Source of the DNA: Spinactinospora alkalitolerans
Lineage (GTDB): Bacteria > Actinomycetota > Actinomycetes > Streptosporangiales > Streptosporangiaceae
Assembly (NCBI RefSeq): GCF_013408795.1
Contig: NZ_JACCCC010000001.1
Coordinates: 2,790,001-2,854,000, forward strand
Direction of reading: 5' to 3'
DNA: 64,000 nucleotides
The position numbers were made by a program, and so were the translations under genes. The number at the start of each line of letters is the position of its first letter. Positions within the stretch are counted from its first letter, which is position 1. The notes under the pieces are model-generated. The model had not been told where the DNA came from and did no database searches. It saw only the letters and a list, made by a program, of their open reading frames with translations. Below are positions 1 to 64,000 of the stretch, piece by piece.

Positions 1-542
1 GCTTGGCGGGGGTTTTCGCCGTGGTCGACGCCGCCGCCGGGCAGGTGCCAGGAGTCGGCGCCGGGGAAGCCGGGGGCGATCTTGGTGAGCAGGATGCGTC
101 CGGCGGGGTCGGTGACGATGCCGTAGGAGGCGAAGCGGTGTAGGCGGTGGCGGTGGTGGGCGGGTTCTTCGGTGCGCAGTTCGGCGGGGGTGGGGTGGGC
201 GGGGAGGGCGAGGGCTTGGCTGCGGGGCAGGGCGTGGGGGTGTGGGGTGGGGGTTGGGGCGGTGTAGTAGACGCGGTCGATGTGCATGCTGAGGGTGCCG
301 GTGGCGTCGTCGACGGTGGTGATCTCGGTGCGCGCGTCGGCGGGGGTGAGGGGGGTGTCGGGGGGGAGGCCTGCGGCGGTGCGTGCGGTGTGGGCGGGGT
401 CGTCGCCGAAGTGGACGCGGCCGGCGGGCAGGGTCCAGGTGCCGTCGGTGGCTTTGGTGACGGCGATGCGGTCGGGGCCGGTGGCGGCGATGAGGTGGGC
501 GGTGATCCGGCGCAGGGTGCGGATGGGTGGGCGGGTGGTCAC
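1..542 (-). CDS. NUDIX hydrolase, two NUDIX-like halves, 3' end outside window
   Basis: Read from the minus strand, a GTG start at 542-540 overlaps the TGA of the HAD gene by four bases (GTGA), so the two are translationally coupled. The first half (about residues 12-110) has a degenerate NUDIX-like stretch, LPAGRVHFGDDP, without the catalytic glutamates. A second NUDIX domain begins near residue 150 (GIVTDPAGRILLTKIAP) and enters the NUDIX box as LPGGGVDHGENP before leaving the window. The catalytic REx2EE part is therefore not visible. The family cleaves nucleoside diphosphates linked to another moiety; the substrate cannot be told. Confidence 0.8.
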   Translation of the reverse strand, partial: MTTRPPIRTLRRITAHLIAATGPDRIAVTKATDGTWTLPAGRVHFGDDPAHTARTAAGLPPDTPLTPADARTEITTVDDATGTLSMHIDRVYYTAPTPTPHPHALPRSQALALPAHPTPAELRTEEPAHHRHRLHRFASYGIVTDPAGRILLTKIAPGFPGADSWHLPGGGVDHGENPRQ

Positions 543-1264
543 AGGAGTCCTGCCGCGGTGGGGGCGGCCAGGCCGGGGAGTTCGTCGAGGCCGGTGATGG
601 TGGTGATGTCGGTCTGGCCGCGGTGGTTGCCGTGGCGGTCGAGGAGGATGGGGCGCAGGCCGGCGGAGATGGCGCCGAGGGCGTCGGCACGGAGTTGGTC
701 GCCGATGTGCCAGCAGCGGCGGGGGTCTGCGCCGAGTTGGCGGCAGGCGGTGTGGAAGATGCGGGGGTCGGGTTTGCCGGCGCCGGCGGTGTCGGCGCAG
801 ATGATGGTGGTGAAGTGGTGGGTGATGTCCATGGCGGCGAGTTTGTCGCGCTGGAGGGTTTCGATGCCGTTGGTGATGACGCCGAGGGGGATGCGGTGGG
901 AGGCGAGTCGGGTGAGGGCCGGGGCGGCGTCGTGGAAGGAGTGCCAGGCTGCGCGGTGGGCGTCGAGGTAGCGGCGGTAGAGGTCGTCGCAGTGGTCGTC
1001 GCTGATCCAGGAGTGGCCGGCTTGGGTGGCCAGGGCGCGGACGCGTTCGCGGCGTTGTTCGGTGAGGGTGAGGCGCCCGGCGATGTAGGCGTTGAAGGAG
1101 ATGTCGATTTGGACGTCCCAGAGGCGGCGGGCGGCTTGGAAGTCGGGGTGGCCGAGTCGTTCCATGAGTGCGCGCAGGCCGTTTGAGCTGGCGGCGTGGT
1201 CGTCGAGCAGGGTGTCGTCGAGGTCGAAGAAGATGGCCGCGGGCGCCTGGTGGTGTTCGGGCAT
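539..1264 (-). CDS. HAD-superfamily hydrolase (YjjG/nucleotidase-like)
   Basis: A 241-residue haloacid-dehalogenase phosphatase. Motif I is FFDLDDTLLDD near the N-terminus, motif II lies in GVITNGIETLQ, motif III in GAGKPDPRIF, and motif IV in CWHIGDQLRADALGA. The helical cap follows motif I, as in pyrimidine 5'-nucleotidases of the YjjG type; the true substrate is unknown. I chose the ATG at 1264 because AAGGA precedes it and the FFDLDD motif should lie near the N-terminus; an upstream in-frame ATG would add 31 unlikely residues. It is followed by the coupled NUDIX gene. Confidence 0.85.
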   Translation of the reverse strand: MPEHHQAPAAIFFDLDDTLLDDHAASSNGLRALMERLGHPDFQAARRLWDVQIDISFNAYIAGRLTLTEQRRERVRALATQAGHSWISDDHCDDLYRRYLDAHRAAWHSFHDAAPALTRLASHRIPLGVITNGIETLQRDKLAAMDITHHFTTIICADTAGAGKPDPRIFHTACRQLGADPRRCWHIGDQLRADALGAISAGLRPILLDRHGNHRGQTDITTITGLDELPGLAAPTAAGLL

Positions 1265-1402
1265 GGTTCCTTGGTTTTTTCCGTGGTCGGGGTGTGCGGG
1301 GCAAACGGATCCACGGTAGCGGGCCTGGGTGTGGGCGCGGGCGTCGGCCCTGGGCATTGGCCGGGGCGGGCGGGGCGGGTGTTGTCCGCGGGGGCGCCGT
1401 TG

Positions 1403-2350
1403 TCAGGGCAGGCGTTGGAACCAGATGAGGGAGGCGGTGGCGGTGGCGGCGGCGAGGAGGAGTGCGATGCCGACGAAGTGGGCGACGACTTCTTCGTGGA
1501 TGGTTTCGGTGCCCAGGGAGGAGCCGATGTCGTTGTAGACGTCGGCGAGTTCGGATTCGGATTCGGCTTCGTAGAAGTGGCCGCCGGTGTCGGTGGCGAG
1601 GTTTTCGAGGGCGTCTTTGTCGATGTTGGCTTCGACGTATTGGCCGTTGATCTCGATGATGGAGGCGCCGGTGCCGAAGGCGATGGTGGAGATGGGGACT
1701 TCGGCGTCGGTGGCGGCGTCGGCGGCGGAGGAGACGGGGCGGCCGCTGGTGTTTTCGCCGTCGGAGAGCAGGACGACGGCGGCGGGGGGCGGGTCGGTGT
1801 CGGCTTCGTCGTCGAAGGATTGGATGCTTTGCAGGGAGGCGAAGACGCCTTCGCCGATGGCGGTGCCGGGGGCGATCTGGAGGTTTTCGACGGAGTCGGC
1901 GACGGCTTGGTGGTCGTGGGTGGGGGAGGAGATGACGGCGGCGGTGGAGGAGAAGGCGACGAGGCCGACGTTGAAGCGGTCGGGCAGGGTGTCGACGAAG
2001 CCTTGTGCGGATTCTTTGGCTGCGCTGAGCCGGTCGGGGCGTACGTCGGTGGCTGCCATGGAGGGGGAGACGTCGACGGCGACGATGATGGTGGCGCGTT
2101 CGCGGGGGACCTGTACGGGCATGGCGGGGCGGGCGAAGGCCAGGATGAGGGTGGCGATGGTGGCCAGGAACAGGGCTGCGGCGATGTGGCGGCGCCAGCC
2201 GGGGCGCCTGGGTGCGATCTGGTCGAGGAGGGCGAGGTTGGTGAAGCGCAGGGTGTAGTGGGTGCGGTGGTTCTGGAGGATGACGTAGACGACGATGAGG
2301 GCGAGGAACGGCAGTAGTAGCCACAGGCGGCCTGCGGACAGGAATGTCAC
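1403..2350 (-). CDS. VWA-domain membrane protein (BatA-like)
   Basis: A 315-residue protein with two N-terminal membrane helices (about 8-26 and 55-74), then a von Willebrand A domain. The metal-site motif DVSPS (93-97) is intact and a later LLSDGENT supplies further MIDAS residues. A final hydrophobic segment near residues 290-308 anchors the C-terminus. It is the last gene of a MoxR-DUF58-VWA operon. In characterised relatives (Bat and MoxR systems) such proteins work with the AAA+ ATPase as chaperone or protein-maturation machines; the client here is unknown. Confidence 0.88.
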   Translation of the reverse strand: MTFLSAGRLWLLLPFLALIVVYVILQNHRTHYTLRFTNLALLDQIAPRRPGWRRHIAAALFLATIATLILAFARPAMPVQVPRERATIIVAVDVSPSMAATDVRPDRLSAAKESAQGFVDTLPDRFNVGLVAFSSTAAVISSPTHDHQAVADSVENLQIAPGTAIGEGVFASLQSIQSFDDEADTDPPPAAVVLLSDGENTSGRPVSSAADAATDAEVPISTIAFGTGASIIEINGQYVEANIDKDALENLATDTGGHFYEAESESELADVYNDIGSSLGTETIHEEVVAHFVGIALLLAAATATASLIWFQRLP

Positions 2351-2378
2351 GCTGTGTCTCCTTTGTTCTTCGCCGGCG

Positions 2379-3347
2379 TCATCTGGGGACCGCGGGTGTG
2401 TGGCGGGCCAGGCGGTGGGCGGTGCGGCGTTGTTGGACCACGAAGCGGGCCACGTCGATGATCCAGTCGCGGTCGGTGCGCAGTGTCAGGTGTGGTACGC
2501 CGCAGCGGCGTAGAGCGGTGCGGATGGCGTGGCGCTGGGCTGCGGCGGCTTGGGCGTAGCGCTGCCGTAGTTGCGCTGTCATGTGGACTTCGCGGGTGCG
2601 CCCTGTCTCCGGATCGGACATCGTGACCAATCCTATGTTGGGCAGGTCGAGTTCGCGGGGGTCCACGATTTCGACGGCGAGGGTCTGGTGGCGGTTGGCG
2701 AGTTGGCGCAGGGGGCGCTGCCAGGCGGGGGTGGTGTCGGGGGCGGCGGGGGTGTCGAGGAAGTCGGAGATGACGACGCGCAGGCCGCGGCGGGGGCGGG
2801 TGCGGGCGAGGTCGGTGAGGGCTTGGGGCAGGTCGTGGGGGCCTGCGGGGGTTTGGGCGGGGGTGCGGGGGGCGGCTGCGGCGGTGGACAGCAGCGCCAG
2901 GAGGGCGTTTTTGCCGGAGCGGGCGGGCCAGCGGCGGATGTGGCCGCGGTGCAGGAAGTGGGCGCCGAAGCGGTCGCCGATGTGTTGGGTGAGGACGTTG
3001 ACGGCGGCCAGGGCGCCGATGGCGACGTCGCGTTTTTCGGTGGCGGCGGTGCCGAAGTCCATGCTGGCGGAGAGGTCGAGCAGGGTCCAGCTTTCGAGTT
3101 CGCGGTCGGCGACGAGGTCGCGTACGTGGGGTGTGGTGGTGCGGGCGGTGACCGACCAGTCCATGTGGCGCACGTCGTCTTCGCCGGGCTGGTAGAGGCG
3201 GGCTTCGGCGGGTTCGCTGCCGGGGCCCGGGCGCAGGCCGAGGTGTTCGCCGTGCAGGAGGCCTTCGAGGCGGCGTACGACGCGCAGGTCCAGGCGGCGC
3301 AGTGCGGCGTGGCTGCGCGGGTCGATGGGTGCGGGGCGCCGGTTCAT
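2379..3347 (-). CDS. DUF58 domain protein
   Basis: A 322-residue soluble DUF58 protein with the family signature YQPGEDDVRHMDWSVTART and a VWA-like stretch LLDLSASMDFG that keeps the DxSxS pattern. The ATG at 3347 overlaps the stop of the MoxR gene (ATGA), which fixes the start; the reading frame is open far upstream but that extension is an out-of-frame shadow of MoxR. Gene order MoxR-DUF58-VWA is the standard arrangement of this system. No enzymatic activity is known for DUF58. Confidence 0.9.
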   Translation of the reverse strand: MNRRPAPIDPRSHAALRRLDLRVVRRLEGLLHGEHLGLRPGPGSEPAEARLYQPGEDDVRHMDWSVTARTTTPHVRDLVADRELESWTLLDLSASMDFGTAATEKRDVAIGALAAVNVLTQHIGDRFGAHFLHRGHIRRWPARSGKNALLALLSTAAAAPRTPAQTPAGPHDLPQALTDLARTRPRRGLRVVISDFLDTPAAPDTTPAWQRPLRQLANRHQTLAVEIVDPRELDLPNIGLVTMSDPETGRTREVHMTAQLRQRYAQAAAAQRHAIRTALRRCGVPHLTLRTDRDWIIDVARFVVQQRRTAHRLARHTPAVPR

Positions 3348-4390
3348 GTGCGCAGGGCGGCCGGGGCGGGTTCGGAGCCGGGGGGTTCGTCCCAGATGAC
3401 GCGGGGTGGCGGGACGGTGGCCAGGACGCGGTCGATGACCTGGGTGGTGGTGATGCCGTCGGCGAGGGCGTCGAAGGTGAGGACGAGGCGGTGGGCCATG
3501 ATGTCGCGGGCCAGGAGGCGGATGTCTTCGGGGAGGACGTAGTCGCGGCCGCGGATGAGGGCGAGGGCGCGGGCGGCGGCGACGAGGCCGAGGGTGGCGC
3601 GGGGGCTGGCGCCGATCTCCAGGATGGTGCGCAGGTCGCCCAGCCCGTAGGCCTGGGGTTCGCGGGTGGCCATGACCAGGCGTACGACGTAGTCGGCGAT
3701 GAGTTGGTGGACTTGGACGGTTTCGGCTTCGGTTTGGAGTTCTTTGAGGGTGGTGGGGTCGAGGATCTGGTGGGGCTGGGGTGGGCGGGTGCTCATGCGC
3801 CGCAGGATTTCGAGTTCTTCGTGGGCGCGGGGGTGGGGGACGGGGACCTTCATCAGGAACCGGTCGCGTTGGGCTTCGGGCAGCGGGTAGACGCCTTCGG
3901 ATTCGACGGGGTTCTGGGTGGCGATGACGATGAAGGGGTCGGGCAGGGGGTGGGTGGTGCCGCCCAGTGAGACCTGTTTTTCGGCCATGACCTCCAGGAG
4001 TGAGGACTGGACCTTGGCGGGGGCGCGGTTGATCTCGTCGGCGAGGACGAAGTTGGCGAAGACGGGGCCGAGTTCGACGTCGAACTGTTCGGTGGAGGGG
4101 TGGTAGATGCGGGTGCCGACGATGTCGGAGGGGACGAGGTCGGGGGTGAACTGGATGCGGTTGAAGGTTCCGCCGGCGACGGTGGCCAGTGTGGACACGG
4201 CGAGGGTCTTGGCGACGCCGGGGACGCCTTCGAGGAGGCAGTGGCCTTTGGCGACGAGGGCGACGAGGGTGCGTTCGACCATCTGGTCCTGGCCGACGAT
4301 GACGGTGGAGACCTCGTGCAGGGCCGCGCGCAGCAGGCGGGTGGCGTCCGCGGCGTCGCCGGTTTCGCGGTGTGCGTCGGGATCGGCCAT
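3344..4390 (-). CDS. MoxR-family AAA+ ATPase
   Basis: A 348-residue ATPase. Walker A is EGVPGVAKT (54-62), Walker B is VLADEINRAP (115-124), and sensor 1 lies in VIATQNPVESEG. Start ATG at 4390 has GAGGAG about 9 nt upstream; a longer start would add a basic, non-conserved leader. MoxR proteins are chaperone-like ATPases that act with VWA proteins, matching the two genes that follow with a 4-bp overlap and a 28-bp gap. Role in this organism is not known. Confidence 0.93.
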   Translation of the reverse strand: MADPDAHRETGDAADATRLLRAALHEVSTVIVGQDQMVERTLVALVAKGHCLLEGVPGVAKTLAVSTLATVAGGTFNRIQFTPDLVPSDIVGTRIYHPSTEQFDVELGPVFANFVLADEINRAPAKVQSSLLEVMAEKQVSLGGTTHPLPDPFIVIATQNPVESEGVYPLPEAQRDRFLMKVPVPHPRAHEELEILRRMSTRPPQPHQILDPTTLKELQTEAETVQVHQLIADYVVRLVMATREPQAYGLGDLRTILEIGASPRATLGLVAAARALALIRGRDYVLPEDIRLLARDIMAHRLVLTFDALADGITTTQVIDRVLATVPPPRVIWDEPPGSEPAPAALRT

Positions 4391-4557
4391 CGGGTGTGTC
4401 TCCTCTTGGCTGCCGCGGGGCCGGGCGCGGGCGGTAGCGCGCCGGGTACGTTGATGGTTGCGCAACGGCGAGACTACCCGCTGATGGGGACGGCAACCGG
4501 TGGTGGGGGCTCGCGGGGTCGTGTGTGGTGTTGGTCTCGTGGGAGGTGGCGCGTCGG

Positions 4558-5337
4558 GTGTCTGGGCCGCTGCAGGATGAGGATCCCCGCCAGGTGGGGG
4601 CGTTTCGGCTGCGCGAGCGGTTGAGTGAGAGCCCGGTGGGCGTGGTGTATCTGGCCCATGATGCGGGCGGGCGCGCGGTGAGCGTGGCGGTGCTGAGTGA
4701 GGGTGCGGCCGCTGATGCGGCGGCGCGGGACCGTTTCGTCGCGGCGGTGTCGAGGGGTGTGGGGGTTGAGGGTGTGCCGCCGCGGGTGCTGGCCTCCAAC
4801 ACCAGGGGGGGTGCGGCGGCGTGGGTGGCCGCGGAGCACGGTGGCGGCGGTGCGGGGGCGTTCTTGGCTCCGGTGTCGGTGGGCGGGGGTGGCGGTGGCG
4901 GCGGTGCGCCGGGCTATGCGCCGTATTGGGCGGGTGCGCATGCTGGTGTGTCGTCGCGGTGGGCGTGGCCGCGCGGCGGCGCGGGCGCGGCGGCGGGCGC
5001 CGACCCCAATTCCAACCGCGGGGTGGTCATCGGTCTGCTGATGCTGCTGCTGCTGTTTCTGGCGATGCTGGTGGTGCTGTACCTGTATCTGTCGGGCCTG
5101 CACCAGGAGGCGGGTTCGCGGCCGACGGACCTGCCGAGTCCGGGGGGGAGCGGTTCGCCGTCGTCGCCGCAGCCCTCGCCGAGCGGGTCGCAGGGGCCGC
5201 AGGATGCTTCGCCCAGTCCTGATCCTGATGCCTCGCCGAGCGTGGAGCCGGGCACGCAGGTGCCGTCGGTGCCGTTGGACGAGGATGATTTCACCGATTC
5301 GCCGGTGGACCCGCGCGACCCCGACGGCCTGGCCTAA
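4558..5337 (+). CDS. Single-pass membrane protein with degenerate kinase N-lobe-like start
   Basis: About 259 residues from the GTG at 4558, preceded by GGGAGG; a GTG at 4525 is an alternative. The N-terminus (DPRQVGAFRLRERLSESPVG, then VVYLAHD) resembles the first strands of actinobacterial Ser/Thr kinases, but the glycine loop is degraded, the lysine strand reads VSVAVLSEG, and no HRD or DFG catalytic loop follows. After a Gly-rich linker comes one strong membrane helix (about 155-179) and a Pro/Ser/Gly-rich acidic tail, presumably extracytoplasmic. It is divergent from the MoxR operon. It may be a pseudokinase-derived sensor or scaffold; function not recognised. Confidence 0.7.
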   Translation: MSGPLQDEDPRQVGAFRLRERLSESPVGVVYLAHDAGGRAVSVAVLSEGAAADAAARDRFVAAVSRGVGVEGVPPRVLASNTRGGAAAWVAAEHGGGGAGAFLAPVSVGGGGGGGGAPGYAPYWAGAHAGVSSRWAWPRGGAGAAAGADPNSNRGVVIGLLMLLLLFLAMLVVLYLYLSGLHQEAGSRPTDLPSPGGSGSPSSPQPSPSGSQGPQDASPSPDPDASPSVEPGTQVPSVPLDEDDFTDSPVDPRDPDGLA

Positions 5338-5616
5338 ATCGTTGACGGGAACGGGAGGCTGTGGCCGCGGTTCTCCGTGCACCACCGCATGACCTGGGAA
5401 GGCTGCCGTCAGCCCCACCAGGTCCGCACGGGCCCGGCCAAGACCTGGGAACAGTCCCGGCCTTGGTGGTTGCCGGGTCGCCGCCGCCCGCGGTGGTGCG
5501 GGCCCCGGGGCCGGCGGGGTGCCGGGCGGTCCGGGTGCGCCGCGGGGCGCGCCGGGATAGGTTCGGCCTCGTTCGTGGTTGGTCTGTGGCGGTCTGTGCG
5601 GTGGGGAGCGGCGGCG

Positions 5617-6618
5617 ATGGTGGGCGACCACCTTGGGTGGCGGTTGGCGGTGACGGCGGCGGCCGGGGTGCTGGCCGTGGCGGCGGCGGTGGCTGCGCTG
5701 GTGGTGGGGCCGTTCCCGCTGCCGCTGTGGGAGACGGTGGCCGCGTTGGCCGTGCCGCAGCGGGCGCCGGATGCGGCGCGGTTCATCGTGGCGGAGCTGC
5801 GGGTGCCGCGGCTGGTGTCGGGGGCGGGCGCGGGGGTCGCGCTGGGGGTGGCCGCGGCGCTGCTGCAGGTGGCCTGGCGCGGCCCGGTGGCCGATGTGCG
5901 GCTGTGGGGGATGGGGGGTGCGGCGATGCTGGGCGCGGTGGCGGCCGGCGCCCTGGCTTCGGCGTCGACGCCGCCGGCCGCGGTGGCCGCGCTGGTGGTG
6001 GTGGGCGCGGTGGCCGGGGCCGTGGGGGCGGGCCTGGTGGTGTGGCCGCTGCTGCGGCGTCGCGGCCGGGCCGGCGGGGGCGGGTTCGTGGTGGCGGCCG
6101 GGGTGGCGGTCGATGTGGCGTGTACGGGGGCGGCGGTGGCCGTGGCGGTGCTGAGCGTGCCGGATGCGGCGATGGTGGATGTGAGCCGGGTCGTGGTGGG
6201 GGCGACGCCGGCGGTTTCTGAGCTGGCGGTGCCGGTGGGGGGTGCGGCGCTGGTGCTGGGGGTGGCCGGTGTGGCGGTGGCGTGGCTGCTGCCGCGGCCG
6301 GCGCCGGATGCGGCGCGGGTGGTGGCCTGGGCGGTGGCCGGGCTGCTGTGCGGGGCGGCGGTGGCCGTGGCGGGGCCGGTGGCGCTGGCCGGGTTGGCTG
6401 CGGCGGGCGGCGCGTGGCTGCTGGTGGGCGAGCATCCGGGGTGGGTGGCCGCGGTGGCCGCGCCGCTGGGCGCGGCGGTGGTGCTGGCCTGCGATGTGGC
6501 GGGCCGGGTGGTGGCGCCGCCGCTGGAGGTGTCGGCGGGCTATCTGACGGGCGCGGCCGGCCTGGCCGTCGCGGTGGCGGTGGCGGCGGCCGGGCGCCGG
6601 GCGCGGGTCGCGGCGTGA
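5617..6618 (+). CDS. FecCD-type ABC transporter permease-like protein, diverged
   Basis: A 333-residue, highly hydrophobic Ala/Val/Gly-rich protein with about nine membrane helices. RVPRLVSGAGAGVALG followed by LLQ near residue 65 matches the conserved start of FecCD permeases, and the C-terminal GPVALAGLAAAGGAWLL with GAAVVLACDVAGRVV matches the family's late motif (normally FVGLxxPHxxR and DxxAR). The PHxxR motif is degraded. ATG at 5617 has GGGAG upstream. FecCD proteins import Fe-siderophores or B12 with an ATPase and a binding protein; neither is encoded nearby, so function or partner is uncertain. Confidence 0.72.
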   Translation: MVGDHLGWRLAVTAAAGVLAVAAAVAALVVGPFPLPLWETVAALAVPQRAPDAARFIVAELRVPRLVSGAGAGVALGVAAALLQVAWRGPVADVRLWGMGGAAMLGAVAAGALASASTPPAAVAALVVVGAVAGAVGAGLVVWPLLRRRGRAGGGGFVVAAGVAVDVACTGAAVAVAVLSVPDAAMVDVSRVVVGATPAVSELAVPVGGAALVLGVAGVAVAWLLPRPAPDAARVVAWAVAGLLCGAAVAVAGPVALAGLAAAGGAWLLVGEHPGWVAAVAAPLGAAVVLACDVAGRVVAPPLEVSAGYLTGAAGLAVAVAVAAAGRRARVAA

Positions 6619-6735
6619 CCCTGCCCGCTGGGCGGGGGCGGGGACATGCGGCGGCCGCTTCGGCCCGGCGCGGCCTCGGTGCGGCTACGGTGGGGCCAGG
6701 CATCCGGATCCCGACGAGGCGAGGAGGCAGCGGCG

Positions 6736-7029
6736 ATGGCGATTCTGGACGACGCGGCGATCAGCGCGGGCCTGGCCGACCTGCACGACTGGCGGCAGGA
6801 GCCGGGCGCCGTCCGGCGCACCGTGGAAGCGCCCGACTTCATGTCGGGGATCGCGCTGGTCAACGCGGTGGCGCGGGAGGCCGAGGAGGCCAACCACCAC
6901 CCTGATGTCGACATCCGCTACACCCGCGTGACGTTCACGCTGTCCAGCCACGACGTCGGCGGCGTCACCGAACGCGACCTGGACATGGCCGCGCGCATCG
7001 ACCGGCTCGCCGAACAGGGCGCCGGCTGA
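6736..7029 (+). CDS. 4a-hydroxytetrahydrobiopterin dehydratase (pterin-4a-carbinolamine dehydratase)
   Basis: A 97-residue protein of the family's usual length. The active-site signature NHHPDVDI (His-His-Pro) is intact and followed by YTRVTFTLSSHDVGGVTERDLDMAARID, the second conserved His and Asp of the family (shown here in two parts: YTRVTFTLSSHDVGG and VTERDLDMAARID). The enzyme recycles the pterin cofactor of aromatic amino acid hydroxylases; many actinobacteria carry it without an obvious hydroxylase partner. ATG at 6736 is chosen because GAGGAGG lies 8-13 nt upstream and the family starts just before LDDAAI. Confidence 0.92.
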   Translation: MAILDDAAISAGLADLHDWRQEPGAVRRTVEAPDFMSGIALVNAVAREAEEANHHPDVDIRYTRVTFTLSSHDVGGVTERDLDMAARIDRLAEQGAG

Positions 7030-7177
7030 GGGCTTCGCCTCCGATGCCCGGGGAGTACGCGGGGGAGCCGCCGGGCGGCGGGCGCGGTCCCGCCGGAGTG
7101 CGCATGGACGAGGCCCGCAGCAGGACCGGGGGGTCGAGGAGGATTACTACAGGATTCAGCGGTAGACCCTCACCGGC

Positions 7178-7640
7178 TCACCGGTCGGTGGTGAGCCCGG
7201 CCAGGGCGCGGGTCTTGTCGGCGTCAGTGGGCAGGGCGTAGCGGCGGGTGGTGTTGAGGTGGGTGTGTCCCATCAGTTCGGCCACCAGCACCACATCCAC
7301 CGGTGCGGCGGCCGCCTCGCCGCGGCCGCGCACGAGGTCGGTGCCGAAGGTGCGGCGCAGCACGTGCGGCCCGAAGGGTTCGCCGTCGTCGGCCGGGCCG
7401 ATGCCGGCCGCGGCCCCGAGGGCGGACACGATGGTGTTGGCGGCCCGGGTGGGCAGTGCGCCGCCGCCGCGGTTGCGCACCAGCGGCCCCCGCGGTGGGG
7501 CGGCCGAGATGGAGGCGCGGGCCTGGGTGTGCAGGGGGACGGTGCGGTCCTTGCCCAGGTCGGTGGAGGCGGTGAGCTCGTCCGCCAGGTCGCCGGGAAG
7601 GTCGAGGGTGCGGCGCGGCCGCCCGAGGCGGGCCGTGTTT
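7178..7640 (-). pseudogene. Tyrosine recombinase/integrase, C-terminal fragment
   Basis: On the minus strand the last ~150 codons encode a recombinase catalytic C-terminus: RTVPLHTQARASI, then HVLRRTFGTDLV (HxxR), then LMGHTHLNTTRRYALPT (second His and the nucleophilic Tyr), ending in a TGA at 7180-7178. The core-binding domain and the first catalytic Arg are missing. Homology fades where a 15-bp direct repeat begins (7634-7693). It is probably the remnant of an integrated element and marks the left edge of the accessory block to its right. Confidence 0.75.
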
Positions 7641-7693
7641 CCAGAAGTGGCTGAGGTGGGCTCCGCGCCCGCAGGGATCGTGTTTCCAGAAGT
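7634..7693. repeat. 15-bp direct repeat, 45-bp period
   Basis: CGTGTTTCCAGAAGT occurs at 7634-7648 and again at 7679-7693. The first copy coincides with the point where integrase homology ends. Possible explanations are a recombination scar, an attachment-site relic or a short tandem duplication. Two copies are too few and too short for CRISPR. Confidence 0.6.
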
Positions 7694-7794
7694 ATGAGCC
7701 CGGTCCGCCGGGGCTCTTGGCGAGCGGAACAAGCCCCGTGCGAGGATCCCGGTGACACGGCCGTCCCGAGGACACCGATGACAGGACCGGGCCC

Positions 7795-8082
7795 ATGAAC
7801 GACGCCGAGGAACGCCCCGTGGTGGTCGACGGCGGCGACCGCTCGTGTGTGCGGCTGCTGCTCGAACTACGCGGCCGTGTGCAGGAGTTGCCGCCCGGCA
7901 CGGTGGTGCACCTGATCGCCACCGATCCCGCCGCGCCTCTGGACCTGCCCGCCTGGTGCCACCTGACCGGCCACACCTACCTGGGCCCCGTCCACGGCTT
8001 CGACCGGTCCGCCTACGGGCTCCGGGTCGCGCAGGCGCCGCGCGCGACCCGGCCCGATGCCCCCTGGCACCCCGCCGTGTGA
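7795..8082 (+). CDS. TusA-family sulfur carrier protein
   Basis: A 95-residue protein of the TusA/SirA fold. VVVDGGDRSCVRLLLELRG holds the conserved cysteine at the start of the first helix, and HLIATDPAAPLDLPAWCHLTG matches the second half of the domain, where the family keeps D-P and W-C. The usual CPxP is reduced to SCVR. TusA proteins accept a persulfide and pass it to other sulfur-transfer proteins in the cytoplasm. The rhodanese-domain regulator less than 1 kb away makes a role in sulfane-sulfur handling plausible. Confidence 0.82.
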   Translation: MNDAEERPVVVDGGDRSCVRLLLELRGRVQELPPGTVVHLIATDPAAPLDLPAWCHLTGHTYLGPVHGFDRSAYGLRVAQAPRATRPDAPWHPAV

Positions 8083-8096
8083 GGGCGGAGCCGGTC

Positions 8097-8759
8097 TCAC
8101 CCGGACGCGGGCCTGGTCTGGGTGATACGCCACAGCCGCCGGGGCAGCTCGCCCTCGGTGAACGGGGCGACCTCGACCAGGTCCCAGCCCCGGGCGAGGT
8201 CGTCGACCAGGGCGCGGTCGAAGAAGTGCACGGCGAACCCGCCGTGCTCGAAGATGTCGTCGCCGTGGGAGAGGCCGGTCCCGTAGTGGGCGTCACCGGT
8301 GTGGCGCACCGTGTACACCAGCGTGCCGCCCGGGCGCAGGACCCGGCCGATCTCGCCCATGAGCGCGTGGATCTGCGTGGTGGTCAGGGCCATGCACAGC
8401 AGCATGTGCGCGAAGACCGCGTCGACGGAGTCATCCGCCAGGGGCAGGGGGGTGCGGGCGTCGTGCAGGTGCGTGTCCACGTGGTCGGCCACTTCCTGTT
8501 CCTGGGCGGTGCGGGCCAGTTGTTCCAGGGCGGTGGCGCTGAAGTCGGCGGCGTGCACCCGTAGTCCCCGGGAGGCCAGCCATAGGGCATCGCGCCCGTG
8601 CCCGGCTCCCATCTCCAGCACCGTTCGGGCACCGCGGGCGGTGAACACCTCCAGGGCGTGCCGGGCTGGGGCTGAGGGTTCGGCGCCGTACATGTGCGGG
8701 TGGCGTTCGTAGGTGTTCTGCCAGTGCTCGCGCTGGGACGCGCCCAGGCCGGTGTCCAC
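8097..8759 (-). CDS. Class I SAM-dependent methyltransferase
   Basis: A 220-residue methyltransferase. Motif I is VLEMGAGHGRDALWLA, followed by the acidic residue of strand 2 in VHAADFSA, and motif post-I/II in DDSVDAVFAHMLLCMAL and GRVLRPGGTLVYTVRH. The GTG start at 8759 has AAGGAG 6 nt upstream, and the family core begins at EHWQNTYERHP. It ends 14 bp from the convergent TusA gene and is divergent from the ArsR-rhodanese gene. The layout resembles thiol or metalloid methyltransferases (TehB-like), but the substrate is inference only. Confidence 0.85.
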   Translation of the reverse strand: MDTGLGASQREHWQNTYERHPHMYGAEPSAPARHALEVFTARGARTVLEMGAGHGRDALWLASRGLRVHAADFSATALEQLARTAQEQEVADHVDTHLHDARTPLPLADDSVDAVFAHMLLCMALTTTQIHALMGEIGRVLRPGGTLVYTVRHTGDAHYGTGLSHGDDIFEHGGFAVHFFDRALVDDLARGWDLVEVAPFTEGELPRRLWRITQTRPASG

Positions 8760-8846
8760 GTCGGTCTCCTTCGGTAGGGGCGCACGGCGCCGCCGGGAAC
8801 GAACAGGTGGGCCATCACACTTCCCCGCGGTCCCCTCTTGCGCATA

Positions 8847-8877
8847 CCATCTATTCCAAAGATACATGGAACTATGG
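8847..8877. promoter_or_regulatory. Candidate ArsR-family operator in divergent promoter
   Basis: TTCCA (8854-8858) and TGGAA (8867-8871) form an inverted repeat with an 8-bp spacer, flanked by CCAT (8847-8850) and ATGG (8874-8877), which extend the dyad. The stretch is AT-rich against its surroundings, sits 11 bp before the ATG of the ArsR-rhodanese gene and between divergent genes, so it may control both. Confidence 0.6.
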
Positions 8878-8887
8878 AGACGCTGGG

Positions 8888-9532
8888 ATGAGCAAGACCG
8901 ACCTGTACGACGCCATCGCCCGCACCGGCAAGGCCCTAGCCCACGGCAAGCGCCTGGAGATCGTCGAACTACTGGCCCAGGGCGAGCGACCCGTGCAGGA
9001 CCTGGCCGGCGCGGTGGAGCTGAAGCTGTCCACCGCCTCGGCCCACCTGCAGGTGCTGCGCCAGGCCGGGCTGGTCACCGCCCGCAGCGAGGGCACCAGG
9101 ATCTTCTACCGGCTGGCCGGTGACGACGTGGCCACCCTGATGACGGTGCTGTGCCGTGTGGCCGACACCCACCAGGCCGAGGTCGAGGCCGCCCGCCGCG
9201 CCTATCTGGACCACGACGACATCCGCCTCGTGGGGCGCGAGGAACTGCTGACCTCGGCCGCCAACGGCACCGCCCTGGTCCTGGACGTGCGCCCCAGCCA
9301 GGAGTACGAGGCCGGACACCTGCCCGGAGCGGTGTCCATCCCCCTGGAGGAGCTGGCCGAGCGCCTGGCCGAGATCCCCGCCGACACCGAGGTCGTGGCC
9401 TACTGCCGGGGCCGCTACTGCGTGCTCTCCTACGACGCCGTGCGCCTGCTGCGCGCCCACGGCCGCAACGCCGCCCTGCTGGAGGAAGGGGTCCTGGAGT
9501 GGCGCTCGGACGGGGTAGCCGTCACCGCCTGA
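8888..9532 (+). CDS. ArsR-family repressor fused to a rhodanese domain
   Basis: A 214-residue two-domain protein. Residues 8-90 are an ArsR winged helix (recognition helix in LKLSTASAHLQVLRQAG). Residues about 112-210 are a rhodanese domain with LVLDVRPSQEYEAGHLPGA and the active-site loop YCRGRYCVLS (catalytic Cys173; Cys178 nearby). Start ATG 8888 has GGAG 10 nt upstream. Rhodanese-linked ArsR proteins are thought to sense or process sulfane sulfur or oxyanions; here the persulfide on Cys173 could be the signal. It precedes the MFS gene by 43 bp, likely one operon. Confidence 0.9.
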   Translation: MSKTDLYDAIARTGKALAHGKRLEIVELLAQGERPVQDLAGAVELKLSTASAHLQVLRQAGLVTARSEGTRIFYRLAGDDVATLMTVLCRVADTHQAEVEAARRAYLDHDDIRLVGREELLTSAANGTALVLDVRPSQEYEAGHLPGAVSIPLEELAERLAEIPADTEVVAYCRGRYCVLSYDAVRLLRAHGRNAALLEEGVLEWRSDGVAVTA

Positions 9533-9575
9533 CCCCCCGCCCTCTTCGCCCTCTCTGACGACAAGGCCTCGTTTC

Positions 9576-10820
9576 ATGACCACCACCGCCATCGCACCCC
9601 ACCCCGCCCAGCGGCGCATCCTGACCGTGCTGGTCACCGCCCAGGTCCTCAGCGGCGCCGGACTGGCCGCCGGCATCACCGTCGGCGCCCTGCTGGCCCA
9701 GGACATGCTCGGCGGCGCCGGCTGGGCCGGACTGCCCAGCGCCCTGTTCACCATCGGCTCGGCCGCCGCCGCGGCCCTGATCGGACGCACCTCCCAACGC
9801 CTGGGACGGCGCACCGGCCTGGCCGCCGGATACGCCGCCGGCGCCTTGGGGGCCGTGGGCGTGGTCGCCGCGGCCGCCGCCGACAACGTCGTGCTGCTGT
9901 TCGCGTCCCTGTTCGTCTACGGGGCGGGCACCGCCACCAACCTCCAGGCCCGCTACGCCGGAGCCGACCTGGCCACCCCCCGACACCGGGGCCGGGCCCT
10001 GAGCACGGTCATGGTGGCCACCACCCTGGGCGCGGTCGTGGGCCCCAACCTGGTCACCCCCTTGGGGGACCTGGCCCGCACGGTCGGGGTGCCGGAACTG
10101 GCCGGGCCCTTCCTACTGGCGGCCCTCGCCTACGCCTCGGCCGCCCTGGTGCTGGGGCTGGCGCTGCGCCCGGACCCGCTCACCACCGCCCGCGCCCAAG
10201 CCGTGACCGAGGACACCGCCACGGACAGCCCGCAGACCGATGCCGTGGCCGCGAACACGCGGATGCTGCTGCTGGGCGCGGTCGTGATGGTCCTGGCCCA
10301 ACTCGTCATGGTCGCCATCATGACCATGACCCCCATCCACATGACCCACCACGGCCACTCGGTGGGCGCGGCCGGCCTGGTCATCGCCGTGCACGTCGGC
10401 GCGATGTACCTGCCCTCCCCGCTCAGCGGCCTGCTGGCCGACCGCGCGGGCCGCCTGCCGGTGGCCGCCGCCTCGGGGGTGACGCTGCTGGCCGCCGGGC
10501 TCCTGGCCGCCCTGGCCCCGCCCCACTCGGTGGGACTGCTGGCCCTGGCGCTGGCACTGCTGGGCCTGGGGTGGAGCTTCGGGATCGTGTCGGGCACCGC
10601 GATCATCACCGACGCCGCCCCTCTGTCCACCCGCGCCCGCACCCAGGGGTTGGTGGACGTGGCCATCGCCGTGGCCGGAGCGGGCGGCGGTCTGGCCTCG
10701 GGGATGGTCGTGGCCGCCGGAAGCTATGCCCTGCTGTCGCTGATCGGCGGCCTGCTCGCTTTGGCGGTTCTGCCCGCCATCGCCTGGTCCGCACGCCTTG
10801 GGGCCGCGCCGCAAAGCTGA
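9576..10820 (+). CDS. MFS transporter
   Basis: A 414-residue protein with twelve predicted membrane helices. The loop between helices 2 and 3 reads GRTSQRLGRRTGLAAGY, a typical MFS A-motif variant, repeated in the second half as GLLADRAGRLPVAAASG. A hydrophilic centre loop (about 205-225) separates the halves. Its place directly after the ArsR-rhodanese gene suggests efflux of the compound that regulator senses; the substrate is unknown. Confidence 0.88.
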   Translation: MTTTAIAPHPAQRRILTVLVTAQVLSGAGLAAGITVGALLAQDMLGGAGWAGLPSALFTIGSAAAAALIGRTSQRLGRRTGLAAGYAAGALGAVGVVAAAAADNVVLLFASLFVYGAGTATNLQARYAGADLATPRHRGRALSTVMVATTLGAVVGPNLVTPLGDLARTVGVPELAGPFLLAALAYASAALVLGLALRPDPLTTARAQAVTEDTATDSPQTDAVAANTRMLLLGAVVMVLAQLVMVAIMTMTPIHMTHHGHSVGAAGLVIAVHVGAMYLPSPLSGLLADRAGRLPVAAASGVTLLAAGLLAALAPPHSVGLLALALALLGLGWSFGIVSGTAIITDAAPLSTRARTQGLVDVAIAVAGAGGGLASGMVVAAGSYALLSLIGGLLALAVLPAIAWSARLGAAPQS

Positions 10821-10887
10821 CCGAGGCGCGGAAAGACTTCAGTGCCCAGCTCCGAGAGGCCGTTCACGGTGCCCGCACATCCCGGGC

Positions 10888-10925
10888 TTGACCTTCGAGT
10901 CGACTCGAAGGCCTACCGTGTGCGC
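10888..10925 (+). promoter_or_regulatory. MerR-type promoter with perfect 20-bp palindrome
   Basis: A -35 box TTGACC (10888-10893) and -10 box TACCGT (10914-10919) are separated by 20 bp, the over-long spacer typical of MerR-activated promoters. The spacer holds a perfect palindrome, CCTTCGAGTCGACTCGAAGG (10892-10911). The expected start of transcription, 7 nt after the -10 box, falls on the ATG at 10926, so the mRNA is probably leaderless. Confidence 0.82.
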
Positions 10926-11705
10926 ATGGTGCTGATGCGGGTCTCCGAACTGGCCGAACGCTCCGGCGTGGCGGCCACCACCCTGCGCTACTACGAGGAG
11001 AGGGGTCTGCTCCCGGCGCAGCGCTCCCCGGCCGGGTACCGCCTCTACGACGAGCGCGCCCTGGACCGGCTCGCGTTCATCACCACCGCCAAACGCCTGG
11101 GCCTGGACCTGGACGAGATCGGGGAGCTGACCGCCCTGTGGGCGGCCCACCCCTGCGCGCGCATCAAGGCCGCCCTGGCCCCGCGCCTGGAGCAGCGGCT
11201 GGACCAGGCCCGCACCCGAGCCGCCGAGCTGGCAGATTTCCAGGCGCTGCTGCGCACCGCCCGCACCCGCCTGCAGCAGTTGCCCGACCGCGACGCCCCC
11301 TGCGATCCGGGCTGCGCGTTCCTGGCCGACCTGGCACCACCCGACCGCAAAGGGCACCCGCGCGCCCTGCCCATGGCCGCCACCGGCGGCGCCACCTGCC
11401 TGCTGGAGGCGGGCGAGCACGAACGCCGCCTGGACGCCTGGCGGGAGCTGCTGGCCCAGGCCGCCTCGACCCCGCGCGCCCACGGCAGCTCCTGGAGCCT
11501 GCCCCTGGACAAGGCCGGGCGCCTCGCCGAACTGGCCGCGGCCGAACAGCAGTGCTGCGCCTTCCTGGACCTGCGCATCGACTTCACCCCCCAACGGGTG
11601 CACCTGCACGTGGGCGTCCACCCCGACCACCGCCCCGACCCCGACTCCCCGGCCGGGCAGGCCGCCCGCCTGCTGGGCGCCCTCGACCCCGTCAAGGAGA
11701 ACTGA
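10926..11705 (+). CDS. MerR-family metalloregulator
   Basis: About 259 residues. The N-terminal MerR helix-turn-helix reads MRVSELAERSGVAATTLRYY followed by EERGLLPAQRSPAGYRLYD, then a dimer helix. Cysteines at PCDPGCAFL (dimer-helix end) are in the place where MerR proteins bind metal. The last ~110 residues form an extra domain ending in EQQCCAFLDLRIDF, common in actinobacterial MerR proteins. Start ATG at 10926 is chosen from the leaderless promoter; ATG at 10935 is the alternative. It likely activates its own operon with the permease gene 4 bp downstream. Confidence 0.87.
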   Translation: MVLMRVSELAERSGVAATTLRYYEERGLLPAQRSPAGYRLYDERALDRLAFITTAKRLGLDLDEIGELTALWAAHPCARIKAALAPRLEQRLDQARTRAAELADFQALLRTARTRLQQLPDRDAPCDPGCAFLADLAPPDRKGHPRALPMAATGGATCLLEAGEHERRLDAWRELLAQAASTPRAHGSSWSLPLDKAGRLAELAAAEQQCCAFLDLRIDFTPQRVHLHVGVHPDHRPDPDSPAGQAARLLGALDPVKEN

Positions 11706-11709
11706 CCCG

Positions 11710-12685
11710 ATGCCGCTGGCCGAACGCCTCCAGAGCCTGTTCGTGGCCCTGGCCGCCCTGGCAGGTCTGGCCGCAGGCCTGCTGCTGCCGATCGGTCCGG
11801 CGGCCGAGCACATGGTGCTGCCCGCCCTGCTGGTGATGCTCACCGCCGTGTTCGTGCAGATGGACGCCGCCCACGTCGGCGAAGTACGCCGCGCCAAAAC
11901 CCTGGTGGCCACCAGCCTGGTCCTCAACTTCGCCTTCACCCCGGCCCTGGCCTGGGCGCTGGGCGCCGGCCTGCTGGGCGGGGAGCCGGACCTGCGCATC
12001 GGCCTGCTCCTGCTCCTGGTCACCCCGTGCACCGACTGGTACCTGGTCTTCACCGCCATGGCGCGCGGGCACACCGGCATCGCCGCCGCCCTGCTGCCGG
12101 TCAACCTCATCCTCCAGCTCGTCCTGCTGCCGGTGTACGTGCTGCTGCTGGGCGGCCAAGCCGCCATGGTCGACGCCGGCACCCTGGCCGAGTCGGTCCT
12201 GCTCGTCCTCGTCGTCCCGCTGGCCCTGGCGATGGTGCTGCGCTGGGCCTCGCACCGGTTCCAAGGCCCCGCCTGGCGCGAGCACCACGTCACCGGCCCG
12301 GCCTCGCGCCTGGTCCTGCCGCTGCTGTACGCGGCGGTGTTCGCGATGTTCGCCTGGCAGGCCCGCACCGTCCTGGACCACGGCACCGACCTGCTCGCCC
12401 TGCTGCTCCCATTGGCGGTCTTCTTCACCGCACTGCCCCTGATCGCCACCGGCCTGTCCCGGGCGCTGCGCCTGCCCGCGGACCACAGGGTCACGCTGAC
12501 CCATGACCACCACGGCCCGCAACTCGCCCATCGCGCTGGCGATCGCGGTCGCGGCCTTCCCCGACCGCCCCCTGATCGCGGTCGCCCTCGTGGTGGGCCC
12601 GCTGGTGGAGCTGCCGGTGCTGGCCCTGCTCGCCCAACTGGTGCGGGTGCGCTCACCACGGGTGACTTCCTCCACCTCGCGGTGA
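11710..12685 (+). pseudogene. ACR3/BASS-type (arsenite or bile-acid-like) permease, frameshifted
   Basis: The first frame (11710-12502) encodes eight or so membrane helices, including LLLVTPCTDWYLVFTAMARG and LPVNLILQLVLLPVYVLLL, typical of ACR3-like carriers. The final two helices are in another frame (from 12503): [20 protein letters not shown] and [14 protein letters not shown], the conserved C-terminus of the family, stop at 12685. Removing one C from the CCC at 12500-12502 restores one frame. Either this gene is broken or a base was miscalled. ACR3 proteins export arsenite; the MerR gene upstream with its Cys pairs fits a metalloid resistance unit. Confidence 0.78.
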
Positions 12686-12803
12686 GCACACCGGCGACTG
12701 GGGCTACTCGTGCTGATCCGGGTCGCGCAGAGGCCGTAGGTCTTCGACGGCGGGGTCGGTGCGGGACTCCGCGGCCTTTCGCGGCGGGCGGCCCGTCAGC
12801 GAC

Positions 12804-14429
12804 CTAGCGCCCCCGGCGCAGCCGGACCCGCTGGATCTTGCCGCTGGGGGTCTTGGGCAGCCGGGCGACAAAGGTGATGCGCCGGGGGTAGGCGTGCGCG
12901 GCGAAACGCGCCTTGACCGTCTTCTTCAGCTCCTCGGCCAGCTCCTCTGAGGCCGCCACCCCCTCGTGCAGCACCACGTTGGCCGCCACGATCTGCCCGC
13001 GCAGCTCATCGGGCACCCCGTAGACAGCGGTCTCGGCCACCGCCGGATGCTGCAGCAGCGCCGATTCGACGTCGAAGGGCCCGATCCGGTAGCCCGCCGT
13101 CACGATCACGTCGTCGTCGCGGGAGGAGAAGAACAGGTGGCCTTGGGCGTCGCGGCTGCCGGTGTCACCGGTCAGGTACCACCGTCGGTCCGGGCTGAAC
13201 CGGCCCGCCGCCACCGCCGGGTCGTTGCGGTAGCCGGTGAACCACATGGCGGGGCTGGCGGCGACGTCGACGGCGACCCGCCCGAACGCGCCCGCGGGCG
13301 CCTCGGTGTCCTCCAGCGGCTCCAGCACCCTCACCTCGAACCCCGGCAGGCCGGTGCCCATGGACGCCGGTTTCAGCCCCGCCGCCGCATCGGGGTGGTT
13401 GTGGTTGCCCGCGCACATGCCCAGCTCGGTCTGGCCGTAGTGGTCGTGGACGGCCACGCCGAAGACGTCGCGGGCCCAGTCGACGACGTCGGGGTTGAGC
13501 GGCTCGCCCGCGCTGGAGAGGCGGCGCACCGCGATCTCGGGCGGCAGCGTCTTCAGCGTCGAACGCAGCGACCGGTAGACGGTGGGGGCCGCGGCGAAGT
13601 TGGTGACGCCGAAGGTCTCCAGCACGTCCAGGGTGAGCTCCGGGTCGAACCCGGCGCGCAGCTGCAGGGTGGCGTGGCCGGCCAGCAGCGGACCCACCAG
13701 CCCGTGGTACAGGCCATAGGCCCAGCCCGGGTCCGCGGCGTTCCAGAACACGTCGCCGCCGGTGACGTCGAGACCGTAGTGGTGGTAGGAGTGGAAGGCC
13801 GCCAGGGCGCGCACGGGCACCTGCACGCCCTTGGGCGGGCCGGTGGTGCCGGAGGTGTAGAGCAGGATGAACGGGGCGCCGCCGCCCACGGCCGCCGCCT
13901 CTTCGCCCTCGCCGGCCCCTTCGGCCTCGGCCAGCGCGGTCAGGGTGGTCTCGCCCGGGCGGGCCGGAGCGGGGCCGGTGGTCACGACCCGCCACGGCGC
14001 GTCGGCCGCGATGTCGGGGCCGGCGTCGAGCTTGGGCCGCTGGTCGTCGTCGCACACCACGACCCGCGCGGCAGAGTCGCCCAGGCGCAGCGCGATCGCG
14101 GAGGGGGCGAACGCGGTGAACAGGGGGACCTGGACCGCGCCCAGCCGCCAGATCGCCAGTACGGCCACGGCCAGGTCGCAGCCCTTGCCCATCAGGGTCG
14201 CCACGTGGTCGCCGGGCCCCACCCCCATCCGGGCCAGGCCGGCGGCCACCGCGCGGGAGCGGCGCGCCAGTTCGGCGTAGGTGAGATGGCGCGCCGACAG
14301 GTCGGCGCCGACCTCGGTCACGGCGACGCCGGCGCCGTCGTGGCGGTCGCACAGCAGGTGGGCCACTGACGCGTCCGGCGTGTCGTATTCGGCCAGCCAG
14401 TCGCGTACCTGCTGTGCCGGGTCGGCCAT
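12804..14429 (-). CDS. AMP-forming acyl-CoA synthetase (acetyl/medium-chain type)
   Basis: A 541-residue adenylate-forming ligase. Visible core motifs: FILLYTSGTTGPPKGVQ (phosphate loop), YGQTELGMC (A5), YLTGDTGSRDAQGHLFF (A7), RDDDVIVTAGYRIGP (A8 hinge), and PKTPSGKIQR with the catalytic Lys at the C-terminus. It activates a carboxylate as acyl-AMP and transfers it to CoA. Start ATG 14429 begins MADPAQQVRDWL; a longer in-frame start lacks a ribosome site. Convergent with the ACR3-like gene, divergent from the acyltransferase gene 170 bp away. Confidence 0.93.
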   Translation of the reverse strand: MADPAQQVRDWLAEYDTPDASVAHLLCDRHDGAGVAVTEVGADLSARHLTYAELARRSRAVAAGLARMGVGPGDHVATLMGKGCDLAVAVLAIWRLGAVQVPLFTAFAPSAIALRLGDSAARVVVCDDDQRPKLDAGPDIAADAPWRVVTTGPAPARPGETTLTALAEAEGAGEGEEAAAVGGGAPFILLYTSGTTGPPKGVQVPVRALAAFHSYHHYGLDVTGGDVFWNAADPGWAYGLYHGLVGPLLAGHATLQLRAGFDPELTLDVLETFGVTNFAAAPTVYRSLRSTLKTLPPEIAVRRLSSAGEPLNPDVVDWARDVFGVAVHDHYGQTELGMCAGNHNHPDAAAGLKPASMGTGLPGFEVRVLEPLEDTEAPAGAFGRVAVDVAASPAMWFTGYRNDPAVAAGRFSPDRRWYLTGDTGSRDAQGHLFFSSRDDDVIVTAGYRIGPFDVESALLQHPAVAETAVYGVPDELRGQIVAANVVLHEGVAASEELAEELKKTVKARFAAHAYPRRITFVARLPKTPSGKIQRVRLRRGR

Positions 14430-14599
14430 CGGTGCGTGTCCCCTTTCGGCGCGGGGCGGTTCGGCGTCGCCCACAGCTTATGCGGCGCCGGTGAGGCCGA
14501 TCTCACCGGCGCCGCGGCCCCGCGGCGCGGACGGCGGGGGAGCCGCAGCGGGGAAAAAGGGGGTGGCCGGGGCCGGGCGGGCAGGCCACGATAGGCCGC

Positions 14600-15613
14600 A
14601 TGGAAACCGACACCGCGATCACCGCCCGACGCCTGGGGCTGGACGAGGGCCTGCTGCCGTGGCTGGAGGAACTGCGGGAACCGGACCCGGTGGAAGGGGG
14701 AGTGCCGCTGGGCGGGCGCGCCGGCGCCGATGCGGCCCTGGCCCCTTTCGCGCTGGAGCCGCGCGACCACGCCGAACTGGTGGAGCTGTGGCCTGATGAG
14801 ACGTGGCCGCCGCAGGCCCGGTGGCTGCTGGAGCGCATGTATGCGCGCATCGCCGCCGACGCGGGCACCCAGGGGTGGCGGGACTGGCCCGCGCTGACCG
14901 AGGCCGCCGATGCGCGGGTGCGCTGCGCGGCGGTGTTCGCCTTCGCCGCGGCCACGCCGGCGCTGCGGGCCCACCACGCCCGCCACGGCGTGCCGGCCGA
15001 GGTCAGCGCGGCCACCCTCAGCGACGTGGGCCGCCACGTCGCCAAGACCCGGGTGATGTTCGGACGCATCGGGCTGGAGGTCGCCGCCTGGATCGCGCTG
15101 CACTACCGCCACGGCCTCTATGAGCTGGGCCGGCTGCAGTACGAGACGTCCCGGCTGGGCCCTGAGGGCGCCGTCACCTGGTATGACCCCGGCGAGCAGG
15201 CGCGGCTGCCCGCCGACTTGGGCGCCGGATCGCCGGCGCTGCGCCTGCACATCCCCCAGTCCGGCCCGCTGGATCCCGCGGCGGTGCAGGCGTCGCTGGA
15301 GCGGGCGCGCGGCTTCTTCGCCGACTGCTTCGGCGCCGACTACCCGGTGGCGACCTGCACCTCCTGGCTGCTGGACCCCCAGCTCGCCCGGTACCTGCCC
15401 GCCACCTCCAACATCATCGCCTTCCAGCGCCGCTTCGAACTCCTGGCCACCCCCAAACCCGGTGACGGCGACGTCTTCCGGTTCGTCTTCCGCCACCCCC
15501 GCGTCGCCCCCGACGAGGTGCCCTACGGCAGCCGCCTGGAACGCGCCGTCGTCGACCACCTGCGCGCCGGCGGGCACTGGCAGGTCCGCACCGGCTGGCT
15601 GCGCCTGCCCTGA
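14600..15613 (+). CDS. GNAT-fold acyltransferase domain protein (NAT_N/GNAT_C type)
   Basis: A 337-residue protein matching in order and length the actinobacterial acyltransferases with an N-terminal helical NAT_N domain (1-130) and a C-terminal GNAT-like domain (about 150-335). Recognisable stretches are LRLHIPQSGPLDPAAVQASL, FFADCFGADYPVATCTSWLL and PATSNIIAFQRRFELL. Substrate unknown. A GATAGG -10-like box ends 5 nt before the ATG, suggesting leaderless translation. Confidence 0.75.
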   Translation: METDTAITARRLGLDEGLLPWLEELREPDPVEGGVPLGGRAGADAALAPFALEPRDHAELVELWPDETWPPQARWLLERMYARIAADAGTQGWRDWPALTEAADARVRCAAVFAFAAATPALRAHHARHGVPAEVSAATLSDVGRHVAKTRVMFGRIGLEVAAWIALHYRHGLYELGRLQYETSRLGPEGAVTWYDPGEQARLPADLGAGSPALRLHIPQSGPLDPAAVQASLERARGFFADCFGADYPVATCTSWLLDPQLARYLPATSNIIAFQRRFELLATPKPGDGDVFRFVFRHPRVAPDEVPYGSRLERAVVDHLRAGGHWQVRTGWLRLP

Positions 15614-15653
15614 ACCCGGCGCCGCGCCCCTCGCGGAAACAGGGAGGAGCCGG

Positions 15654-15682
15654 TTGACGGTGCCGCGGCCCGGCTGAAGACT
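15654..15682 (+). promoter_or_regulatory. Leaderless promoter
   Basis: TTGACG (15654-15659) and AAGACT (15677-15682) with 17-bp spacing. The expected transcription start (+7) falls on the ATG at 15689. Confidence 0.6.
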
Positions 15683-15688
15683 GCCGGC

Positions 15689-16087
15689 ATGGAAGCGACC
15701 TTCCGCCTGGCCCGCCTGGTCCCGTTCCCGCCCGTGTACGCCAGCGTCACCGTGCGGGTGGTCCCGGCCGACGGCGACGAGGTGGAGGTCGGCGACGAGG
15801 CGTTCGCGTGGCGGCTGGAGGCCTACGGGCCGCACGCCTGCTACGGCGCCCCCTACGACGCCGACCTGATCGCCGAGGCCGAGGAAGGCGCGCACTACGC
15901 GCTCGCCCGCCTGCCCGCCGGTGTCGGCCCCGTGCGCGTCCAGGTGGTCGACGTCCGCGAACGCCCGGTCGACACCGGGCCCGGTCAGGTGAAGTTCGCC
16001 GCCGCCCACGCGGTCTGGCGGGCTCTGGGCCACGAGCCCGCCGACCCGCCCACCGTCACCGCCGGCGGCGAGGTCGTCTTCCCCTGA
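15689..16087 (+). CDS. Conserved hypothetical protein
   Basis: A 132-residue soluble acidic protein that I do not recognise. It has a beta-rich first half (SVTVRVVPADGDEVEVGDEA) and a C-terminal helix-containing part (KFAAAHAVWRALGHEPADPP). Codon use is typical of the genome and a leaderless promoter precedes it, supporting a real gene. No catalytic pattern, signal peptide or membrane segment is visible. It stands alone between the acyltransferase and a gap of 341 bp. Confidence 0.65.
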   Translation: MEATFRLARLVPFPPVYASVTVRVVPADGDEVEVGDEAFAWRLEAYGPHACYGAPYDADLIAEAEEGAHYALARLPAGVGPVRVQVVDVRERPVDTGPGQVKFAAAHAVWRALGHEPADPPTVTAGGEVVFP

Positions 16088-16428
16088 CCGCGCGCGGCGG
16101 GCGCGCCGCGCCTGTGCGGCCGCTGCGCGCCCCCTCCGCCCTGCGCCGACCGGCCTTGAGGACCGCGCCGGCCCATCGGCTTCCCGGTTCCGTGAACCGC
16201 GGCCCCGGGGGGAGTAGGGGCCGGATGCGCGGCCCGGCCCCTTCGCCCCCGCAGCGCCGGGGGAGAGGGCGCCCGATGCGCCGCGACGCCGGTCACACGG
16301 GCCGGTGCGGCCTTGCCAACGACCTGTGGGCGCTGGTAGGGCTGAACCGCAAACCCCTTAGTTTCGCTAACGAACACATCCAGGGTGCCCCCACACCCCC
16401 GCGCACGAGAAAGCGAAGGCCAAAAACG
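16088..16428. other. Intergenic stretch with possible operator
   Basis: No supported gene. The first ~250 bp is featureless GC-rich DNA. Near the MFS start an AT-richer segment holds CTTAG (16357-16361) and CTAAC (16367-16371), a short dyad of the kind MarR or TetR proteins bind, which may control the MFS gene. Confidence 0.4.
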
Positions 16429-17577
16429 GTGGGCTGGTTCGTCCGCATCATCATCCACGGCACCCTCTTCCACGGCGCCCTGTCCACCCTGCGCCCCGTC
16501 ATCTCCTACCGCGCCCTCGAAATGGGGCTCGCCCCCGGCTGGCTCGGCGTCTTCAGCGCCGCCCTGTCCCTCGTCCCCCTCTTCGTCGCCATCCCCATCG
16601 GCCGCTGGGTCGACCTCCACGACGAACGCCCCGTCTACCTCGCCGGCAGCGCCTTCCTCACCGCATCGGCCTTCGGCCTCACCTACGCCTACAGCACCTG
16701 GGCCATCATCGTCTGCTCCATCGGCGCCGGCATCGGCCTCATCCTCGCCATGGTCGCCGCCCAGGCCATGGTCGCCAACCGCTCACCGCGCGCCAGCTTC
16801 GACACCCGCTTCGGCATGTTCGCCCTCGCCGGATCCGCCGGCCAGCTCCTGGGCCCCCTGGCGCTGTCGGCCCTGGCCGCCACCGACCCCGCCACCCTCA
16901 CCGTCCCCGCCTTCATCGGCACCGGCATCGCCGCCACCGGATCCCTCATCGCCCTCATCGGCATGCCGGCCCCCCAGCCCCGCCCCCAGCGCAGCGGAGG
17001 CACCCCCGCACCCGGCCGGCACCGCCCCGTCGACGTCCTGCGCGCCCCCGGCGTCACCCCCGCCATCGCCTCCAGCCTCATCGTGCTCGCCAGCATCGAC
17101 ATGATCATCGTCTACCTGCCGGCGCTGGGGGAGGAGCGCGGCATCGGCGCCACCACCGTCAGCCTCCTGCTCGCCGTGCGCGCCGCCGCATCCGTCGTCT
17201 CCCGCGCCTTCCTCGGCATCGCCGTCGCCCGCAGGGGCCGCCACAGCGTCCTGGTCACCAGCCTCGCCGTCTCCGCGGTCTCCGTGGCCGTCCTCACCGC
17301 GCCGCTGTCCCCGTGGGCCCTGGCCATCGCCCTGGCCGTGGCCGGCCTCGGACTGGGCATCGGCCAGCCCCTCACCATGGCCTGGGTCGCCGACGCGGCC
17401 GCCCCCGAAGCCCGCGGCACCGCGATGGCCCTGCGCATGTCCGGCAACCAGCTCGGCCAGACCACCCTGCCGCTGCTCGCCGGGGCGCTGGCCGGCGGCA
17501 TCGGCGTGGCCGCCGTCTTCGCCACCTTCGGAGCCGGGCTCGCCGCCATCGCCGCGTCCCTGCGGCGCAGGCGCTGA
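16429..17577 (+). CDS. MFS transporter
   Basis: A 382-residue, twelve-helix major facilitator. The loop after helix 2 reads IGRWVDLHDERPVYLAGS (A-motif variant), and AQAMVANRSPRASFDTRFG follows helix 4. The GTG at 16429 is chosen because AAGG lies about 9 nt upstream and the protein then begins with a membrane helix (WFVRIIIHGTLFHGALS); the open frame upstream has no membrane-protein character. Substrate unknown; the short operator-like dyad upstream hints at drug-type regulation. Confidence 0.85.
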   Translation: MGWFVRIIIHGTLFHGALSTLRPVISYRALEMGLAPGWLGVFSAALSLVPLFVAIPIGRWVDLHDERPVYLAGSAFLTASAFGLTYAYSTWAIIVCSIGAGIGLILAMVAAQAMVANRSPRASFDTRFGMFALAGSAGQLLGPLALSALAATDPATLTVPAFIGTGIAATGSLIALIGMPAPQPRPQRSGGTPAPGRHRPVDVLRAPGVTPAIASSLIVLASIDMIIVYLPALGEERGIGATTVSLLLAVRAAASVVSRAFLGIAVARRGRHSVLVTSLAVSAVSVAVLTAPLSPWALAIALAVAGLGLGIGQPLTMAWVADAAAPEARGTAMALRMSGNQLGQTTLPLLAGALAGGIGVAAVFATFGAGLAAIAASLRRRR

Positions 17578-17604
17578 AACCCCGGCCTTCACCCCGCGCC
17601 GCGC

Positions 17605-17632
17605 CGGGCGGCGCCTAAGCCGGCGCCGCCCG
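17605..17632. terminator. Bidirectional hairpin between convergent genes
   Basis: CGGGCGGCGCC (17605-17615) pairs perfectly with GGCGCCGCCCG (17622-17632), loop TAAGCC. It lies between the MFS gene and the convergent arginase-fold gene, whose stop codon is inside the hairpin. No T-run follows on the plus side, as is common in actinobacteria. Confidence 0.6.
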
Positions 17633-18469
17633 CGAAGCATCCCGCGGCGCCGCCAGCCCCAGCGCCCCCAGCAGCGCCTCCATCTTCGCCCGCTCGTGCT
17701 CGATCACCGGCACGTACTCGCACACCCCCACGCCCACCACCTCGTGGTGGGCCGAGATCGCCGCCAGCGCCGCCGCCACCGAATCCACCAGCGGCCCCTG
17801 CGGTGTCGGACACGCCACCGCCGGCAGGTCCACCGGATCGCACACGTCCACGTCCAGGTGCACATAGGCCGGCGTGCCCGGCGCACGGCCCGCGACCACC
17901 CTGTCGGGGTCGGTGATCACCTCCACCGGATCCACCCAGGCCATGCCGGCGGCGCGCATGAACTCCAACTCGCCGCGGTCCAGATCCCGCGCACCCACCA
18001 GCGTCACCCGCGACGCCGCCACCCGCGCACCCGCCGCGCCCAGCAACCGCCCGTGCCCCTCGCCCAGCAGCAGCCGCAGGCCCATCCCGTGGGCCTTGCC
18101 GCTGGGGGAGGAGGCCGGGGTGTTGAGGTCGGCGTGGGCGTCCACCCAGTACACCACCAGGTCCGGGTAGCGCCCCGCCAGATGCTCGGCCACCGCGACA
18201 TCGGAGACGCAGTCACCGCCCAGGGTCAGCGCCCGCGCCGGGTCGCGCCGCGCCAGCCGCTCGCGCAACCCGCGCACCGTGGAGGCCACCACGTCCAGGT
18301 TGCGGACACCGTCGACCACGTCACGCGCCCCGTCCGAAACCGACACGTGCAGCCGGCTTCCGCCCGAGGGAACCAACCGGGCCAGAGCCGCAGCGCCCGC
18401 CGCCACCCGCACGTCGTCGCCGCCCTGCCACAGCGGCACCACCAGGTCAACGTCACGCTGCCACATCAT
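17615..18469 (-). CDS. Arginase/agmatinase-fold (ureohydrolase) family protein
   Basis: About 284 residues with the ureohydrolase metal motifs in order: TLGGDCVSD (normally GGDHS), YWVDAHADLNTP (DAHxD) and HLDVDVCDP (DxDxxDP). The first motif has Cys instead of the metal-binding His, which may change metal use or specificity. The family hydrolyses guanidino compounds to urea or formamide products. Two adjacent ATG codons (18469, 18466) are possible starts, with GTG 18475 as a third. No amino acid catabolic partners are adjacent, so the substrate is unknown. Confidence 0.82.
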   Translation of the reverse strand: MMWQRDVDLVVPLWQGGDDVRVAAGAAALARLVPSGGSRLHVSVSDGARDVVDGVRNLDVVASTVRGLRERLARRDPARALTLGGDCVSDVAVAEHLAGRYPDLVVYWVDAHADLNTPASSPSGKAHGMGLRLLLGEGHGRLLGAAGARVAASRVTLVGARDLDRGELEFMRAAGMAWVDPVEVITDPDRVVAGRAPGTPAYVHLDVDVCDPVDLPAVACPTPQGPLVDSVAAALAAISAHHEVVGVGVCEYVPVIEHERAKMEALLGALGLAAPRDASRAAPA

Positions 18470-19311
18470 GGCCACACAGTAGGCCCGGCCGCGCCCCGGC
18501 GCACCCCGAACCCGGCAAAACCCCCGCGACCGGCAGCGGCCACCCGCGCGGGTAAACCACCCGGCCCGTATCACCGCGGCCCACGCCGCCGGGCGCGTCC
18601 GATGAGCGGCCGGCGGCGTGGGCCGCGGGCGGCCGCATCGGCGCCGCACGGGCCCCTTCGCGGGCGCTGCGGCTGAATCGATCGGGTCCGCGGACTCGCC
18701 GCACCTGCCGAGGCGGGTCCGCACCGACGCCCGGGACGGTGCGGCGCCGTGCGCGGCCGGCCGGGTCTTCGCCTGAAGGCCGCGGCAGCCCCTTCTCGGC
18801 GCCCCTCATAAGTCGCCGATAATGAATATTATGTCAAGTAAGCGGTTTTCCGGGCTCCTCCGAGAGGGGTTTGCGCGCCCCGCCGCAGCGCCGAAGGCGG
18901 CGCGGTGATCCGTCCGGCGCATCGGCGCTGCGGCCCGGCTCGGACATCCGGGCGCGATGGCGGCCGCACCCGGAGAACCCGAACCGCCGACCCGGACGGC
19001 GACGGCATCCGGCGGCCGACCAGCCGGACGTCGGGCCCGCGAACGCAAAGCCGAGGAATTCGCCTGGAGCCGCACGTTTCGTCCGGCCGGTCGCCTCAGT
19101 GGATCCCTCGTCCCGGCCGCCGAAGAAGCCTCCGCCGTCCGGGGTTTCTGCGGGCGTGTCCCGGGCGGCACCTTCCCGCCGGGTCGGCGGCCGCGTCGGA
19201 CCCTCCCCGATGATCATGAAGGGCCGATGTGGCGGAGCAGGCGTTCCCGGTCCCCGCCGCGGCCGCCGACGGGAGGTTCGGCGCGGCGGGGACCGGATCT
19301 CCATCCATGTT

Positions 19312-19337
19312 TGATGCATAAAGTGCGTTATGCATCA
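19312..19337. promoter_or_regulatory. Perfect inverted repeat, 10-bp arms
   Basis: TGATGCATAA (19312-19321) and TTATGCATCA (19328-19337) are exact reverse complements around AGTGCG. The AT-rich arms stand out from the GC-rich context. This looks like an operator for a dimeric regulator (GntR/TetR size), but no gene starts immediately beside it. Confidence 0.6.
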
Positions 19338-19837
19338 TTCGTAGATGATTGCGGCGAATGCCGGATTCTCCGGCCGGGATCCGCCCTCCGGATCCCGGCC
19401 GCAGCCTTCCTCCGGGGACGGACGGGCCGCCCCCCGCCCGTCCCCGCTGCGCCGCGGCCCACAGGGTCCCCGCCCCGGCGCCGCGTCTCAGCCGGCGGTG
19501 AGGACGGTCCTGCCCGGGACGTGGCTCCCCTCTCCCCCGCCCGCTGCGCCGCGGCGGCCTCGGCGAGCCGATGCGGTGCAGCGGGCGGCATCGTCGTCGC
19601 TGTCCTTCCGATCGGTGCGGTGAGCGTTCCGGTCGGTCCGCTGGGGGCGCGGTGCACGGGTGGCCGGTGCTCCCCCGCCCCGCTGCCGTGCGGCTTCGCG
19701 GCGGCACCGCCGTCGGCGGGCGGTGGCGCGGTGGCGCGGGCTGGGCGACCTGGGGTGATGGGACGCGCGAGCCGTGCGATGCGTTGACCGCGCGGGTGGG
19801 TGCGGGGCAGGATCGTCCACAAGCGGCCAGAACTCGG

Positions 19838-19854
19838 TGAACACCCTGTGTTCA
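19838..19854. promoter_or_regulatory. Operator-like dyad upstream of DUF418 gene
   Basis: TGAACAC (19838-19844) and GTGTTCA (19848-19854) form a perfect inverted repeat with a 3-bp spacer, 28 bp before the GTG of the membrane protein gene. Size and position fit a repressor site for that gene. Confidence 0.6.
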
Positions 19855-19881
19855 TGGAAGCGGCGGGGGATCCTCATAGAT

Positions 19882-21252
19882 GTGTCGAACAGTGCCAGTC
19901 CAGCCCCCGACAGCGGTCCCGCCGAAGAGACCCGTCCGCATCATGCGGGCGCGCCCGGCGGTTCGGCGAGCGTGACCGGGACCGTGCCGGCCGCGCCTGG
20001 AGATCCCGGCGCCCCTGGGCCCTTGCCCCGCTCCCCCGGCGCCGCCGGTGCCCGGGCCTGGGGTGCCGACCGCCTCATCGGCGTCGACGTGGCCCGCGGG
20101 CTGGCCGTGCTGGGCATGTTCGTGGTGCACGTGGGCGTCGGCTGGAGTCTGGCCGATGGCTCCAACGCCCTCTACCCCGTTGCGGCCGGGCGTTCGGCCG
20201 CGCTGTTCGCGCTGCTGGCCGGGGTTTCGATCGCGCTGCTGTCGGGCGGGTCTCGGCCCAGGAGCGGCAAGGAGATGGGGGTCGCGCTGTGGCGGGTGGT
20301 GATCCGGGGTCTGATCATGCTGCCGGTGGGCACCGCGCTGACGATGATGGGCACGCCGGTCTCGGTGATCCTGGCCTACTATGCGGTGTTCTTCGTGCTG
20401 GCCGCCCCGCTGCTGGACGAGCGGTGGAAGGTGGTGGCCGGGACCGCGGCGGTGCTGGGGGTGGCCGGGCCGCTCGCGTCGTTCTACCTGCGCGGCCTGA
20501 TGGTGCGGGGCGGGCCGCTGGAGGGTCCGGTGCAGGCCGTCGACTCCTATGACCCCTTCGCCGTCTATGCGGGCGACGGGGTGGTGAACTTCCTGGTCAC
20601 CGGCTCCTATCCGGCGATCACCTGGATGCCGTTCGTGTTGGCGGGGCTGGCGATCGGGCGGCTGGACCTGCGTTCGGTGCGGGTGCGCTGGGCGCTGGTG
20701 GGCGTGGGTTCGGGCTTGGCCGTGCTGGCCTACGGCACCTCCTGGGTGGCGCTGTACGTCCTGGGCGGGGCGCAGCGCCTCGCCGCGGCCACCGACCGGG
20801 CGACGGGGGCGCCTTATGGGGCCGAGGGGGTCGACGCGGCGCTGTATGAGGGGTTCGGCGGGGCGGTGCCCACCTCCGACTGGGCGTGGCTGCTGAGTGC
20901 GGCTCCGCACAGCGGTACCCCGCTGGAGGTCTATGGTGCGGGCGGGGTCGCCATCGCGGTGCTGGGGGTGTGCCTGCTGGTGTCGCAGTACCTGCGGTGG
21001 GTGGTGTATCCGCTGGCCGCGGTGGGTGCGCTGGCGTTGACGACCTATGTGGGCCACATTCTGCTGATCTGGGTGGCCGAGCAGGGGCTGCTGGAGGGCA
21101 CGCCGTTGGTCTTCGTCACCGACCAGTTGGCCTATTCGGTGCTGGTGGGGTCGGTGCTGGCGGCGACGGTGTGGCGGCTGCTGGTGCGGCGGGGGCCGCT
21201 GGAGTGGCCGTTGCACGCGGTGTCGATGTGGGCGGCCAAGCGCATTCCCTGA
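19882..21252 (+). CDS. DUF418-family membrane protein
   Basis: A 456-residue protein with an unstructured Pro/Ala/Gly-rich N-terminus (about 60 residues) and about ten membrane helices. The conserved start RLIGVDVARGLAVLGMFVVH is shared by DUF418 and HGSNAT-like acyltransferase membrane proteins; the C-terminal signature RRGPLEWPLHAVSMW is typical of DUF418. These proteins may move acyl groups across the membrane, but the function is not established. The GTG at 19882 is chosen from GGGGGAT upstream; the ATG nearby is out of frame. Confidence 0.82.
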   Translation: MSNSASPAPDSGPAEETRPHHAGAPGGSASVTGTVPAAPGDPGAPGPLPRSPGAAGARAWGADRLIGVDVARGLAVLGMFVVHVGVGWSLADGSNALYPVAAGRSAALFALLAGVSIALLSGGSRPRSGKEMGVALWRVVIRGLIMLPVGTALTMMGTPVSVILAYYAVFFVLAAPLLDERWKVVAGTAAVLGVAGPLASFYLRGLMVRGGPLEGPVQAVDSYDPFAVYAGDGVVNFLVTGSYPAITWMPFVLAGLAIGRLDLRSVRVRWALVGVGSGLAVLAYGTSWVALYVLGGAQRLAAATDRATGAPYGAEGVDAALYEGFGGAVPTSDWAWLLSAAPHSGTPLEVYGAGGVAIAVLGVCLLVSQYLRWVVYPLAAVGALALTTYVGHILLIWVAEQGLLEGTPLVFVTDQLAYSVLVGSVLAATVWRLLVRRGPLEWPLHAVSMWAAKRIP

Positions 21253-21271
21253 GGCCGCGGGTCTGGAAGGG

Positions 21272-21298
21272 GCGGGGCGCGGCGCGTCCCGCTTTTTT
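21272..21298 (+). terminator. Rho-independent terminator
   Basis: GCGGGGCGC (21272-21280) pairs with GCGTCCCGC (21284-21292, one G-T pair), loop GGC, followed by six T residues. It ends the DUF418 transcript 20 bp after its stop codon. Confidence 0.8.
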
Positions 21299-21400
21299 CG
21301 CGGCCTCGTCCGGGGCGGGGGCGGTGCCGGTGTGCCGCCGTGGCCCGAAGAGTCGGGGCCCAGATGATCACCGCGGGCCGAAATCGGGGATGGTTGCCTT

Positions 21401-22435
21401 ATGAGCGTTGCGGTTGAGGACGGGGCGTCGCCGATGTCGGCGGTGCGGGCGGTCGAGGAGTATCTGGTGGCGCGGAGTTCGGCCAAGCCGTCGCCGCACA
21501 CGATCGCGGCCTACCGGCGGGATCTGCTCGGGGTGCTGGAGTGCGCGGCCCGGGTGCAGGGGTGCGCGGTGGGCGGGCTGGGGCTGGGCGCGTTGACGGG
21601 CGGGCTGCTGCGGCGGGCGTTCGCGGAGTTCGCGGCCGAGCGGGCGCCTTCCAGCGTGACGCGGGCGTGGTCGACCTGGAACGGGTTCTTCGCGTTCTGG
21701 GTGACGGAGGGGGCTGTGGCGGGCAACCCGATGCCGGCGGTGCAGCGGCCGCGGCTCAAACCGCGCCAGCCCAAGCCGCTGATGGGCGAGGACACTCCTG
21801 AGCGGCTGCTGGAGGCGTTGGCGGCGGGCTGCCGGCGGGCGCGTGAGCCCTGGCCCGAGCGCGACATCGCGGTGCTGGCGCTGGCGCTGCTGACGGGGCT
21901 GCGTTCGGCGGAGATGCTGTCGCTGACGTGTGAGTCGCTCAGTGGGCGGCCGGGTGAGCGGCGGATCCGCGTGGTGGGTAAGGGCGGGCGTACCCGGTCG
22001 CTGCCGATCGAGGCGCCGCTGGAGGCGCTGATCGACGCCTACCTGCGCACGCGCGGTCAGCGGTTCGGGCGTGTCAGGGGTTCTGATGCGTTGCTGGTGG
22101 ACAACCGGGGCCGGGGGTTGCGCCGCGGCGGGCTGCAGTACCTGGTCCGCCAGTGCTACCGGCACGCCGGGGTCCATGACCGGGTGGCCGCGGGGACGCT
22201 GGTGCATGCGCTGCGCCACACCTTCGCCACGCGGCTGGCCGAGGACGGGGCCTCGGTCACCGAGATCATGCGGCTGCTGGGGCACTCCTCGCTGACTTCG
22301 TCGCAGTCCTACATCGACGTCACGGCCCAGGCCCAGCGTGATGCGGCCCGTTCCAACCGCACCTACGGGGTGCTGCGGCGCCTGGCCGGGCGCGCCCAGG
22401 AGTCGGCGGCCGACTCCCCCGCGCCGAAGATGTGA
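21401..22435 (+). CDS. Tyrosine recombinase (XerC/D-like)
   Basis: A 344-residue complete recombinase. The core-binding domain spans about 15-120. Catalytic residues are visible: Arg168 (LLTGLRSAEML), Lys194 (VGKGGRTRS), His269/Arg272 (HALRHTFATRL), His295 (LLGHSSLTSSQSY) and Tyr304. It lacks the zinc-like CPVC insert of the second recombinase at 39-40 kb. It stands alone without an excisionase or replication gene, so it may be a chromosomal Xer-like protein or the relic of an element. Confidence 0.88.
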   Translation: MSVAVEDGASPMSAVRAVEEYLVARSSAKPSPHTIAAYRRDLLGVLECAARVQGCAVGGLGLGALTGGLLRRAFAEFAAERAPSSVTRAWSTWNGFFAFWVTEGAVAGNPMPAVQRPRLKPRQPKPLMGEDTPERLLEALAAGCRRAREPWPERDIAVLALALLTGLRSAEMLSLTCESLSGRPGERRIRVVGKGGRTRSLPIEAPLEALIDAYLRTRGQRFGRVRGSDALLVDNRGRGLRRGGLQYLVRQCYRHAGVHDRVAAGTLVHALRHTFATRLAEDGASVTEIMRLLGHSSLTSSQSYIDVTAQAQRDAARSNRTYGVLRRLAGRAQESAADSPAPKM

Positions 22436-22493
22436 TGGAGGTCACCGGCTGGGTAGGGGGTGGGGTTCCGAGCGTCGACGAGGGAGGCCCATC

Positions 22494-23624
22494 ATGCGCG
22501 CGGTGGTGTATCAGGAGCCGTTCGAGGTGGCGGTGCAGGAGGTGCCCGATCCCCGTATCGAGGATCCGACCGATGTGCTGGTGCGCATCACCTCCAGTGC
22601 GATCTGCGGGTCCGATCTGCACATGTACGAGGGGCGCACCGAGGCTGAGCCCGGGATCGTGTTCGGCCACGAGAACATGGGCGTGGTGGAGGAGATCGGG
22701 TCGGCGGTGACCTCGGTGTCCCGGGGGGACCGGGTGGTGATGCCGTTCAACGTGGCCTGCGGGTTCTGCCGCAACTGCCAGGCCGGCTTCACGGGGTTCT
22801 GCCTGACCGTCAACCCCGGCTTCGCCGGCGGCGCCTACGGTTACGTGGCGATGGGGCCCTACCGGGGCGGGCAGGCCGAGTACCTGCGGGTGCCCTTCGC
22901 CGACTTCAACTGCCTGGTGCTGCCGCCGGGCGAGGAGAACGAGGCCGATTACGCGCTGCTGGCCGACATCTTCCCCACGGGCTACCACGGGTGCGAGCTG
23001 GCCGGGGTGTCGCCGGGGGACACGGTGGCGGTCTACGGTGCGGGGCCGGTGGGGTTGATGGCGGCCTACTCGGCGTTTCTGCGCGGGGCCTCGCGGGTGC
23101 TGGTGGTGGACAAGGTGCCCGAGCGGCTGCGCATGGCCGAGTCGATCGGCGCCGAACCGGTCGACTTCAGCGCCGGCGATCCGGCCGAGCAGATCCGCGA
23201 CCTCACCGGCGGCGGCACCGACAAGGGCATCGATGCGGTGGGCTACCAGGCCAAGGGCCACTCCGGTGAGGGCGAGGAGCCGGCCGCCGTGCTCAACGCG
23301 CTGGTGTACACGGTGCGGGCCACGGGGGCGCTGGGGGTGCCGGGCCTGTACCTGTCGTCCGATCCCGGCGGCGGTGACGAGGAGGCCCGGCAGGGCCGGC
23401 TGGTGCTGGAGATCGGCAAGCTGTTCGAGAAGGGCCTGCGGATGGGGACCGGGCAGGCCAACGTCAAGCGCTACAACCGGCAGTTGCGCGACCTGATCGC
23501 CCAGGGGCGGGCCAAGCCGTCGTTCGTGGTGTCCAACGAGGTGCCGTTGGACGAGGCGGCCTCGGCCTATGACAAGTTCGACCGCAGGGTGGAGGGCTAC
23601 ACCAAGGTGCTGCTGCATCCCTGA
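22494..23624 (+). CDS. Zn-dependent alcohol/formaldehyde dehydrogenase-family protein
   Basis: A 376-residue medium-chain dehydrogenase. Catalytic zinc ligands lie at Cys38 (ICGSD) and His59-Glu60 (FGHEN). The structural zinc site has Cys89, Cys92, Cys95 and Cys103. The Rossmann motif is VAVYGAGPVGLMAA. Length and the stretch TDKGIDAVGYQAKGHS match glutathione-independent formaldehyde dehydrogenases and related aldehyde-dismutating enzymes. ATG 22494 has AGGGAGG 8 nt upstream. Substrate not proven. Confidence 0.88.
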   Translation: MRAVVYQEPFEVAVQEVPDPRIEDPTDVLVRITSSAICGSDLHMYEGRTEAEPGIVFGHENMGVVEEIGSAVTSVSRGDRVVMPFNVACGFCRNCQAGFTGFCLTVNPGFAGGAYGYVAMGPYRGGQAEYLRVPFADFNCLVLPPGEENEADYALLADIFPTGYHGCELAGVSPGDTVAVYGAGPVGLMAAYSAFLRGASRVLVVDKVPERLRMAESIGAEPVDFSAGDPAEQIRDLTGGGTDKGIDAVGYQAKGHSGEGEEPAAVLNALVYTVRATGALGVPGLYLSSDPGGGDEEARQGRLVLEIGKLFEKGLRMGTGQANVKRYNRQLRDLIAQGRAKPSFVVSNEVPLDEAASAYDKFDRRVEGYTKVLLHP

Positions 23625-23634
23625 GGCGCCCGGT

Positions 23635-23672
23635 CCCGCGCCGCCCCAGGGGTCGGGGCGGCGCGGGGTTTT
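23635..23672. terminator. Strong bidirectional terminator
   Basis: CCCGCGCCGCCCC (23635-23647) pairs perfectly with GGGGCGGCGCGGG (23655-23667), loop 7 nt, followed by GTTTT. It separates the dehydrogenase gene from the convergent SRPBCC gene. Confidence 0.85.
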
Positions 23673-23679
23673 CGGTGCC

Positions 23680-24573
23680 TCAGCCGGGGGTCGGGGCGTG
23701 CAGGCGGCGGGCCAGGAGGTCCAGGTGGGTGCGCCAGGCCGCCAGGGCGGTGGAGCGCTCCTGCTCGGCGCCGTGCGGGCCGGTCTGGGTCAGGGTGATG
23801 CGGGCGCCCGCGGGCCCTTGCGACAGCTCCCAGCGCACGCGGCCGGCGGGGCCTTGGGCGTCGCGCCAGTCGTATTCGAGCAGGGTGGGGGCCTGCAGTG
23901 CGGTGATCGCCGCGGCGGGGACCTCTCGGGTGGTGGCGGTCGGCGGTGCCGGAGTGCCGGTGGTGGCGGTCTCGGCGCCGCTGGTCAGGGCGTCCCAGAC
24001 GGTGTCGATGGGCGGGCCCATCAGTTGGCGGTCGAAGCGCACCAGCCAGCCCTGTTCGGTGCTGCCGGTCGAGCCGGTGTCCAGGCCGAAGGCGCTGATG
24101 TAGGTCTCGTGCCGTTGGGCGGGGTCGGTCGCGGCGGGTGCGGGCCGGTCGGCCAGGAGCGCCTGCAGTTGGTCCAGGCAGGTCTGCCAGCCGGTGGCGT
24201 AGGCGGCCGCGGCGGGCCGGTCGTCGAAGGTGTGGGTGAAGACCAGCAGGCAGTCCGCGCCCTCGGGGCGCAGTTCGAAGTGGACGAGGTCGTCGCTTTC
24301 GTTGGGCGTCTGCGCGGGTGCGTGCTCGCTGAAGGCGAAGGTGCGGGGCGGGTCGAGTTCGGTGATGGTGGCGGTCATGGTGGTGCCGGCGCCGTCGTCG
24401 AAGTCGATGCGGCCGCCGATGCGCAGGTCCATGTCCGTGACCTGGAAGGGGTACCAGCGGCTGAGGTGGTCGGGTTCGGTGATGGCGCGCCAGACCTTTT
24501 CCGGGGTGTGGTGCAGCTGCCGCTGGATGCGCAGCACGGGGCGTCCGTCGACGGTGCGCAGGGTCTCGTTCAC
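23680..24573 (-). CDS. SRPBCC/AHSA1-family protein (two domains)
   Basis: About 297 residues made of two START-like AHSA1 domains. The first has RQLHHTPEKVWRAITEPDHL and WYPFQVTDMDLRIGGRIDFD, the second WLVRFDRQLMGPPIDTVWDAL. Such proteins bind hydrophobic ligands in a central cavity; no ligand is known here. The GTG at 24573 overlaps the TGA of the ArsR gene (GTGA) and has AAGGA upstream. The ArsR-SRPBCC pair is a common actinobacterial arrangement. Confidence 0.86.
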   Translation of the reverse strand: MNETLRTVDGRPVLRIQRQLHHTPEKVWRAITEPDHLSRWYPFQVTDMDLRIGGRIDFDDGAGTTMTATITELDPPRTFAFSEHAPAQTPNESDDLVHFELRPEGADCLLVFTHTFDDRPAAAAYATGWQTCLDQLQALLADRPAPAATDPAQRHETYISAFGLDTGSTGSTEQGWLVRFDRQLMGPPIDTVWDALTSGAETATTGTPAPPTATTREVPAAAITALQAPTLLEYDWRDAQGPAGRVRWELSQGPAGARITLTQTGPHGAEQERSTALAAWRTHLDLLARRLHAPTPG

Positions 24574-24917
24574 GGCTGGTCCTTCCGGTTGTCGTCGGGT
24601 CGGTCGGGGTCGTCGGTCATGGTGTCGAGGTGGTCTTCGAGGGCGTCGAGGTGCTGGTTCCACAGGCGCCGGTAGGGCGCGAGCCAGGCGTCGACCTCTT
24701 CCAGGGGGTCGGTGCGCAGTTCGTACCAGCGGCGTTGGGCGTCGCGGCGGACCCGGACCAGTCCGGCCTCGCGCAGCACCCGCAGGTGCTTGGAGGTGCT
24801 GGGTTGGCTCAGGCCGAGCCGGTCGGTGAGTTCGCCGACCGGGTGGGGCCGCTGCAGGAGCAGGTCCAGGATCTGGCGCCGGGTGGGTTCGGCGAGGACG
24901 TCGAAGGGGATGGCCAC
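24570..24917 (-). CDS. ArsR-family transcriptional regulator
   Basis: A 115-residue winged-helix protein. The DNA-binding core is DVLAEPTRRQILDLLL, then LSQPSTSKHLRVLREAG and the wing VRRDAQRRWYELRTD. No ArsR metal-binding cysteines are present, so it is of the metal-free subgroup linked to SRPBCC proteins. The GTG start at 24917 lies 6 nt after a -10 box, suggesting leaderless translation. It probably represses its own operon with the downstream SRPBCC gene. Confidence 0.9.
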   Translation of the reverse strand: MAIPFDVLAEPTRRQILDLLLQRPHPVGELTDRLGLSQPSTSKHLRVLREAGLVRVRRDAQRRWYELRTDPLEEVDAWLAPYRRLWNQHLDALEDHLDTMTDDPDRPDDNRKDQP

Positions 24918-24957
24918 CCCTTGAACATACTCCGTCGGTTATATGCTTGCAAGGGAA
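24918..24957 (-). promoter_or_regulatory. Promoter and operator-like dyad of the ArsR-SRPBCC operon
   Basis: On the minus strand TTGCAA (24952-24947) and TATGTT (24929-24924) are spaced 17 bp. CCCTTG (24918-24923) and CAAGGG (24950-24955) form an inverted repeat that brackets the promoter, a good place for auto-repression. Confidence 0.6.
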
Positions 24958-25029
24958 TGTTTTCGGGTGTCGGCGGCGCGGCCCCGACCGCCGCGCCGCA
25001 GGCCGCGGAGTTGGCTAGGCTTGCTGCCC

Positions 25030-25830
25030 GTGATCTGGACGGTTTCCACGGTGAACGTGAACGGCCTGCGCGCGGCGGCGAAGAAGGGGTTCGGGCCCTG
25101 GCTGGCGGCCACCGGCGCCGACGTGGTGTGCCTGCAGGAGACGCGCGCCGAGCGCGCCCAGCTGCCCGATGCGGTGATCGAGCCCCCGGGCTGGCACACC
25201 GTGCTGGCCCCGGCCGCGGCCAAGGGGCGCGCCGGCGTGGCGCTGTACAGCAGGCGGCGCCCCGAGGCGGTGCGCATCGGCTTCGGCGAGGCGGAGTTCG
25301 ACGACGCCGGGCGCTACGTCGAGGCCGACTTCGACCGGGTGACGGTGGGCAGCCTCTACCTGCCCTCGGGCGAGGTGGGCACCGAGCGCCAGGCCGAGAA
25401 GGAGCGCTTCATGGCGGCGTTCCTGCCCTACCTGGTGCGGCGCCGCTCGGAGACGAGCGCTCAGGGGCGCGAGCTGGTGGTGTGCGGGGACTACAACATC
25501 GCCCACAGCGAGGCCGACCTGAAGAACTGGCGCGCCAACGCCCGCTCCTCGGGCTTCCTGCCCGAGGAGCGGGCGTGGCTGTCGCGGCTGCTGGAGCAGG
25601 CCGACCTGGTCGACGCGGTGCGACGCCTGCACCCGTACCAGGACGGACCCTACTCGTGGTGGTCCTACCGGGGCCGGGCCTTCGACAACGACGCCGGATG
25701 GCGCATCGACTACCAGATGGCCTCGCCGGGGCTGGCCGAGCGCGCCAAGGAGGCGCTGGTGGAGCGGGCGGCCTCCTATGACCGGCGCTGGTCCGACCAT
25801 GCGCCGGTCACCGTCTCCTACGACATGTAA
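25030..25830 (+). CDS. Exodeoxyribonuclease III family AP endonuclease
   Basis: A 266-residue exonuclease III/AP endonuclease. Motifs: TVNVNGLRAAAKKG at the N-terminus, VVCLQETRAE (metal-binding Glu), VVCGDYNIAHSEADLKNW (Asp-Asn pair) and RWSDHAPVTVSYD (catalytic Asp-His). It cleaves DNA at abasic sites in base excision repair. GTG 25030 begins MIWTVSTVNVNG at the usual family start; TAGGCT 8 nt upstream suggests a leaderless mRNA. Confidence 0.93.
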   Translation: MIWTVSTVNVNGLRAAAKKGFGPWLAATGADVVCLQETRAERAQLPDAVIEPPGWHTVLAPAAAKGRAGVALYSRRRPEAVRIGFGEAEFDDAGRYVEADFDRVTVGSLYLPSGEVGTERQAEKERFMAAFLPYLVRRRSETSAQGRELVVCGDYNIAHSEADLKNWRANARSSGFLPEERAWLSRLLEQADLVDAVRRLHPYQDGPYSWWSYRGRAFDNDAGWRIDYQMASPGLAERAKEALVERAASYDRRWSDHAPVTVSYDM

Positions 25831-25921
25831 CGGCCGCGGTGGGGTAAATCGTGACAATGGTGATGGATGTTCGGGGGTGCCCGCGCAAGCGGGTCGGGCT
25901 TCGTCTGGGGTGAGAGCGGTT

Positions 25922-26665
25922 ATGCGCGTTCCTGTCGTGTTCGTCCACGGGCTGCGGATCTCGGGGAGCATGTGGCGGCCCCAACTGGACGCGCTGCACG
26001 CTGAGGGACGCAGGGCCCTGGCCCCCGACCTGCCCGGCCACGGTGCGCGCCGCGGCGAGGCCTTCACGGTCGACGGCGCGGTGGAGGCGGTGCACGAGGC
26101 GATCGAGGAGGTCGGCGGGCGCGCCCTGGTGGTGGGCCTGAGCCTGGGCGGGTTCGTCGCGATCGCCGCCGCGGCCGCCCACCCCGAGCGCGTGGCCGGG
26201 CTGGTGGCCACGAGCTGCTCGGCGCGCCCCGTCAACGCCCTGGCCCACATGTACCGGATCCCCGCGGCGCTGCTGGACCGGCTGCCCGACAAGGGGCTGG
26301 CCGTCAACCGGCGGTTCCACCGCCTGACGCTGCCGGCCGACGGAGCCCAGGCGGTGCTGGACGGCGGGCTGGCGATGGAGGCGGCGCGTTCGGTGATCGA
26401 CGAGATCGCCGACCTGGACGTACTGGGGCTGCTGGCCTCCTACCCGGGCACGGTGTGGCTGATCAACGGCGCGCGCGACCACTTCCGCATCCACGAGAAG
26501 CTGTTCCTGGACGCCTGCGCCGACGGGCGGCTGCTGGTGGTGCCCCGGGCCGGGCACATGGTCAGCCTGGACCAGCCCGAGATGTTCGCCAAGCTCGTCA
26601 TCGACGCCGCCGACGCGGTGGCCGCGCGCGCCGGCGAGCCCCGGGACCCGCACTCCCCCGCCTGA
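25922..26665 (+). CDS. Alpha/beta hydrolase
   Basis: A 247-residue alpha/beta hydrolase. The oxyanion-hole region VFVHGLRISGSMW opens the domain, the nucleophile elbow is VVGLSLGGFVA (Ser), the acid is probably Asp in INGARDHFRIHE and the base His in PRAGHMVSLDQPE. Length and order fit small esterases or hydrolases of the 3-oxoadipate lactonase group. Start ATG 25922 follows GGTGAG. Substrate unknown. Confidence 0.88.
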   Translation: MRVPVVFVHGLRISGSMWRPQLDALHAEGRRALAPDLPGHGARRGEAFTVDGAVEAVHEAIEEVGGRALVVGLSLGGFVAIAAAAAHPERVAGLVATSCSARPVNALAHMYRIPAALLDRLPDKGLAVNRRFHRLTLPADGAQAVLDGGLAMEAARSVIDEIADLDVLGLLASYPGTVWLINGARDHFRIHEKLFLDACADGRLLVVPRAGHMVSLDQPEMFAKLVIDAADAVAARAGEPRDPHSPA

Positions 26666-26740
26666 ATTCCGCCCGCATGCGGGCGGCGCCGCGCACGCCC
26701 CGGCCGCGCCGGCGCCGCAGCCGGTTCCTAGACTCATGGC

Positions 26741-27400
26741 GTGATGTTTGCCGCTGAGGGACTGCTGTTCGACCTGGACGGGACGCTGATCGATTCCACG
26801 CCGGTGACCGAGGAGTGCTGGCGCGCCTGGGCCCGGGAGTTCGGCGTCGGCGAGGAGCGGCTGTGGGCGGCGCACGCCCACGGCCGGCCCTCGGCCGACA
26901 TCGTCGCCGAACTGCTGCCCGAGGACCTGCGCAAGGAGGGCCAGGAGCGCATCGAGCGGCTGGAGGTGGAGCGCGCCGACGGGGTGGTGGCCCTGCCCGG
27001 GGCGCACGCGCTGCTGGAGTCGCTGCCGCGCGAGCGGTGGGCCGTGGTCACCTCCTGCACCCGCGCGCTGGCCCGGGCGCGGATGGCGCCGCTGGAGGTG
27101 GAACCGCCGCTGATGGTCACCGCCGACGACATCTCCCGCGGCAAACCCGACCCCGAGCCCTATGAGCTGGGGGCGCGGCTGCTGGGCGCGCCGGCCGGGG
27201 CGTGCGTGGCGCTGGAGGACGCCCCGGCGGGGCTGGCCTCGGCCCGGGCGGCCGGGGCCCGCACGATCGCGCTGCTGACCTCCCACCACGCCACCGAACT
27301 CCAGGCCGACGCGGTCGTGGCCAACCTGGCGAGCGTGTCGGTGGAACCGGGCGCAGGCGGATCCCTGGTGCTCAGCGCCCTGGCCGAGGACGCCGACTGA
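26741..27400 (+). CDS. HAD phosphatase (sugar-phosphatase-like)
   Basis: A 219-residue HAD hydrolase: motif I LLFDLDGTLIDSTP, motif II VVTSCTRALA, motif III DDISRGKPDPEPYELG, motif IV CVALEDAPAGLASARAAG. Cap and order resemble sugar phosphatases such as YfbT/GPP types. The leaderless start is GTG 26741 (TAGACT ends 7 nt earlier); ATG 26744 is next. Substrate is not inferable. Confidence 0.88.
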   Translation: MMFAAEGLLFDLDGTLIDSTPVTEECWRAWAREFGVGEERLWAAHAHGRPSADIVAELLPEDLRKEGQERIERLEVERADGVVALPGAHALLESLPRERWAVVTSCTRALARARMAPLEVEPPLMVTADDISRGKPDPEPYELGARLLGAPAGACVALEDAPAGLASARAAGARTIALLTSHHATELQADAVVANLASVSVEPGAGGSLVLSALAEDAD

Positions 27401-27476
27401 CGGCGGGCGCCCGCCGGGGCGCCCGGGCGGGCGCCGGCGCTCCCCCGCGTGGCGAAGGCGCAGGCGCGGGCCGGAC

Positions 27477-27593
27477 TCACTCGGGGCCGATCCAGACGAG
27501 GTGGGTGTCCGGGCCGCGGCCGAAGACGCGCAGCGCGCGCTCAACGGTGCGGAACCGGCCGAAGCGGGCAACGGAGTCGGCGGTGACGACCAC
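27477..27593 (-). CDS. Possible small protein (38 aa)
   Basis: A short frame ending at 27477 encodes VVVTADSVARFGRFRTVERA and continues to VWIGPE at the C-terminus. Protein-like composition and third-position GC suggest it could be real or the tail of a degraded gene; GGAGG lies 17 nt before the GTG, too far to be convincing. The rest of 27401-27778 shows no other gene. Function unknown. Confidence 0.3.
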   Translation of the reverse strand: MVVTADSVARFGRFRTVERALRVFGRGPDTHLVWIGPE

Positions 27594-27778
27594 GCGGCCG
27601 TCGACTGTAGCCTCCGGCCCCCGCTCGTGCGCGGAATCCGGCGCGCACGGCCGCCGCGACCCTGATCGGGGCCGCCACCGAAGACACCCCGCCGCGCCGG
27701 GCCTGGCCGCAATGCTGCGAAGTCGAGGGCCGCTGAGCCGGTGCCGACCGGTCGGCTGCCGAAGGGAGCGGGGGCCTG

Positions 27779-28438
27779 CTAGGACGCGGGGGCGCCCGGG
27801 GCGACCAGGCCGGAGTCGTAGGCGGCGACGACGGCCTGGGTGCGGTCGCGCACGCCCAGCTTGGCCAGGATGTTGGAGACGTGGGTCTTGACCGTCTGCA
27901 CGCCGACGAACAGCTCGGCGGCGATCTCGGCGTTGGACAGCCCCCTGGCCATGAGCCGCAGCGTCTGGGCCTCCCGCTCGGTCAGCGAGGCCACCCGGCG
28001 CGCGGCGGGCGTGGCCGGGTGGGCGTGGGTCGCGGCCAGGCCGCGGATCGCCGCGGGGAACAGCAGCGAGTCCCCGGCCGCCACCAGCCTGACCGCGGCC
28101 AGGATGTCCTCGGGGCGGCTGCGTTTGAGCAGGAACCCCGCCGCGCCGGCGCGCAGCGCGCCGTAGACGTAGTCGTCGTTTTCGAATGTGGTGACCACGA
28201 TGATGCGGGGCGGGTCGTCCAGGGACTCCACCAGCGCGCGGGTGGCCTGGATGCCGTCCAGGCGGGGCATGCGCACGTCCATCAGCACCACGTCGGGGCG
28301 GGTGCGCCGGGCGATGTCGAGCACGCCGGCGCCGTCGCCGGCCTCGGCCACCACCTCCAGGTCGGTCTCGGCGTCGATGATGGCGCGCAGGCCCGCCCGC
28401 ACCAGCGCCTCGTCGTCGACCAGTGCCACATGCAGCAT
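27779..28438 (-). CDS. NarL/FixJ-type response regulator
   Basis: A 219-residue regulator. Receiver domain 1-120 with phosphoacceptor Asp54 (VVLMDVRMPRLDG), Thr and Lys in IVVTTF and FLLKRS. LuxR-type DNA-binding domain at about 147-210 (SLTEREAQTLRLMARGLSNA, then VKTHVSNILAKLG). The ATG follows the stop of the kinase gene without a gap, so the pair is one two-component system. Confidence 0.95.
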   Translation of the reverse strand: MLHVALVDDEALVRAGLRAIIDAETDLEVVAEAGDGAGVLDIARRTRPDVVLMDVRMPRLDGIQATRALVESLDDPPRIIVVTTFENDDYVYGALRAGAAGFLLKRSRPEDILAAVRLVAAGDSLLFPAAIRGLAATHAHPATPAARRVASLTEREAQTLRLMARGLSNAEIAAELFVGVQTVKTHVSNILAKLGVRDRTQAVVAAYDSGLVAPGAPAS

Positions 28439-29710
28439 TCAGCGTCCCTTCCAGGTGATGGCCGCGGCCAGCCGCCACGACCCGTCGCGGTGCCCGGCGC
28501 TGACGGTGCCGCCCAGCAGTCCGATGCGCTCGGTGATCCCGGCCAGTCCCCGGCCCCCGCTCTGCCTGCGCCCAGGCGCGGTGGCGCAGGGGTTGGTGAT
28601 CTCGACCTCCAGGTGCTGCGCGGCCACGGCCAGGCGCAGCGTGACGGGGACCCGGCCGGCGTGGCGCAGCGCGTTGGTCAGGCCCTCCTGGCAGACGCGG
28701 TAGATCTCGCGGGAGACCACGCCGGGCACCGACGCGGTCTCGCCCTCGATCTCTGAGGTGATGCGGGCGCCCGCGGCCCGGGTCGCCTCGATCAGGGCGG
28801 GCAGGTCGGCCAGGGTGCGCTGCGGCGCCGTGGAGGTGCGCTCCTCGCGCAGCAGGCCCAGCACGTGGTCGAGTTCGGCTGTGGCGGTGCGGGCCTGCTC
28901 GGCGATGGCCTCCAGCGCCTGGCGGGCGAAGGCCGGGTTGGTGTCGAGGACGCGGGCGGCCGCTCCGGCCTGCAGCGCCACCACCGACAGCGCGTGTCCG
29001 ATGGCGTCGTGCAGCTCGCGGGCCAGCCGGTTGCGCTCCAGCAGCGAGTCGGCGCGGGCCTGGGCCGCGGCCAGCCGCTCGGCGGCCGAGGGCCCCAGCA
29101 GGCGCGGCGCCAGGCGGGCCAGCGCCGCGCCGGTCCCGGCCAGCAGGTACACGAAGGCGGCGAGCTCGGCCAGGCCGACCAGCGGCGCCCAGGGGCGCAG
29201 CGGCGGCTGCAGCGGCCGGTCGCCCAGGACGGTGATCACGCCGAACTCGGCCGAGACCGTGCCCGGAGCCAGCGGCGAGGCGATCAGGACGGCGGCCTCG
29301 GGCAGCACCACCATGGTCGCCAGGCACACCGCGAACCCCAGCGGCAGGCAGATCAGCAGCCAGCCGGCGGTGCGGGCGCGCGCCCCCCAGGTGGTGGCGC
29401 GCCCGACCGGCCGGCCGCGCAGCGGGCCGCCCATCAGGTCGGCGGTCAGGGCGCCCACGAGGGAGCGCACGGTGGGAACCAGCGCGGTGGCCGCGATCAG
29501 CGCCAGCGAGGTCGGGACGCCCACGGCCAGCGGCAGGGCCGCGGCGTCGGGGGCGGTGGAGGTCGTACCGCGCACCAGCAGGACCACCGCCACCATGCCG
29601 GCGATGAGGTAGGGCAGGAACACCGCGCCCAGGATGATCAGATAGATCCACCGCGTGTAGGTGGCCGCCCGGTACAGCGGCGCCAGCAGCGATGGAAGCA
29701 GAACCCGCAC
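28439..29710 (-). CDS. Sensor histidine kinase (DesK/NarX-like)
   Basis: About 423 residues with an N-terminal membrane part (helices near 18-42, 60-82, 105-150 and 180-210), then a HisKA_3 dimer domain with the phospho-His in LARELHDAIGHALSVVALQ. The ATP-binding domain has EGLTNALRHAG (N-box) and GGRGLAGITERIGLLGG (G-box). GTG 29710 gives MRVLLPSLL; other starts are possible. The signal is unknown; the divergent amino acid permease gene is a plausible target. Confidence 0.9.
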   Translation of the reverse strand: MRVLLPSLLAPLYRAATYTRWIYLIILGAVFLPYLIAGMVAVVLLVRGTTSTAPDAAALPLAVGVPTSLALIAATALVPTVRSLVGALTADLMGGPLRGRPVGRATTWGARARTAGWLLICLPLGFAVCLATMVVLPEAAVLIASPLAPGTVSAEFGVITVLGDRPLQPPLRPWAPLVGLAELAAFVYLLAGTGAALARLAPRLLGPSAAERLAAAQARADSLLERNRLARELHDAIGHALSVVALQAGAAARVLDTNPAFARQALEAIAEQARTATAELDHVLGLLREERTSTAPQRTLADLPALIEATRAAGARITSEIEGETASVPGVVSREIYRVCQEGLTNALRHAGRVPVTLRLAVAAQHLEVEITNPCATAPGRRQSGGRGLAGITERIGLLGGTVSAGHRDGSWRLAAAITWKGR

Positions 29711-29910
29711 GCATGAGATCGTCGCAGACCGCCGGGCCCGCCACCTCCCCCGCACGAGGGAGCCGCAGGCGGGGCTCGGGCGACGCCTTCCCCGGGGCGG
29801 TCCCCTTTCCCGCGCCGGGAGGAGCCCGACGCGGGTCCGCGCTCACCGGGTCCCGGAGGGTGAGCGCCTGCCCCGGCGGGCCGCGAGCCGCCCGCCCTCC
29901 CCGAGAACCG

Positions 29911-29934
29911 GGGTAACTTTTCTCACTTTTACCC
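29911..29934. promoter_or_regulatory. Dyad in kinase-permease intergenic region
   Basis: GGGTAA (29911-29916) and TTACCC (29929-29934) flank a 12-bp AT-rich spacer, upstream of a TAATCT -10 box at 29978-29983 for the permease. It may be the site of the neighbouring response regulator. Confidence 0.45.
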
Positions 29935-29985
29935 GTTGGCGTGCGGCTGCGCGGCGCCACTGCCCCGGTCGGCCCCCTAATCTCG

Positions 29986-31428
29986 ATGGGCGTGACCTCG
30001 CACACCCCTCCGTCGCCCGAGGCGGGCACCAATCCGTCGCCGGCCCACGGCCTGCGCCGCCGGCACATGACCATGATCGCCGTCGGCGGCTCCGTGGGCG
30101 CCGGGCTGTTCATCGGCTCGGGCACGGTCATCAACGCCGCCGGCCCCGCCGCCGTCCTGTCCTACACCCTGGCCGGCGCGCTGGTGCTGCTGACGCTGCG
30201 CGCGCTGGGCGAGATGGTGGTCGCCCGGCCCGCCTCCGGCTCCTTCTCCGACTACGCCCGCATGGCGCTGGGGCCGCGCGCCGGCTTCTGCATCGGCTGG
30301 CTGTACTGGTGGATGTATGCGGTGCTGGTGGCCGCCGAGTCCGTGGCCGGCGCGGCGATCCTGGCCCAGTGGGTTGCGGCCCCGGGCTGGCTGCTGTCGC
30401 TGGGGCTGCTGGTGGCCATGACGGCGGCCAACCTGGTCTCGGTGCGGGTCTTCGGCGAGACCGAATCCCTGTTCTCCATGGTCAAGATCGCCACCATCGT
30501 GGTGTTTCTGATCCTGGGCGTGCTGTTCGCGCTCGGCCTGCTGCCCGCCTCCGACGGCGCGAGCGCGGCCAACCTGTGGTCCCATGGCGGGTTCGCGCCC
30601 AACGGCTGGACGGCGGTGTTCGCCGCGACGGTGGCGGTGCTGTTCTCCTTCGGCGGTGTGGAGATCGTGACCATCGCCGCCGGCGAGAGCGACGAGCCGG
30701 CCGCGGCCGTCGCGCGGGCCACCACCAGCGTGCTGTGGCGTATCGCGCTGTTCTACATCGCCTCCATCGCGGTGATCGTCACCGTCCTGCCGTGGAACGA
30801 CACCGATGTGCTGGCCAGCCCGTTCGTCACGGTGATGGAGACGGTCGGCGTGCCCGCGGCGCCGCTGGTCATGCAGATCGTGGTGTTCATCGCGGTGCTC
30901 AGCGTCCTCAACGCCGCCCTCTACACCTCCTCGCGGATGCTGCACGTGCTCACCCGCCAGGGCGACGCCCCGGCCTCCCTGGCCAAGGTGAGCCGGCGCG
31001 GCGTGCCCGCCCGCGCCATCCTGCTGGGCACCGTCGTGGGCTATGCCTCGGTGGTCGCCAACTACCTGTGGCCCGAGACGGTCTTTCCGTTCCTGGTCGC
31101 CTCCATCGGCGCGATCCTGCTCGTCCTGTTCATCACGATCGTGACCTCGCAACTGGTGATGGGCACGCGGATGCGGCGGGAGGAGCCCCGGCGCCTCACC
31201 CTGCCGATGTGGGGGTTTCCCTACCTGACGTGGGTGGCGCTGGCCGGGATGGCGGCGCTGCTGGTGGCCATGGCCTTCCTGCCCGAGCAGCGCACGCCGC
31301 TGGCCGCGACGCTGGGCAGCGTCGCGGTGGCGCTCGTCGCCTACGAGCTACGCGTCCGGCTGGGCGCCCGCCCGGTCAGCGACCGGCCCCTGGACCTGGG
31401 CCGCGGCCCGACGGTCCCCGGGCGCTGA
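29986..31428 (+). CDS. Amino acid permease (APC superfamily)
   Basis: A 480-residue, twelve-helix APC transporter. The first helix carries MIAVGGSVGAGLFIGSGTVI, the substrate-binding GxGxxxG signature, and LGEMVVARPASGSFSDYARM follows. Relatives include the GABA, proline and aromatic amino acid permeases. ATG 29986 or the leaderless GTG 29992 (TAATCT box 8 nt before) may be the start. The 3' end overlaps the convergent EamA gene by 81 bp. Confidence 0.9.
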   Translation: MGVTSHTPPSPEAGTNPSPAHGLRRRHMTMIAVGGSVGAGLFIGSGTVINAAGPAAVLSYTLAGALVLLTLRALGEMVVARPASGSFSDYARMALGPRAGFCIGWLYWWMYAVLVAAESVAGAAILAQWVAAPGWLLSLGLLVAMTAANLVSVRVFGETESLFSMVKIATIVVFLILGVLFALGLLPASDGASAANLWSHGGFAPNGWTAVFAATVAVLFSFGGVEIVTIAAGESDEPAAAVARATTSVLWRIALFYIASIAVIVTVLPWNDTDVLASPFVTVMETVGVPAAPLVMQIVVFIAVLSVLNAALYTSSRMLHVLTRQGDAPASLAKVSRRGVPARAILLGTVVGYASVVANYLWPETVFPFLVASIGAILLVLFITIVTSQLVMGTRMRREEPRRLTLPMWGFPYLTWVALAGMAALLVAMAFLPEQRTPLAATLGSVAVALVAYELRVRLGARPVSDRPLDLGRGPTVPGR

Positions 31429-32364
31429 GGCGCCGTCGGCGGGCGGGTCCTGGGCCGCGGCCTCACCGGTGGCCACCGAGGTCTGGGCGATGAACGCCCC
31501 GGCCACGACGATGACGGCGCCGGCGATCTGCGGTGCGCTCAGCGCCTCCCCCAGCATCAGCCACGCCAGCACGATCGCGGTCACCACCTCCAGGTAGGCG
31601 ACCGCGCCGGCCACCACCGGCGACAGCCGCCGGATCGCCGCCACTCCGACGACGTAGGCGACAGCGGTGGAGACCACCGCCAGCCACACCACCGACACCA
31701 GGCCCGAGGTGCTCATCCCGGCGATGTCGACGTCGCCGGCCAGCAGGCGCCACTCAAGCCTCCAGGGCCGGGCGACGGCGGTGATGAGCGCGGCGGCCAC
31801 CAGCGCGCCGTAGGAGATGACGGCGAGCGGGTCGACCTCCTCGCCCGCGGTGTCGGAGAGCAGGAAGTAGCCGGCCTGGCAGGCCGCGGCGCCCAGCGCC
31901 AGCGCCAGCCCGAGCGCGTCCAGGCGCACCCCGGCCCACACCTCCACCAGGCACGCCAGCCCCGCCACGGCCAGGACCACCCCGACCGCGGCCGCGCGCG
32001 ACACCGGGCGGCGGCGCACCAGCCGGATCCAGGCCAGCACCAGGACCGGGCCCAGGAACTCGATCAGCAGCGCCACGCCGACCGGGATCCGCGAGATCGC
32101 GGCGAAGTACAGCGCCTGCACCCCCGCCATCGGAAACACCCCGTAGGCCAGCAGCAGCCACGGGTGGGTGCGCAGCACGCCGCGGTGCCTGACGGCCAGC
32201 GGCGCCAGGATCAGCGCGGCGCCGGCCACCCGCAGCCAGGTCACGTGCAGGGGGTCCACGCCGGCGTCGATGAGGGGGCGGGCGAACGGGCCGGACCCGC
32301 CGAAGGCCAGCGCCGAGGCGACGGCGAAGCCCAGCCCGGAGGCGCGGTGCCGGGCCTCAGCCAT
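31348..32364 (-). CDS. EamA/DMT-family transporter
   Basis: A 338-residue protein with ten membrane helices in two EamA repeats (about 8-145 and 155-290); FLGPVLVLAWIRLVRRRPVS and LEVVTAIVLAWLMLGEALSA are the paired late motifs. The C-terminal ~40 residues are a charged Ala/Asp-rich tail, and it is this tail that overlaps the permease gene on the other strand. EamA proteins export amino acids or metabolites; substrate unknown. Confidence 0.88.
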   Translation of the reverse strand: MAEARHRASGLGFAVASALAFGGSGPFARPLIDAGVDPLHVTWLRVAGAALILAPLAVRHRGVLRTHPWLLLAYGVFPMAGVQALYFAAISRIPVGVALLIEFLGPVLVLAWIRLVRRRPVSRAAAVGVVLAVAGLACLVEVWAGVRLDALGLALALGAAACQAGYFLLSDTAGEEVDPLAVISYGALVAAALITAVARPWRLEWRLLAGDVDIAGMSTSGLVSVVWLAVVSTAVAYVVGVAAIRRLSPVVAGAVAYLEVVTAIVLAWLMLGEALSAPQIAGAVIVVAGAFIAQTSVATGEAAAQDPPADGASAPGDRRAAAQVQGPVADRAGAQPDA

Positions 32365-32543
32365 GGTGCGGCGCCGCGGCGGGAACCCAAAGGAGGGATG
32401 AGAGGATCGATGTCACGCCCACCGATCCTAGTGACCCCTGCCGACCGGCCGGATCCAGGGAGCACCGGGGATCGCGGCGGCCGAAGCGGCCCGTGGGCGG
32501 TGCCGTGGCGCAGACGCCGCCCGACTCCGCTAGTTTCCTGCGC

Positions 32544-33182
32544 GTGAACCAACGCATCGAATGCGGCCCGCACCCCCGAGGCGTCGTCCCCGTCCCCGAC
32601 GACGGGCGGCGGCACCTGGGCCGCCTGGAGACCGTGCTGCACCGGCAGTGGCCGGCCGGCACCCGCCCGCCGCAGCGGGTGATCGACAACGTCGACGCCC
32701 TGGCCAACCTGCCCTTCCACATCGCCGACCGGATCATCGACGAGGTGGAGGCCATCCACATCGGCGAGGGCTCCATCGTCGACCTCGACGGACTGGGGCA
32801 CCTGCGGGGCGTGCCCACCGAACCCGGTGATCCGCGCTCCCAGCCCTTCGACCGCCTGACCGGCATCTACCGCTACGGGGTGGTCGCCCTGGGCAGCAAC
32901 GAGCACGAGTCGGTCTCCCTGGTCCTGCACGAGGTCGGCCACGTCCTCGACATCGCCGACCGGATGATGTCGGAGACCCGCGAGTGGCGGGACCTGCACA
33001 ACGCGTGCCTGCCCTGCCTGGAGGAGCCCTACTGGCACAGAAGGCACGAGTGGTGGGCCGAGTCCTTCGCGCTCAGCGCCTCCGACGCCTTCGAGGTCCT
33101 CGAGCGGATGCTGGCCGGCAACACGCGCCTGGCCTACGATGTCACCAGGTACTTCGAATACAACTACGGGGTGATGCAATGA
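32544..33182 (+). CDS. Putative zinc metallopeptidase (HExxH...E)
   Basis: A 212-residue protein. LVLHEVGHVLD (His129-Glu130, His133) is a zinc-peptidase motif, and WWAES with Glu173 forty residues later could be the third ligand, as in gluzincins and the lethal-factor-like fold. There is no signal peptide or membrane segment, so it acts in the cytoplasm unless exported otherwise. The GTG 32544 lies 8 nt after a TAGTTT -10 box, suggesting leaderless translation. The next gene overlaps it (ATGA). Target unknown. Confidence 0.75.
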   Translation: MNQRIECGPHPRGVVPVPDDGRRHLGRLETVLHRQWPAGTRPPQRVIDNVDALANLPFHIADRIIDEVEAIHIGEGSIVDLDGLGHLRGVPTEPGDPRSQPFDRLTGIYRYGVVALGSNEHESVSLVLHEVGHVLDIADRMMSETREWRDLHNACLPCLEEPYWHRRHEWWAESFALSASDAFEVLERMLAGNTRLAYDVTRYFEYNYGVMQ

Positions 33183-33439
33183 CCCGCCCGGCCGCGGTCC
33201 GGTATCCGGACGGCAGTATTCACGTGCCACTGAGCCACGCCGACGCCTCGGGCCCCGTCTACGCCTGCGGGACCGCCGTCCTGCACCCGGGCGACGCCGA
33301 CTACGACTTCTACGCCGTCCACGCCACCCCTTCCGAGGAGCACCAGCGCCGGCGCCGGCGCGACCCCGTGCGGGCCGCCGAGCTGAAAGCGGAGTTCAAG
33401 AAGCGCTACGAGAGGGAGCACGGCCGCCGCTCCGCCTGA
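33179..33439 (+). CDS. Small protein coupled to the metallopeptidase gene
   Basis: An 86-residue protein whose ATG overlaps the stop of the peptidase gene (ATGA), so it is translated from the same mRNA. The first half is beta-like (YPDGSIHVPLSHADASG), the second half a strongly basic helix with RRRRRDPVRAAELKAEFKKR. I do not recognise a family. Coupling suggests a partner, substrate or inhibitor of the peptidase. Confidence 0.65.
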   Translation: MTRPAAVRYPDGSIHVPLSHADASGPVYACGTAVLHPGDADYDFYAVHATPSEEHQRRRRRDPVRAAELKAEFKKRYEREHGRRSA

Positions 33440-33569
33440 CGGCGCGGGCGCGGCGCGGCGCCGAGCCGCTTCGACCGGCTCGCCCGAGCGGTCGCACGGC
33501 GCACCCCCGCGGCCGGGTTCCCGTTCGTCCAAGACCGGAGTCCGCCGCCCCCGGCATGCTCGGAGCACG

Positions 33570-33962
33570 GTGAGACGGAGCCTTTCCCGCGTGCGGTCCC
33601 AGCCGATGACCGCGGTCGCCGACGTCGAGGAGTCCAGCCGCTGGTACCGGCGGGTGCTCGCGGCGACGAGCGGCCACGGCGGAGCGGAGTACGAACAGGT
33701 GCGCGTCGACGGCGAAACGGTCCTGCAGCTCCACCGGCTCGCGGCCGGCCACCACCATGGAGCGATCGCCGCCCCCCACCGGCCCGCGGGCAACGGGGTG
33801 GCGATCTGGTTCGAGGCCGAGGACTTCGGCGCCGCGGTGCGCCGGATCCGCGGCGCCGACGCCCAGATCACGGCCGACGTGCACCTCAACCCCAACGCCG
33901 GCCACCGCGAGATCTGGCTGCGCGACCCCGACGGCTACCTCGCCGTCATCGCCGAGCCCTAG
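33570..33962 (+). CDS. VOC/glyoxalase-fold protein
   Basis: About 130 residues. PMTAVADVEESSRWYRRVL is the usual first strand and helix of VOC proteins, EIWLRDPDGYLAVIAEP the last, carrying the metal-binding Glu. A single domain of this size acts as a dimer. GTG 33570, GTG 33591 and ATG 33606 are all possible starts. Activity unknown (dioxygenase, isomerase or resistance protein). Confidence 0.8.
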   Translation: MRRSLSRVRSQPMTAVADVEESSRWYRRVLAATSGHGGAEYEQVRVDGETVLQLHRLAAGHHHGAIAAPHRPAGNGVAIWFEAEDFGAAVRRIRGADAQITADVHLNPNAGHREIWLRDPDGYLAVIAEP

Positions 33963-34023
33963 ACGCGGCGGCCGCGCACCCCGCGCGGCCGCGGTGACAC
34001 CGCCGCTGCGTAGGGTCGTCGCC

Positions 34024-34509
34024 ATGGCCGATACCGAACTGGAGTTCTTCGAGAGCCTGCCGCGCACCCGGGGCGCGGCCATAGCGGTGCTGCGCGACGC
34101 CCGGGGCCGGGTCCTGCTGGTCAAGCCCACCTACAAGCCGGGGTGGGGGCTGCCGGGCGGCGTCATCGAGATGGGGGAGTCGCCGCTGGCGGCCTGCCGG
34201 CGCGAATGCGCCGAGGAGCTGGGGTTCGTGCCGAAGCTGACCGGGCTGGTCTGCGTGGACTGGCGGCCCTCCAGCACCGCGCCCGATCACCGCCCCTGCA
34301 CCGTCTTCGTCTTCTCCGGCGTACTGGCCCCGGGGCAGTTCGAGGCGGTACGGCTGCCCGCCGATGAGCTCAGCGATGCGGTCATGGCCGAGCCCGGCGA
34401 CGTCGCCGACCGCCTGCCCGCGGCCGCGGGCAGGCGCGTCGCGCTGTGCCTGGAGAGCGACCGCGTCCTGTACCTGGAGGACGGCTACGAGGTCACCTGG
34501 GGCCGGTGA
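34024..34509 (+). CDS. NUDIX hydrolase
   Basis: A 161-residue protein with a complete NUDIX box: GGVIEMGESPLAACRRECAE followed by ELG, matching Gx5Ex7REUxEExGU. It hydrolyses a nucleotide diphosphate derivative with Mg2+. TAGGGT ends 7 nt before the ATG, suggesting a leaderless transcript. Its last 17 bp overlap the convergent HD gene. Confidence 0.9.
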   Translation: MADTELEFFESLPRTRGAAIAVLRDARGRVLLVKPTYKPGWGLPGGVIEMGESPLAACRRECAEELGFVPKLTGLVCVDWRPSSTAPDHRPCTVFVFSGVLAPGQFEAVRLPADELSDAVMAEPGDVADRLPAAAGRRVALCLESDRVLYLEDGYEVTWGR

Positions 34510-35056
34510 GGGGGTGGCGGGCCTGGTGGGCCAGGCGCTCATCGGCTCCGGCGGCGATGTCGCCGAGCAGGTCGTCCAGTTCGAGGAACACCTCCCAGCC
34601 CGCGCGGCCGCTCGCCCGCGCGAGCAGCTCCACCACCCGCTGCTCCAGCTCCACCGCCCGCCTGCCCTTCCACACCGTGTCGGCCAGGCTCACCAGCAGG
34701 TCCTCCAGGGTGCGGCCGGGGGCGCCGTAGGAGCCGTGCGTGCGGCAGAACCGGGCCAGGCCGGACGCGACGCCGTGCTCGCGCAGCAGCGCGTACCCGG
34801 CCTCCTCGTGCGCCGAGCCGGGGCCGCTGAGCTCGGCCGGGTGCAGCGTCTTGCCGATGTCGTGGGTCGCGGCGCCGAACAGCACCGCCGGTGCGTCGAT
34901 CCGGGCCTGCGGGTGGTGGCGGGCCGTCCACTCCACCAGGCGCACCGCGACGCCGTGCACGAGGCTCAGGTGGGCGCGCAGCCGCGGCGGCGCGCCCAGG
35001 GCACTCAACAGCCGCGCGGCGTCCTCGGGCAGCGGGACAGCGCCGTCGGGGCTCAC
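34493..35056 (-). CDS. HD-domain phosphohydrolase
   Basis: A 187-residue protein with LVHGVAVRLVEW (first metal His), LFGAATHDIGKTL (HD pair) and EAGYALLREHG with CRTHGSY, as in small HD hydrolases. The GTG 35056 overlaps the stop of the upstream coiled-coil gene (GTGA). Substrate probably a nucleotide, not determined. Confidence 0.82.
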   Translation of the reverse strand: MSPDGAVPLPEDAARLLSALGAPPRLRAHLSLVHGVAVRLVEWTARHHPQARIDAPAVLFGAATHDIGKTLHPAELSGPGSAHEEAGYALLREHGVASGLARFCRTHGSYGAPGRTLEDLLVSLADTVWKGRRAVELEQRVVELLARASGRAGWEVFLELDDLLGDIAAGADERLAHQARHPLTGPR

Positions 35057-35976
35057 CGTCGCCCCTCCCCGGACTCGCCGGGCAGCCGCAGTCCCGCCTC
35101 GGCGGCCTCGGCCAGTGCGCGGCGCAGCCGCTCCTGGGCGGTGCGCGCCCGTTCGCCGAGCTCGCCGATGTGGTCGGCGGCATAGTCGTCGGCGACGGTG
35201 GCGGCCATCAGGTCGAGGTAGTCCTCCTGCTCGGCCAGCAGGCGTTCGACGGCGCGCAGCCGCCGGTGGCTCTCGTCGGCCTCGGCGACCCGGGCCGCGT
35301 AGCCCTCCAGCGCGCCGATCCGCGCCGTGACCGAGGCCTCGGCGGCCTCCAGCGCGGCGGCGCGTTCGGCGAGCAGGTCCTCCAGCCCCTGCGCACCCGA
35401 CAGGTCGGCCTCGGCCTCGGCCGCGCGGGCGCGCAGTTCGGTGACGCGGCGCAACGTGGTGGCGATCTCCCACACCTGCCGGGGCAGCACCACGGCGTTG
35501 TCGATGGCGTCGATGTGGCCGGAGGCGACCACGTCGGCGGCGTCGACGGCGTCCACCGCGCGCTGGGCGCGGGCCAGCAGGTGCCGGGCGGGCTCGTCCA
35601 GGTCGGCCTCTGCCACGATGTAGCGGCCGTGGTGGCGGCGGGCGAGGGCCTGGGCGGGGGACTCGGTGACCCGCCGGGCCGTGACGACGAGGGCGATGAG
35701 CGCGGCGAGCAGCAGCAGCGGCAGCACGAACACGAACAGGCGCAGCAGCAGCCGCATGCCCACCAGCGTGCCGGCCACGGCGACCACCAGGGTGGCCACG
35801 GGGTGCTCGCGCACCCACTGCAGGAACGGGAACTCCCAGCGCGCCGGCACCGGCGGCGGAGCCGGGCTCCCGGCCGGGGTCAGGGCGTGGGCGTGCGACA
35901 GCAGCACCGCGCGCTCCCCGGCCGGCAGGTCGGGGTCGACGACCGGCCGCAGCCGCTCGTGCGGGGAAGAGCTCAT
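35053..35976 (-). CDS. Membrane protein with C-terminal coiled coil
   Basis: A 307-residue protein. After a Pro-rich start there is a hydrophobic pair of helices (about 55-105), then a long charged alpha-helical region (about 130-290) rich in Ala, Glu and Arg with heptad character (EAEADLSGAQGLEDLLAERA). I recognise no family. It is translated upstream of, and coupled to, the HD hydrolase, which may be its functional partner. Confidence 0.7.
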   Translation of the reverse strand: MSSSPHERLRPVVDPDLPAGERAVLLSHAHALTPAGSPAPPPVPARWEFPFLQWVREHPVATLVVAVAGTLVGMRLLLRLFVFVLPLLLLAALIALVVTARRVTESPAQALARRHHGRYIVAEADLDEPARHLLARAQRAVDAVDAADVVASGHIDAIDNAVVLPRQVWEIATTLRRVTELRARAAEAEADLSGAQGLEDLLAERAAALEAAEASVTARIGALEGYAARVAEADESHRRLRAVERLLAEQEDYLDLMAATVADDYAADHIGELGERARTAQERLRRALAEAAEAGLRLPGESGEGRR

Positions 35977-36446
35977 CGTGTGCGTCCTGGGGTGCGGGGC
36001 CTGGAGGACCATTCTGCCCCGCCGCGACCCCGGCCGGCAGGCCCCGCGGCGCGGTGCGCCGTCCGGTAGCGGCCGCATCCCCGGCGGGGCGGGCCTTTCG
36101 GCGGTCTTGACCTTGTCGGGGTGATCGCAACGTTTTCAGGCCCCACAAGGTCAACGTGAGGCTCAACCTCGGCCACCGAGGGCGTGAAACACCGGCCACA
36201 GGAGTTTGAACCCCCGCCCAAAGACTGAACGCACGCCGCCACCCTTGGGCGCCGGGCCGGAACCGCGGTGTCGGCCTGCGTCCACGGTGTCGGCGTGCGC
36301 TTCGCGCGCGGGAGGGCGATTTTGCGTCCACGGGCCTTCGGCCACGCGGGAGAACCGCCCACCCGCACGCCATCCCTCCCGGGACCGAGGTTGAAACCCA
36401 ACGTCGAGACCGGCGTCGGACCACCCGCCACCCGGGGGGGGTAGTG
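35977..36446. other. Intergenic region with long-spaced inverted repeat
   Basis: No supported gene. TTGACCTTGT (36107-36116) and ACAAGGTCAA (36145-36154) are exact reverse complements 28 bp apart, followed inward by CGGGG and CCCC that extend the stem. The following 280 bp are open in several frames but encode only Arg/Pro/Gly-rich sequence. The stretch could be a repeated intergenic element (REP or MITE-like). Confidence 0.4.
36107..36154. repeat. Inverted repeat, 10-bp arms, possible REP/MITE-like element
   Basis: Arms TTGACCTTGT and ACAAGGTCAA are perfect, with a near-continuous inner stem (CGGGG/CCCC). The stem can fold as a hairpin with a 19-20-nt loop. It lies between the divergent membrane protein and ankyrin gene ends, so it may serve as a terminator for the ankyrin transcript. 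Confidence 0.5.
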
Positions 36447-36869
36447 CTAGCGGGCCTCGCCGGAGGAGAACAGCTCCAGGTAGTGGGTCTTGGCGAACAT
36501 ACGGGCGGCCTCGGCGGCCGAGGGCTGTCCGGCCCCGGGGTCGGCGCCGTGGTCGACCAGGATGCGCACCACTTCGTCCTCGCCCTTGAACACCGCACCC
36601 GCCAGCGGGGACTGGCCCCGGTCGTTGAGCCGGTCGACGTCGGCGCCGCGCTCGCACAGGCGTGCGACCGTGCCGGCGTGGCCGTGGTAGGCGGCCAGCA
36701 TGACGAGGCTGTCGCCCTTGTCGTTGGTCAGGTTCACCGGCACGCCCGCGTCGATGTAGGCGGTCAGGGACTCGGTGTCGCCGTGGCGGGCGAAATCGAA
36801 GACCTTGGTCGCCAGGGCGACGACGTCGGGATCGTGACCGGATTCGGCGGAGGGTTCTGTATTGCTCAC
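36447..36869 (-). CDS. Ankyrin-repeat protein
   Basis: A 140-residue protein with three ankyrin-like repeats: DTESLTAYIDAGVPVNLTND, then GDSLVMLAAYHGHAGTVARL, and GQSPLAGAVFKGEDEVVRIL. Short bacterial ankyrin proteins usually mediate protein contacts, often beside catalases; no such partner is adjacent. The GTG 36869 lies 7 nt after TAGGCT (36882-36877 on the minus strand), suggesting leaderless translation. Confidence 0.85.
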   Translation of the reverse strand: MSNTEPSAESGHDPDVVALATKVFDFARHGDTESLTAYIDAGVPVNLTNDKGDSLVMLAAYHGHAGTVARLCERGADVDRLNDRGQSPLAGAVFKGEDEVVRILVDHGADPGAGQPSAAEAARMFAKTHYLELFSSGEAR

Positions 36870-37069
36870 GTATCCAAGCCTAGAGTGAGAACAAGCTCGT
36901 CATGGCGCGTGACGGGCCTGGTCAGGCGGGTCGGCGCGGCCGGGCCGCAGCGGTGCCGCCGGTGGCGCGCCACCGGCGGCCGGGGGCCGGCGGCCGCCGA
37001 TGTGTCCCACATGACCATTTTCGCTCATTTGTCGGTATGGTGCTTGATCGATCCGAGAGGAGCACCCTT

Positions 37070-37582
37070 GTGCGACATGTCATCGGCTTCATCATCGGCC
37101 TCGTCCTCGCCCCCGTCATCCTGCTCGCCAGCGGCTGGGCCCTGCCCCGGTTCGTGACGATCAACGGCTTCGGCGGCACCTTCGTCAGCTTCACCGGGAT
37201 CACCGCCCTCGGTGCGCTCGCCCTGCTCGCACTGGTACTGGCCTGCACGCTCACCGCGCCCCGGCTCACCCCGCTCGTGCCGGGCATCGCGGGGCTGACG
37301 CTGGTCGGCGTGACGGCGGCCCACCTGCTGCGCCCCGGACTCGCCGATCGCGTCCCCGGCCTGCCCGGGCTGGAGGGCGCTCTCACCCTGCTGCCTCTGG
37401 GGCTCTACCTTCCCCTGGCCCTGGCCCTGATCATCCCGCTGTTCGTTCCGTCGCGGTGGCAGAGCTACCGGCCCCGCGGCGCACACGCCGCCGGTGAGGA
37501 CGAGGAGTACTTCGAGGACCTCTACGACGACGACGGCGACGAGGCCGCCCCGCCGCGCCGGCGCGACGCCGGCGCGGCCTGA
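37070..37582 (+). CDS. Four- to five-helix membrane protein, unknown function
   Basis: A 170-residue protein: GTG 37070 is preceded by GAGAGGAG at a good distance. Helices lie at about 5-25, 35-58, 65-85 and 105-130; the C-terminal 40 residues are acidic (GEDEEYFEDLYDDDGDE) and cytoplasmic by charge. No family recognised. Confidence 0.72.
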   Translation: MRHVIGFIIGLVLAPVILLASGWALPRFVTINGFGGTFVSFTGITALGALALLALVLACTLTAPRLTPLVPGIAGLTLVGVTAAHLLRPGLADRVPGLPGLEGALTLLPLGLYLPLALALIIPLFVPSRWQSYRPRGAHAAGEDEEYFEDLYDDDGDEAAPPRRRDAGAA

Positions 37583-37667
37583 TCCTCCGGCGATCCCGGC
37601 GTCGCCGACCCCGCACCGGTGGCGTCAACGCCCACGAGGCCGGGGCCGGCCGGGCCGCCCGGCGGCG

Positions 37668-39086
37668 CTACCGCCAGTTCGGGCCCCAGGCGGCGCTGTC
37701 GGAGACGCCCGGGGGCAGCGGGGGCAGGAAGTCGGCGCCCGGCGGGCGCCGGTCGGCGGACTCGGGGCCGGGGTCGGGCTGCGGCGCCGCCTCGACCGGG
37801 TCGGGCGCGGCGGCGTCGGTGACGGCCGGGATCGCCTCGGTCGGAGCGGGCCGCGGCGCGAACGCTTCGCCCGGCACCGGGTCGGCGGGTCCGCCCGCCG
37901 CACCGGATCCCTGCGGGCCGGGCGCCTCGGGCGCGGGCCCGGCGACCTCGTGGGACGGCGGTTCCTGCGTCAACGGCGGCTCCTGCGCCACCGGGCCGAC
38001 CGGCTGCGCCCCGGAGCCCGCGCCGCCGAACGCCTCGCCCATCGCCTCGCCCGGCGCGGCCCGCCGCCACCACAGCGCGGCCTGCTCGCCGTCGAGTTCC
38101 TCGACGACCTCCAGCCGCCCCGCGATGTGGGGGTGCCTGCGCACGGAGTTCCAGGTGCGCTTGTAGGGCGGCTCGTCCAGGACCACCACGCGCTCGCCCT
38201 CGACCACGGGGACGTCGCCGGGCACGCCCTCGTTCCACACCCACGAGCCGTCGGCGGCCACCAGGTTCCACCAGCCCGTGACGACGGAGTCGCGGTCGAT
38301 CTCGCCGTCGGAGGCCGCGGCCACCCAGGCCGGGTCGGGCCGTTCGCCGGCCAGGCCGCGCCCCTGCGCGCCGACCAGCGCATCGGCCAGCAGCGTGTGG
38401 AGCTGGAAGTTGTCGCCGACGCCGTCGAAGCGCACCCGGAAACCGCGCCCCGAGGCCCGGTCCAGCACCAGCGCCGAGGCCGCCTCCGACATCCGCAGCA
38501 GCTCCGCGGCCTCACCGAACTCCGGCAGGAACGGCGCGAGCTGCCCGGCGACCGCCAGCAGCTCCTCGCGCATCGCCGCGTCCTCGCGGAGCGCGGCGCG
38601 CACGCCGGCGTCGCTCAGCATGGTTTTGGCCGACAGCCCGTAGCGGCGCGCGACCCACCAGCACATCGTCGCCGTGGGCGCGGACTCCCCGAGCACCTCG
38701 GCCACCCGCTCCTCGTCGGCCGCGGTGACCTGCTCGGGCTCGGGCGGGGCGCCGCCGCCGGTCTTGTCCCAGGCGTAGAGGAACACGCCGGCGCCCTTGC
38801 CGGTCTCGCGCAGCCGGCGCAGCACCTCGATCCCGGCCTCGCCCGGCGAGGCGCCCATCTCCACCAGCGCGCCGGCGACGACCATCAGGTCGGCCGCCAT
38901 GCCGGGGACGGCGTGGTTGCCGGCGAATATCGGCGCGAGCGCCTCCAGCGCGATGTTGCGCTCTTCGGCGGGAACCTGGCGGGCGAGGTTGTAGGCCTCG
39001 GCCACGGCGGGGCCGAAACGCTGGGGGTCCGCCGCGAGGGAGGCGTCGATCAGCTCCTGGAAGGCAGCACGAAACGCATCGATCAC
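37668..39086 (-). CDS. Conserved hypothetical protein with Pro/Ala-rich C-terminal tail
   Basis: A 472-residue soluble protein. The first ~320 residues are mixed alpha/beta without a motif I recognise (VIDAFRAAFQELIDASLAAD, WWVARRYGLSAKTMLSDAG, DPAWVAAASDGEIDRDSVV). The last ~130 residues are low-complexity Pro/Ala/Glu. GTG 39086 has AAGGA 8 nt upstream. It may be a scaffold or regulatory protein; no partner is adjacent except the recombinase. Confidence 0.65.
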   Translation of the reverse strand: MIDAFRAAFQELIDASLAADPQRFGPAVAEAYNLARQVPAEERNIALEALAPIFAGNHAVPGMAADLMVVAGALVEMGASPGEAGIEVLRRLRETGKGAGVFLYAWDKTGGGAPPEPEQVTAADEERVAEVLGESAPTATMCWWVARRYGLSAKTMLSDAGVRAALREDAAMREELLAVAGQLAPFLPEFGEAAELLRMSEAASALVLDRASGRGFRVRFDGVGDNFQLHTLLADALVGAQGRGLAGERPDPAWVAAASDGEIDRDSVVTGWWNLVAADGSWVWNEGVPGDVPVVEGERVVVLDEPPYKRTWNSVRRHPHIAGRLEVVEELDGEQAALWWRRAAPGEAMGEAFGGAGSGAQPVGPVAQEPPLTQEPPSHEVAGPAPEAPGPQGSGAAGGPADPVPGEAFAPRPAPTEAIPAVTDAAAPDPVEAAPQPDPGPESADRRPPGADFLPPLPPGVSDSAAWGPNWR

Positions 39087-39120
39087 CCGGGCATCCTTCC
39101 ATATTTCCGGCACGGTGCGG

Positions 39121-40335
39121 TCACAGGCCCAGTCTGGTGACCGCGTTGTCCTCCAACGGGTTGGCGGTGCGGATGTAGCCGTGCACCGTGCGTGCGTTGG
39201 TCCAGCGGCCCTGCCGCATGATCTCGCGGTCGCCTGCGCCGCCCAGAGCGGCCTGGGTGGCGAAGCCCGAGCGCAGCGAGTGGCCGCCGAAGGCGTCGGG
39301 GTCCAGCCCGGCCCGCTCGGCGTAGCGCTTGACCAGGTCGGCCACTGCCCGGCCGGAGACGGCGCGCTCACCGATCCCGCCGTGCCGGTTGACCGCGGGA
39401 AACAGCGGGCGCGCGGTGCCGTCGGCCAGGTCGGTGCCGGCGTAGGCGTGGCAGCGGTGCGCGCGGGCATCGGGCCGCTCGCCCTCACCGGTGAGCAGCG
39501 CCCGCACGGCCGCGCCGCCCCCGTCGCGGCGGGCCTCCAGCACCTCGGCCCAGTCGGCGAACGCACACACCGGGCACATCGCCGCCCGGCGCCCGCGCGG
39601 CAGCGCCACCTGCTGGGCGTGGCGGGCCTCCTGGTCGGTCTTGGTGACGGACAGCCGCACCACCAGCAGCGGCTCGCCGGTCCCGGCATCGGTGTCCACG
39701 GCGACGTCGTCGAAGCTCAGCGCCGCCAGCTCGGCGCGCCGCAGCGCACCGGCGAACCCGGTCAGCAGCAGCAGCGCGTCGCGGCGCCGGGCCGCCCCGC
39801 TGGGATGGCCCGGCGCGGGGCGCTCGGCCAGCAGCGCCTCCAGGGTGTGCAGCAGCACCGGGCGCTTGCGCCTGGGCTGGGCGCGGCGGTGGCGCCGGAT
39901 GCCGCGCAGCGTCATACGCACCACATCGGCGCGAGTGGGCGAGGCGAGCCCGTTGGCCCCGTGCACCGCGGCGATCGCCGCGGCCCTGCGTTCCAGCGTG
40001 GCCGGCGACAGCGCCCAGCGGCCCGGGTCGTCCTCGCGTACCGTGTCGGCCGCGGCGGCCAGGTACACCGCCACGTCCACCGGGTCGGCCGGCAGCGACC
40101 GGCGCCCTTCGGCCAGGCACCACGCGGTGAACCCCACCCAGTCCGACCGGTAGGCGCGCAGCGTGTTCGCCGACTGCGCGGCCGCGAGGTAGCGGCCCAG
40201 CGCCGCGGCCTGGTCCTCGTCGAAGCGGCGGCGCACCGCCTCCAGCGCCCGGGTGTCGATCAGCACGCTGTGCGTGCCGCGCTCCAGGCGGGTGCGGACC
40301 TCTGCGGGCAGCGCCGAATCACCGTTGGTGCTCAC
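39121..40335 (-). CDS. Tyrosine recombinase with CPVC insert
   Basis: A 404-residue site-specific recombinase, complete: Arg199 (GALRRAELA), Lys232 (SVTKTDQEA), His352-Arg355 (GGHSLRSGF), Trp378 (QGRWTNART) and Tyr387 (VHGYIRTA). Residues 254-257 (CPVC) form a likely metal-binding insert between the catalytic parts. The N-terminal SAM-like domain begins near residue 40. No excisionase, transfer or replication gene is adjacent, so this is either a lone domesticated recombinase or part of a decayed element. Confidence 0.87.
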   Translation of the reverse strand: MSTNGDSALPAEVRTRLERGTHSVLIDTRALEAVRRRFDEDQAAALGRYLAAAQSANTLRAYRSDWVGFTAWCLAEGRRSLPADPVDVAVYLAAAADTVREDDPGRWALSPATLERRAAAIAAVHGANGLASPTRADVVRMTLRGIRRHRRAQPRRKRPVLLHTLEALLAERPAPGHPSGAARRRDALLLLTGFAGALRRAELAALSFDDVAVDTDAGTGEPLLVVRLSVTKTDQEARHAQQVALPRGRRAAMCPVCAFADWAEVLEARRDGGGAAVRALLTGEGERPDARAHRCHAYAGTDLADGTARPLFPAVNRHGGIGERAVSGRAVADLVKRYAERAGLDPDAFGGHSLRSGFATQAALGGAGDREIMRQGRWTNARTVHGYIRTANPLEDNAVTRLGL

Positions 40336-40414
40336 GGTGGTCCATGATGGCGGATCGCCGGCGCGGGGGCGCGGTCCGCCCCGCCCGGCGCGCGGCTCCC
40401 CGGCGTCGGCTCCC

Positions 40415-40858
40415 CTACCCGAACGCCCCGGCGATGCCCCCGAGGAGTTCGGCCGGGGATGCCAGCGAGAACACCACGACCGCGGACAGCGCCAGGGCGG
40501 CGGCGAACATGGCGGCCGCGACCCTGCGGCGCAGCCACAGCGCGGCCACCGCGCCGCCCAGCGGAACCAGCAGGGCGAACACCAGCATCCAGACCAGGTA
40601 CCAGGCGGCGGCCCTGCGGGCGGCGTCGGTGACCTCGCCGGTGTCGAGCATCGCGAAACCCTCGGCCAGGTAGAGCACGAAGAACAGCGGGGAGCCGGCC
40701 AACCAGGCGCACGCCAGCAGGATCCACACCGCGGCCGGCCAGCGCCTGCGGTCCTCGACGACCAGCGGCGTGCGGCTGACGGAACGGGGCACGGCGGGCG
40801 CCTCCCCGGTCGGGCGCGCCTGCGTGGGGCTGCGTCCGCGCTTCTTCTTGGGCGCCAT
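40415..40858 (-). CDS. Small membrane protein
   Basis: A 147-residue protein with a basic N-terminus (MAPKKKRGRSPTQARPTGEA), then three membrane helices (about 43-65, 88-112 and 115-140). ATG 40858 is preceded by GGAGGA. I recognise no family. It follows the recombinase in the reverse direction and is separated from the nuclease-helicase by 192 bp. Confidence 0.65.
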   Translation of the reverse strand: MAPKKKRGRSPTQARPTGEAPAVPRSVSRTPLVVEDRRRWPAAVWILLACAWLAGSPLFFVLYLAEGFAMLDTGEVTDAARRAAAWYLVWMLVFALLVPLGGAVAALWLRRRVAAAMFAAALALSAVVVFSLASPAELLGGIAGAFG

Positions 40859-41050
40859 CCGTCCTCCGGTCATGTCCAGCGGGTGAGGGTTTCGAACCGT
40901 CACCTTAGACGCCGGATCCCCCCGCCCCGAACCGCCCGCCCCGCCGAAACGCTGCGCCGAGGGCGTCGTGCACGAGGTGCTGCAGCGGGCCCGGCCCAAC
41001 AGCAGGATCCCCGGCGTGCGCTCCACCGGAGGGCTGAACGCGGTGCGCGG

Positions 41051-44000
41051 CTAGCGTGGCCCGGCGCCGGGCCACGGCCGGGCCGCGGTGCACAGTCCGG
41101 CGAATCCGGCCAGCACCCGCAGCTCGGCGATCGAGCGCGGCGCGGCCGTGACCAGGTGCGGGGAGTACACCAGCGCCGTCAGCACCTGGGCTCGCGACAG
41201 CGCCACGTTCAGCCGGTTGCGCGAGAGGACGAAGTCAAGGCCGCGCGAGGCCTCGGCGGCGCTGGAGACCGTCATCGAGCAGATCACCACCGGCGCCTCC
41301 TGGCCCTGGAACCGGTCCACGGTGCCCACCCGCACCTCGTCCAGGCCCGCCTGCTCCAGTGCCCGGCGCAGCGCCCGCACCTGCAGGTTGAACGGGGCGA
41401 CGACCAGGATGTCGGCGCCGTCCAGCGCGCGCGGCGCCGCACCCGGCTCGGTGAATGAGGTGCCCACCAGGCGCGCCGCCAGGTCCACCACCGCCGAGAC
41501 CTCCTCGGGGCTGTGGGTGGTGCGGCCGGTGTGCTCGGTCTCGATCCGGTAGGTGCCCGCGGCCACGCCGGCCAGGCCGCGCCCCGCCGCCGAGGGGTGG
41601 GCGCGCAGCAGGCCCCGGTAGGACAGCCGCGACACCGGCTCGCACACCTGCGGGTGCATCCGGCGGGTCTGGTCCAGGAAGTAGCCCATCGAGGGGCCGA
41701 TGATCTCCTGCTCGCCCACCAGGTGCTCCAGTGCCGAGGCCGCGGCGCCCTCGCCGTGCGTGCCCTGCACGACCTGGGGCAGCTGCTGGGGGTCGCCCAG
41801 CAGCACCAGGTCGCGGGCCGCAGCGGAGACGGCCAGGGTGTCGGCGAGCGCGAACTGGCCGGCCTCGTCGATGATCAGCACGTCGAAGGGGTCGCCGGCG
41901 AAGGCCTCGTTGGCGAAGTTCCACGCGGTGCCGCCCACCAGGTGGCCGCCGCCGTGCCCGGCCCGCCAGCCCACCAGGTCCTTGATCTGCTTGGGCTGGT
42001 CCCAGGCCGCCTCAGGGTCGGGCTTCTTGGCCGGCCGCTTGGCGCACGGCAGCTCCGTGCCGGCCTCCTTCGCCGCCTTCAGCGCCGCGGCCAGCACGTT
42101 CTCGATCGCCTTGTGGCTGGTGGAGCAGACCCCGACGCTTCTGCCCGCGGCGACCAGGTGGGTGATCAGGCGCGCCGCCAGGTAGGTCTTGCCCGCGCCG
42201 GGCGGCCCCTGCACGGCGAGGTAGGAGGAGTCCAGCCGGTCCACCGCCTCGATCACGGTGGCCACCGGGTCGCCGTCGCGCACGGCGGGCAGCGCGCCGC
42301 CGCCGCGCAGCCGGGGCGGGATCCGGCGCAGCACGTCCACGCCGGCCAGCGGCGGCAGCGCGGGCAGGTCGGCCACGACGCGTTCGGTCAGCGACAGCAG
42401 CGCCGCGTCCTTGGGCGCGGCCCGCACCGGCGAACCGGGCAGCACCGCGACCGGGACCCGGGCGTAGGTGTCGCCGGGGTCGGCCGTCTCCAGCAGCGTG
42501 AGCCGGTCGGCGCCGGCGGTCTCGACCCTGGCGCCGGTGGTGGCCGCCGGCTGCCCCGGCGGGCCGGGGTGCAGCAGCCGGACGTCGTCGCCCGCGGTGA
42601 AGGGGTGCGGGCGGGAGGGGTCGGCCCGCGCGTGCAGCTCCCTGCGGGACTTGCGCTGCCGGCCGGTCGGCTCCTGCCACTCCCCCGCGCGGACCCGCAG
42701 CGGCACCAGGCAGCCGTTGTCGGCCTCCAGCTCCTCCACCGGCGCCGAGGCGCGGCGGAAGAACTCCCACCACGCCGGGTTGGCCTCGCGCCGGTAGTAG
42801 CCCACCAGGGCGGCGAACAGCGCCCGCGTCCGCTGCTCGGCGTCGCGGGCGTCGGGGTCGGCGGGGACCTCGGCGAGCAGCGGGTCGGTCAGCGCCCGGG
42901 CCTGCGCCTCGATCTCGGCGCGGCGGCGCGCGGCCTCGGCGGCGCGCTCGTCGCCGTCCTCGGCCGCCAGCTCGTCCTGGCGGATCGGGCGCGCCCGCAC
43001 CCCGTGCTCGGTGCGCCGCTCCTCCAGCCAGTCGCGCAGCCGCGCCGTGGAGACGCAGTCGTCGCGGTTGTAGGCGGCGATCCCCGACAGCACCTTCTCG
43101 GCGCGCTCGGCCTCGCCGGCCTGGCACGCGGCGACGTACTCGGCGTAGGCGTCGATGCTGGAGGTCGCGGTGGTGACCTCGCCGGCGCGTCCGGAGCCGA
43201 GGTAGAGCGGTTCGAGGTACTTGATCGAGTAGGAGCGCTGGGAGACGCGCAGGCTCTTCTTCACCACGGTGTAGAGGTCCACCAGGCGGCGCCCGCGCAG
43301 CAGGTCGTCCACCTCGGCCTCGCGCGTGCCGAACGTCGCCGCCAGCAGCTTGAGCCGGTCCACCTCATAGGAGGCGTAGTGGTAGACGTGGGCGCCGGGG
43401 TCGGCGTCGATGCGGGCCGCGGTGAAGTCGACGAACTCCTCGAACGCCCGCTTCTCCTGGGCGCGGTCGTGGGCCCAGAACGCGTGGAAGCGCTCCTCGC
43501 CCCCGTCCTCGGTCACCGCCCCGAACAGGTACTCCAGGCCGCGCCCGTCGGCGCCCTCGTAGTAGGGGAAGCCCTCCATGTCGAAGAAGACGTCGCCGTG
43601 GCTGGGCTCGGGCAGCGTGGCCAGGCCCTCCTCGGAGTGGACCTCGGCGATGACGGTGCCGGTGGGGTCCTCGGCGGTGCGCGTGGCGTCCTGGCGCGCC
43701 TGCAGCGCCGCCTGCTCGCGCAGCCGGGTGTAGGCGTGGTGCGGCAGCGGTTCGGGCCGGTCCCGCTCGTCGGCGCCGGCCAGCGCGTCGATCGTGGTGA
43801 TCCCGGCGTCGCAGAGCTTGCGGACCTGGTCGGTGCGGATCCCGGCGACCAGGGACAGGTGCCGGGCGCCGGCCCGGCCTTCGGCGCACATCGCGGCGTA
43901 GCCGCAGCTCTCGCAGGCGTGGCGCGGCTCGCCCCACAGCGGCGACGGCAGCCGGGCCGGGGCGCGCAGCCGGCCCAGCAGCCGCTCGCGCACCGATGAC

Positions 44001-44602
44001 AGGATCGGGGTGAACTCGGCGACCCGCAGCGCGTGGGTGTGGCCGTCGCCGGTGAGCAGGTGCATGTGGTCGGGGCCGTCGGGGCCGAGGCGGCCCAGGG
44101 CCTCGGCGTAGGCCGACAACTGCAGGACCGCGCCGGGGCCGGGGCGGCGGGCGAGCTTGGTGTCCCAGGGCTCGTAGGTGCCGCCGCCCGTGCGGCGCTC
44201 GCCGGTGGCGGGGTCCACGCCGGTGCTGACGAGGAAGTCGGCGCGGCCGTGGAAGGCGATGCCGGGCTCGACCGGGTCGTAGAAGACGCCCTGGTAGATC
44301 ACTGGGACGCCGGCGCGCATCGCCTCGGCGGTGGCCCGGGCCGCCGCCGTCATCGCCTCGTGCGTGGCCTCGGGGTTGTCGATGCTCACCACGCCGTCGC
44401 CGAACAGCGCGGTCAGCCGCTCCAGTTCGGCGCGCTCGTGCGCGGCGCCGCTCTGGGCCACCAGCGCGTCGATGTCGGCGGGGACCGGAGCGCCCGGTAC
44501 GCCGTCGGCCAGCGCGGTCTTCAGCGCGCTGCGGTGCTCGCACTCCATCGAGTCGACGAGATCGGTGGGCGAGAAGACCCAGCCCGACACGGTGCGAAAC
44601 AC
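41051..44602 (-). CDS. TM0106-family RecB-like nuclease fused to SF1 helicase (DNA2/NAM7-like)
   Basis: About 1183 residues. N-terminal nuclease half: VFSPTDLVDSMECEHRS (first Cys), a RecB-type D/E region, then CESCGYAAMC (Cys cluster, probably Fe-S), and an RNase-H-like stretch DVFFDMEGFPYYEG. C-terminal helicase half: QGPPGAGKTYLAARL (Walker A), VLIIDEAGQFALAD (Walker B), VDRFQGQEAPVVICSM and SRNRLNVALSRAQ (late SF1 motifs). Together a nuclease-helicase for DNA processing. GTG 44602 is favoured by GGAGGGG upstream; GTG 44590 is the alternative. The cellular role of this family is unsettled. Confidence 0.85.
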   Translation of the reverse strand: MFRTVSGWVFSPTDLVDSMECEHRSALKTALADGVPGAPVPADIDALVAQSGAAHERAELERLTALFGDGVVSIDNPEATHEAMTAAARATAEAMRAGVPVIYQGVFYDPVEPGIAFHGRADFLVSTGVDPATGERRTGGGTYEPWDTKLARRPGPGAVLQLSAYAEALGRLGPDGPDHMHLLTGDGHTHALRVAEFTPILSSVRERLLGRLRAPARLPSPLWGEPRHACESCGYAAMCAEGRAGARHLSLVAGIRTDQVRKLCDAGITTIDALAGADERDRPEPLPHHAYTRLREQAALQARQDATRTAEDPTGTVIAEVHSEEGLATLPEPSHGDVFFDMEGFPYYEGADGRGLEYLFGAVTEDGGEERFHAFWAHDRAQEKRAFEEFVDFTAARIDADPGAHVYHYASYEVDRLKLLAATFGTREAEVDDLLRGRRLVDLYTVVKKSLRVSQRSYSIKYLEPLYLGSGRAGEVTTATSSIDAYAEYVAACQAGEAERAEKVLSGIAAYNRDDCVSTARLRDWLEERRTEHGVRARPIRQDELAAEDGDERAAEAARRRAEIEAQARALTDPLLAEVPADPDARDAEQRTRALFAALVGYYRREANPAWWEFFRRASAPVEELEADNGCLVPLRVRAGEWQEPTGRQRKSRRELHARADPSRPHPFTAGDDVRLLHPGPPGQPAATTGARVETAGADRLTLLETADPGDTYARVPVAVLPGSPVRAAPKDAALLSLTERVVADLPALPPLAGVDVLRRIPPRLRGGGALPAVRDGDPVATVIEAVDRLDSSYLAVQGPPGAGKTYLAARLITHLVAAGRSVGVCSTSHKAIENVLAAALKAAKEAGTELPCAKRPAKKPDPEAAWDQPKQIKDLVGWRAGHGGGHLVGGTAWNFANEAFAGDPFDVLIIDEAGQFALADTLAVSAAARDLVLLGDPQQLPQVVQGTHGEGAAASALEHLVGEQEIIGPSMGYFLDQTRRMHPQVCEPVSRLSYRGLLRAHPSAAGRGLAGVAAGTYRIETEHTGRTTHSPEEVSAVVDLAARLVGTSFTEPGAAPRALDGADILVVAPFNLQVRALRRALEQAGLDEVRVGTVDRFQGQEAPVVICSMTVSSAAEASRGLDFVLSRNRLNVALSRAQVLTALVYSPHLVTAAPRSIAELRVLAGFAGLCTAARPWPGAGPR

Positions 44603-44754
44603 CCGCCCGCCCCTCCCCGTAGTTGATCTTCGGGGCATTCTGCCACGCCGGACCCCGCCGATTCGGGAGATCGCGCGGCGCGCGCGGGACTTTCCGCGCC
44701 CTCAGGCGGGCCGGATGCGGCCGCGCAGGGGGAGGCGGCGGGCGAGGCCGGGGG

Positions 44755-45378
44755 TCAGCGGACCTCGAGCACGCAGAGGCGGCAGGACAGGCCCTCGCGC
44801 TCGTGGTAGGGCCGCTCCTCGAGCTCGCGCAGCCGCACCAGGCCGCGCCGGGCCATCTCCTCCAGGTGGGAGCGGTAGCCGCCGGACTCCCACACCGCGC
44901 TGAGCACGGTGGCCACGACGACGCCGCCGGGGCGGACCACGCGGGCGAACTCGTCCAGGGCCGCGGGGCCGACGTGGCCGTCGGTGAGGGTGCCCACGCA
45001 CAGCAGCGCGTCGTAGCCGCCGTCGGCGACGTCCAGGCGCCTGGTCAGGTCGGCCTCGCTCAACGCGCGGTACACGCCGCGCGAACGCGCCCGCTCCAGC
45101 ATCCCGGCGGAGAGGTCCACGCCGTCGATGAGCGCGTCGCAGCGTTCGGCCAGCGCGGCCCCGGCCAGTCCGGTGCCGCATCCGGCGTCCAGCACCGTGG
45201 CGGAGGCGTCGAGTAGCTCGGCCAGCCGCGCCGCGGCGAGCGCCGGCGCGACGTAGCCCATGCCCTCGACCGTGTCGGCGTCGTAGTTCTCGGCCCAGGC
45301 GTCATAGACCTGCTGGGCCTCCTCCGGGCCGTTGAGGGCGTAGACGCGCTTGAGGATCTCGTTGTGCGTAGCTGCCAC
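44755..45378 (-). CDS. Class I SAM-dependent methyltransferase
   Basis: A 207-residue methyltransferase. Motif I is ATVLDAGCGTGLAGAALAE, followed by Asp in DGVDLSAGMLERA, DALLCVGTLTDGHVGPAAL, and RVVRPGGVVVATVLS. The N-terminus (VAATHNEILKRVYALNGPEE) is the lid. The GTG 45378 has GGAG about 10 nt upstream. Substrate unknown. Confidence 0.85.
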   Translation of the reverse strand: MAATHNEILKRVYALNGPEEAQQVYDAWAENYDADTVEGMGYVAPALAAARLAELLDASATVLDAGCGTGLAGAALAERCDALIDGVDLSAGMLERARSRGVYRALSEADLTRRLDVADGGYDALLCVGTLTDGHVGPAALDEFARVVRPGGVVVATVLSAVWESGGYRSHLEEMARRGLVRLRELEERPYHEREGLSCRLCVLEVR

Positions 45379-45735
45379 GACTGGCGAACTCCGTTTCCGT
45401 CGTTCGGGCCGTCTCGCCCGTGGCTGCCTGGCTCTCCCGCGGCCGCCGCGGGCGGACTCGGACACTCCTGCTCCACCGGCGGCGCCGCACGGTGCGCGGT
45501 GCACCATCGTAGTCACCGACGGAGCGGCCGGAGGGGGCGCCCCCTCCGGCCGGCGCTGAGGCCCGCACGGGCTGCGGTGGATGTCCGGTGCCGCCTCGGC
45601 CGGAGTGTGCGGGGTCGGGCTGTCGTCGGCGCGCCGGCGCTGACCACGGCCTTGCCGGGCACGTTCGACCACAGGGAGACCTGCAGGAGCCGGGTCGGCA
45701 CCGGCTCGGCAGATCTCGGCCGGCCGGCATCGCGG
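45379..45735. other. Intergenic region with terminator hairpin
   Basis: No supported gene in 357 bp. The only structure is the perfect palindrome at 45525-45552, listed separately. It lies after the RlpA-like gene (minus strand) and before the methyltransferase. Confidence 0.6.
45525..45552. terminator. 28-bp perfect palindrome, probable terminator
   Basis: CGGCCGGAGGGGG (45525-45537) and CCCCCTCCGGCCG (45540-45552) are exact reverse complements around CG. It can fold to a hairpin with a 4-nt loop and probably ends the minus-strand transcript of the RlpA-like gene. Confidence 0.7.
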
Positions 45736-46386
45736 CTAGCCGACGACCCGCCACTCCACCTGCGCCACGCCGGCGCTGGGCGAGGCGATCTTCTCGAAGG
45801 CCGCCTTGGCCAGGTCCAGGCAGCGCCCGTCGATGTAGGGGCCGCGGTCGTTGATGCGGACCGTGACGCTCCTGCCGTTGGCCGGGTTGGTCACCTCGAC
45901 CATGGTGTCGAAGGGCAGCGTCTTGTGCGCGGCGGTCATGGCCGAGGGGTCGAACCTCTCGCCGTTGGCCGTCATCTGGCCCTGCCAGTAGTTCGACGCC
46001 TCGCACGCGCCGCTCTGGCCGCCGCCCGAGCCCTCCGATCCGGCGGAGGAACCGCCGGAGGAGGAGTCAGCGTCGGACTCCGCCCGCTCCTCTTCCTCTT
46101 CTTCCTCTTCCTCCTTCTCGGCCGGTTCGGCCGCGCCGGCGAAGGCCCGGGTGGCCTCCTCGACGGCCGTGTCGTAGCGCTGCTCGGCCTGCTCGAGGGC
46201 CTCGGCGTCGACGGCGGCCGGAGACGGCGCTTCGGGTCCGGCGGTCTGCGCCCGCGGGATCGTGGCGTTTCCGGCCGAGGCCTCGGGCGTGCCGCCGAAG
46301 CCGCCGGCCGCGGCCGCACCGGCGGTGCCCGCGAGCAGGACGGCGCCGACCGCCGCGCTGACGATGACCAAGCGCTTGGATTTCAT
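45736..46386 (-). CDS. Secreted RlpA-like double-psi beta-barrel protein
   Basis: A 216-residue exported protein. Residues 1-27 are a signal peptide (KSKRLVIVSAAVGAVLLAG). A coiled linker with ten glutamates (EKEEEEEEEEE) and a Ser/Gly stretch follows. The C-terminal domain (about 130-216) is RlpA/DPBB-like: NYWQGQMTANGERFDPSAMT, LPFDTMVEVTNPANG and VRINDRGPYIDGRCLDLAKA with the conserved Asp in INDRGPY. Such domains bind or cleave peptidoglycan. No c-di-AMP riboswitch motif was seen upstream. Likely a cell-wall enzyme. Confidence 0.83.
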   Translation of the reverse strand: MKSKRLVIVSAAVGAVLLAGTAGAAAAGGFGGTPEASAGNATIPRAQTAGPEAPSPAAVDAEALEQAEQRYDTAVEEATRAFAGAAEPAEKEEEEEEEEERAESDADSSSGGSSAGSEGSGGGQSGACEASNYWQGQMTANGERFDPSAMTAAHKTLPFDTMVEVTNPANGRSVTVRINDRGPYIDGRCLDLAKAAFEKIASPSAGVAQVEWRVVG

Positions 46387-46848
46387 GCGTTCAAGCGCGC
46401 TGCGTGAAGGGCGGTGATCACCCACGACGAAAGTCCTTTGAACGGGAACAGGAACACTGCTGCGAGTCCCGTTTTCGTCGGGGCCGATCAACGCGAGAGC
46501 GCAGCGAGACACCCGGAACACGGGATTTGAGTGCCGGTCGGGGTCCGAGCTCCCACGGCTCCAAGACTCCGGCGACCGGGCGTATCCATAACAGGAGGGT
46601 TATGGGTACCGAATTCAGCCGATTATGGAACTTGCACGTACCTTCCTACGTTCAGTCCCTCTTGATTTCTCCCTGATTGGTTCGGCGCTGTCACGGCGCA
46701 TGCGCAAGATGAGCGGAACATCCGGATCGACCCTGGCCCGGAACGGGCTGCCCATGTGTCTACCGGTCCTCGGGTCGGAAGGTCAACGATTTGCCCGGTT
46801 TTTACCCTTCCGGGGCAACCGGATCCCCGACGCCGCAGGGCAAGGCGG
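46387..46848. other. Upstream region of RlpA-like gene, with dyad
   Basis: No supported gene in 462 bp. A perfect short hairpin lies at 46586-46605 (listed). Open frames here are basic and low-complexity; one 24-codon frame starting at 46602 has AGGAGG only 2-3 nt before its ATG, too close to be a convincing leader. Confidence 0.5.
46586..46605. promoter_or_regulatory. Inverted repeat CCATAAC/GTTATGG
   Basis: CCATAAC (46586-46592) and GTTATGG (46599-46605) pair perfectly around AGGAGG. It is 200 bp upstream of the RlpA-like gene start and may be an operator or an RNA hairpin in its leader. Confidence 0.5.
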
Positions 46849-47778
46849 CTACCTGCGGCGTGTCGGGACCGGGACCCGGTCCAGGTCGGCGGCCACCACG
46901 ATCCGCCCGCCGAAATGCCGCGCGGCCTCCTCGGCGAACCGCTCGTCCTCGCCCTGCCCGTAGCGTTCGGAGAAGTGGGTGAGCACCAGCGTGCGCACGC
47001 CGGCCTCCGCGGCGATCCGCCCGGCCCGGGCCGCCGTGAGGTGGTGGTACTGCTCCGCCAGCGCGGCCTCGGCCTCCAGATAGGTGGACTCGATCACGGC
47101 CATGTCGGCGCCCTCGGCCAGCCGCACAGCGTTGTCGCACACGCCGGTGTCCATGACGAAGGCGAACACCTGCCCCCGGCGCACCTCGCTGTACTCGGCC
47201 AGCTCGACCACGCGCCCGTCGGCGTCCACGACGCGCTCCCCCGCCTTGAGCCGGCCCACCTCGGGCCCGGTGATCCCGCGCGCGGCGAGCGCTCCGGCCA
47301 GGATGCGCACCCCGTCGGGCTCGGCCAGCCGGTAGCCGTAGGCGGCGATCCGGTGCCGCAGCGGCAGCGCGGTCACGGCGAGGTCGGACTCGCCGGGCAG
47401 CTCGGCCGCCTCCCCGCTCACCGGCTGCTCGCTGATCACGTCGGTGTCGTTGAACGCGGTGGCGTGGCGCAGCCGGCGCCAGTACCGCTCCCCCGCCGCG
47501 GGGAACGCCACCCGCACCTCGTGGTCGACCCCGTCGCGCGCGATGCGCTGCACGACCCCGGGCAGGCCCAGGCTGTGGTCGCCGTGGAAGTGCGTGACGC
47601 AGATCCGGGTGACGTCGTGTGCGGAGATCCCGGCGTGGCGCAACTGGCGCTGCGTGCCCTCGCCGGGGTCGAACAGGATCCCGTGGGAGTCCCAGCGCAG
47701 GAAGTAGCCGTTGTGGTTGCGCCGCTTCGTCGGCACCGCGCTGGAGGTCCCCAGGACCACGAGCTCGCGCATTGACAT
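46849..47778 (-). CDS. rnz: Ribonuclease Z
   Basis: A 309-residue metallo-beta-lactamase-fold endonuclease. The zinc motif is THFHGDHSLGLPG, with VMDTGVCDNAVRLAEGADMA followed by VIESTY, and the second His in LVLTHFSERYGQ, all as in bacterial RNase Z. The N-terminus ELVVLGTSSAVPT is typical. It trims tRNA 3' ends. ATG 47778 or 47772 may be the start. Confidence 0.93.
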   Translation of the reverse strand: MSMRELVVLGTSSAVPTKRRNHNGYFLRWDSHGILFDPGEGTQRQLRHAGISAHDVTRICVTHFHGDHSLGLPGVVQRIARDGVDHEVRVAFPAAGERYWRRLRHATAFNDTDVISEQPVSGEAAELPGESDLAVTALPLRHRIAAYGYRLAEPDGVRILAGALAARGITGPEVGRLKAGERVVDADGRVVELAEYSEVRRGQVFAFVMDTGVCDNAVRLAEGADMAVIESTYLEAEAALAEQYHHLTAARAGRIAAEAGVRTLVLTHFSERYGQGEDERFAEEAARHFGGRIVVAADLDRVPVPTRRR

Positions 47779-47827
47779 GGGAGCGATCCTGCCAGCCCGG
47801 CCCGCTCTCGCGTGCGGCGGAACACCG

Positions 47828-48991
47828 CTACCCCCACGAGGTCCGCGTCACCTCGGGCATTCCGTCGGGGAACAGCGTCGCGGCCGGGTCCTCCAGCGCC
47901 ACGCCGTTGAGCGCGGCCGCGGCCCGCGCCAGCTCGGCGTTGTTGAGATGGCCGCCCACCGCGCGGATGACCCCGCGCAGCGCATCCAGCACCTCCGCCC
48001 CGCACGCCAGCGCCGCGTAGTGCGCCGCGACGGCCGGGGTGCGCGACTGGCACGCCGCGCAGTGCAGCAGCACCCGCTTGCCCTCGGCGCGCAGCGCGGC
48101 CACCGCCCGGGCGGCCTCGTCCAGCACGAAGTGCAGGTTGGGGTTGGCGCCGGGCGAATCGGTCAACCACACCTCGACCACGTCGCGGCCGGGCAGGTGG
48201 GGCGGGAGGTCCTCGCCGCCCATCCGGCACAGCGACACCACCGCCTCGGCGTCGGTGCAGGTCCGCACGTACTCCAGGTTGCACAGCAGCACGCCGGGGT
48301 CGTAAGGGTGGGCGACGGCGAAGGCCTCGTGGCCGGGGTCGTGCGCCGCCCGGCTCAGCGTCGCGCACTGCGGCCACGCATCGGTGTCGCTGCCGCGCGC
48401 CGCGACCAGCGCGTCGGTGACGAGCCGCCGCGGCGCCACGGTCTCGCTCAGTTGCCGCTGGACCCGCAGCGGAACGCCGGAGGCGCCCCAGCGTGCGCCG
48501 GCCAGCGCACCCGCGTGCATCGCAGCCTCGTCCCCGCCCGCGGCGTGCGCGGCCCGGACCGCCTCCACCAGTTGGGAGCAGGCGAACGCGCCGCGCGCCG
48601 GATCGGACCGGGGGGCGGGGGTGTCGGCGACCGCCCGCCACGCCGTGGCCGCCGCCCCGCGGGCCGCCGGACCGGGCGGGGGCACCGCGCCCTCGGCGAC
48701 CGTCCGGCTCAGGGCCGACACCCAGGCGCGTTCGGGTCCGGGGCCGACCGCCGAAGCGGCCACGTGCGGATCGTCCACGCCGGTCAGGGCCGTGGTGATG
48801 AGCCATCCGAGGCGGGCCGCGCCGTCGCCTCGGCCATCGGGCCGCCGCAGCCCGGCCGCCATCGCCGCGGGCGCGCCCACCATGCACGCCGCGGCCGCCG
48901 CTCCCAGCAGCGCGCCGGCGGCCCGGTCCGGTCGAGGGTCGCCGTGTTTCCAGTCGCGTGCGCGGCCCCAGGCCTCCGCGTCGATCCGCAT
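47828..48991 (-). CDS. ADP-ribosylglycohydrolase-like domain fused to a C(X)5R phosphatase domain
   Basis: A 387-residue fusion. Residues about 20-220 resemble ADP-ribosyl-glycohydrolases (RAAGALLGAAAAACMVGAPA, WLITTALTGVDDPHVAASAV), but the usual D-D metal clusters are not obvious. Residues about 225-385 are a dual-specificity-type phosphatase with loop LLHCAACQSRTPAVAAHYA, a C(X)5R motif with Cys and Arg. The protein may reverse ADP-ribosylation or dephosphorylate a nucleotide-linked target. Start ATG 48991. Confidence 0.72.
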   Translation of the reverse strand: MRIDAEAWGRARDWKHGDPRPDRAAGALLGAAAAACMVGAPAAMAAGLRRPDGRGDGAARLGWLITTALTGVDDPHVAASAVGPGPERAWVSALSRTVAEGAVPPPGPAARGAAATAWRAVADTPAPRSDPARGAFACSQLVEAVRAAHAAGGDEAAMHAGALAGARWGASGVPLRVQRQLSETVAPRRLVTDALVAARGSDTDAWPQCATLSRAAHDPGHEAFAVAHPYDPGVLLCNLEYVRTCTDAEAVVSLCRMGGEDLPPHLPGRDVVEVWLTDSPGANPNLHFVLDEAARAVAALRAEGKRVLLHCAACQSRTPAVAAHYAALACGAEVLDALRGVIRAVGGHLNNAELARAAAALNGVALEDPAATLFPDGMPEVTRTSWG

Positions 48992-49030
48992 GGCACTCCC
49001 GTCGCATTCGTCGGCCGGCCGGTTCGGGTC

Positions 49031-49340
49031 CTACCCGCCGCTCGGACCGCGCTCACCCGGCTGCCGGTTGTGGCCGCCGCCCGCCTCTCCCGGGACGCCG
49101 GCCCGGACCAGCCCGGACTCATAGGCCGCGATGACCGCCTGCACCCGGTCGCGCAGCCCCAGCTTCGTCAGCACGCCGCTGACGTGGGTCTTGACGGCGT
49201 GCTCACCGACCACGGACGCATCGGCGGTCTCGGCGTCGGACCGGCCGCGCCCCAGCAGCGCCAGGGTCTCCCGCTCGCGCCTGGTCAGCGTGTCCAGGCC
49301 GACCGGCGGCGCAGCGACCCGGGGCGTCCTGCGCACCGGG
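49031..49340 (-). pseudogene. NarL-type response regulator, C-terminal fragment
   Basis: The minus strand encodes a LuxR-type DNA-binding domain ([20 protein letters not shown], then [20 protein letters not shown]) and ends with a stop at 49031. The receiver domain is absent; homology ends near 49336, about 50 bp from the stop of the PIN-like gene. It is a truncated response regulator. The toxin-antitoxin-like pair inserted upstream may have caused the loss. Confidence 0.75.
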
Positions 49341-49386
49341 GGGATGGAGGCGCTGTTCCAACGCCTCGCCCGGAGCCGGCCGGGCC

Positions 49387-49803
49387 TCAGGGGAGGTCGT
49401 CCAGAGCGATGCCGGTGACGCCCCGGTAGCGGCCCGGTTCGGTGGTGGCCACGCGCCATTCGCGACGGCGGGCCTCCAGGACGCCGTGGGCGATCCCGAG
49501 CGTGGTGAGGTCGCGCTCCCCCGGCAGGTCCGCGGCGATGGCGCCGACGGCGGCCGCATCGCGCTCCTCCAGCGGCCGGATCAGGAAGGCCCCGCTGATG
49601 GTGAGGCGGTGCAGAACGTCCTTGTGCGCGTCGTCGACGAGCGCCAGGAGGCCACTGATCGAGGCGGCCGAGACGAGGAGGGTGTCGCCTCGGCGCGCGG
49701 CCCATTCCAGGTAGGTGCGCAGGTATGCCGGCTCCTTGCCGACGACGTGCAGGGTCGCCGGGCAGATGACGCGTCCGCCGATGGCGTCGTGTTCAGGGGT
49801 CAT
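49387..49803 (-). CDS. Putative toxin, PIN-like
   Basis: A 138-residue protein whose ATG overlaps the stop of the antitoxin-like gene (ATGA). The C-terminal [20 protein letters not shown] then [14 protein letters not shown] resembles the last third of PIN domains, but the first acidic residue of the active site is not clear. The arrangement antitoxin first, toxin second fits VapBC-like systems. The family call is tentative. Confidence 0.55.
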
Positions 49804-50042
49804 GAAGCTTTCTGTGTTTCTCCGTCGACGATGCCAAGCTTCTGCTTGGCCCAGGCGATTTCGTCGGCTGTGGACTGCCCCAGGATGTCGGTGATCGCGG
49901 CGGCCTTGCGCTCCCGGTCCAGCCGGTTCTGGAGAGTCTGTGCGACGTAGGCGGAGAGGGAACTCGCCTGTCCGGCCTCCACGGCGGCGCGTGCGTCCGC
50001 CAGGGTTTCCTCGGGCAGGCTGACAGTGATGCGCTCGTTCAT
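49800..50042 (-). CDS. Putative ribbon-helix-helix antitoxin
   Basis: An 80-residue protein that begins NERITVSLPEETLADARAAV and AGQASSLSAYVAQTLQNRL, the strand and two helices of a ribbon-helix-helix DNA-binding domain. The C-terminal half (DILGQSTADEIAWAKQKLG) is likely the toxin-binding tail. The start ATG 50042 lies in one of two direct repeats that are its probable own operator. Confidence 0.78.
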   Translation of the reverse strand: MNERITVSLPEETLADARAAVEAGQASSLSAYVAQTLQNRLDRERKAAAITDILGQSTADEIAWAKQKLGIVDGETQKAS

Positions 50043-50069
50043 ACTTTCAGTCTATCTCGTTCATACTTT
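50034..50069. promoter_or_regulatory. Direct repeats over the antitoxin start (autoregulatory operator)
   Basis: CTCGTTCATACTTT occurs at 50034-50047 and 50056-50069, 22 bp apart (two helical turns). On the minus strand each reads AAAGTATGAACGAG, so the start codon lies in the downstream copy, and a second ATG lies in the upstream copy. Spacing suits a dimer-of-dimers of the ribbon-helix-helix protein. Confidence 0.7.
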
Positions 50070-50175
50070 TTGCCGTGGGTGATCGGGCGATCTCTCTCCG
50101 CGCAGCACACTCTAGACCCGCGGCGGCCCGGCTCGGACGGCTTCCGACGAACCCCGCCGACTCCCGGGTTTCCGG

Positions 50176-50862
50176 TCATACGGCCACGGGGGACACGGCC
50201 GTCTGGAACCGGGCGAGGACGGTCTCCACCACGCCCTCGTCCGGGCACAGCGGGGCGGCCACCGCGTCGGCCCCGGCGTCGGCGAGCCGGTTGTGGAACA
50301 GGCCGGGGGCGAGCAGCCACGAGGCCACCGCCACGCGCCGGTGCCCCTCGGCGCGCAGCGCGTCCACGGCATCGGCGACGGTGGGGGTGCCCGTGGCGAT
50401 GCAGCCCACCCGCACCGGCGCCGCGACGACGCGGGAGAGCCGGTGCGCCGCGGCCTCGACCTGGACCAGCGCGTCGGGGTCGGAGGAACCGGCCGCGGCC
50501 AGCACGACGGCGTCGCCGGGCCGCCTCCCGGCCCGCGCCAGCCGGCGGGCCGCCGCGGCCGCCAGGCGCGGGTCGTCGCCCAGGGCGCCGGTGACGCGGG
50601 CGTCGGCGCGCCCGGCCCGGGCCAACTGCTCGGGGATGTCGACCCGCACGTGGTAGCCGGCGGCCAGGAAGGCCGGGACCACCACGATCGGGCCCTCGAT
50701 CTCCGCGGCGACGTCGGCGACGCCGGGGCGGCGCACATCGGCGAAGGCCAGCCGCACCGGCGCCGGCGCGCGCTCGGCGACCCGTGCGGCCAAGGCGCGG
50801 GTGACGCCGAGGCCGCGTCCGTCGCGGGTGCCGTGCACGGCGAGCAGCAGCGTGGGGGTCAA
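50176..50862 (-). CDS. Sirohydrochlorin chelatase (CbiX/SirB-like)
   Basis: A 228-residue protein with two CbiX repeats. Chelating His residues lie in LLLAVHGTRDGRG and LAAGYHVRVDIPEQL, the second repeat has AGSSDPDALVQVEAAA and LLAPGLFHNRLADAG. It inserts iron (or cobalt) into sirohydrochlorin, the last or a late step of siroheme synthesis for NirB. TTG 50862 is the start: TTGA overlaps the hemD stop and GGGAG lies upstream. Last gene of the nir operon. Confidence 0.85.
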   Translation of the reverse strand: MTPTLLLAVHGTRDGRGLGVTRALAARVAERAPAPVRLAFADVRRPGVADVAAEIEGPIVVVPAFLAAGYHVRVDIPEQLARAGRADARVTGALGDDPRLAAAAARRLARAGRRPGDAVVLAAAGSSDPDALVQVEAAAHRLSRVVAAPVRVGCIATGTPTVADAVDALRAEGHRRVAVASWLLAPGLFHNRLADAGADAVAAPLCPDEGVVETVLARFQTAVSPVAV

Positions 50863-52041
50863 TCGGTGCTCCCGGGAGAGGCGCAGTCGCCGGAGTCCAG
50901 CGCGAGGCGGTAGCCGCGCTTGACCACCGTCTGGATGATCTTGGGGTCGCCCAGTGCGGTGCGCAGCCGCGCCACCGCGGTCTCCACCGCGTGGGCGTCG
51001 GCGTCCTCGCCGAGGCCGGCCAGCAGTTCGGCGCGGTCGCGGACCTGGCCGGGGCGCCGGGCGAGCTCGCGCAGCACCCGCATCAGCGCGGGCGAGACGG
51101 GACGCAGCACCCCGTCGAGCAGGACGGCCCGGCCGCGCAGCCGCAGCCGGCGGCCCGCGACGGGCAGGTCCGGCCGGGTCTCGGGCAGCTCCTCGCACAA
51201 CCGCCTGACCAGGGCGCCGATGCGGGCGCGGCCGGGCCAGACGGTGGCGACGTCACGGGCCATGAGGGGCCGGGCGGTGACCGGTCCGACGCACATGGCC
51301 AGCACGTCGCCGCGCAGCGCCGCCACCAGCCGCTCCCGGGTCCCCGTGGCCGCGGCGCGCTCCAGCAGCCCGGCCGCGGCCGGTGCGCTGGTGAAGGTCA
51401 CGGCGTCGACCTGCCCGGCCAGGACGGCGTCGACGAGCCGGTCCAGCGCGGTGACGTCCTCGGGCGCGGTCCAGCGGTAGACCGGGACCTCCACCACCTC
51501 CGCGCCGGCCATCCGCAGCGCGGCGCAGAAGTCGGGCAGCGGCTCGCCGTGCAGCTGCACCGCGACCCGCAGCCCCGCCGCCCCCGACTCCAGCAGGTAC
51601 TCCAGGACCTCGGCCGAGGACTCCGAGGGCGGGGACCACTCCTCGGTGAGCCCGGCCGCGCGGATCGCGCCCTTGGCCTTGGGGCCGCGGGCCAGCAGCC
51701 GGGAGCCGCGCATCGCGTTCAGCAGCGGTTCGGCCAGGCCCCACGTCTCGCACGCCTCCACCCAGCCGCGCAGGCCGATGCCGGTGGTGGCCACGACCAC
51801 GTCGGCGGGGCGCTCGGCCAGCTCCCTGGAGACCGCCATGAGCCGCCGGTCGTCGCTGAGGGGGACGATGCGCAGCGCGGGCGCGCAGACGACCTCGGCC
51901 CCCCCGGCGGCGCAGCAGGGCGGACAGCTCCTCGGCGCGGCGCGCCGCGGTGACCGCGACGGTGAACCCGGCCAGCGGCTGCACGCCCGCGCCGGGCGCC
52001 TGCGCGGCCCCCGCGCCGAGGACGGTCGCGGTCCCGCTCAT
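50859..52041 (-). pseudogene. hemD: Uroporphyrinogen-III synthase with C-terminal winged helix, frameshifted
   Basis: The start ATG 52041 overlaps the nirD stop (ATGA) and encodes LAGFTVAVTAARRAEELSAL in one frame, then a 7-G run (51905-51899) shifts to the frame that holds the rest: RELAERPADVVVATTGIG, VTFTSAPAAAGLLERA and AMCVGPVTARPLM. Removing one G restores LLRRRGAEVVCAPALRIVP and a single ~394-residue protein. The last ~100 residues are an OmpR-type winged helix (VETAVARLRTALGDPKIIQT and VKRGYRL). HemD makes uroporphyrinogen III; the fusion is common in actinobacteria by nirBD. Error or real mutation is undecided. Confidence 0.85.
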
Positions 52042-52406
52042 GCCGGCCCGCGGTCCGGTCGGGCGGCGACCTCGATCACGCCGTCGCGCTCGCGCACGGC
52101 GAACAGGGGCTGGCGCACCGCGGGGTCGTCCAGGCACACGCCGGTGCGCAGGGAGAAGACCTGCTTGAGCATCGGGGAGGCCACGGTCGGTTCGCCGGTG
52201 CGGTCGCCCACGATGCCGCGCGACATCACCGCGGCGTGGCTGAACGGGTCGATGTTGTCGATGGCGTACAGGGCGCCGTCGTAGGTGCGAAACACCGCGG
52301 CCTGGCCGCCGTCGGGCAGCAGCACCGCGACACCGCGTTCGGGCGTGAGCCGGTGCGCGGGGCAGGCCGTGATCCATTGGGCGGGGACCGGTGTCAGGAC
52401 GGTCAT
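52038..52406 (-). CDS. nirD: Nitrite reductase small subunit NirD
   Basis: A 122-residue Rieske-fold small subunit. VAVLLPDGGQAAVFRTYDGA, LYAIDNIDPFSHAAVMSRGI and PMLKQVFSLRTGVCLDDPA match NirD. The CxH pairs of true Rieske proteins are absent, as usual in this subunit, which lacks the Fe-S cluster. ATG 52406 lies 5 bp after the nirB stop. It assists NirB in NADH-dependent nitrite reduction. Confidence 0.92.
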   Translation of the reverse strand: MTVLTPVPAQWITACPAHRLTPERGVAVLLPDGGQAAVFRTYDGALYAIDNIDPFSHAAVMSRGIVGDRTGEPTVASPMLKQVFSLRTGVCLDDPAVRQPLFAVRERDGVIEVAARPDRGPA

Positions 52407-52411
52407 GTCAA

Positions 52412-54919
52412 TCACGCCTCCACGTGCTGGGGTCGAGCGGGCATGCCCAGAGCGACGGGACCGGCGGGGACGGGCTGGTCCCGCTCGGTGTCGAAGGTGA
52501 TCGTGGGGTCGGGGGCGTCGGGGGCGTTGGCGAAGGACACGAACCGCGCGAGCTTGTCGGGGTCCTCCAGGACGCCGCGCCATTCGTCGGCGTATCCGCC
52601 GATGTGGCGGGCCATGGCGGTCTCCAGGTCGGCGGCGATGCCCAGGGAGTCCTCGACCACGACGGAGCGCACGTGCTCCAGGCCGCCGTCCACGCCCTCG
52701 ATCCAGGCGGCGGTGCGCTGCAGCCGGTCGGCCGTGCGGACGTAGAACATCAGGAACCGGTCGATGTAGCGGATGAGCGTGGCGTGGTCGACGTCGGAGA
52801 CCAGCAGCTCGGCGTGGCGCGGCCGGAAGCCGCCGTTGCCGCCGACGTAGAGGTTCCAGCCGTTGTCGGTGGCGATGACGCCGATGTCCTTGCCGCGGGC
52901 CTCGGCGCATTCGCGGGCGCAGCCGGAGACGCCGGCCTTGATCTTGTGCGGGGCGCGCAGTCCCCGGTAGCGCAGTTCCAGTTCCACGGCCAGGCCGACG
53001 GAGTCCTGCACGCCGTAGCGGCACCAGGTGGAGCCGACGCAGGACTTCACCGTGCGCAGCGCCTTGCCGTAGGCGTGGCCCGACTCGAACCCGGCGTCGA
53101 CCAGCCGCCGCCAGACCTTCGGCAGCTGCTCCACGCGGGCGCCGAGCAGGTCGATGCGCTGGCCGCCGGTGATCTTGGTGTAGAGCCCGAAGTCCCTGGC
53201 GACCTCGCCGATGGCGATGAGCCGGTCCGGGGTGATCTCGCCGCCGGGGATCCGCGGCACCACCGAGTAGGTGCCGTTGCGCTGGATGTTGGCGAGGAAG
53301 TGGTCGTTGGTGTCCTGCAGCGCGGCCTGCTCGCCGTCGAGGATGTGGCCGCCGCCCAGGGAGGCCAGGATCGAGGCGACGGCGGGCCGGCAGATGTCGC
53401 AGCCGCGCCCGGTGCCGTGTCCGGCGATGAGTTCGGAGAACGTCGCGATGCCGGTGGACAGCACGATCTCGACGAGTTCGGCGCGGGAGTGCGGGAAGTG
53501 CTCGCACAGTGCGCTGGACTGCTCGACCCCGGCGTCGGCCAGCAGCGTCTTGAGCATCGGCACGCAGCTTCCGCAACTGGTGCCGGCGTTGGTGCAGTCC
53601 TTGAGGGCGGCGACGTCGCAGGCGCCCTCGTGGACCGCCTCGACCAGTGCGCCCTTGGTGACGGCGTTGCAGGAGCAGATCTGGGCGTCGTCGGGCAGCG
53701 CCCCGACGCCCACGCCGCCGTCGCCGCGCCCGGGCGCGATCAGGTCGAGCGGGTCGCCGGGCAGCGCGTGCCCGACCAGCGGGCGCAGGCCGGCGTAGGC
53801 CGAGGCGTCGCCCACCAGGACCCCGCCCAGCAGCGTCGCGGCGTCGTCGGAGACGACCAGCTTGGCGTAGCGGCGGCCGGGCGCGTCGTTGAGGACGACC
53901 TCCAGTGCGCCTTCGGTGCGGGCGTGGGCGTCGCCGAAGCCGGCGACGTCGACGCCGAGCAGCTTGAGCTTGGTGGAGGTGTCGGCGCCGGTGAAGGCGG
54001 CCCGCCCGCCCATCAGCCGGTCCGCGACGACCTCGGCCATGGCGTTGCCCGGGGCGATCAGCCCGTAGACGGTGCCCTCGACGCTGGCGCACTCGCCGAC
54101 GGCGTAGATCGCCGGGTCGCCGGTGCGGCAGGCCGGGTCGACGGCGACGCCGCCGCGCGGGCCCAGGTCCAGGCCAGCGGCGCGGGCCAGTTCGTCGCGG
54201 GGGCGGATGCCGACGGCGAAGACGACGATGCCGGCCTCCAGCTCCTGCTCGCCGAGCCGGACCCGGGCGGCGCGGCCGTCCGGGCCGGCCTCCACCGCAG
54301 ACACCCCGGTCCCGGCGTGCACGGTGACACCGGTCTCGGTGACGAGGCGGCCCAGCAGCGCGCCGCCGCCCTCGTCGACCTGGGCCGGCATCAGCCAGGG
54401 GGCGAGCTCCACGACGTGGGGCTCGACGCCGAGCAGGCGCAGCGCGTTGGCGGCCTCCAGGCCGAGCAGCCCGCCGCCGATGACGACGCCGGCGCGGGCG
54501 TCCCGGGCGGTTGCGGTGATGGCGTCGAGGTCGTCGATGGTGCGGTAGACGTGGCAGCCGGGCAGGTCGTGGCCTGGCACGGGCGGCACGAACGCCGAGG
54601 AGCCGGTGGCCAGGACCAGTTCGTCGTAGCCGATCCGCTCGCCGGCGGCGGTGGTGACGGTGCGGGCGCCGCGGTCGATCGCCGCGGCGGGGTCGCCCAG
54701 CCGCAGCTCGACCTGGTCGTGGACCGTCAGGTCGGCCAGCCGCAGGGCCTTTTCGCCGGCGCCGTCGAAGTAGGACGACAGGGCGACGCGGTCGTAGGCG
54801 GGGCGCGGCTCCTCGCCCAGCACCACGATGCGGCGGGTGCCGTCGGCGTCGCGGTCGCGCACCGCCTCCACCAGGCGGTGCCCCACCATGCCGTTTCCGA
54901 TGACGACGAGTTGTCTCAT
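52412..54919 (-). CDS. nirB: Assimilatory nitrite reductase large subunit NirB
   Basis: An 835-residue NADH-dependent enzyme. Order: FAD-binding pyridine-nucleotide disulfide oxidoreductase domain (VVIGNGMVGHRLVEA; GVVIGGGLLGLEAANAL), a BFD-like [2Fe-2S] domain (ICSCNAVTKGALV; GTSCGSCVPML), then sulfite/nitrite reductase domain with siroheme-4Fe-4S cysteines in CVGSTWC and SGCARECAEA. It reduces nitrite to ammonium in the cytoplasm with six electrons. Start ATG 54919 has GGAG upstream. A GlnR-like site lies 100 bp before the gene. Confidence 0.95.
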   Translation of the reverse strand: MRQLVVIGNGMVGHRLVEAVRDRDADGTRRIVVLGEEPRPAYDRVALSSYFDGAGEKALRLADLTVHDQVELRLGDPAAAIDRGARTVTTAAGERIGYDELVLATGSSAFVPPVPGHDLPGCHVYRTIDDLDAITATARDARAGVVIGGGLLGLEAANALRLLGVEPHVVELAPWLMPAQVDEGGGALLGRLVTETGVTVHAGTGVSAVEAGPDGRAARVRLGEQELEAGIVVFAVGIRPRDELARAAGLDLGPRGGVAVDPACRTGDPAIYAVGECASVEGTVYGLIAPGNAMAEVVADRLMGGRAAFTGADTSTKLKLLGVDVAGFGDAHARTEGALEVVLNDAPGRRYAKLVVSDDAATLLGGVLVGDASAYAGLRPLVGHALPGDPLDLIAPGRGDGGVGVGALPDDAQICSCNAVTKGALVEAVHEGACDVAALKDCTNAGTSCGSCVPMLKTLLADAGVEQSSALCEHFPHSRAELVEIVLSTGIATFSELIAGHGTGRGCDICRPAVASILASLGGGHILDGEQAALQDTNDHFLANIQRNGTYSVVPRIPGGEITPDRLIAIGEVARDFGLYTKITGGQRIDLLGARVEQLPKVWRRLVDAGFESGHAYGKALRTVKSCVGSTWCRYGVQDSVGLAVELELRYRGLRAPHKIKAGVSGCARECAEARGKDIGVIATDNGWNLYVGGNGGFRPRHAELLVSDVDHATLIRYIDRFLMFYVRTADRLQRTAAWIEGVDGGLEHVRSVVVEDSLGIAADLETAMARHIGGYADEWRGVLEDPDKLARFVSFANAPDAPDPTITFDTERDQPVPAGPVALGMPARPQHVEA

Positions 54920-55014
54920 GCCGCGCACGTCTCCTAGCGGTGTTCGGCTCGGGCGCCGCGACGTCCTCGTGTCAGCGGACCTCCCTCCGTACGCCCCTAG
55001 ACAACCCGCACCGT

Positions 55015-55065
55015 GTTTCGCATCCGTCAGCCGACTGTGACGGCGGTGTTTCGTTGTCCTGTCAC
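55015..55065. promoter_or_regulatory. GlnR-like binding sites upstream of nirB
   Basis: On the plus strand GTTTC (55015-55019), GTCAG (55026-55030), GTGAC (55037-55041) and GTTTC (55048-55052) are each separated by exactly 6 bp, and GTCAC follows at 55061-55065. The GAAAC-n6-GTnAC pattern and spacing match GlnR sites known before actinobacterial nitrogen genes, including nirB. The order is not the perfect consensus. Confidence 0.6.
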
Positions 55066-55148
55066 CGCAGACGGCAGAGGTGTGATCCGGCTCTACGCCC
55101 ACCACCGCAAGGTAGGTGGGAATCCCCCGGACTCATCCGGGGAGCACT

Positions 55149-58061
55149 TCAAGTCGCCTGGAGCACCAGCTCCACCGGGTGCATCGCCTCGCGGCGGGTG
55201 CCGTGGGCGATCTGCTGCCTGCAGGAGACGCCGGTCGCCACGATGACGGTCGCGTCGTCCTCGGCCTCGACGGCGGGGAACAGCCGGTCCGAGCCGACCC
55301 GCATCGACATGTCGTAGTGCTCGGCCTCGAAGCCGAAGGACCCGGCCATGCCGCAGCATCCGGCGTCCAGTTCCACCACCTGCGCGCCGGGGATCCTCTT
55401 CAGCAGCGCCACGGTCGCGGCGGTGCCCACCTCGGCCTTCTGGTGGCAGTGGCCGTGGAGGAGGATGCGGCGCCCGGCGGGCCAGGAGTCCTCGCGCAGG
55501 CGCAGGCGCCCGGCGTCGATGGCCTCGGTGAGCAGTTCCTCGACCTGGCGGACCCGGCCCGAGACCTCGTCGACCCGGTGGTCCCCCGGCAGCATCGACG
55601 AGCACTCGTCCTTGAGGGCGAGGACGCAGGAGGGTTCGCAGCCGACGACGGGCGACCCCGGCGCGGTCTCGGACAGCAGGCCCACCAGCGCGCCCGCCTT
55701 GGCCTTGGCCTCGTCGACCAGCCCCTTGGACAGGCTGGAGCGCCCGCAGCACCCCCGGCTCTCCAGCCGCACGTCCCATCCGGCGCGTTCGAGCAGTTCG
55801 ATGGCTGCGCGTCCGATGCCGGGCTCGGTGTAGGTGGTGAAGGAGTCGGCGAGGAAGGTGAGCGGGCCCAGCGGCGCGGGGCGCGCAGCGGTCCGGCGGC
55901 GGCGGAACCAGCGGACCAGGTGGGTCCGGGTGAAGGTCGGCATCGGCCGCCTCGCGGTGATCCCGACCGCCTTCTCCACCAGCCGCCGCAGCAGGGGCAG
56001 GCGGTTGGGCAGATTGCTGAGCGGCGCGGTCGCCGATCCCAGGCGGTAGAGCAGGCGCACGGAACCGAAGACCCGCGACCGCAGGGGGACCCCGTGCGCG
56101 TCGTGGTGGTGCGACTGGGCCTCGCTCTTCAGCTTGGCCATGTCGACGCCGAGGGGGCACTCGCTCTTGCACGCCTTGCACATCAGGCACAGGTCGAGGA
56201 TCTCGTGCAGCCGCTCGTCCCCCAGCGCCGCGCGGGGGTCGGGCTCGGAGAGCGCCTTCACCAGCGCGTTGGCGCGGCCGCGCGTGGCGTGCTCCTCGTC
56301 GCGCGTGGCGATGTAGGAGGGGCACATCGCCCCGCTGGCGCTCTTGCGGCACAGGCCGATGTTCATGCAGCGGTCGGCCGCGCCGCGCATTCCGCCGACG
56401 ACCTCGAACGACAGCCGGGTCTGGAAGGGCCGCGGTTCGACCGGTGCGGCGTCGCGCAGGTTGCCGGTCATGGGCGGCGCGTCGACGATCTTGCCGGGGT
56501 TCATGGTGCCGTCGGGGTCGAAGAGCCGTTTGACCTGCTGCATCGCCCCGTAGAGCTCTTCGCCGAAGATCTCCCGGTTGAACTCGCTGCGGGCGAGTCC
56601 GTCGCCGTGTTCGCTGGAGTTCACGCCGCCGTACTCGGTGACCAGATCCTTGATCTCCGCTGCGACGGCGCGCATCCGCTCGGCCTCGCCGGGGACGGCC
56701 AGGTCCACGAACGGGCGGATGTGCAGGCATCCGACGGAGCAGTGGCCGTAGAATCCCGCCTCCATCCCGTGGCGGTCCAGGACGTCCTTGAACCGCCGGG
56801 TGTACTCGACGAGGTGCTTGGGGTCGACGGCGGTGTCCTCGACGAAGGCCAGCGGGCGCCGGGTTCCGCTGCCGGCCGCCATGAGCAGGCCGAGACTGGA
56901 GGTGCGGACCTTGAGCAGGGCTTTCTGCTGCTCGGGGGTCGCAGCCTCCAGCGCGTGGTAGCCGTGCCCGTTGGACTTCCACAGGGCGGTGAGCCGCTTC
57001 AGGTCCGCGCGCAGCTCCCCGCCGTCGTCGCCGCTGAAGGTGACGAACAGCAGGGCGCCGGGGTCGCCCTGGAGGATCGAGCCGAGGAAGGCGTATTCGA
57101 TGCGCCGGCGCGACAGGTCGAGGATGGTGCGGTCCATGAGCTCGACGCCGGCGGGGTCGCAGGACAGCGCGTCCTCCGTCGCCGCGATGGCCTCGGGCGT
57201 GGAGGCGAAGTGCCCGACGGCGATGACGGTGTGCCGCGGCCTGGGGACGAGGTCGACCAGTGCCTCGGTGGCCACCACCAGGGTCCCCTCGGCGCCGACC
57301 ACGAACTTCGCGAGGTCGAACGGGGTGCCGTCGGCGAGGCGGTCCAACCGGTATCCGCACGCGCGCCGCCAGAAGTCGGGGAACCGGGTGGCGATCGCCT
57401 CGGCGTTGTCTGCGACGATTCCGGGCAGTGCGCGGTGGACGTCGCCCTCCAGGCCGGGCAGGGCGGCCCGCCTGGCCCGCTCCGCCTCGCCGATCGGGGC
57501 GAACCCGGTGCGGTGGGCGTCGGCGAGCACGACGTCGAGGGCGCGCACGTGGTCGATGGTCATTCCGTAGCGCACGGACCCGCTGCCGGCGGAGTTGTTG
57601 CCGACCATCCCGCCGATCGTGGCGCGGTTGCTCGTGGAGGTGTTGGGGCCGAACATCAGCCCGTGCGGCGCGGCGGCCCGGTTGAGGTCGTCCTGCACCA
57701 CCCCCGCTTCGACGCGCGCGGTGCGCGCCTCGGGGTCGACCTCCAGGATCCGGTGCATGTGGCGGGACAGGTCCAGGACCAGGCCCGGGCCGACCGTCTG
57801 ACCGGCCAGGCTCGTTCCGGCGCCCCTGGGCACGATCGGCACGCCGAACTCGCGCGCGGCGGCGACGGCCGCGGCGACGTCGTCGGCGTGGCGGGGGAAC
57901 ACCACGCCCCTGGGCGTGATCGCGTACATGCTGGCGTCGCGGGAGAACAGGTGCCGGGTGTAGTCGTCGAAGCGCACGTCGCCGTCGAGGTCGCGGCGGA
58001 GGCGGCGTTGCAGGTCAGTGGTTGCGTCAGCGGATTGGGCGGACTCTTGGCCGATGGTCAT
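55149..58061 (-). CDS. FAD-linked oxidase fused to Fe-S subunit (glycolate or D-lactate dehydrogenase, GlcDF-like)
   Basis: A 970-residue enzyme. Residues about 40-470 form a FAD-binding-4 oxidase (VPRGAGTSLAGQTVGPGLVL; GGMVGNNSAGSGSVRYGMT; KFVVGAEGTLVVATEALV). Then two Fe-S cysteine clusters (CMNIGLCRKSASGAMCP and CLMCKACKSECPLGVDM) and two CCG domains (GCCGRSSLSKGLV and GCCGMAGSFGFE). Such fusions oxidise glycolate or D-lactate and pass electrons to quinone at the membrane. It follows the aminotransferase gene by 30 bp. Confidence 0.9.
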   Translation of the reverse strand: MTIGQESAQSADATTDLQRRLRRDLDGDVRFDDYTRHLFSRDASMYAITPRGVVFPRHADDVAAAVAAAREFGVPIVPRGAGTSLAGQTVGPGLVLDLSRHMHRILEVDPEARTARVEAGVVQDDLNRAAAPHGLMFGPNTSTSNRATIGGMVGNNSAGSGSVRYGMTIDHVRALDVVLADAHRTGFAPIGEAERARRAALPGLEGDVHRALPGIVADNAEAIATRFPDFWRRACGYRLDRLADGTPFDLAKFVVGAEGTLVVATEALVDLVPRPRHTVIAVGHFASTPEAIAATEDALSCDPAGVELMDRTILDLSRRRIEYAFLGSILQGDPGALLFVTFSGDDGGELRADLKRLTALWKSNGHGYHALEAATPEQQKALLKVRTSSLGLLMAAGSGTRRPLAFVEDTAVDPKHLVEYTRRFKDVLDRHGMEAGFYGHCSVGCLHIRPFVDLAVPGEAERMRAVAAEIKDLVTEYGGVNSSEHGDGLARSEFNREIFGEELYGAMQQVKRLFDPDGTMNPGKIVDAPPMTGNLRDAAPVEPRPFQTRLSFEVVGGMRGAADRCMNIGLCRKSASGAMCPSYIATRDEEHATRGRANALVKALSEPDPRAALGDERLHEILDLCLMCKACKSECPLGVDMAKLKSEAQSHHHDAHGVPLRSRVFGSVRLLYRLGSATAPLSNLPNRLPLLRRLVEKAVGITARRPMPTFTRTHLVRWFRRRRTAARPAPLGPLTFLADSFTTYTEPGIGRAAIELLERAGWDVRLESRGCCGRSSLSKGLVDEAKAKAGALVGLLSETAPGSPVVGCEPSCVLALKDECSSMLPGDHRVDEVSGRVRQVEELLTEAIDAGRLRLREDSWPAGRRILLHGHCHQKAEVGTAATVALLKRIPGAQVVELDAGCCGMAGSFGFEAEHYDMSMRVGSDRLFPAVEAEDDATVIVATGVSCRQQIAHGTRREAMHPVELVLQAT

Positions 58062-58091
58062 CGCGCGCTCTCCCGACGGGGTGGACCGTGA

Positions 58092-59258
58092 TCACGCCTG
58101 TCCCAGGTGATCCAGGGCGGCGGTGATGCCGCCGGGATCGACCTTCACGCCGGCCAGGCCGAGCCCCATCTGGACTCCGGCGATGGTCCCGGCCAGCGTC
58201 AGGTCGCCGAGGTGGCCGAGGTGGCCGATGCGGAACACCCGGCCGGCGAGCCTGCCCAGCCCGGCTCCCAGCGACATGTCGAAGCGCTCCAGGATGACCC
58301 GGCGCACGTGGTCGGCGTCGTGCTCTTCGGGAAGCAGCACGGCGGTCAGCGCGCCGGAGTGCTCGCGCTCGTCGAGGCAGAGGACCTCCAGTCCCCAGGC
58401 GCCGACCGCGGCGCGGGTGGCCGCGGCGTGGCGGGCGTGGCGGGCGTAGACGTGCGGGAGCCCTTCGGCGTAGAGGATCCGCAGTGCCTCGCGCAGCCCG
58501 TAGAGCAGGTTGGTCGCCGACGTGTAGGGGTAGGAGCCCTGCTCGTTGGCCCGCAGGATCGGCGCCCAGTCGAAGAAGGACCTGGGCAGGCCGGCGGTCT
58601 CGGAGGCGCGCAGGGCCTTGGGGCTCACGGCGTTGAAGCCCAGCCCCGGGGGCAGCATGAGCCCCTTCTGCGAGCAGGAGACCGTGACGTCGACGCCCCA
58701 TTCGTCGTGGCGGTAGTCGATGCAGCCCAGTGAGGAGATGGTGTCGACCAGGTAGAGGGCGGGGTGGCCGGCGGCGTCGATCGCCCGGCGGATCTCGCCG
58801 ATCCTGCTGGCGACCCCGGTCGAGGTCTCGTTGTGGACCACGCACACGGCCTTGATCTCGTGCCCGGTGTCGGCGGCCAGGCGGGCCTCGACCTCGTCGG
58901 GGTCCACCCCGTGGCGCCAGTCGCCGGGGACGAAGTCGACGACGAGGCCGAGCCGGGCGGCCATCTCCTGCCAGAGGGTGGCGAAGTGCCCGGTCTCGAA
59001 GCACAGCACCCGGTCGCCGGGGCTGAGCGTGTTGACCAGCGCGGCCTCCCACGCGCCGGTGCCGGAGGACGGATAGACGACGACGGGCTGCTCCGTGCCG
59101 AACACCGGCTTGACGTCCTCGAGGAGTCCGTGGACCAGCGCGGAGAACTCGGGGCCGCGGTGGTCGATGGTCGGTGCCGCCATCGCGCGCAGGACCTCGT
59201 CGGGGACGTTGGTGGGACCGGGGATCTGCAGGAAGTGGCGGCCGCTGGAGGTGGCCAT
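58092..59258 (-). CDS. Class V aminotransferase (serine-glyoxylate type)
   Basis: A 388-residue PLP enzyme. PGPTNVPDEVLRAMAAPTID is the typical start; the PLP Lys lies in SCSQKGLMLPPG, and LVDTISSLGCIDYRHDEWGV carries the Asp before it. GPEFSALVHGLLEDVKPVFG matches serine-glyoxylate or alanine-glyoxylate aminotransferases, which convert glyoxylate to glycine. ATG 59258 has AAAGGG upstream. It is the first gene of the operon with the FAD/Fe-S dehydrogenase. Confidence 0.9.
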   Translation of the reverse strand: MATSSGRHFLQIPGPTNVPDEVLRAMAAPTIDHRGPEFSALVHGLLEDVKPVFGTEQPVVVYPSSGTGAWEAALVNTLSPGDRVLCFETGHFATLWQEMAARLGLVVDFVPGDWRHGVDPDEVEARLAADTGHEIKAVCVVHNETSTGVASRIGEIRRAIDAAGHPALYLVDTISSLGCIDYRHDEWGVDVTVSCSQKGLMLPPGLGFNAVSPKALRASETAGLPRSFFDWAPILRANEQGSYPYTSATNLLYGLREALRILYAEGLPHVYARHARHAAATRAAVGAWGLEVLCLDEREHSGALTAVLLPEEHDADHVRRVILERFDMSLGAGLGRLAGRVFRIGHLGHLGDLTLAGTIAGVQMGLGLAGVKVDPGGITAALDHLGQA

Positions 59259-59287
59259 GGCGGGCCCTTTCGACGAGTCGACCCAAA

Positions 59288-59325
59288 AATCCGTATGGCG
59301 AAATCCTGATACCGGTAAACGGATT
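59288..59325. promoter_or_regulatory. Inverted repeat in the aminotransferase leader
   Basis: AATCCGT (59288-59294) and ACGGATT (59319-59325) are exact reverse complements 24 bp apart, 30 bp before the aminotransferase ATG. It may be a regulator site in the leader. Confidence 0.5.
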
Positions 59326-59361
59326 CTAGGAGTTGCCCTCGCGCACCCACAACCCCCGAGC

Positions 59362-59390
59362 GACATAAAGGGCGAATGGTCCGATGTCAA
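59362..59390 (-). promoter_or_regulatory. Promoter of the aminotransferase-dehydrogenase operon
   Basis: On the minus strand TTGACA (59390-59385) and TATGTC (59367-59362) have 17-bp spacing, close to consensus and strong for this GC-rich genome. Confidence 0.7.
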
Positions 59391-59404
59391 TGCCTCGATA
59401 GGGG

Positions 59405-59433
59405 TTGACGCGAGATGAGACGAAGAACATACT
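59405..59433 (+). promoter_or_regulatory. Promoter of the MatC-type carrier gene
   Basis: TTGACG (59405-59410) and CATACT (59428-59433) have 17-bp spacing. A second candidate -10 box, GATAAT, follows at 59438-59443 without a matching -35. Confidence 0.5.
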
Positions 59434-59449
59434 TTTGGATAATAGAACC

Positions 59450-59472
59450 ATTATTCCGTATTGCGGAATAAT
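59450..59472. promoter_or_regulatory. Perfect palindrome, IclR-like operator
   Basis: ATTATTCCG (59450-59458) and CGGAATAAT (59464-59472) pair exactly around TATTG. The core TTCCGTATTGCGGAA resembles operators of IclR-family regulators, which often control glyoxylate and related pathways. It lies just after the carrier promoter, where a repressor would block transcription. Confidence 0.7.
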
Positions 59473-59576
59473 GTCGCGATAGTGATCGTGTCGACGACCC
59501 GCCCAGCCCTGCGCTCCACGACCGGTTCGATCTCGTACCCGAATGTCCGCCGCACAGCGCGCGTCCAGGGGGCCTC

Positions 59577-60977
59577 GTGTCCGTAGAGATCATCTCCATC
59601 CTCGTCCTCGTCGTCGTCTTCCTCATCGCCACGCTCACCTCCGCCCACATGGGAGCCCTCGCCCTCGTCGCGGCCTTCGTCGTGGGCACAGCCGTGGTGG
59701 GTGAGACCCCGGACGAGATCTTCGGCGGCTTCCCCGGAGACCTCTTCGTCATCCTGGCCGGGGTCACCTACCTGTTCGCCCTGGCCAAGAACAACGGAAC
59801 GGTCGACTGGCTGGTCCACGTCTCGGTCAGCGCCGTGCGCGGCCGCATCGCACTGATCCCCTGGGTGATGTTCCTGGTCACCGCGCTCATCACGGCTGTG
59901 GGCGCCGTCGTGCCCGCGGCCGTCGCCATCATCGCCCCCGTGGGCATGGGCTTCGCGGTGCGCTACCGCATCAACCCCGTCCTCATGGGGCTCATGATCA
60001 TCAACGGGGCCAGCGCCGGCGGCTTCTCCCCGATGAGCATCTTCGGCGGCATCACCAACGGGGTCGTCGCCCGCAACGGGCTCGAAGGCTCACCCGGACT
60101 GCTCTTCGCCGGCTCCTTCGTCTTCAACGTGCTGCTGAGCCTCGTCGTCTTCTTCCTCTTCGGCGGGCGCTCCCTGATCGGGCGGCGCGGCAACGGCGGC
60201 GCCGCCTCCGACGACCCGCCCGCGGCGGCGGGGCGGCCGAAGACCCCCGCCTCCTCGCGGGCCGACCGGCTGGACGCCCAAAGCGGCGGGGCCTTCGTCG
60301 CCCGCCCGGAACCGGGGACCGCGGTCGCGACCGCGCCCGATCCGGCGGAACCGGTCGAAACGGGCGGATCGGCGATCACCCTGACACCGGAGCGCGGACT
60401 GACCGTGCTGGGCATCATCGTCCTGGCGGTCGGAGCGCTGGCGTTCGGCCTCGACGTGGGCCTCATGGCCATCACCGTCGCCGTGGCCCTGACCCTGCTC
60501 TCACCGAAGAGCTCCAAGGGCGCGGTCAACCAGATCGCCTGGCCGACCGTGCTGCTCATCTGCGGGATCGTGACCTACGTCAGCCTCATGGAACGCATGG
60601 GCACCGTGGACTACCTCGGCGACCGCGTCGCCGCGATCGGCGTCCCGCTCCTGGCCGCCGTGCTGATCTGCCTGATCGGGGGCGCCGTGTCGGCGTTCGC
60701 CTCCACCACGGGCATCCTCGGGGCGCTCATCCCCCTGGCCGTGCCGTTCCTGCTGGGCGGCGAGGTCGGCGCCATCGGGATGATCACCGCCCTGGCGATC
60801 TCCTCGTCGGTGGTCGACTCCTCGCCGTTCTCCACCAGCGGGGCGCTCGTCGTGGCCAACGCACCGGAGGAAGACCGCAATCGGGCGTTCCGCCACCTGA
60901 TGGGGTGGGGCATGAGCATGATCGTCGTCGCGCCCCTGGTCACCTGGAGCGTGCTCGTCGTCCCCGGTTGGCTCTGA
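59577..60977 (+). CDS. SLC13/MatC-type dicarboxylate carrier
   Basis: A 466-residue transporter with about twelve helices. The first half matches the MatC N-terminus (VFLIATLTSAHMGALALVAA; GGFPGDLFVILAGVTYLFAL; MIINGASAGGFSPMSIFGGI). A hydrophilic linker (about 205-275) joins a second half ending in ALAISSSVVDSSPFSTSGAL. It probably imports a small dicarboxylate or hydroxy acid (malonate, malate, glycolate). GTG 59577 begins MSVEIIS. It is divergent from the glyoxylate operon. Confidence 0.88.
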   Translation: MSVEIISILVLVVVFLIATLTSAHMGALALVAAFVVGTAVVGETPDEIFGGFPGDLFVILAGVTYLFALAKNNGTVDWLVHVSVSAVRGRIALIPWVMFLVTALITAVGAVVPAAVAIIAPVGMGFAVRYRINPVLMGLMIINGASAGGFSPMSIFGGITNGVVARNGLEGSPGLLFAGSFVFNVLLSLVVFFLFGGRSLIGRRGNGGAASDDPPAAAGRPKTPASSRADRLDAQSGGAFVARPEPGTAVATAPDPAEPVETGGSAITLTPERGLTVLGIIVLAVGALAFGLDVGLMAITVAVALTLLSPKSSKGAVNQIAWPTVLLICGIVTYVSLMERMGTVDYLGDRVAAIGVPLLAAVLICLIGGAVSAFASTTGILGALIPLAVPFLLGGEVGAIGMITALAISSSVVDSSPFSTSGALVVANAPEEDRNRAFRHLMGWGMSMIVVAPLVTWSVLVVPGWL

Positions 60978-61167
60978 CCGCTTCCCCGCCCTGCTCCGGC
61001 CTCTGCGCGGAGCGGGGCGGATCCCGCTTCGCCCCCGGCGCCGCCAGGAGGAATCCGGCCAGGGGGACGGTCGCGAAGGCGCCGATCGCGATCACGGTGT
61101 TCGCGCGAAAGCGCTCGGCGTCCTCCGGGGCGAGGACTGTACTCGGTGTCTCTCGCAGGATTCTCAT
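60940..61167 (-). CDS. Possible small single-pass membrane protein
   Basis: A 75-residue frame on the minus strand starts with ATG 61167, preceded by GGAGCCGTGA. It has one membrane helix (ANTVIAIGAFATVPLAGFLL) and a basic Arg-rich tail. It overlaps the 3' end of the carrier gene by 38 bp. It could be real or chance; low confidence. Confidence 0.35.
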   Translation of the reverse strand: MRILRETPSTVLAPEDAERFRANTVIAIGAFATVPLAGFLLAAPGAKRDPPRSAQRPEQGGEAVRANRGRRARSR

Positions 61168-61574
61168 TCACGGCTCCATCCCCGTACTCGACGGCCTTGG
61201 ACCCGCAGGCCCCGTTGGACGATCTTGAGCCGTTGCGCGCGATGATCGGGGACGCCCGTGTGCGGCGATCGGCGAGAACACCCACCGGGTCCGGGAGTTC
61301 TATCTCCTGCGGCCGGATCGGCCAAGTGCGGATCGCCCCTGAGGAGGTCGAGCAGGGAACCGGAGCGCGCCATGGCCGGAGAGCCTAACAGCGGCCCCCG
61401 ACGCGCCCGGTCCCGCGGGCGAGCGGGGTGACGGCGCGCACGAGAGGACTTTCACAGTGGGAGAGCACCTCATCGGGAAGGAAACACCGACATCGTGGTG
61501 TTGGCGTCCACTGTCCCCGCCGCGCGGACCCCGCTCGCGCGTGTCCTTGCCGTTGATCCGTCCGAGGAGCCCTC
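61168..61574. other. Intergenic region before MFS gene, with dyad
   Basis: No supported gene in about 400 bp. AACACC (61483-61488) and GGTGTT (61497-61502) form an inverted repeat 8 bp apart, 73 bp before the MFS start, a possible operator. Confidence 0.45.
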
Positions 61575-62816
61575 GTGCCCATTGCCCTGCTCGCCCTGGC
61601 CATCGGTGGATTCGGCATCGGGACGACCGAATTCATGGCGATGGGGATCCTGCCCGACGTCTCCGAGGCGTTCGGCATCTCGATCCCCACAACGGGCTAC
61701 ATGATCTCCGGATACGCGCTCGGCGTGGTCATCGGCGCCCCGATCCTGGTCTCCCTCGGCGCGCGCGTGGACCGCAAGCACCTGCTCATCGGGCTGATGG
61801 CGATGTTCACCCTGGGCAACCTCGCTTCAGCGCTCGCGCCGAACTTCGGCTTCCTGCTGGTCTCCCGCTTCCTGACGGCGCTGCCGCACGGCACATTCTT
61901 CGGCGTCGGCTCGGTCGTGGCTGCGTCGCTGGTTCCGGTGACCAAGCGGGCGCAGGCGGTCTCGATGATGATCGCCGGCCTGACCGTCGCCAACGTCGTC
62001 GGGGTGCCGCTGTCGACGCTGGCCTCCCAGCAGCTCGGCTGGCGCAGCACGTTCTGGATCGTCACGGCGGTCGGCGTGCTGACGCTGATCGCGCTCGCCC
62101 TGTGGGTGCCGCGGCAGAAGCCGCGGGCGGGGACCTCGGTCCGCTCCGAACTGGGGGCGCTGACCCGCGTCCAGGTGTGGCTGGCGCTGCTGGTGGGCGC
62201 GGTCGGCTTCGGCGGGATGTTCGCCTCCTACAGTTACATCTCACCGATGATGACCGACATCGCCGGGTTCACCCCCACCGCGGTGACGCTGGTGCTCGCG
62301 GTCTACGGCATCGGCATGACCGTGGGCAACCTCGTGGGTGGGCGCGCCGCCGACCGCGCGCTGATGCCCACGATGTACGCGGGCATGGCCGGTATCGCGG
62401 TGGTCCTGGTGCTGCTGCACTTCCTGGCCCCGTTCAAGGTCGCGGCCGTGGCGATGGTCTTCCTGCTCGGGTTCGTCGGCAGCGCGCTGATTCCGTCGCT
62501 GCAGATGCGGCTCATGGACGCGGCCAGGGACGCGCCGTCCCTGGCGGCGGCGCTGAACCACTCGGCGCTCAACATCGCCAACGCAGCGGGCGCCTGGTTG
62601 GGCGGTCTGGTGATCGCCGCTGGCTACGGGTACACGGCGCCGAACCTGCTGGGCGCGGGCCTGGCCGTCATCGGACTCGGGCTCGCGCTCGCCTCGGGCC
62701 TGCTGGAGCGCAGGGGCGCCTCCGGGCCCGCCGCCGCGTCCGCGGGTGCGGAGGCGAGGGTCGGCGACGCCCCGGACTCCCGCGTCCGGGCCGACTCGGG
62801 ATCCGCCGCCGAGTAG
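61575..62816 (+). CDS. MFS transporter (AraJ/drug-exporter type)
   Basis: A 413-residue, twelve-helix major facilitator. GFGIGTTEFMAMGILPDVSE and LGARVDRKHLLIGLMAMFTL are typical of the AraJ/CmlA-like arabinose and drug efflux group. GTG 61575 starts MPIALLALAIGG. The C-terminal 35 residues are hydrophilic. Substrate unknown. Confidence 0.88.
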   Translation: MPIALLALAIGGFGIGTTEFMAMGILPDVSEAFGISIPTTGYMISGYALGVVIGAPILVSLGARVDRKHLLIGLMAMFTLGNLASALAPNFGFLLVSRFLTALPHGTFFGVGSVVAASLVPVTKRAQAVSMMIAGLTVANVVGVPLSTLASQQLGWRSTFWIVTAVGVLTLIALALWVPRQKPRAGTSVRSELGALTRVQVWLALLVGAVGFGGMFASYSYISPMMTDIAGFTPTAVTLVLAVYGIGMTVGNLVGGRAADRALMPTMYAGMAGIAVVLVLLHFLAPFKVAAVAMVFLLGFVGSALIPSLQMRLMDAARDAPSLAAALNHSALNIANAAGAWLGGLVIAAGYGYTAPNLLGAGLAVIGLGLALASGLLERRGASGPAAASAGAEARVGDAPDSRVRADSGSAAE

Positions 62817-62890
62817 CGCGGCGCCTGGCCCGCGGGGGCCGGGGCGGACGTGTCGCCCCGGCCCCCCGCGCGTCCTTGCGCGGGTCGGGC

Positions 62891-63141
62891 TCACTCCGCG
62901 GGGGCGAAGACCCGCAGCGCCGCCTCGACCAGGCTGTCGGCGTAGTCGGGGGTGAGGGGCCCGAGCGCAGCAGCCAGCGCCGGTAGAGGGGGGCGTAGAG
63001 CAGGTCGAGGAGGAGGTCGAGGTCGGCGTCGGCGGCGATCTGCCCGGCGCGCTGGGCGCTGCGCAGCCGCTCCTTCTTGGCCTCCTCCACCGGGCCGGCC
63101 ACCTTCTCCAGGTAGGCGGTCGCCAGCGCGGGGTCGTTAAC
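62891..63141 (-). pseudogene. TetR-family regulator, C-terminal fragment with frameshift
   Basis: The minus strand encodes a TetR C-terminal domain from the point NDPALATAYLEKVAGPVEEA through RLRSAQRAGQIAADADLDLL and LYAPLYRRWLLRSG. Beyond a C-run (plus strand GGGG 62956-62959) one extra base is needed to read LTPDYADSLVEAALRVFAP, ending at the stop 62891. The DNA-binding N-terminus is missing: homology starts abruptly at about 63138, exactly where an SDR fragment begins on the other strand. Confidence 0.78.
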
Positions 63142-63639
63142 CTCCTCGGTGCGCTGTGGGGGGTCCAGGCCGTCGTCCCGCACCTGCGCGAGCAGGGCTC
63201 GGGACACATCCTGCAGGTGACGTCGATGGCCACGGGCTCGAGCGGGGGCGTCGCCTCCGTGGGCCTCTACGGCGCGGGCAAGGCCGCGCTCGACGCGATG
63301 AGCGAGTCCCTGGCCATGGAGGTCGACCCCTTCGGTATCGCGGTCACGGTCGTCCAGCCCGGCGGCTACGAGACCGGCCTGTTCACACAGGGCACCACCG
63401 TCACCGACGAGAACGCGGCCTACGCCCCGCTGCGCGCCCGGCTGGCCGAGATGTGGAGCGCCTCCTACGACGCCGACCCGCACAGGGCCGCCCCGGTGGT
63501 GATGGAGGTGGTCGACATGGCCGGGCCGCCCCGGCGGGTGATCCTCGGCGGCGTCGCCTACGACCAGGTGCGCGAGCTGGACCGGGCGCGCGCCGAGGAG
63601 CAGGCGAAGTGGGAGCACCTGAGCCGCGCCGCCGACTGA
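63133..63639 (+). pseudogene. Short-chain dehydrogenase/reductase, C-terminal fragment
   Basis: From about 63133 the plus strand reads VVNLLGALWGVQAVVPHLRE and QGSGHILQVTSMATGSSGG, then the catalytic YGAGKAALDAMSESLAM (Tyr-x3-Lys) and FGIAVTVVQPGGYETG, ending at 63639. This is a typical SDR from mid-domain on. The N-terminal NAD-binding TGxxxGxG part is missing. Its first codons touch the truncated TetR gene at GTTAAC (63136-63141). Confidence 0.8.
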
Positions 63640-63662
63640 ACCCGCCCCGCCGCCCCGGACCC

Positions 63663-63755
63663 CGCGTTTTCGCGCTGCACCTCACCGTCGAGGACGGGCT
63701 CATCATCCGGCACCACGTCTACGAGGACGGCCTCGCGGTCGTCCGGGCGTGCGCC
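63663..63755 (+). pseudogene. SnoaL/NTF2-like tail fragment
   Basis: A short frame reads RVFALHLTVEDGLIIRHHVY followed by EDGLAVVRAC, matching the last strand and helix of SnoaL-like (NTF2-fold) proteins. Nothing before it in 63640-63662 belongs to such a domain. Downstream to 64000 I see only GC-rich DNA without a recognisable gene. Confidence 0.5.
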
Positions 63756-64000
63756 CTTGGTGTGCCGGGTCGTCGGTTCGATGCGTGTTCCGCGGAGGTG
63801 GGGCGCTCATCGGGCTCTGACCGCCGCATTCGCGGGGCGGGGCGGGGTGGGACTTTCAAGGCTCGGATCCGCTGTGCCGCCGGCGGCTTGCGCGCACCGC
63901 GACAGCCGACCCCCTGTACGGACCCGGTCGCCGGACACCGGCCATGCCGCCAGGACCACAGCGGCGAATCCCCGGCCCGCCCGCCACCGCCCCGCCGAAC

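What the first reader, a model, noticed from the sequence alone, without database searches (positions are those of the whole stretch)
63120..63155. Two 5'-truncated genes joined head to head at one point (TetR and SDR)
On the minus strand a TetR C-terminal domain begins abruptly at about 63138; on the plus strand an SDR begins abruptly at 63133. Both lack their N-termini and meet at GTTAAC (63136-63141). TetR and SDR genes are often divergently transcribed from a shared promoter; one deletion spanning that promoter and both N-termini explains the picture. What replaced them, if anything, is unknown.
Basis: partly seen in the sequence, partly recalled or inferred. Interest (0 to 1): 0.6.

Follow-up and report, generated by a model that had tools for sequence, protein, structure and literature searches.

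The report
Deletion-broken TetR and SDR gene pair
A deletion of about 0.8 kb removed the shared promoter and the front halves of a regulator gene and an enzyme gene that sit back to back in related bacteria, leaving two dead gene stumps joined head to head; this is ordinary gene decay.

Summary
A TetR C-terminal part (minus strand, 62891-63138) and an SDR C-terminal part (plus strand, 63139-63639) meet inside GTTAAC. In 24 relatives aligned base by base the same two points lie 778-862 bp apart; in a wider sample 43 of 45 pairs have 770-879 bp. Against the closest relative over both parts (G057, 84% DNA identity) the missing piece is 123 codons of tetR, a 121-bp intergenic region and 119 codons of the SDR gene. 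The relatives' intergenic regions carry palindromes that look like TetR operators (at least one in 24 of 24); none lies near the junction in the window. The missing halves were not found elsewhere in the genome, so a deletion fits and an inversion does not. The tetR stump also has a frameshift. A fragment of an NTF2-like gene and a high-copy repeat follow, so the segment is decayed. A Streptomyces tendae plasmid has a separate head-to-head deletion of the same pair; two other genomes seem to have lost one partner only.

The parts
62891..63138 (-). tetR stump: C-terminal part (from about residue 124 of 205 in the G057 relative) with a 1-base frameshift near 62956; no helix-turn-helix
63136..63141 (.). 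GTTAAC, the deletion junction; best estimate of the join is between 63138 and 63139
63139..63639 (+). SDR stump: C-terminal part (from about residue 120 of 284); keeps the TSM...YGAGK region but lacks the TGASRGLG and NNAG stretches seen in relatives
63663..63752 (+). C-terminal fragment of a nuclear transport factor 2 (NTF2)-like gene; a third broken gene, probably a separate event
63757..63985 (+). copy of a dispersed, high-copy repeat that abuts the NTF2-like fragment (ends approximate)

Best explanation
The ancestor had a divergently transcribed pair: a TetR-type repressor gene (minus) and an SDR gene (plus), separated by about 120 bp holding both promoters and operator-like palindromes. 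One deletion of about 0.8 kb (853 bp against G057, 778-862 bp against 24 relatives) joined the middle of tetR to the middle of the SDR gene, with no inserted bases and at most short microhomology. It removed the repressor's DNA-binding domain, the SDR's cofactor-binding half, both starts and the operators, so both genes are dead. Shown: truncation, intact relatives, spacing, no close copy of the missing piece in the held genome, secondary frameshift. Inferred: that it was one event, that it arose by end joining or slippage, that the palindromes are operators, and that the stumps have no function.
For: Spacing: 38 of 40 pairs in the family sample and 5 of 5 pairs added from the class sample lie 770-879 bp apart; 24 of 24 aligned relatives 778-862 bp. 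Complete divergent frames in 6 of 6 loci translated; an annotated TetR/AcrR plus SDR pair in Streptomyces sp. NBC_01166. Base-level join. No close match to the missing segment. Operator-like palindromes in 24 of 24 intergenic regions; in the own genome the operator pattern has 0 exact and 9 one-mismatch matches against 6 for the reversed control. Frameshift in the tetR stump. PMC3511530 (passages seen): in three Streptomyces genomes 67% of TetR-family genes are divergent to a neighbour, and those under 200 bp away are likely to repress it.
Against: The intact parent itself was not seen: the closest relative over both parts is 84% identical (the tetR part alone reaches 88% in G126), so two successive deletions cannot be excluded. 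At 63145 and 63150, inside the SDR part, the window base matches the tetR column better (23 against 1, 22 against 3 of 24), though G057's SDR gene has the window's base at 63145. pN/pS of the SDR stump against relatives (0.51-0.89) is not distinguishable from that between relatives (0.41-0.90), so it gives no sign of relaxed selection. The 1-base frameshift could be a sequencing error. Three flanking proteins had no match in 25 relatives' loci of 8-13 kb, so flanking synteny does not help.
Confidence: 0.93

Rival explanations
1. Inversion or translocation: breakpoints within tetR and the SDR gene joined the two 3' halves here and the two 5' halves elsewhere.
For: An inversion between two same-strand genes would give this head-to-head shape (reasoning only).
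Against: The relatives already have the two halves head to head about 0.8 kb apart, so no inversion is needed. In the own genome the missing DNA gives 13 short matches, the best-scoring 72% over 126 bp in the SDR part (40 of 733 candidates scored), and the other SDR and TetR matches are at most 37% and 44% identical against 69% and 62% for the stumps.
Confidence: 0.02
2. Assembly artefact: the intact pair is in the strain and the assembler dropped about 0.8 kb.
For: No reads can be examined; the 1-base frameshift in tetR might be a sequencing error.
Against: One contig of 6.68 Mb, 99% complete; the two break sites share no repeat, only CGT in most relatives; the nearby NTF2-like fragment also points to real decay.
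Confidence: 0.04
3. The SDR remnant is still expressed as a short protein of about 140 residues (GTG at 63217) with a new role.
For: The SDR frame is open over 168 codons with no stop or frameshift, and the Ser...YxxxK region is kept.
Against: The region upstream of the intact gene is gone and so is the first half of the domain; the first ATG, GTG or TTG in frame lies 78 bases past the join; an open frame is expected in a recently broken gene of high G+C.
Confidence: 0.03

Closest known systems
Divergent TetR-family regulator and target-enzyme pairs of actinomycetes (PMC3511530, passages seen)
   Same: Relatives have tetR and the SDR gene back to back with 121 bp (G057) or 111 bp (NBC_01166) between them and palindromes in that region.
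   Different: Here the shared control region and both 5' halves are deleted.
Head-to-head remnant of the same pair on Streptomyces tendae strain 139 plasmid NZ_CP043960.1
   Same: tetR and SDR 3' parts joined head to head, about 700 bp missing against NBC_01166.
   Different: Other breakpoints (tetR kept from about residue 67, SDR from about 142 in G057 numbering), so an independent event.
Deletion pseudogenes of bacteria in general (recalled)
   Same: Truncation by a short deletion without a long repeat, with a further frameshift.
   Different: One deletion breaks two genes because they share a promoter region.

Membership tests
TetR family regulator | N-terminal TetR_N helix-turn-helix domain | tested here: not met
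   only TetR_C_11, from position 40 of 113; the G057 homologue has TetR_N and the whole of TetR_C_11
Classical SDR | TGxxxGxG cofactor-binding motif and NNAG (recalled as the family's motifs) | tested here: not met
   the match starts at profile position 107 of 195; both motifs are in the relatives' proteins
Classical SDR | Ser and YxxxK active-site residues (recalled as the family's motif) | tested here: met
   TSM and YGAGK present, with a 2-residue insertion between them found in 0 of 24 relatives
Pseudogene pair made by deletion | Intact orthologous pair in relatives, with a missing piece of near-constant size | tested here: met
Pseudogene pair made by deletion | Missing piece absent from the genome | tested here: met
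   within the held assembly and the scored candidates
Pseudogene pair made by deletion | No functional product of the remnants | not testable with these tools
   needs transcript or protein data

The most novel reading that the evidence does not exclude
Head-to-head loss of this pair recurs (here and in S. tendae) because losing the repressor alone would release the SDR gene, so deletions that take out the shared promoter and both genes at once are favoured over single losses.
Probability: 0.06. Interest if true: 0.4.

Novelty: new member of a known kind. Interest (0 to 1): 0.13.

Why it matters
It settles the finding: ordinary gene decay by a deletion across a divergent promoter. By-products of some use are a predicted operator (GAGACG-N2/3-CGTCT, two copies in 22 of 24 intergenic regions, 52-59 bp apart in 20 of those 22) for a TetR-SDR pair present in Streptomyces, Nonomuraea, Nocardia, Saccharothrix and Saccharopolyspora, and a warning that gene callers may name a false gene here: a 316-codon minus-strand ORF (62668-63618) runs antisense to the SDR stump into the tetR stump.

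Tried and rejected
Inversion (own-genome searches for the lost halves): nothing close. Microhomology as a mechanism: CGT is common to both sides in most relatives, but the next base differs, and a random join in the G057 locus shares 3 or more bases in 8.1% of draws and 4 or more in 3.1%, so it proves nothing. pN/pS on the SDR stump: no difference from the relatives. Flanking synteny: none of three flanking proteins matched 25 relatives' loci. Rfam on 62800-64000: one weak Guanidine-II match, 17.6 bits against a cut-off of 32, taken as chance. Adaptive joint loss: G085 keeps a full-length tetR with only an SDR tail, and G058 keeps a full-length SDR with only a tetR tail clearly matched, so single losses seem to occur too. 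Literature: one search for TetR genome context (listing with abstract starts; passages of PMC3511530 seen) and one for divergent promoters and pseudogenes (listing with abstract starts; none looked relevant).

Rows dropped and limits: the script used 138 non-self rows, and 21 rows, all from genomes not; the other rows of such genomes were looked over by eye and hold no tetR-plus-SDR pair on one contig. One search scored at most 3 candidates per genome and at most 2, so pair counts are lower bounds. L062 (Sphingomonas, 29% identity) was dropped; L063, L053 and L083 were treated apart from the 24 aligned relatives. Of 9 loci, 8 were used; two of them are strains of one Nocardia species.

Full report
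What is there. The minus-strand TetR-like sequence runs from 63138 down to a stop at 62891-62893, and the plus-strand SDR sequence from 63139 to a stop at 63637-63639. Pfam finds TetR_C_11 from profile position 40 and adh_short from position 107, with no TetR_N. The G057 homologues match TetR_N plus the whole of TetR_C_11, and adh_short positions 2-189.

The intact state. DNA searches of 41 genomes, 150 family genomes and 394 class genomes, each count including the own genome and partly overlapping, and a protein search of genome contigs (9 loci, 8 used) found the two parts separated by a near-constant distance. Of 40 co-linear pairs in the family sample, 38 have 770-862 bp between the two points that touch in the window; the exceptions are 102 bp (G085) and 491 bp (G058). 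Five pairs added from the class sample have 783-879 bp (G138 contributes two pairs). Many genomes had only one of the two parts or none: 73 of 150 and 64 of 394 had any match at the E-values used. In 24 relatives aligned base by base (14 unnamed family genomes, 8 Nocardia, Saccharothrix and Saccharopolyspora loci, Nonomuraea gerenzanensis, Streptomyces sp. NBC_01166) the distance is 778-862 bp. Six of six loci translated have full-length divergent frames, and NBC_01166 is annotated as TetR/AcrR (600 bp) and SDR (816 bp) with 111 bp between them.

What is missing. Against G057: 123 codons of tetR, 121 bp between the genes and 119 codons of SDR; 853 bp between equivalent points (starts chosen by eye). 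The 24 intergenic regions, about 3.5 kb in all, contain palindromes of the form GAGACG-N2/3-CGTCT with up to one mismatch: at least one in 24 of 24, two in 22 of 24, spaced 52-59 bp in 20 of those 22 (the others 30 and 64), the first usually beside or overlapping a -35-like box. The same loose pattern has four matches in the 64-kb window, none near the junction. That these are the repressor's operators is inferred. The own genome has no exact copy of GAGACGNNCCGTCTYG and 9 matches with one mismatch, against 6 for the control.

The join. Column counts put it after 63138 (0.857): 63130-63138 are best explained by the tetR side and bases from 63139 by the SDR side, with two exceptions in the SDR part, 63145 and 63150, where the window base is commoner on the tetR side (23 against 1 and 22 against 3 of 24). 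CGT (63135-63137) is common to both sides in most relatives. Shared runs of that length are not rare by chance (8.1% for 3 or more).

Deletion, not rearrangement. Searches of the own genome with the missing DNA and with both complete G057 proteins gave the stumps and distant paralogues only (the DNA search scored 40 of 733 candidates).

Further decay. The tetR stump carries a 1-base frameshift relative to 12 of 12 relatives aligned. The SDR stump has a 2-residue insertion seen in 0 of 24 relatives. After the SDR stop comes a fragment of an NTF2-like gene: 27 residues are 85% identical to three Streptomyces plasmids and 81.5% to the NBC_01351 protein annotated as nuclear transport factor 2 family, where they are residues 115-141 of 151; 5 of 40 other genomes have a match. 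Pfam did not recognise the 41-residue piece. A dispersed repeat begins at its end.

Recurrence. On the S. tendae strain 139 plasmid, tetR (from about residue 67) and SDR (from about residue 142) are joined head to head with about 700 bp missing relative to NBC_01166. G085 keeps a full-length tetR with only the last 45 residues or so of the SDR. G058 keeps a full-length SDR (57% identical) with a clear match only to tetR residues 150-203 (41%) and a weak 28% match to residues 54-158; it is a more distant pair, so this case is less certain. Single and double losses both seem to occur, so no special mechanism is needed.

Limits. The intact parent within the genus was not seen, reads were not available, and expression was not tested. 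pN/pS gave no signal either way.

Noticed in passing
No Rfam match above cut-off in 62800-64000. Its nature is not known.
   Followed up: partly
window 63663-63752: C-terminal fragment of an NTF2-like gene between the SDR stop and the repeat, a third broken gene in under 1 kb.
   Followed up: partly
L045:5893-6015 and the equivalent regions of 23 other relatives: Operator-like palindromes (GAGACG-N2/3-CGTCT), two in 22 of 24, in the tetR-SDR intergenic region of several actinomycete genera.
   Followed up: partly
L063 4390-4410 (NZ_CP043960.1): Independent head-to-head deletion of the same pair on a S. tendae plasmid; the SDR remnant is annotated as a hypothetical protein.
   Followed up: yes
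window 62668-63618, minus strand: A mechanical 316-codon ORF with a GTG start runs antisense to the SDR stump through the join into the tetR stump; probably not a gene, but a likely false call.
   Followed up: no
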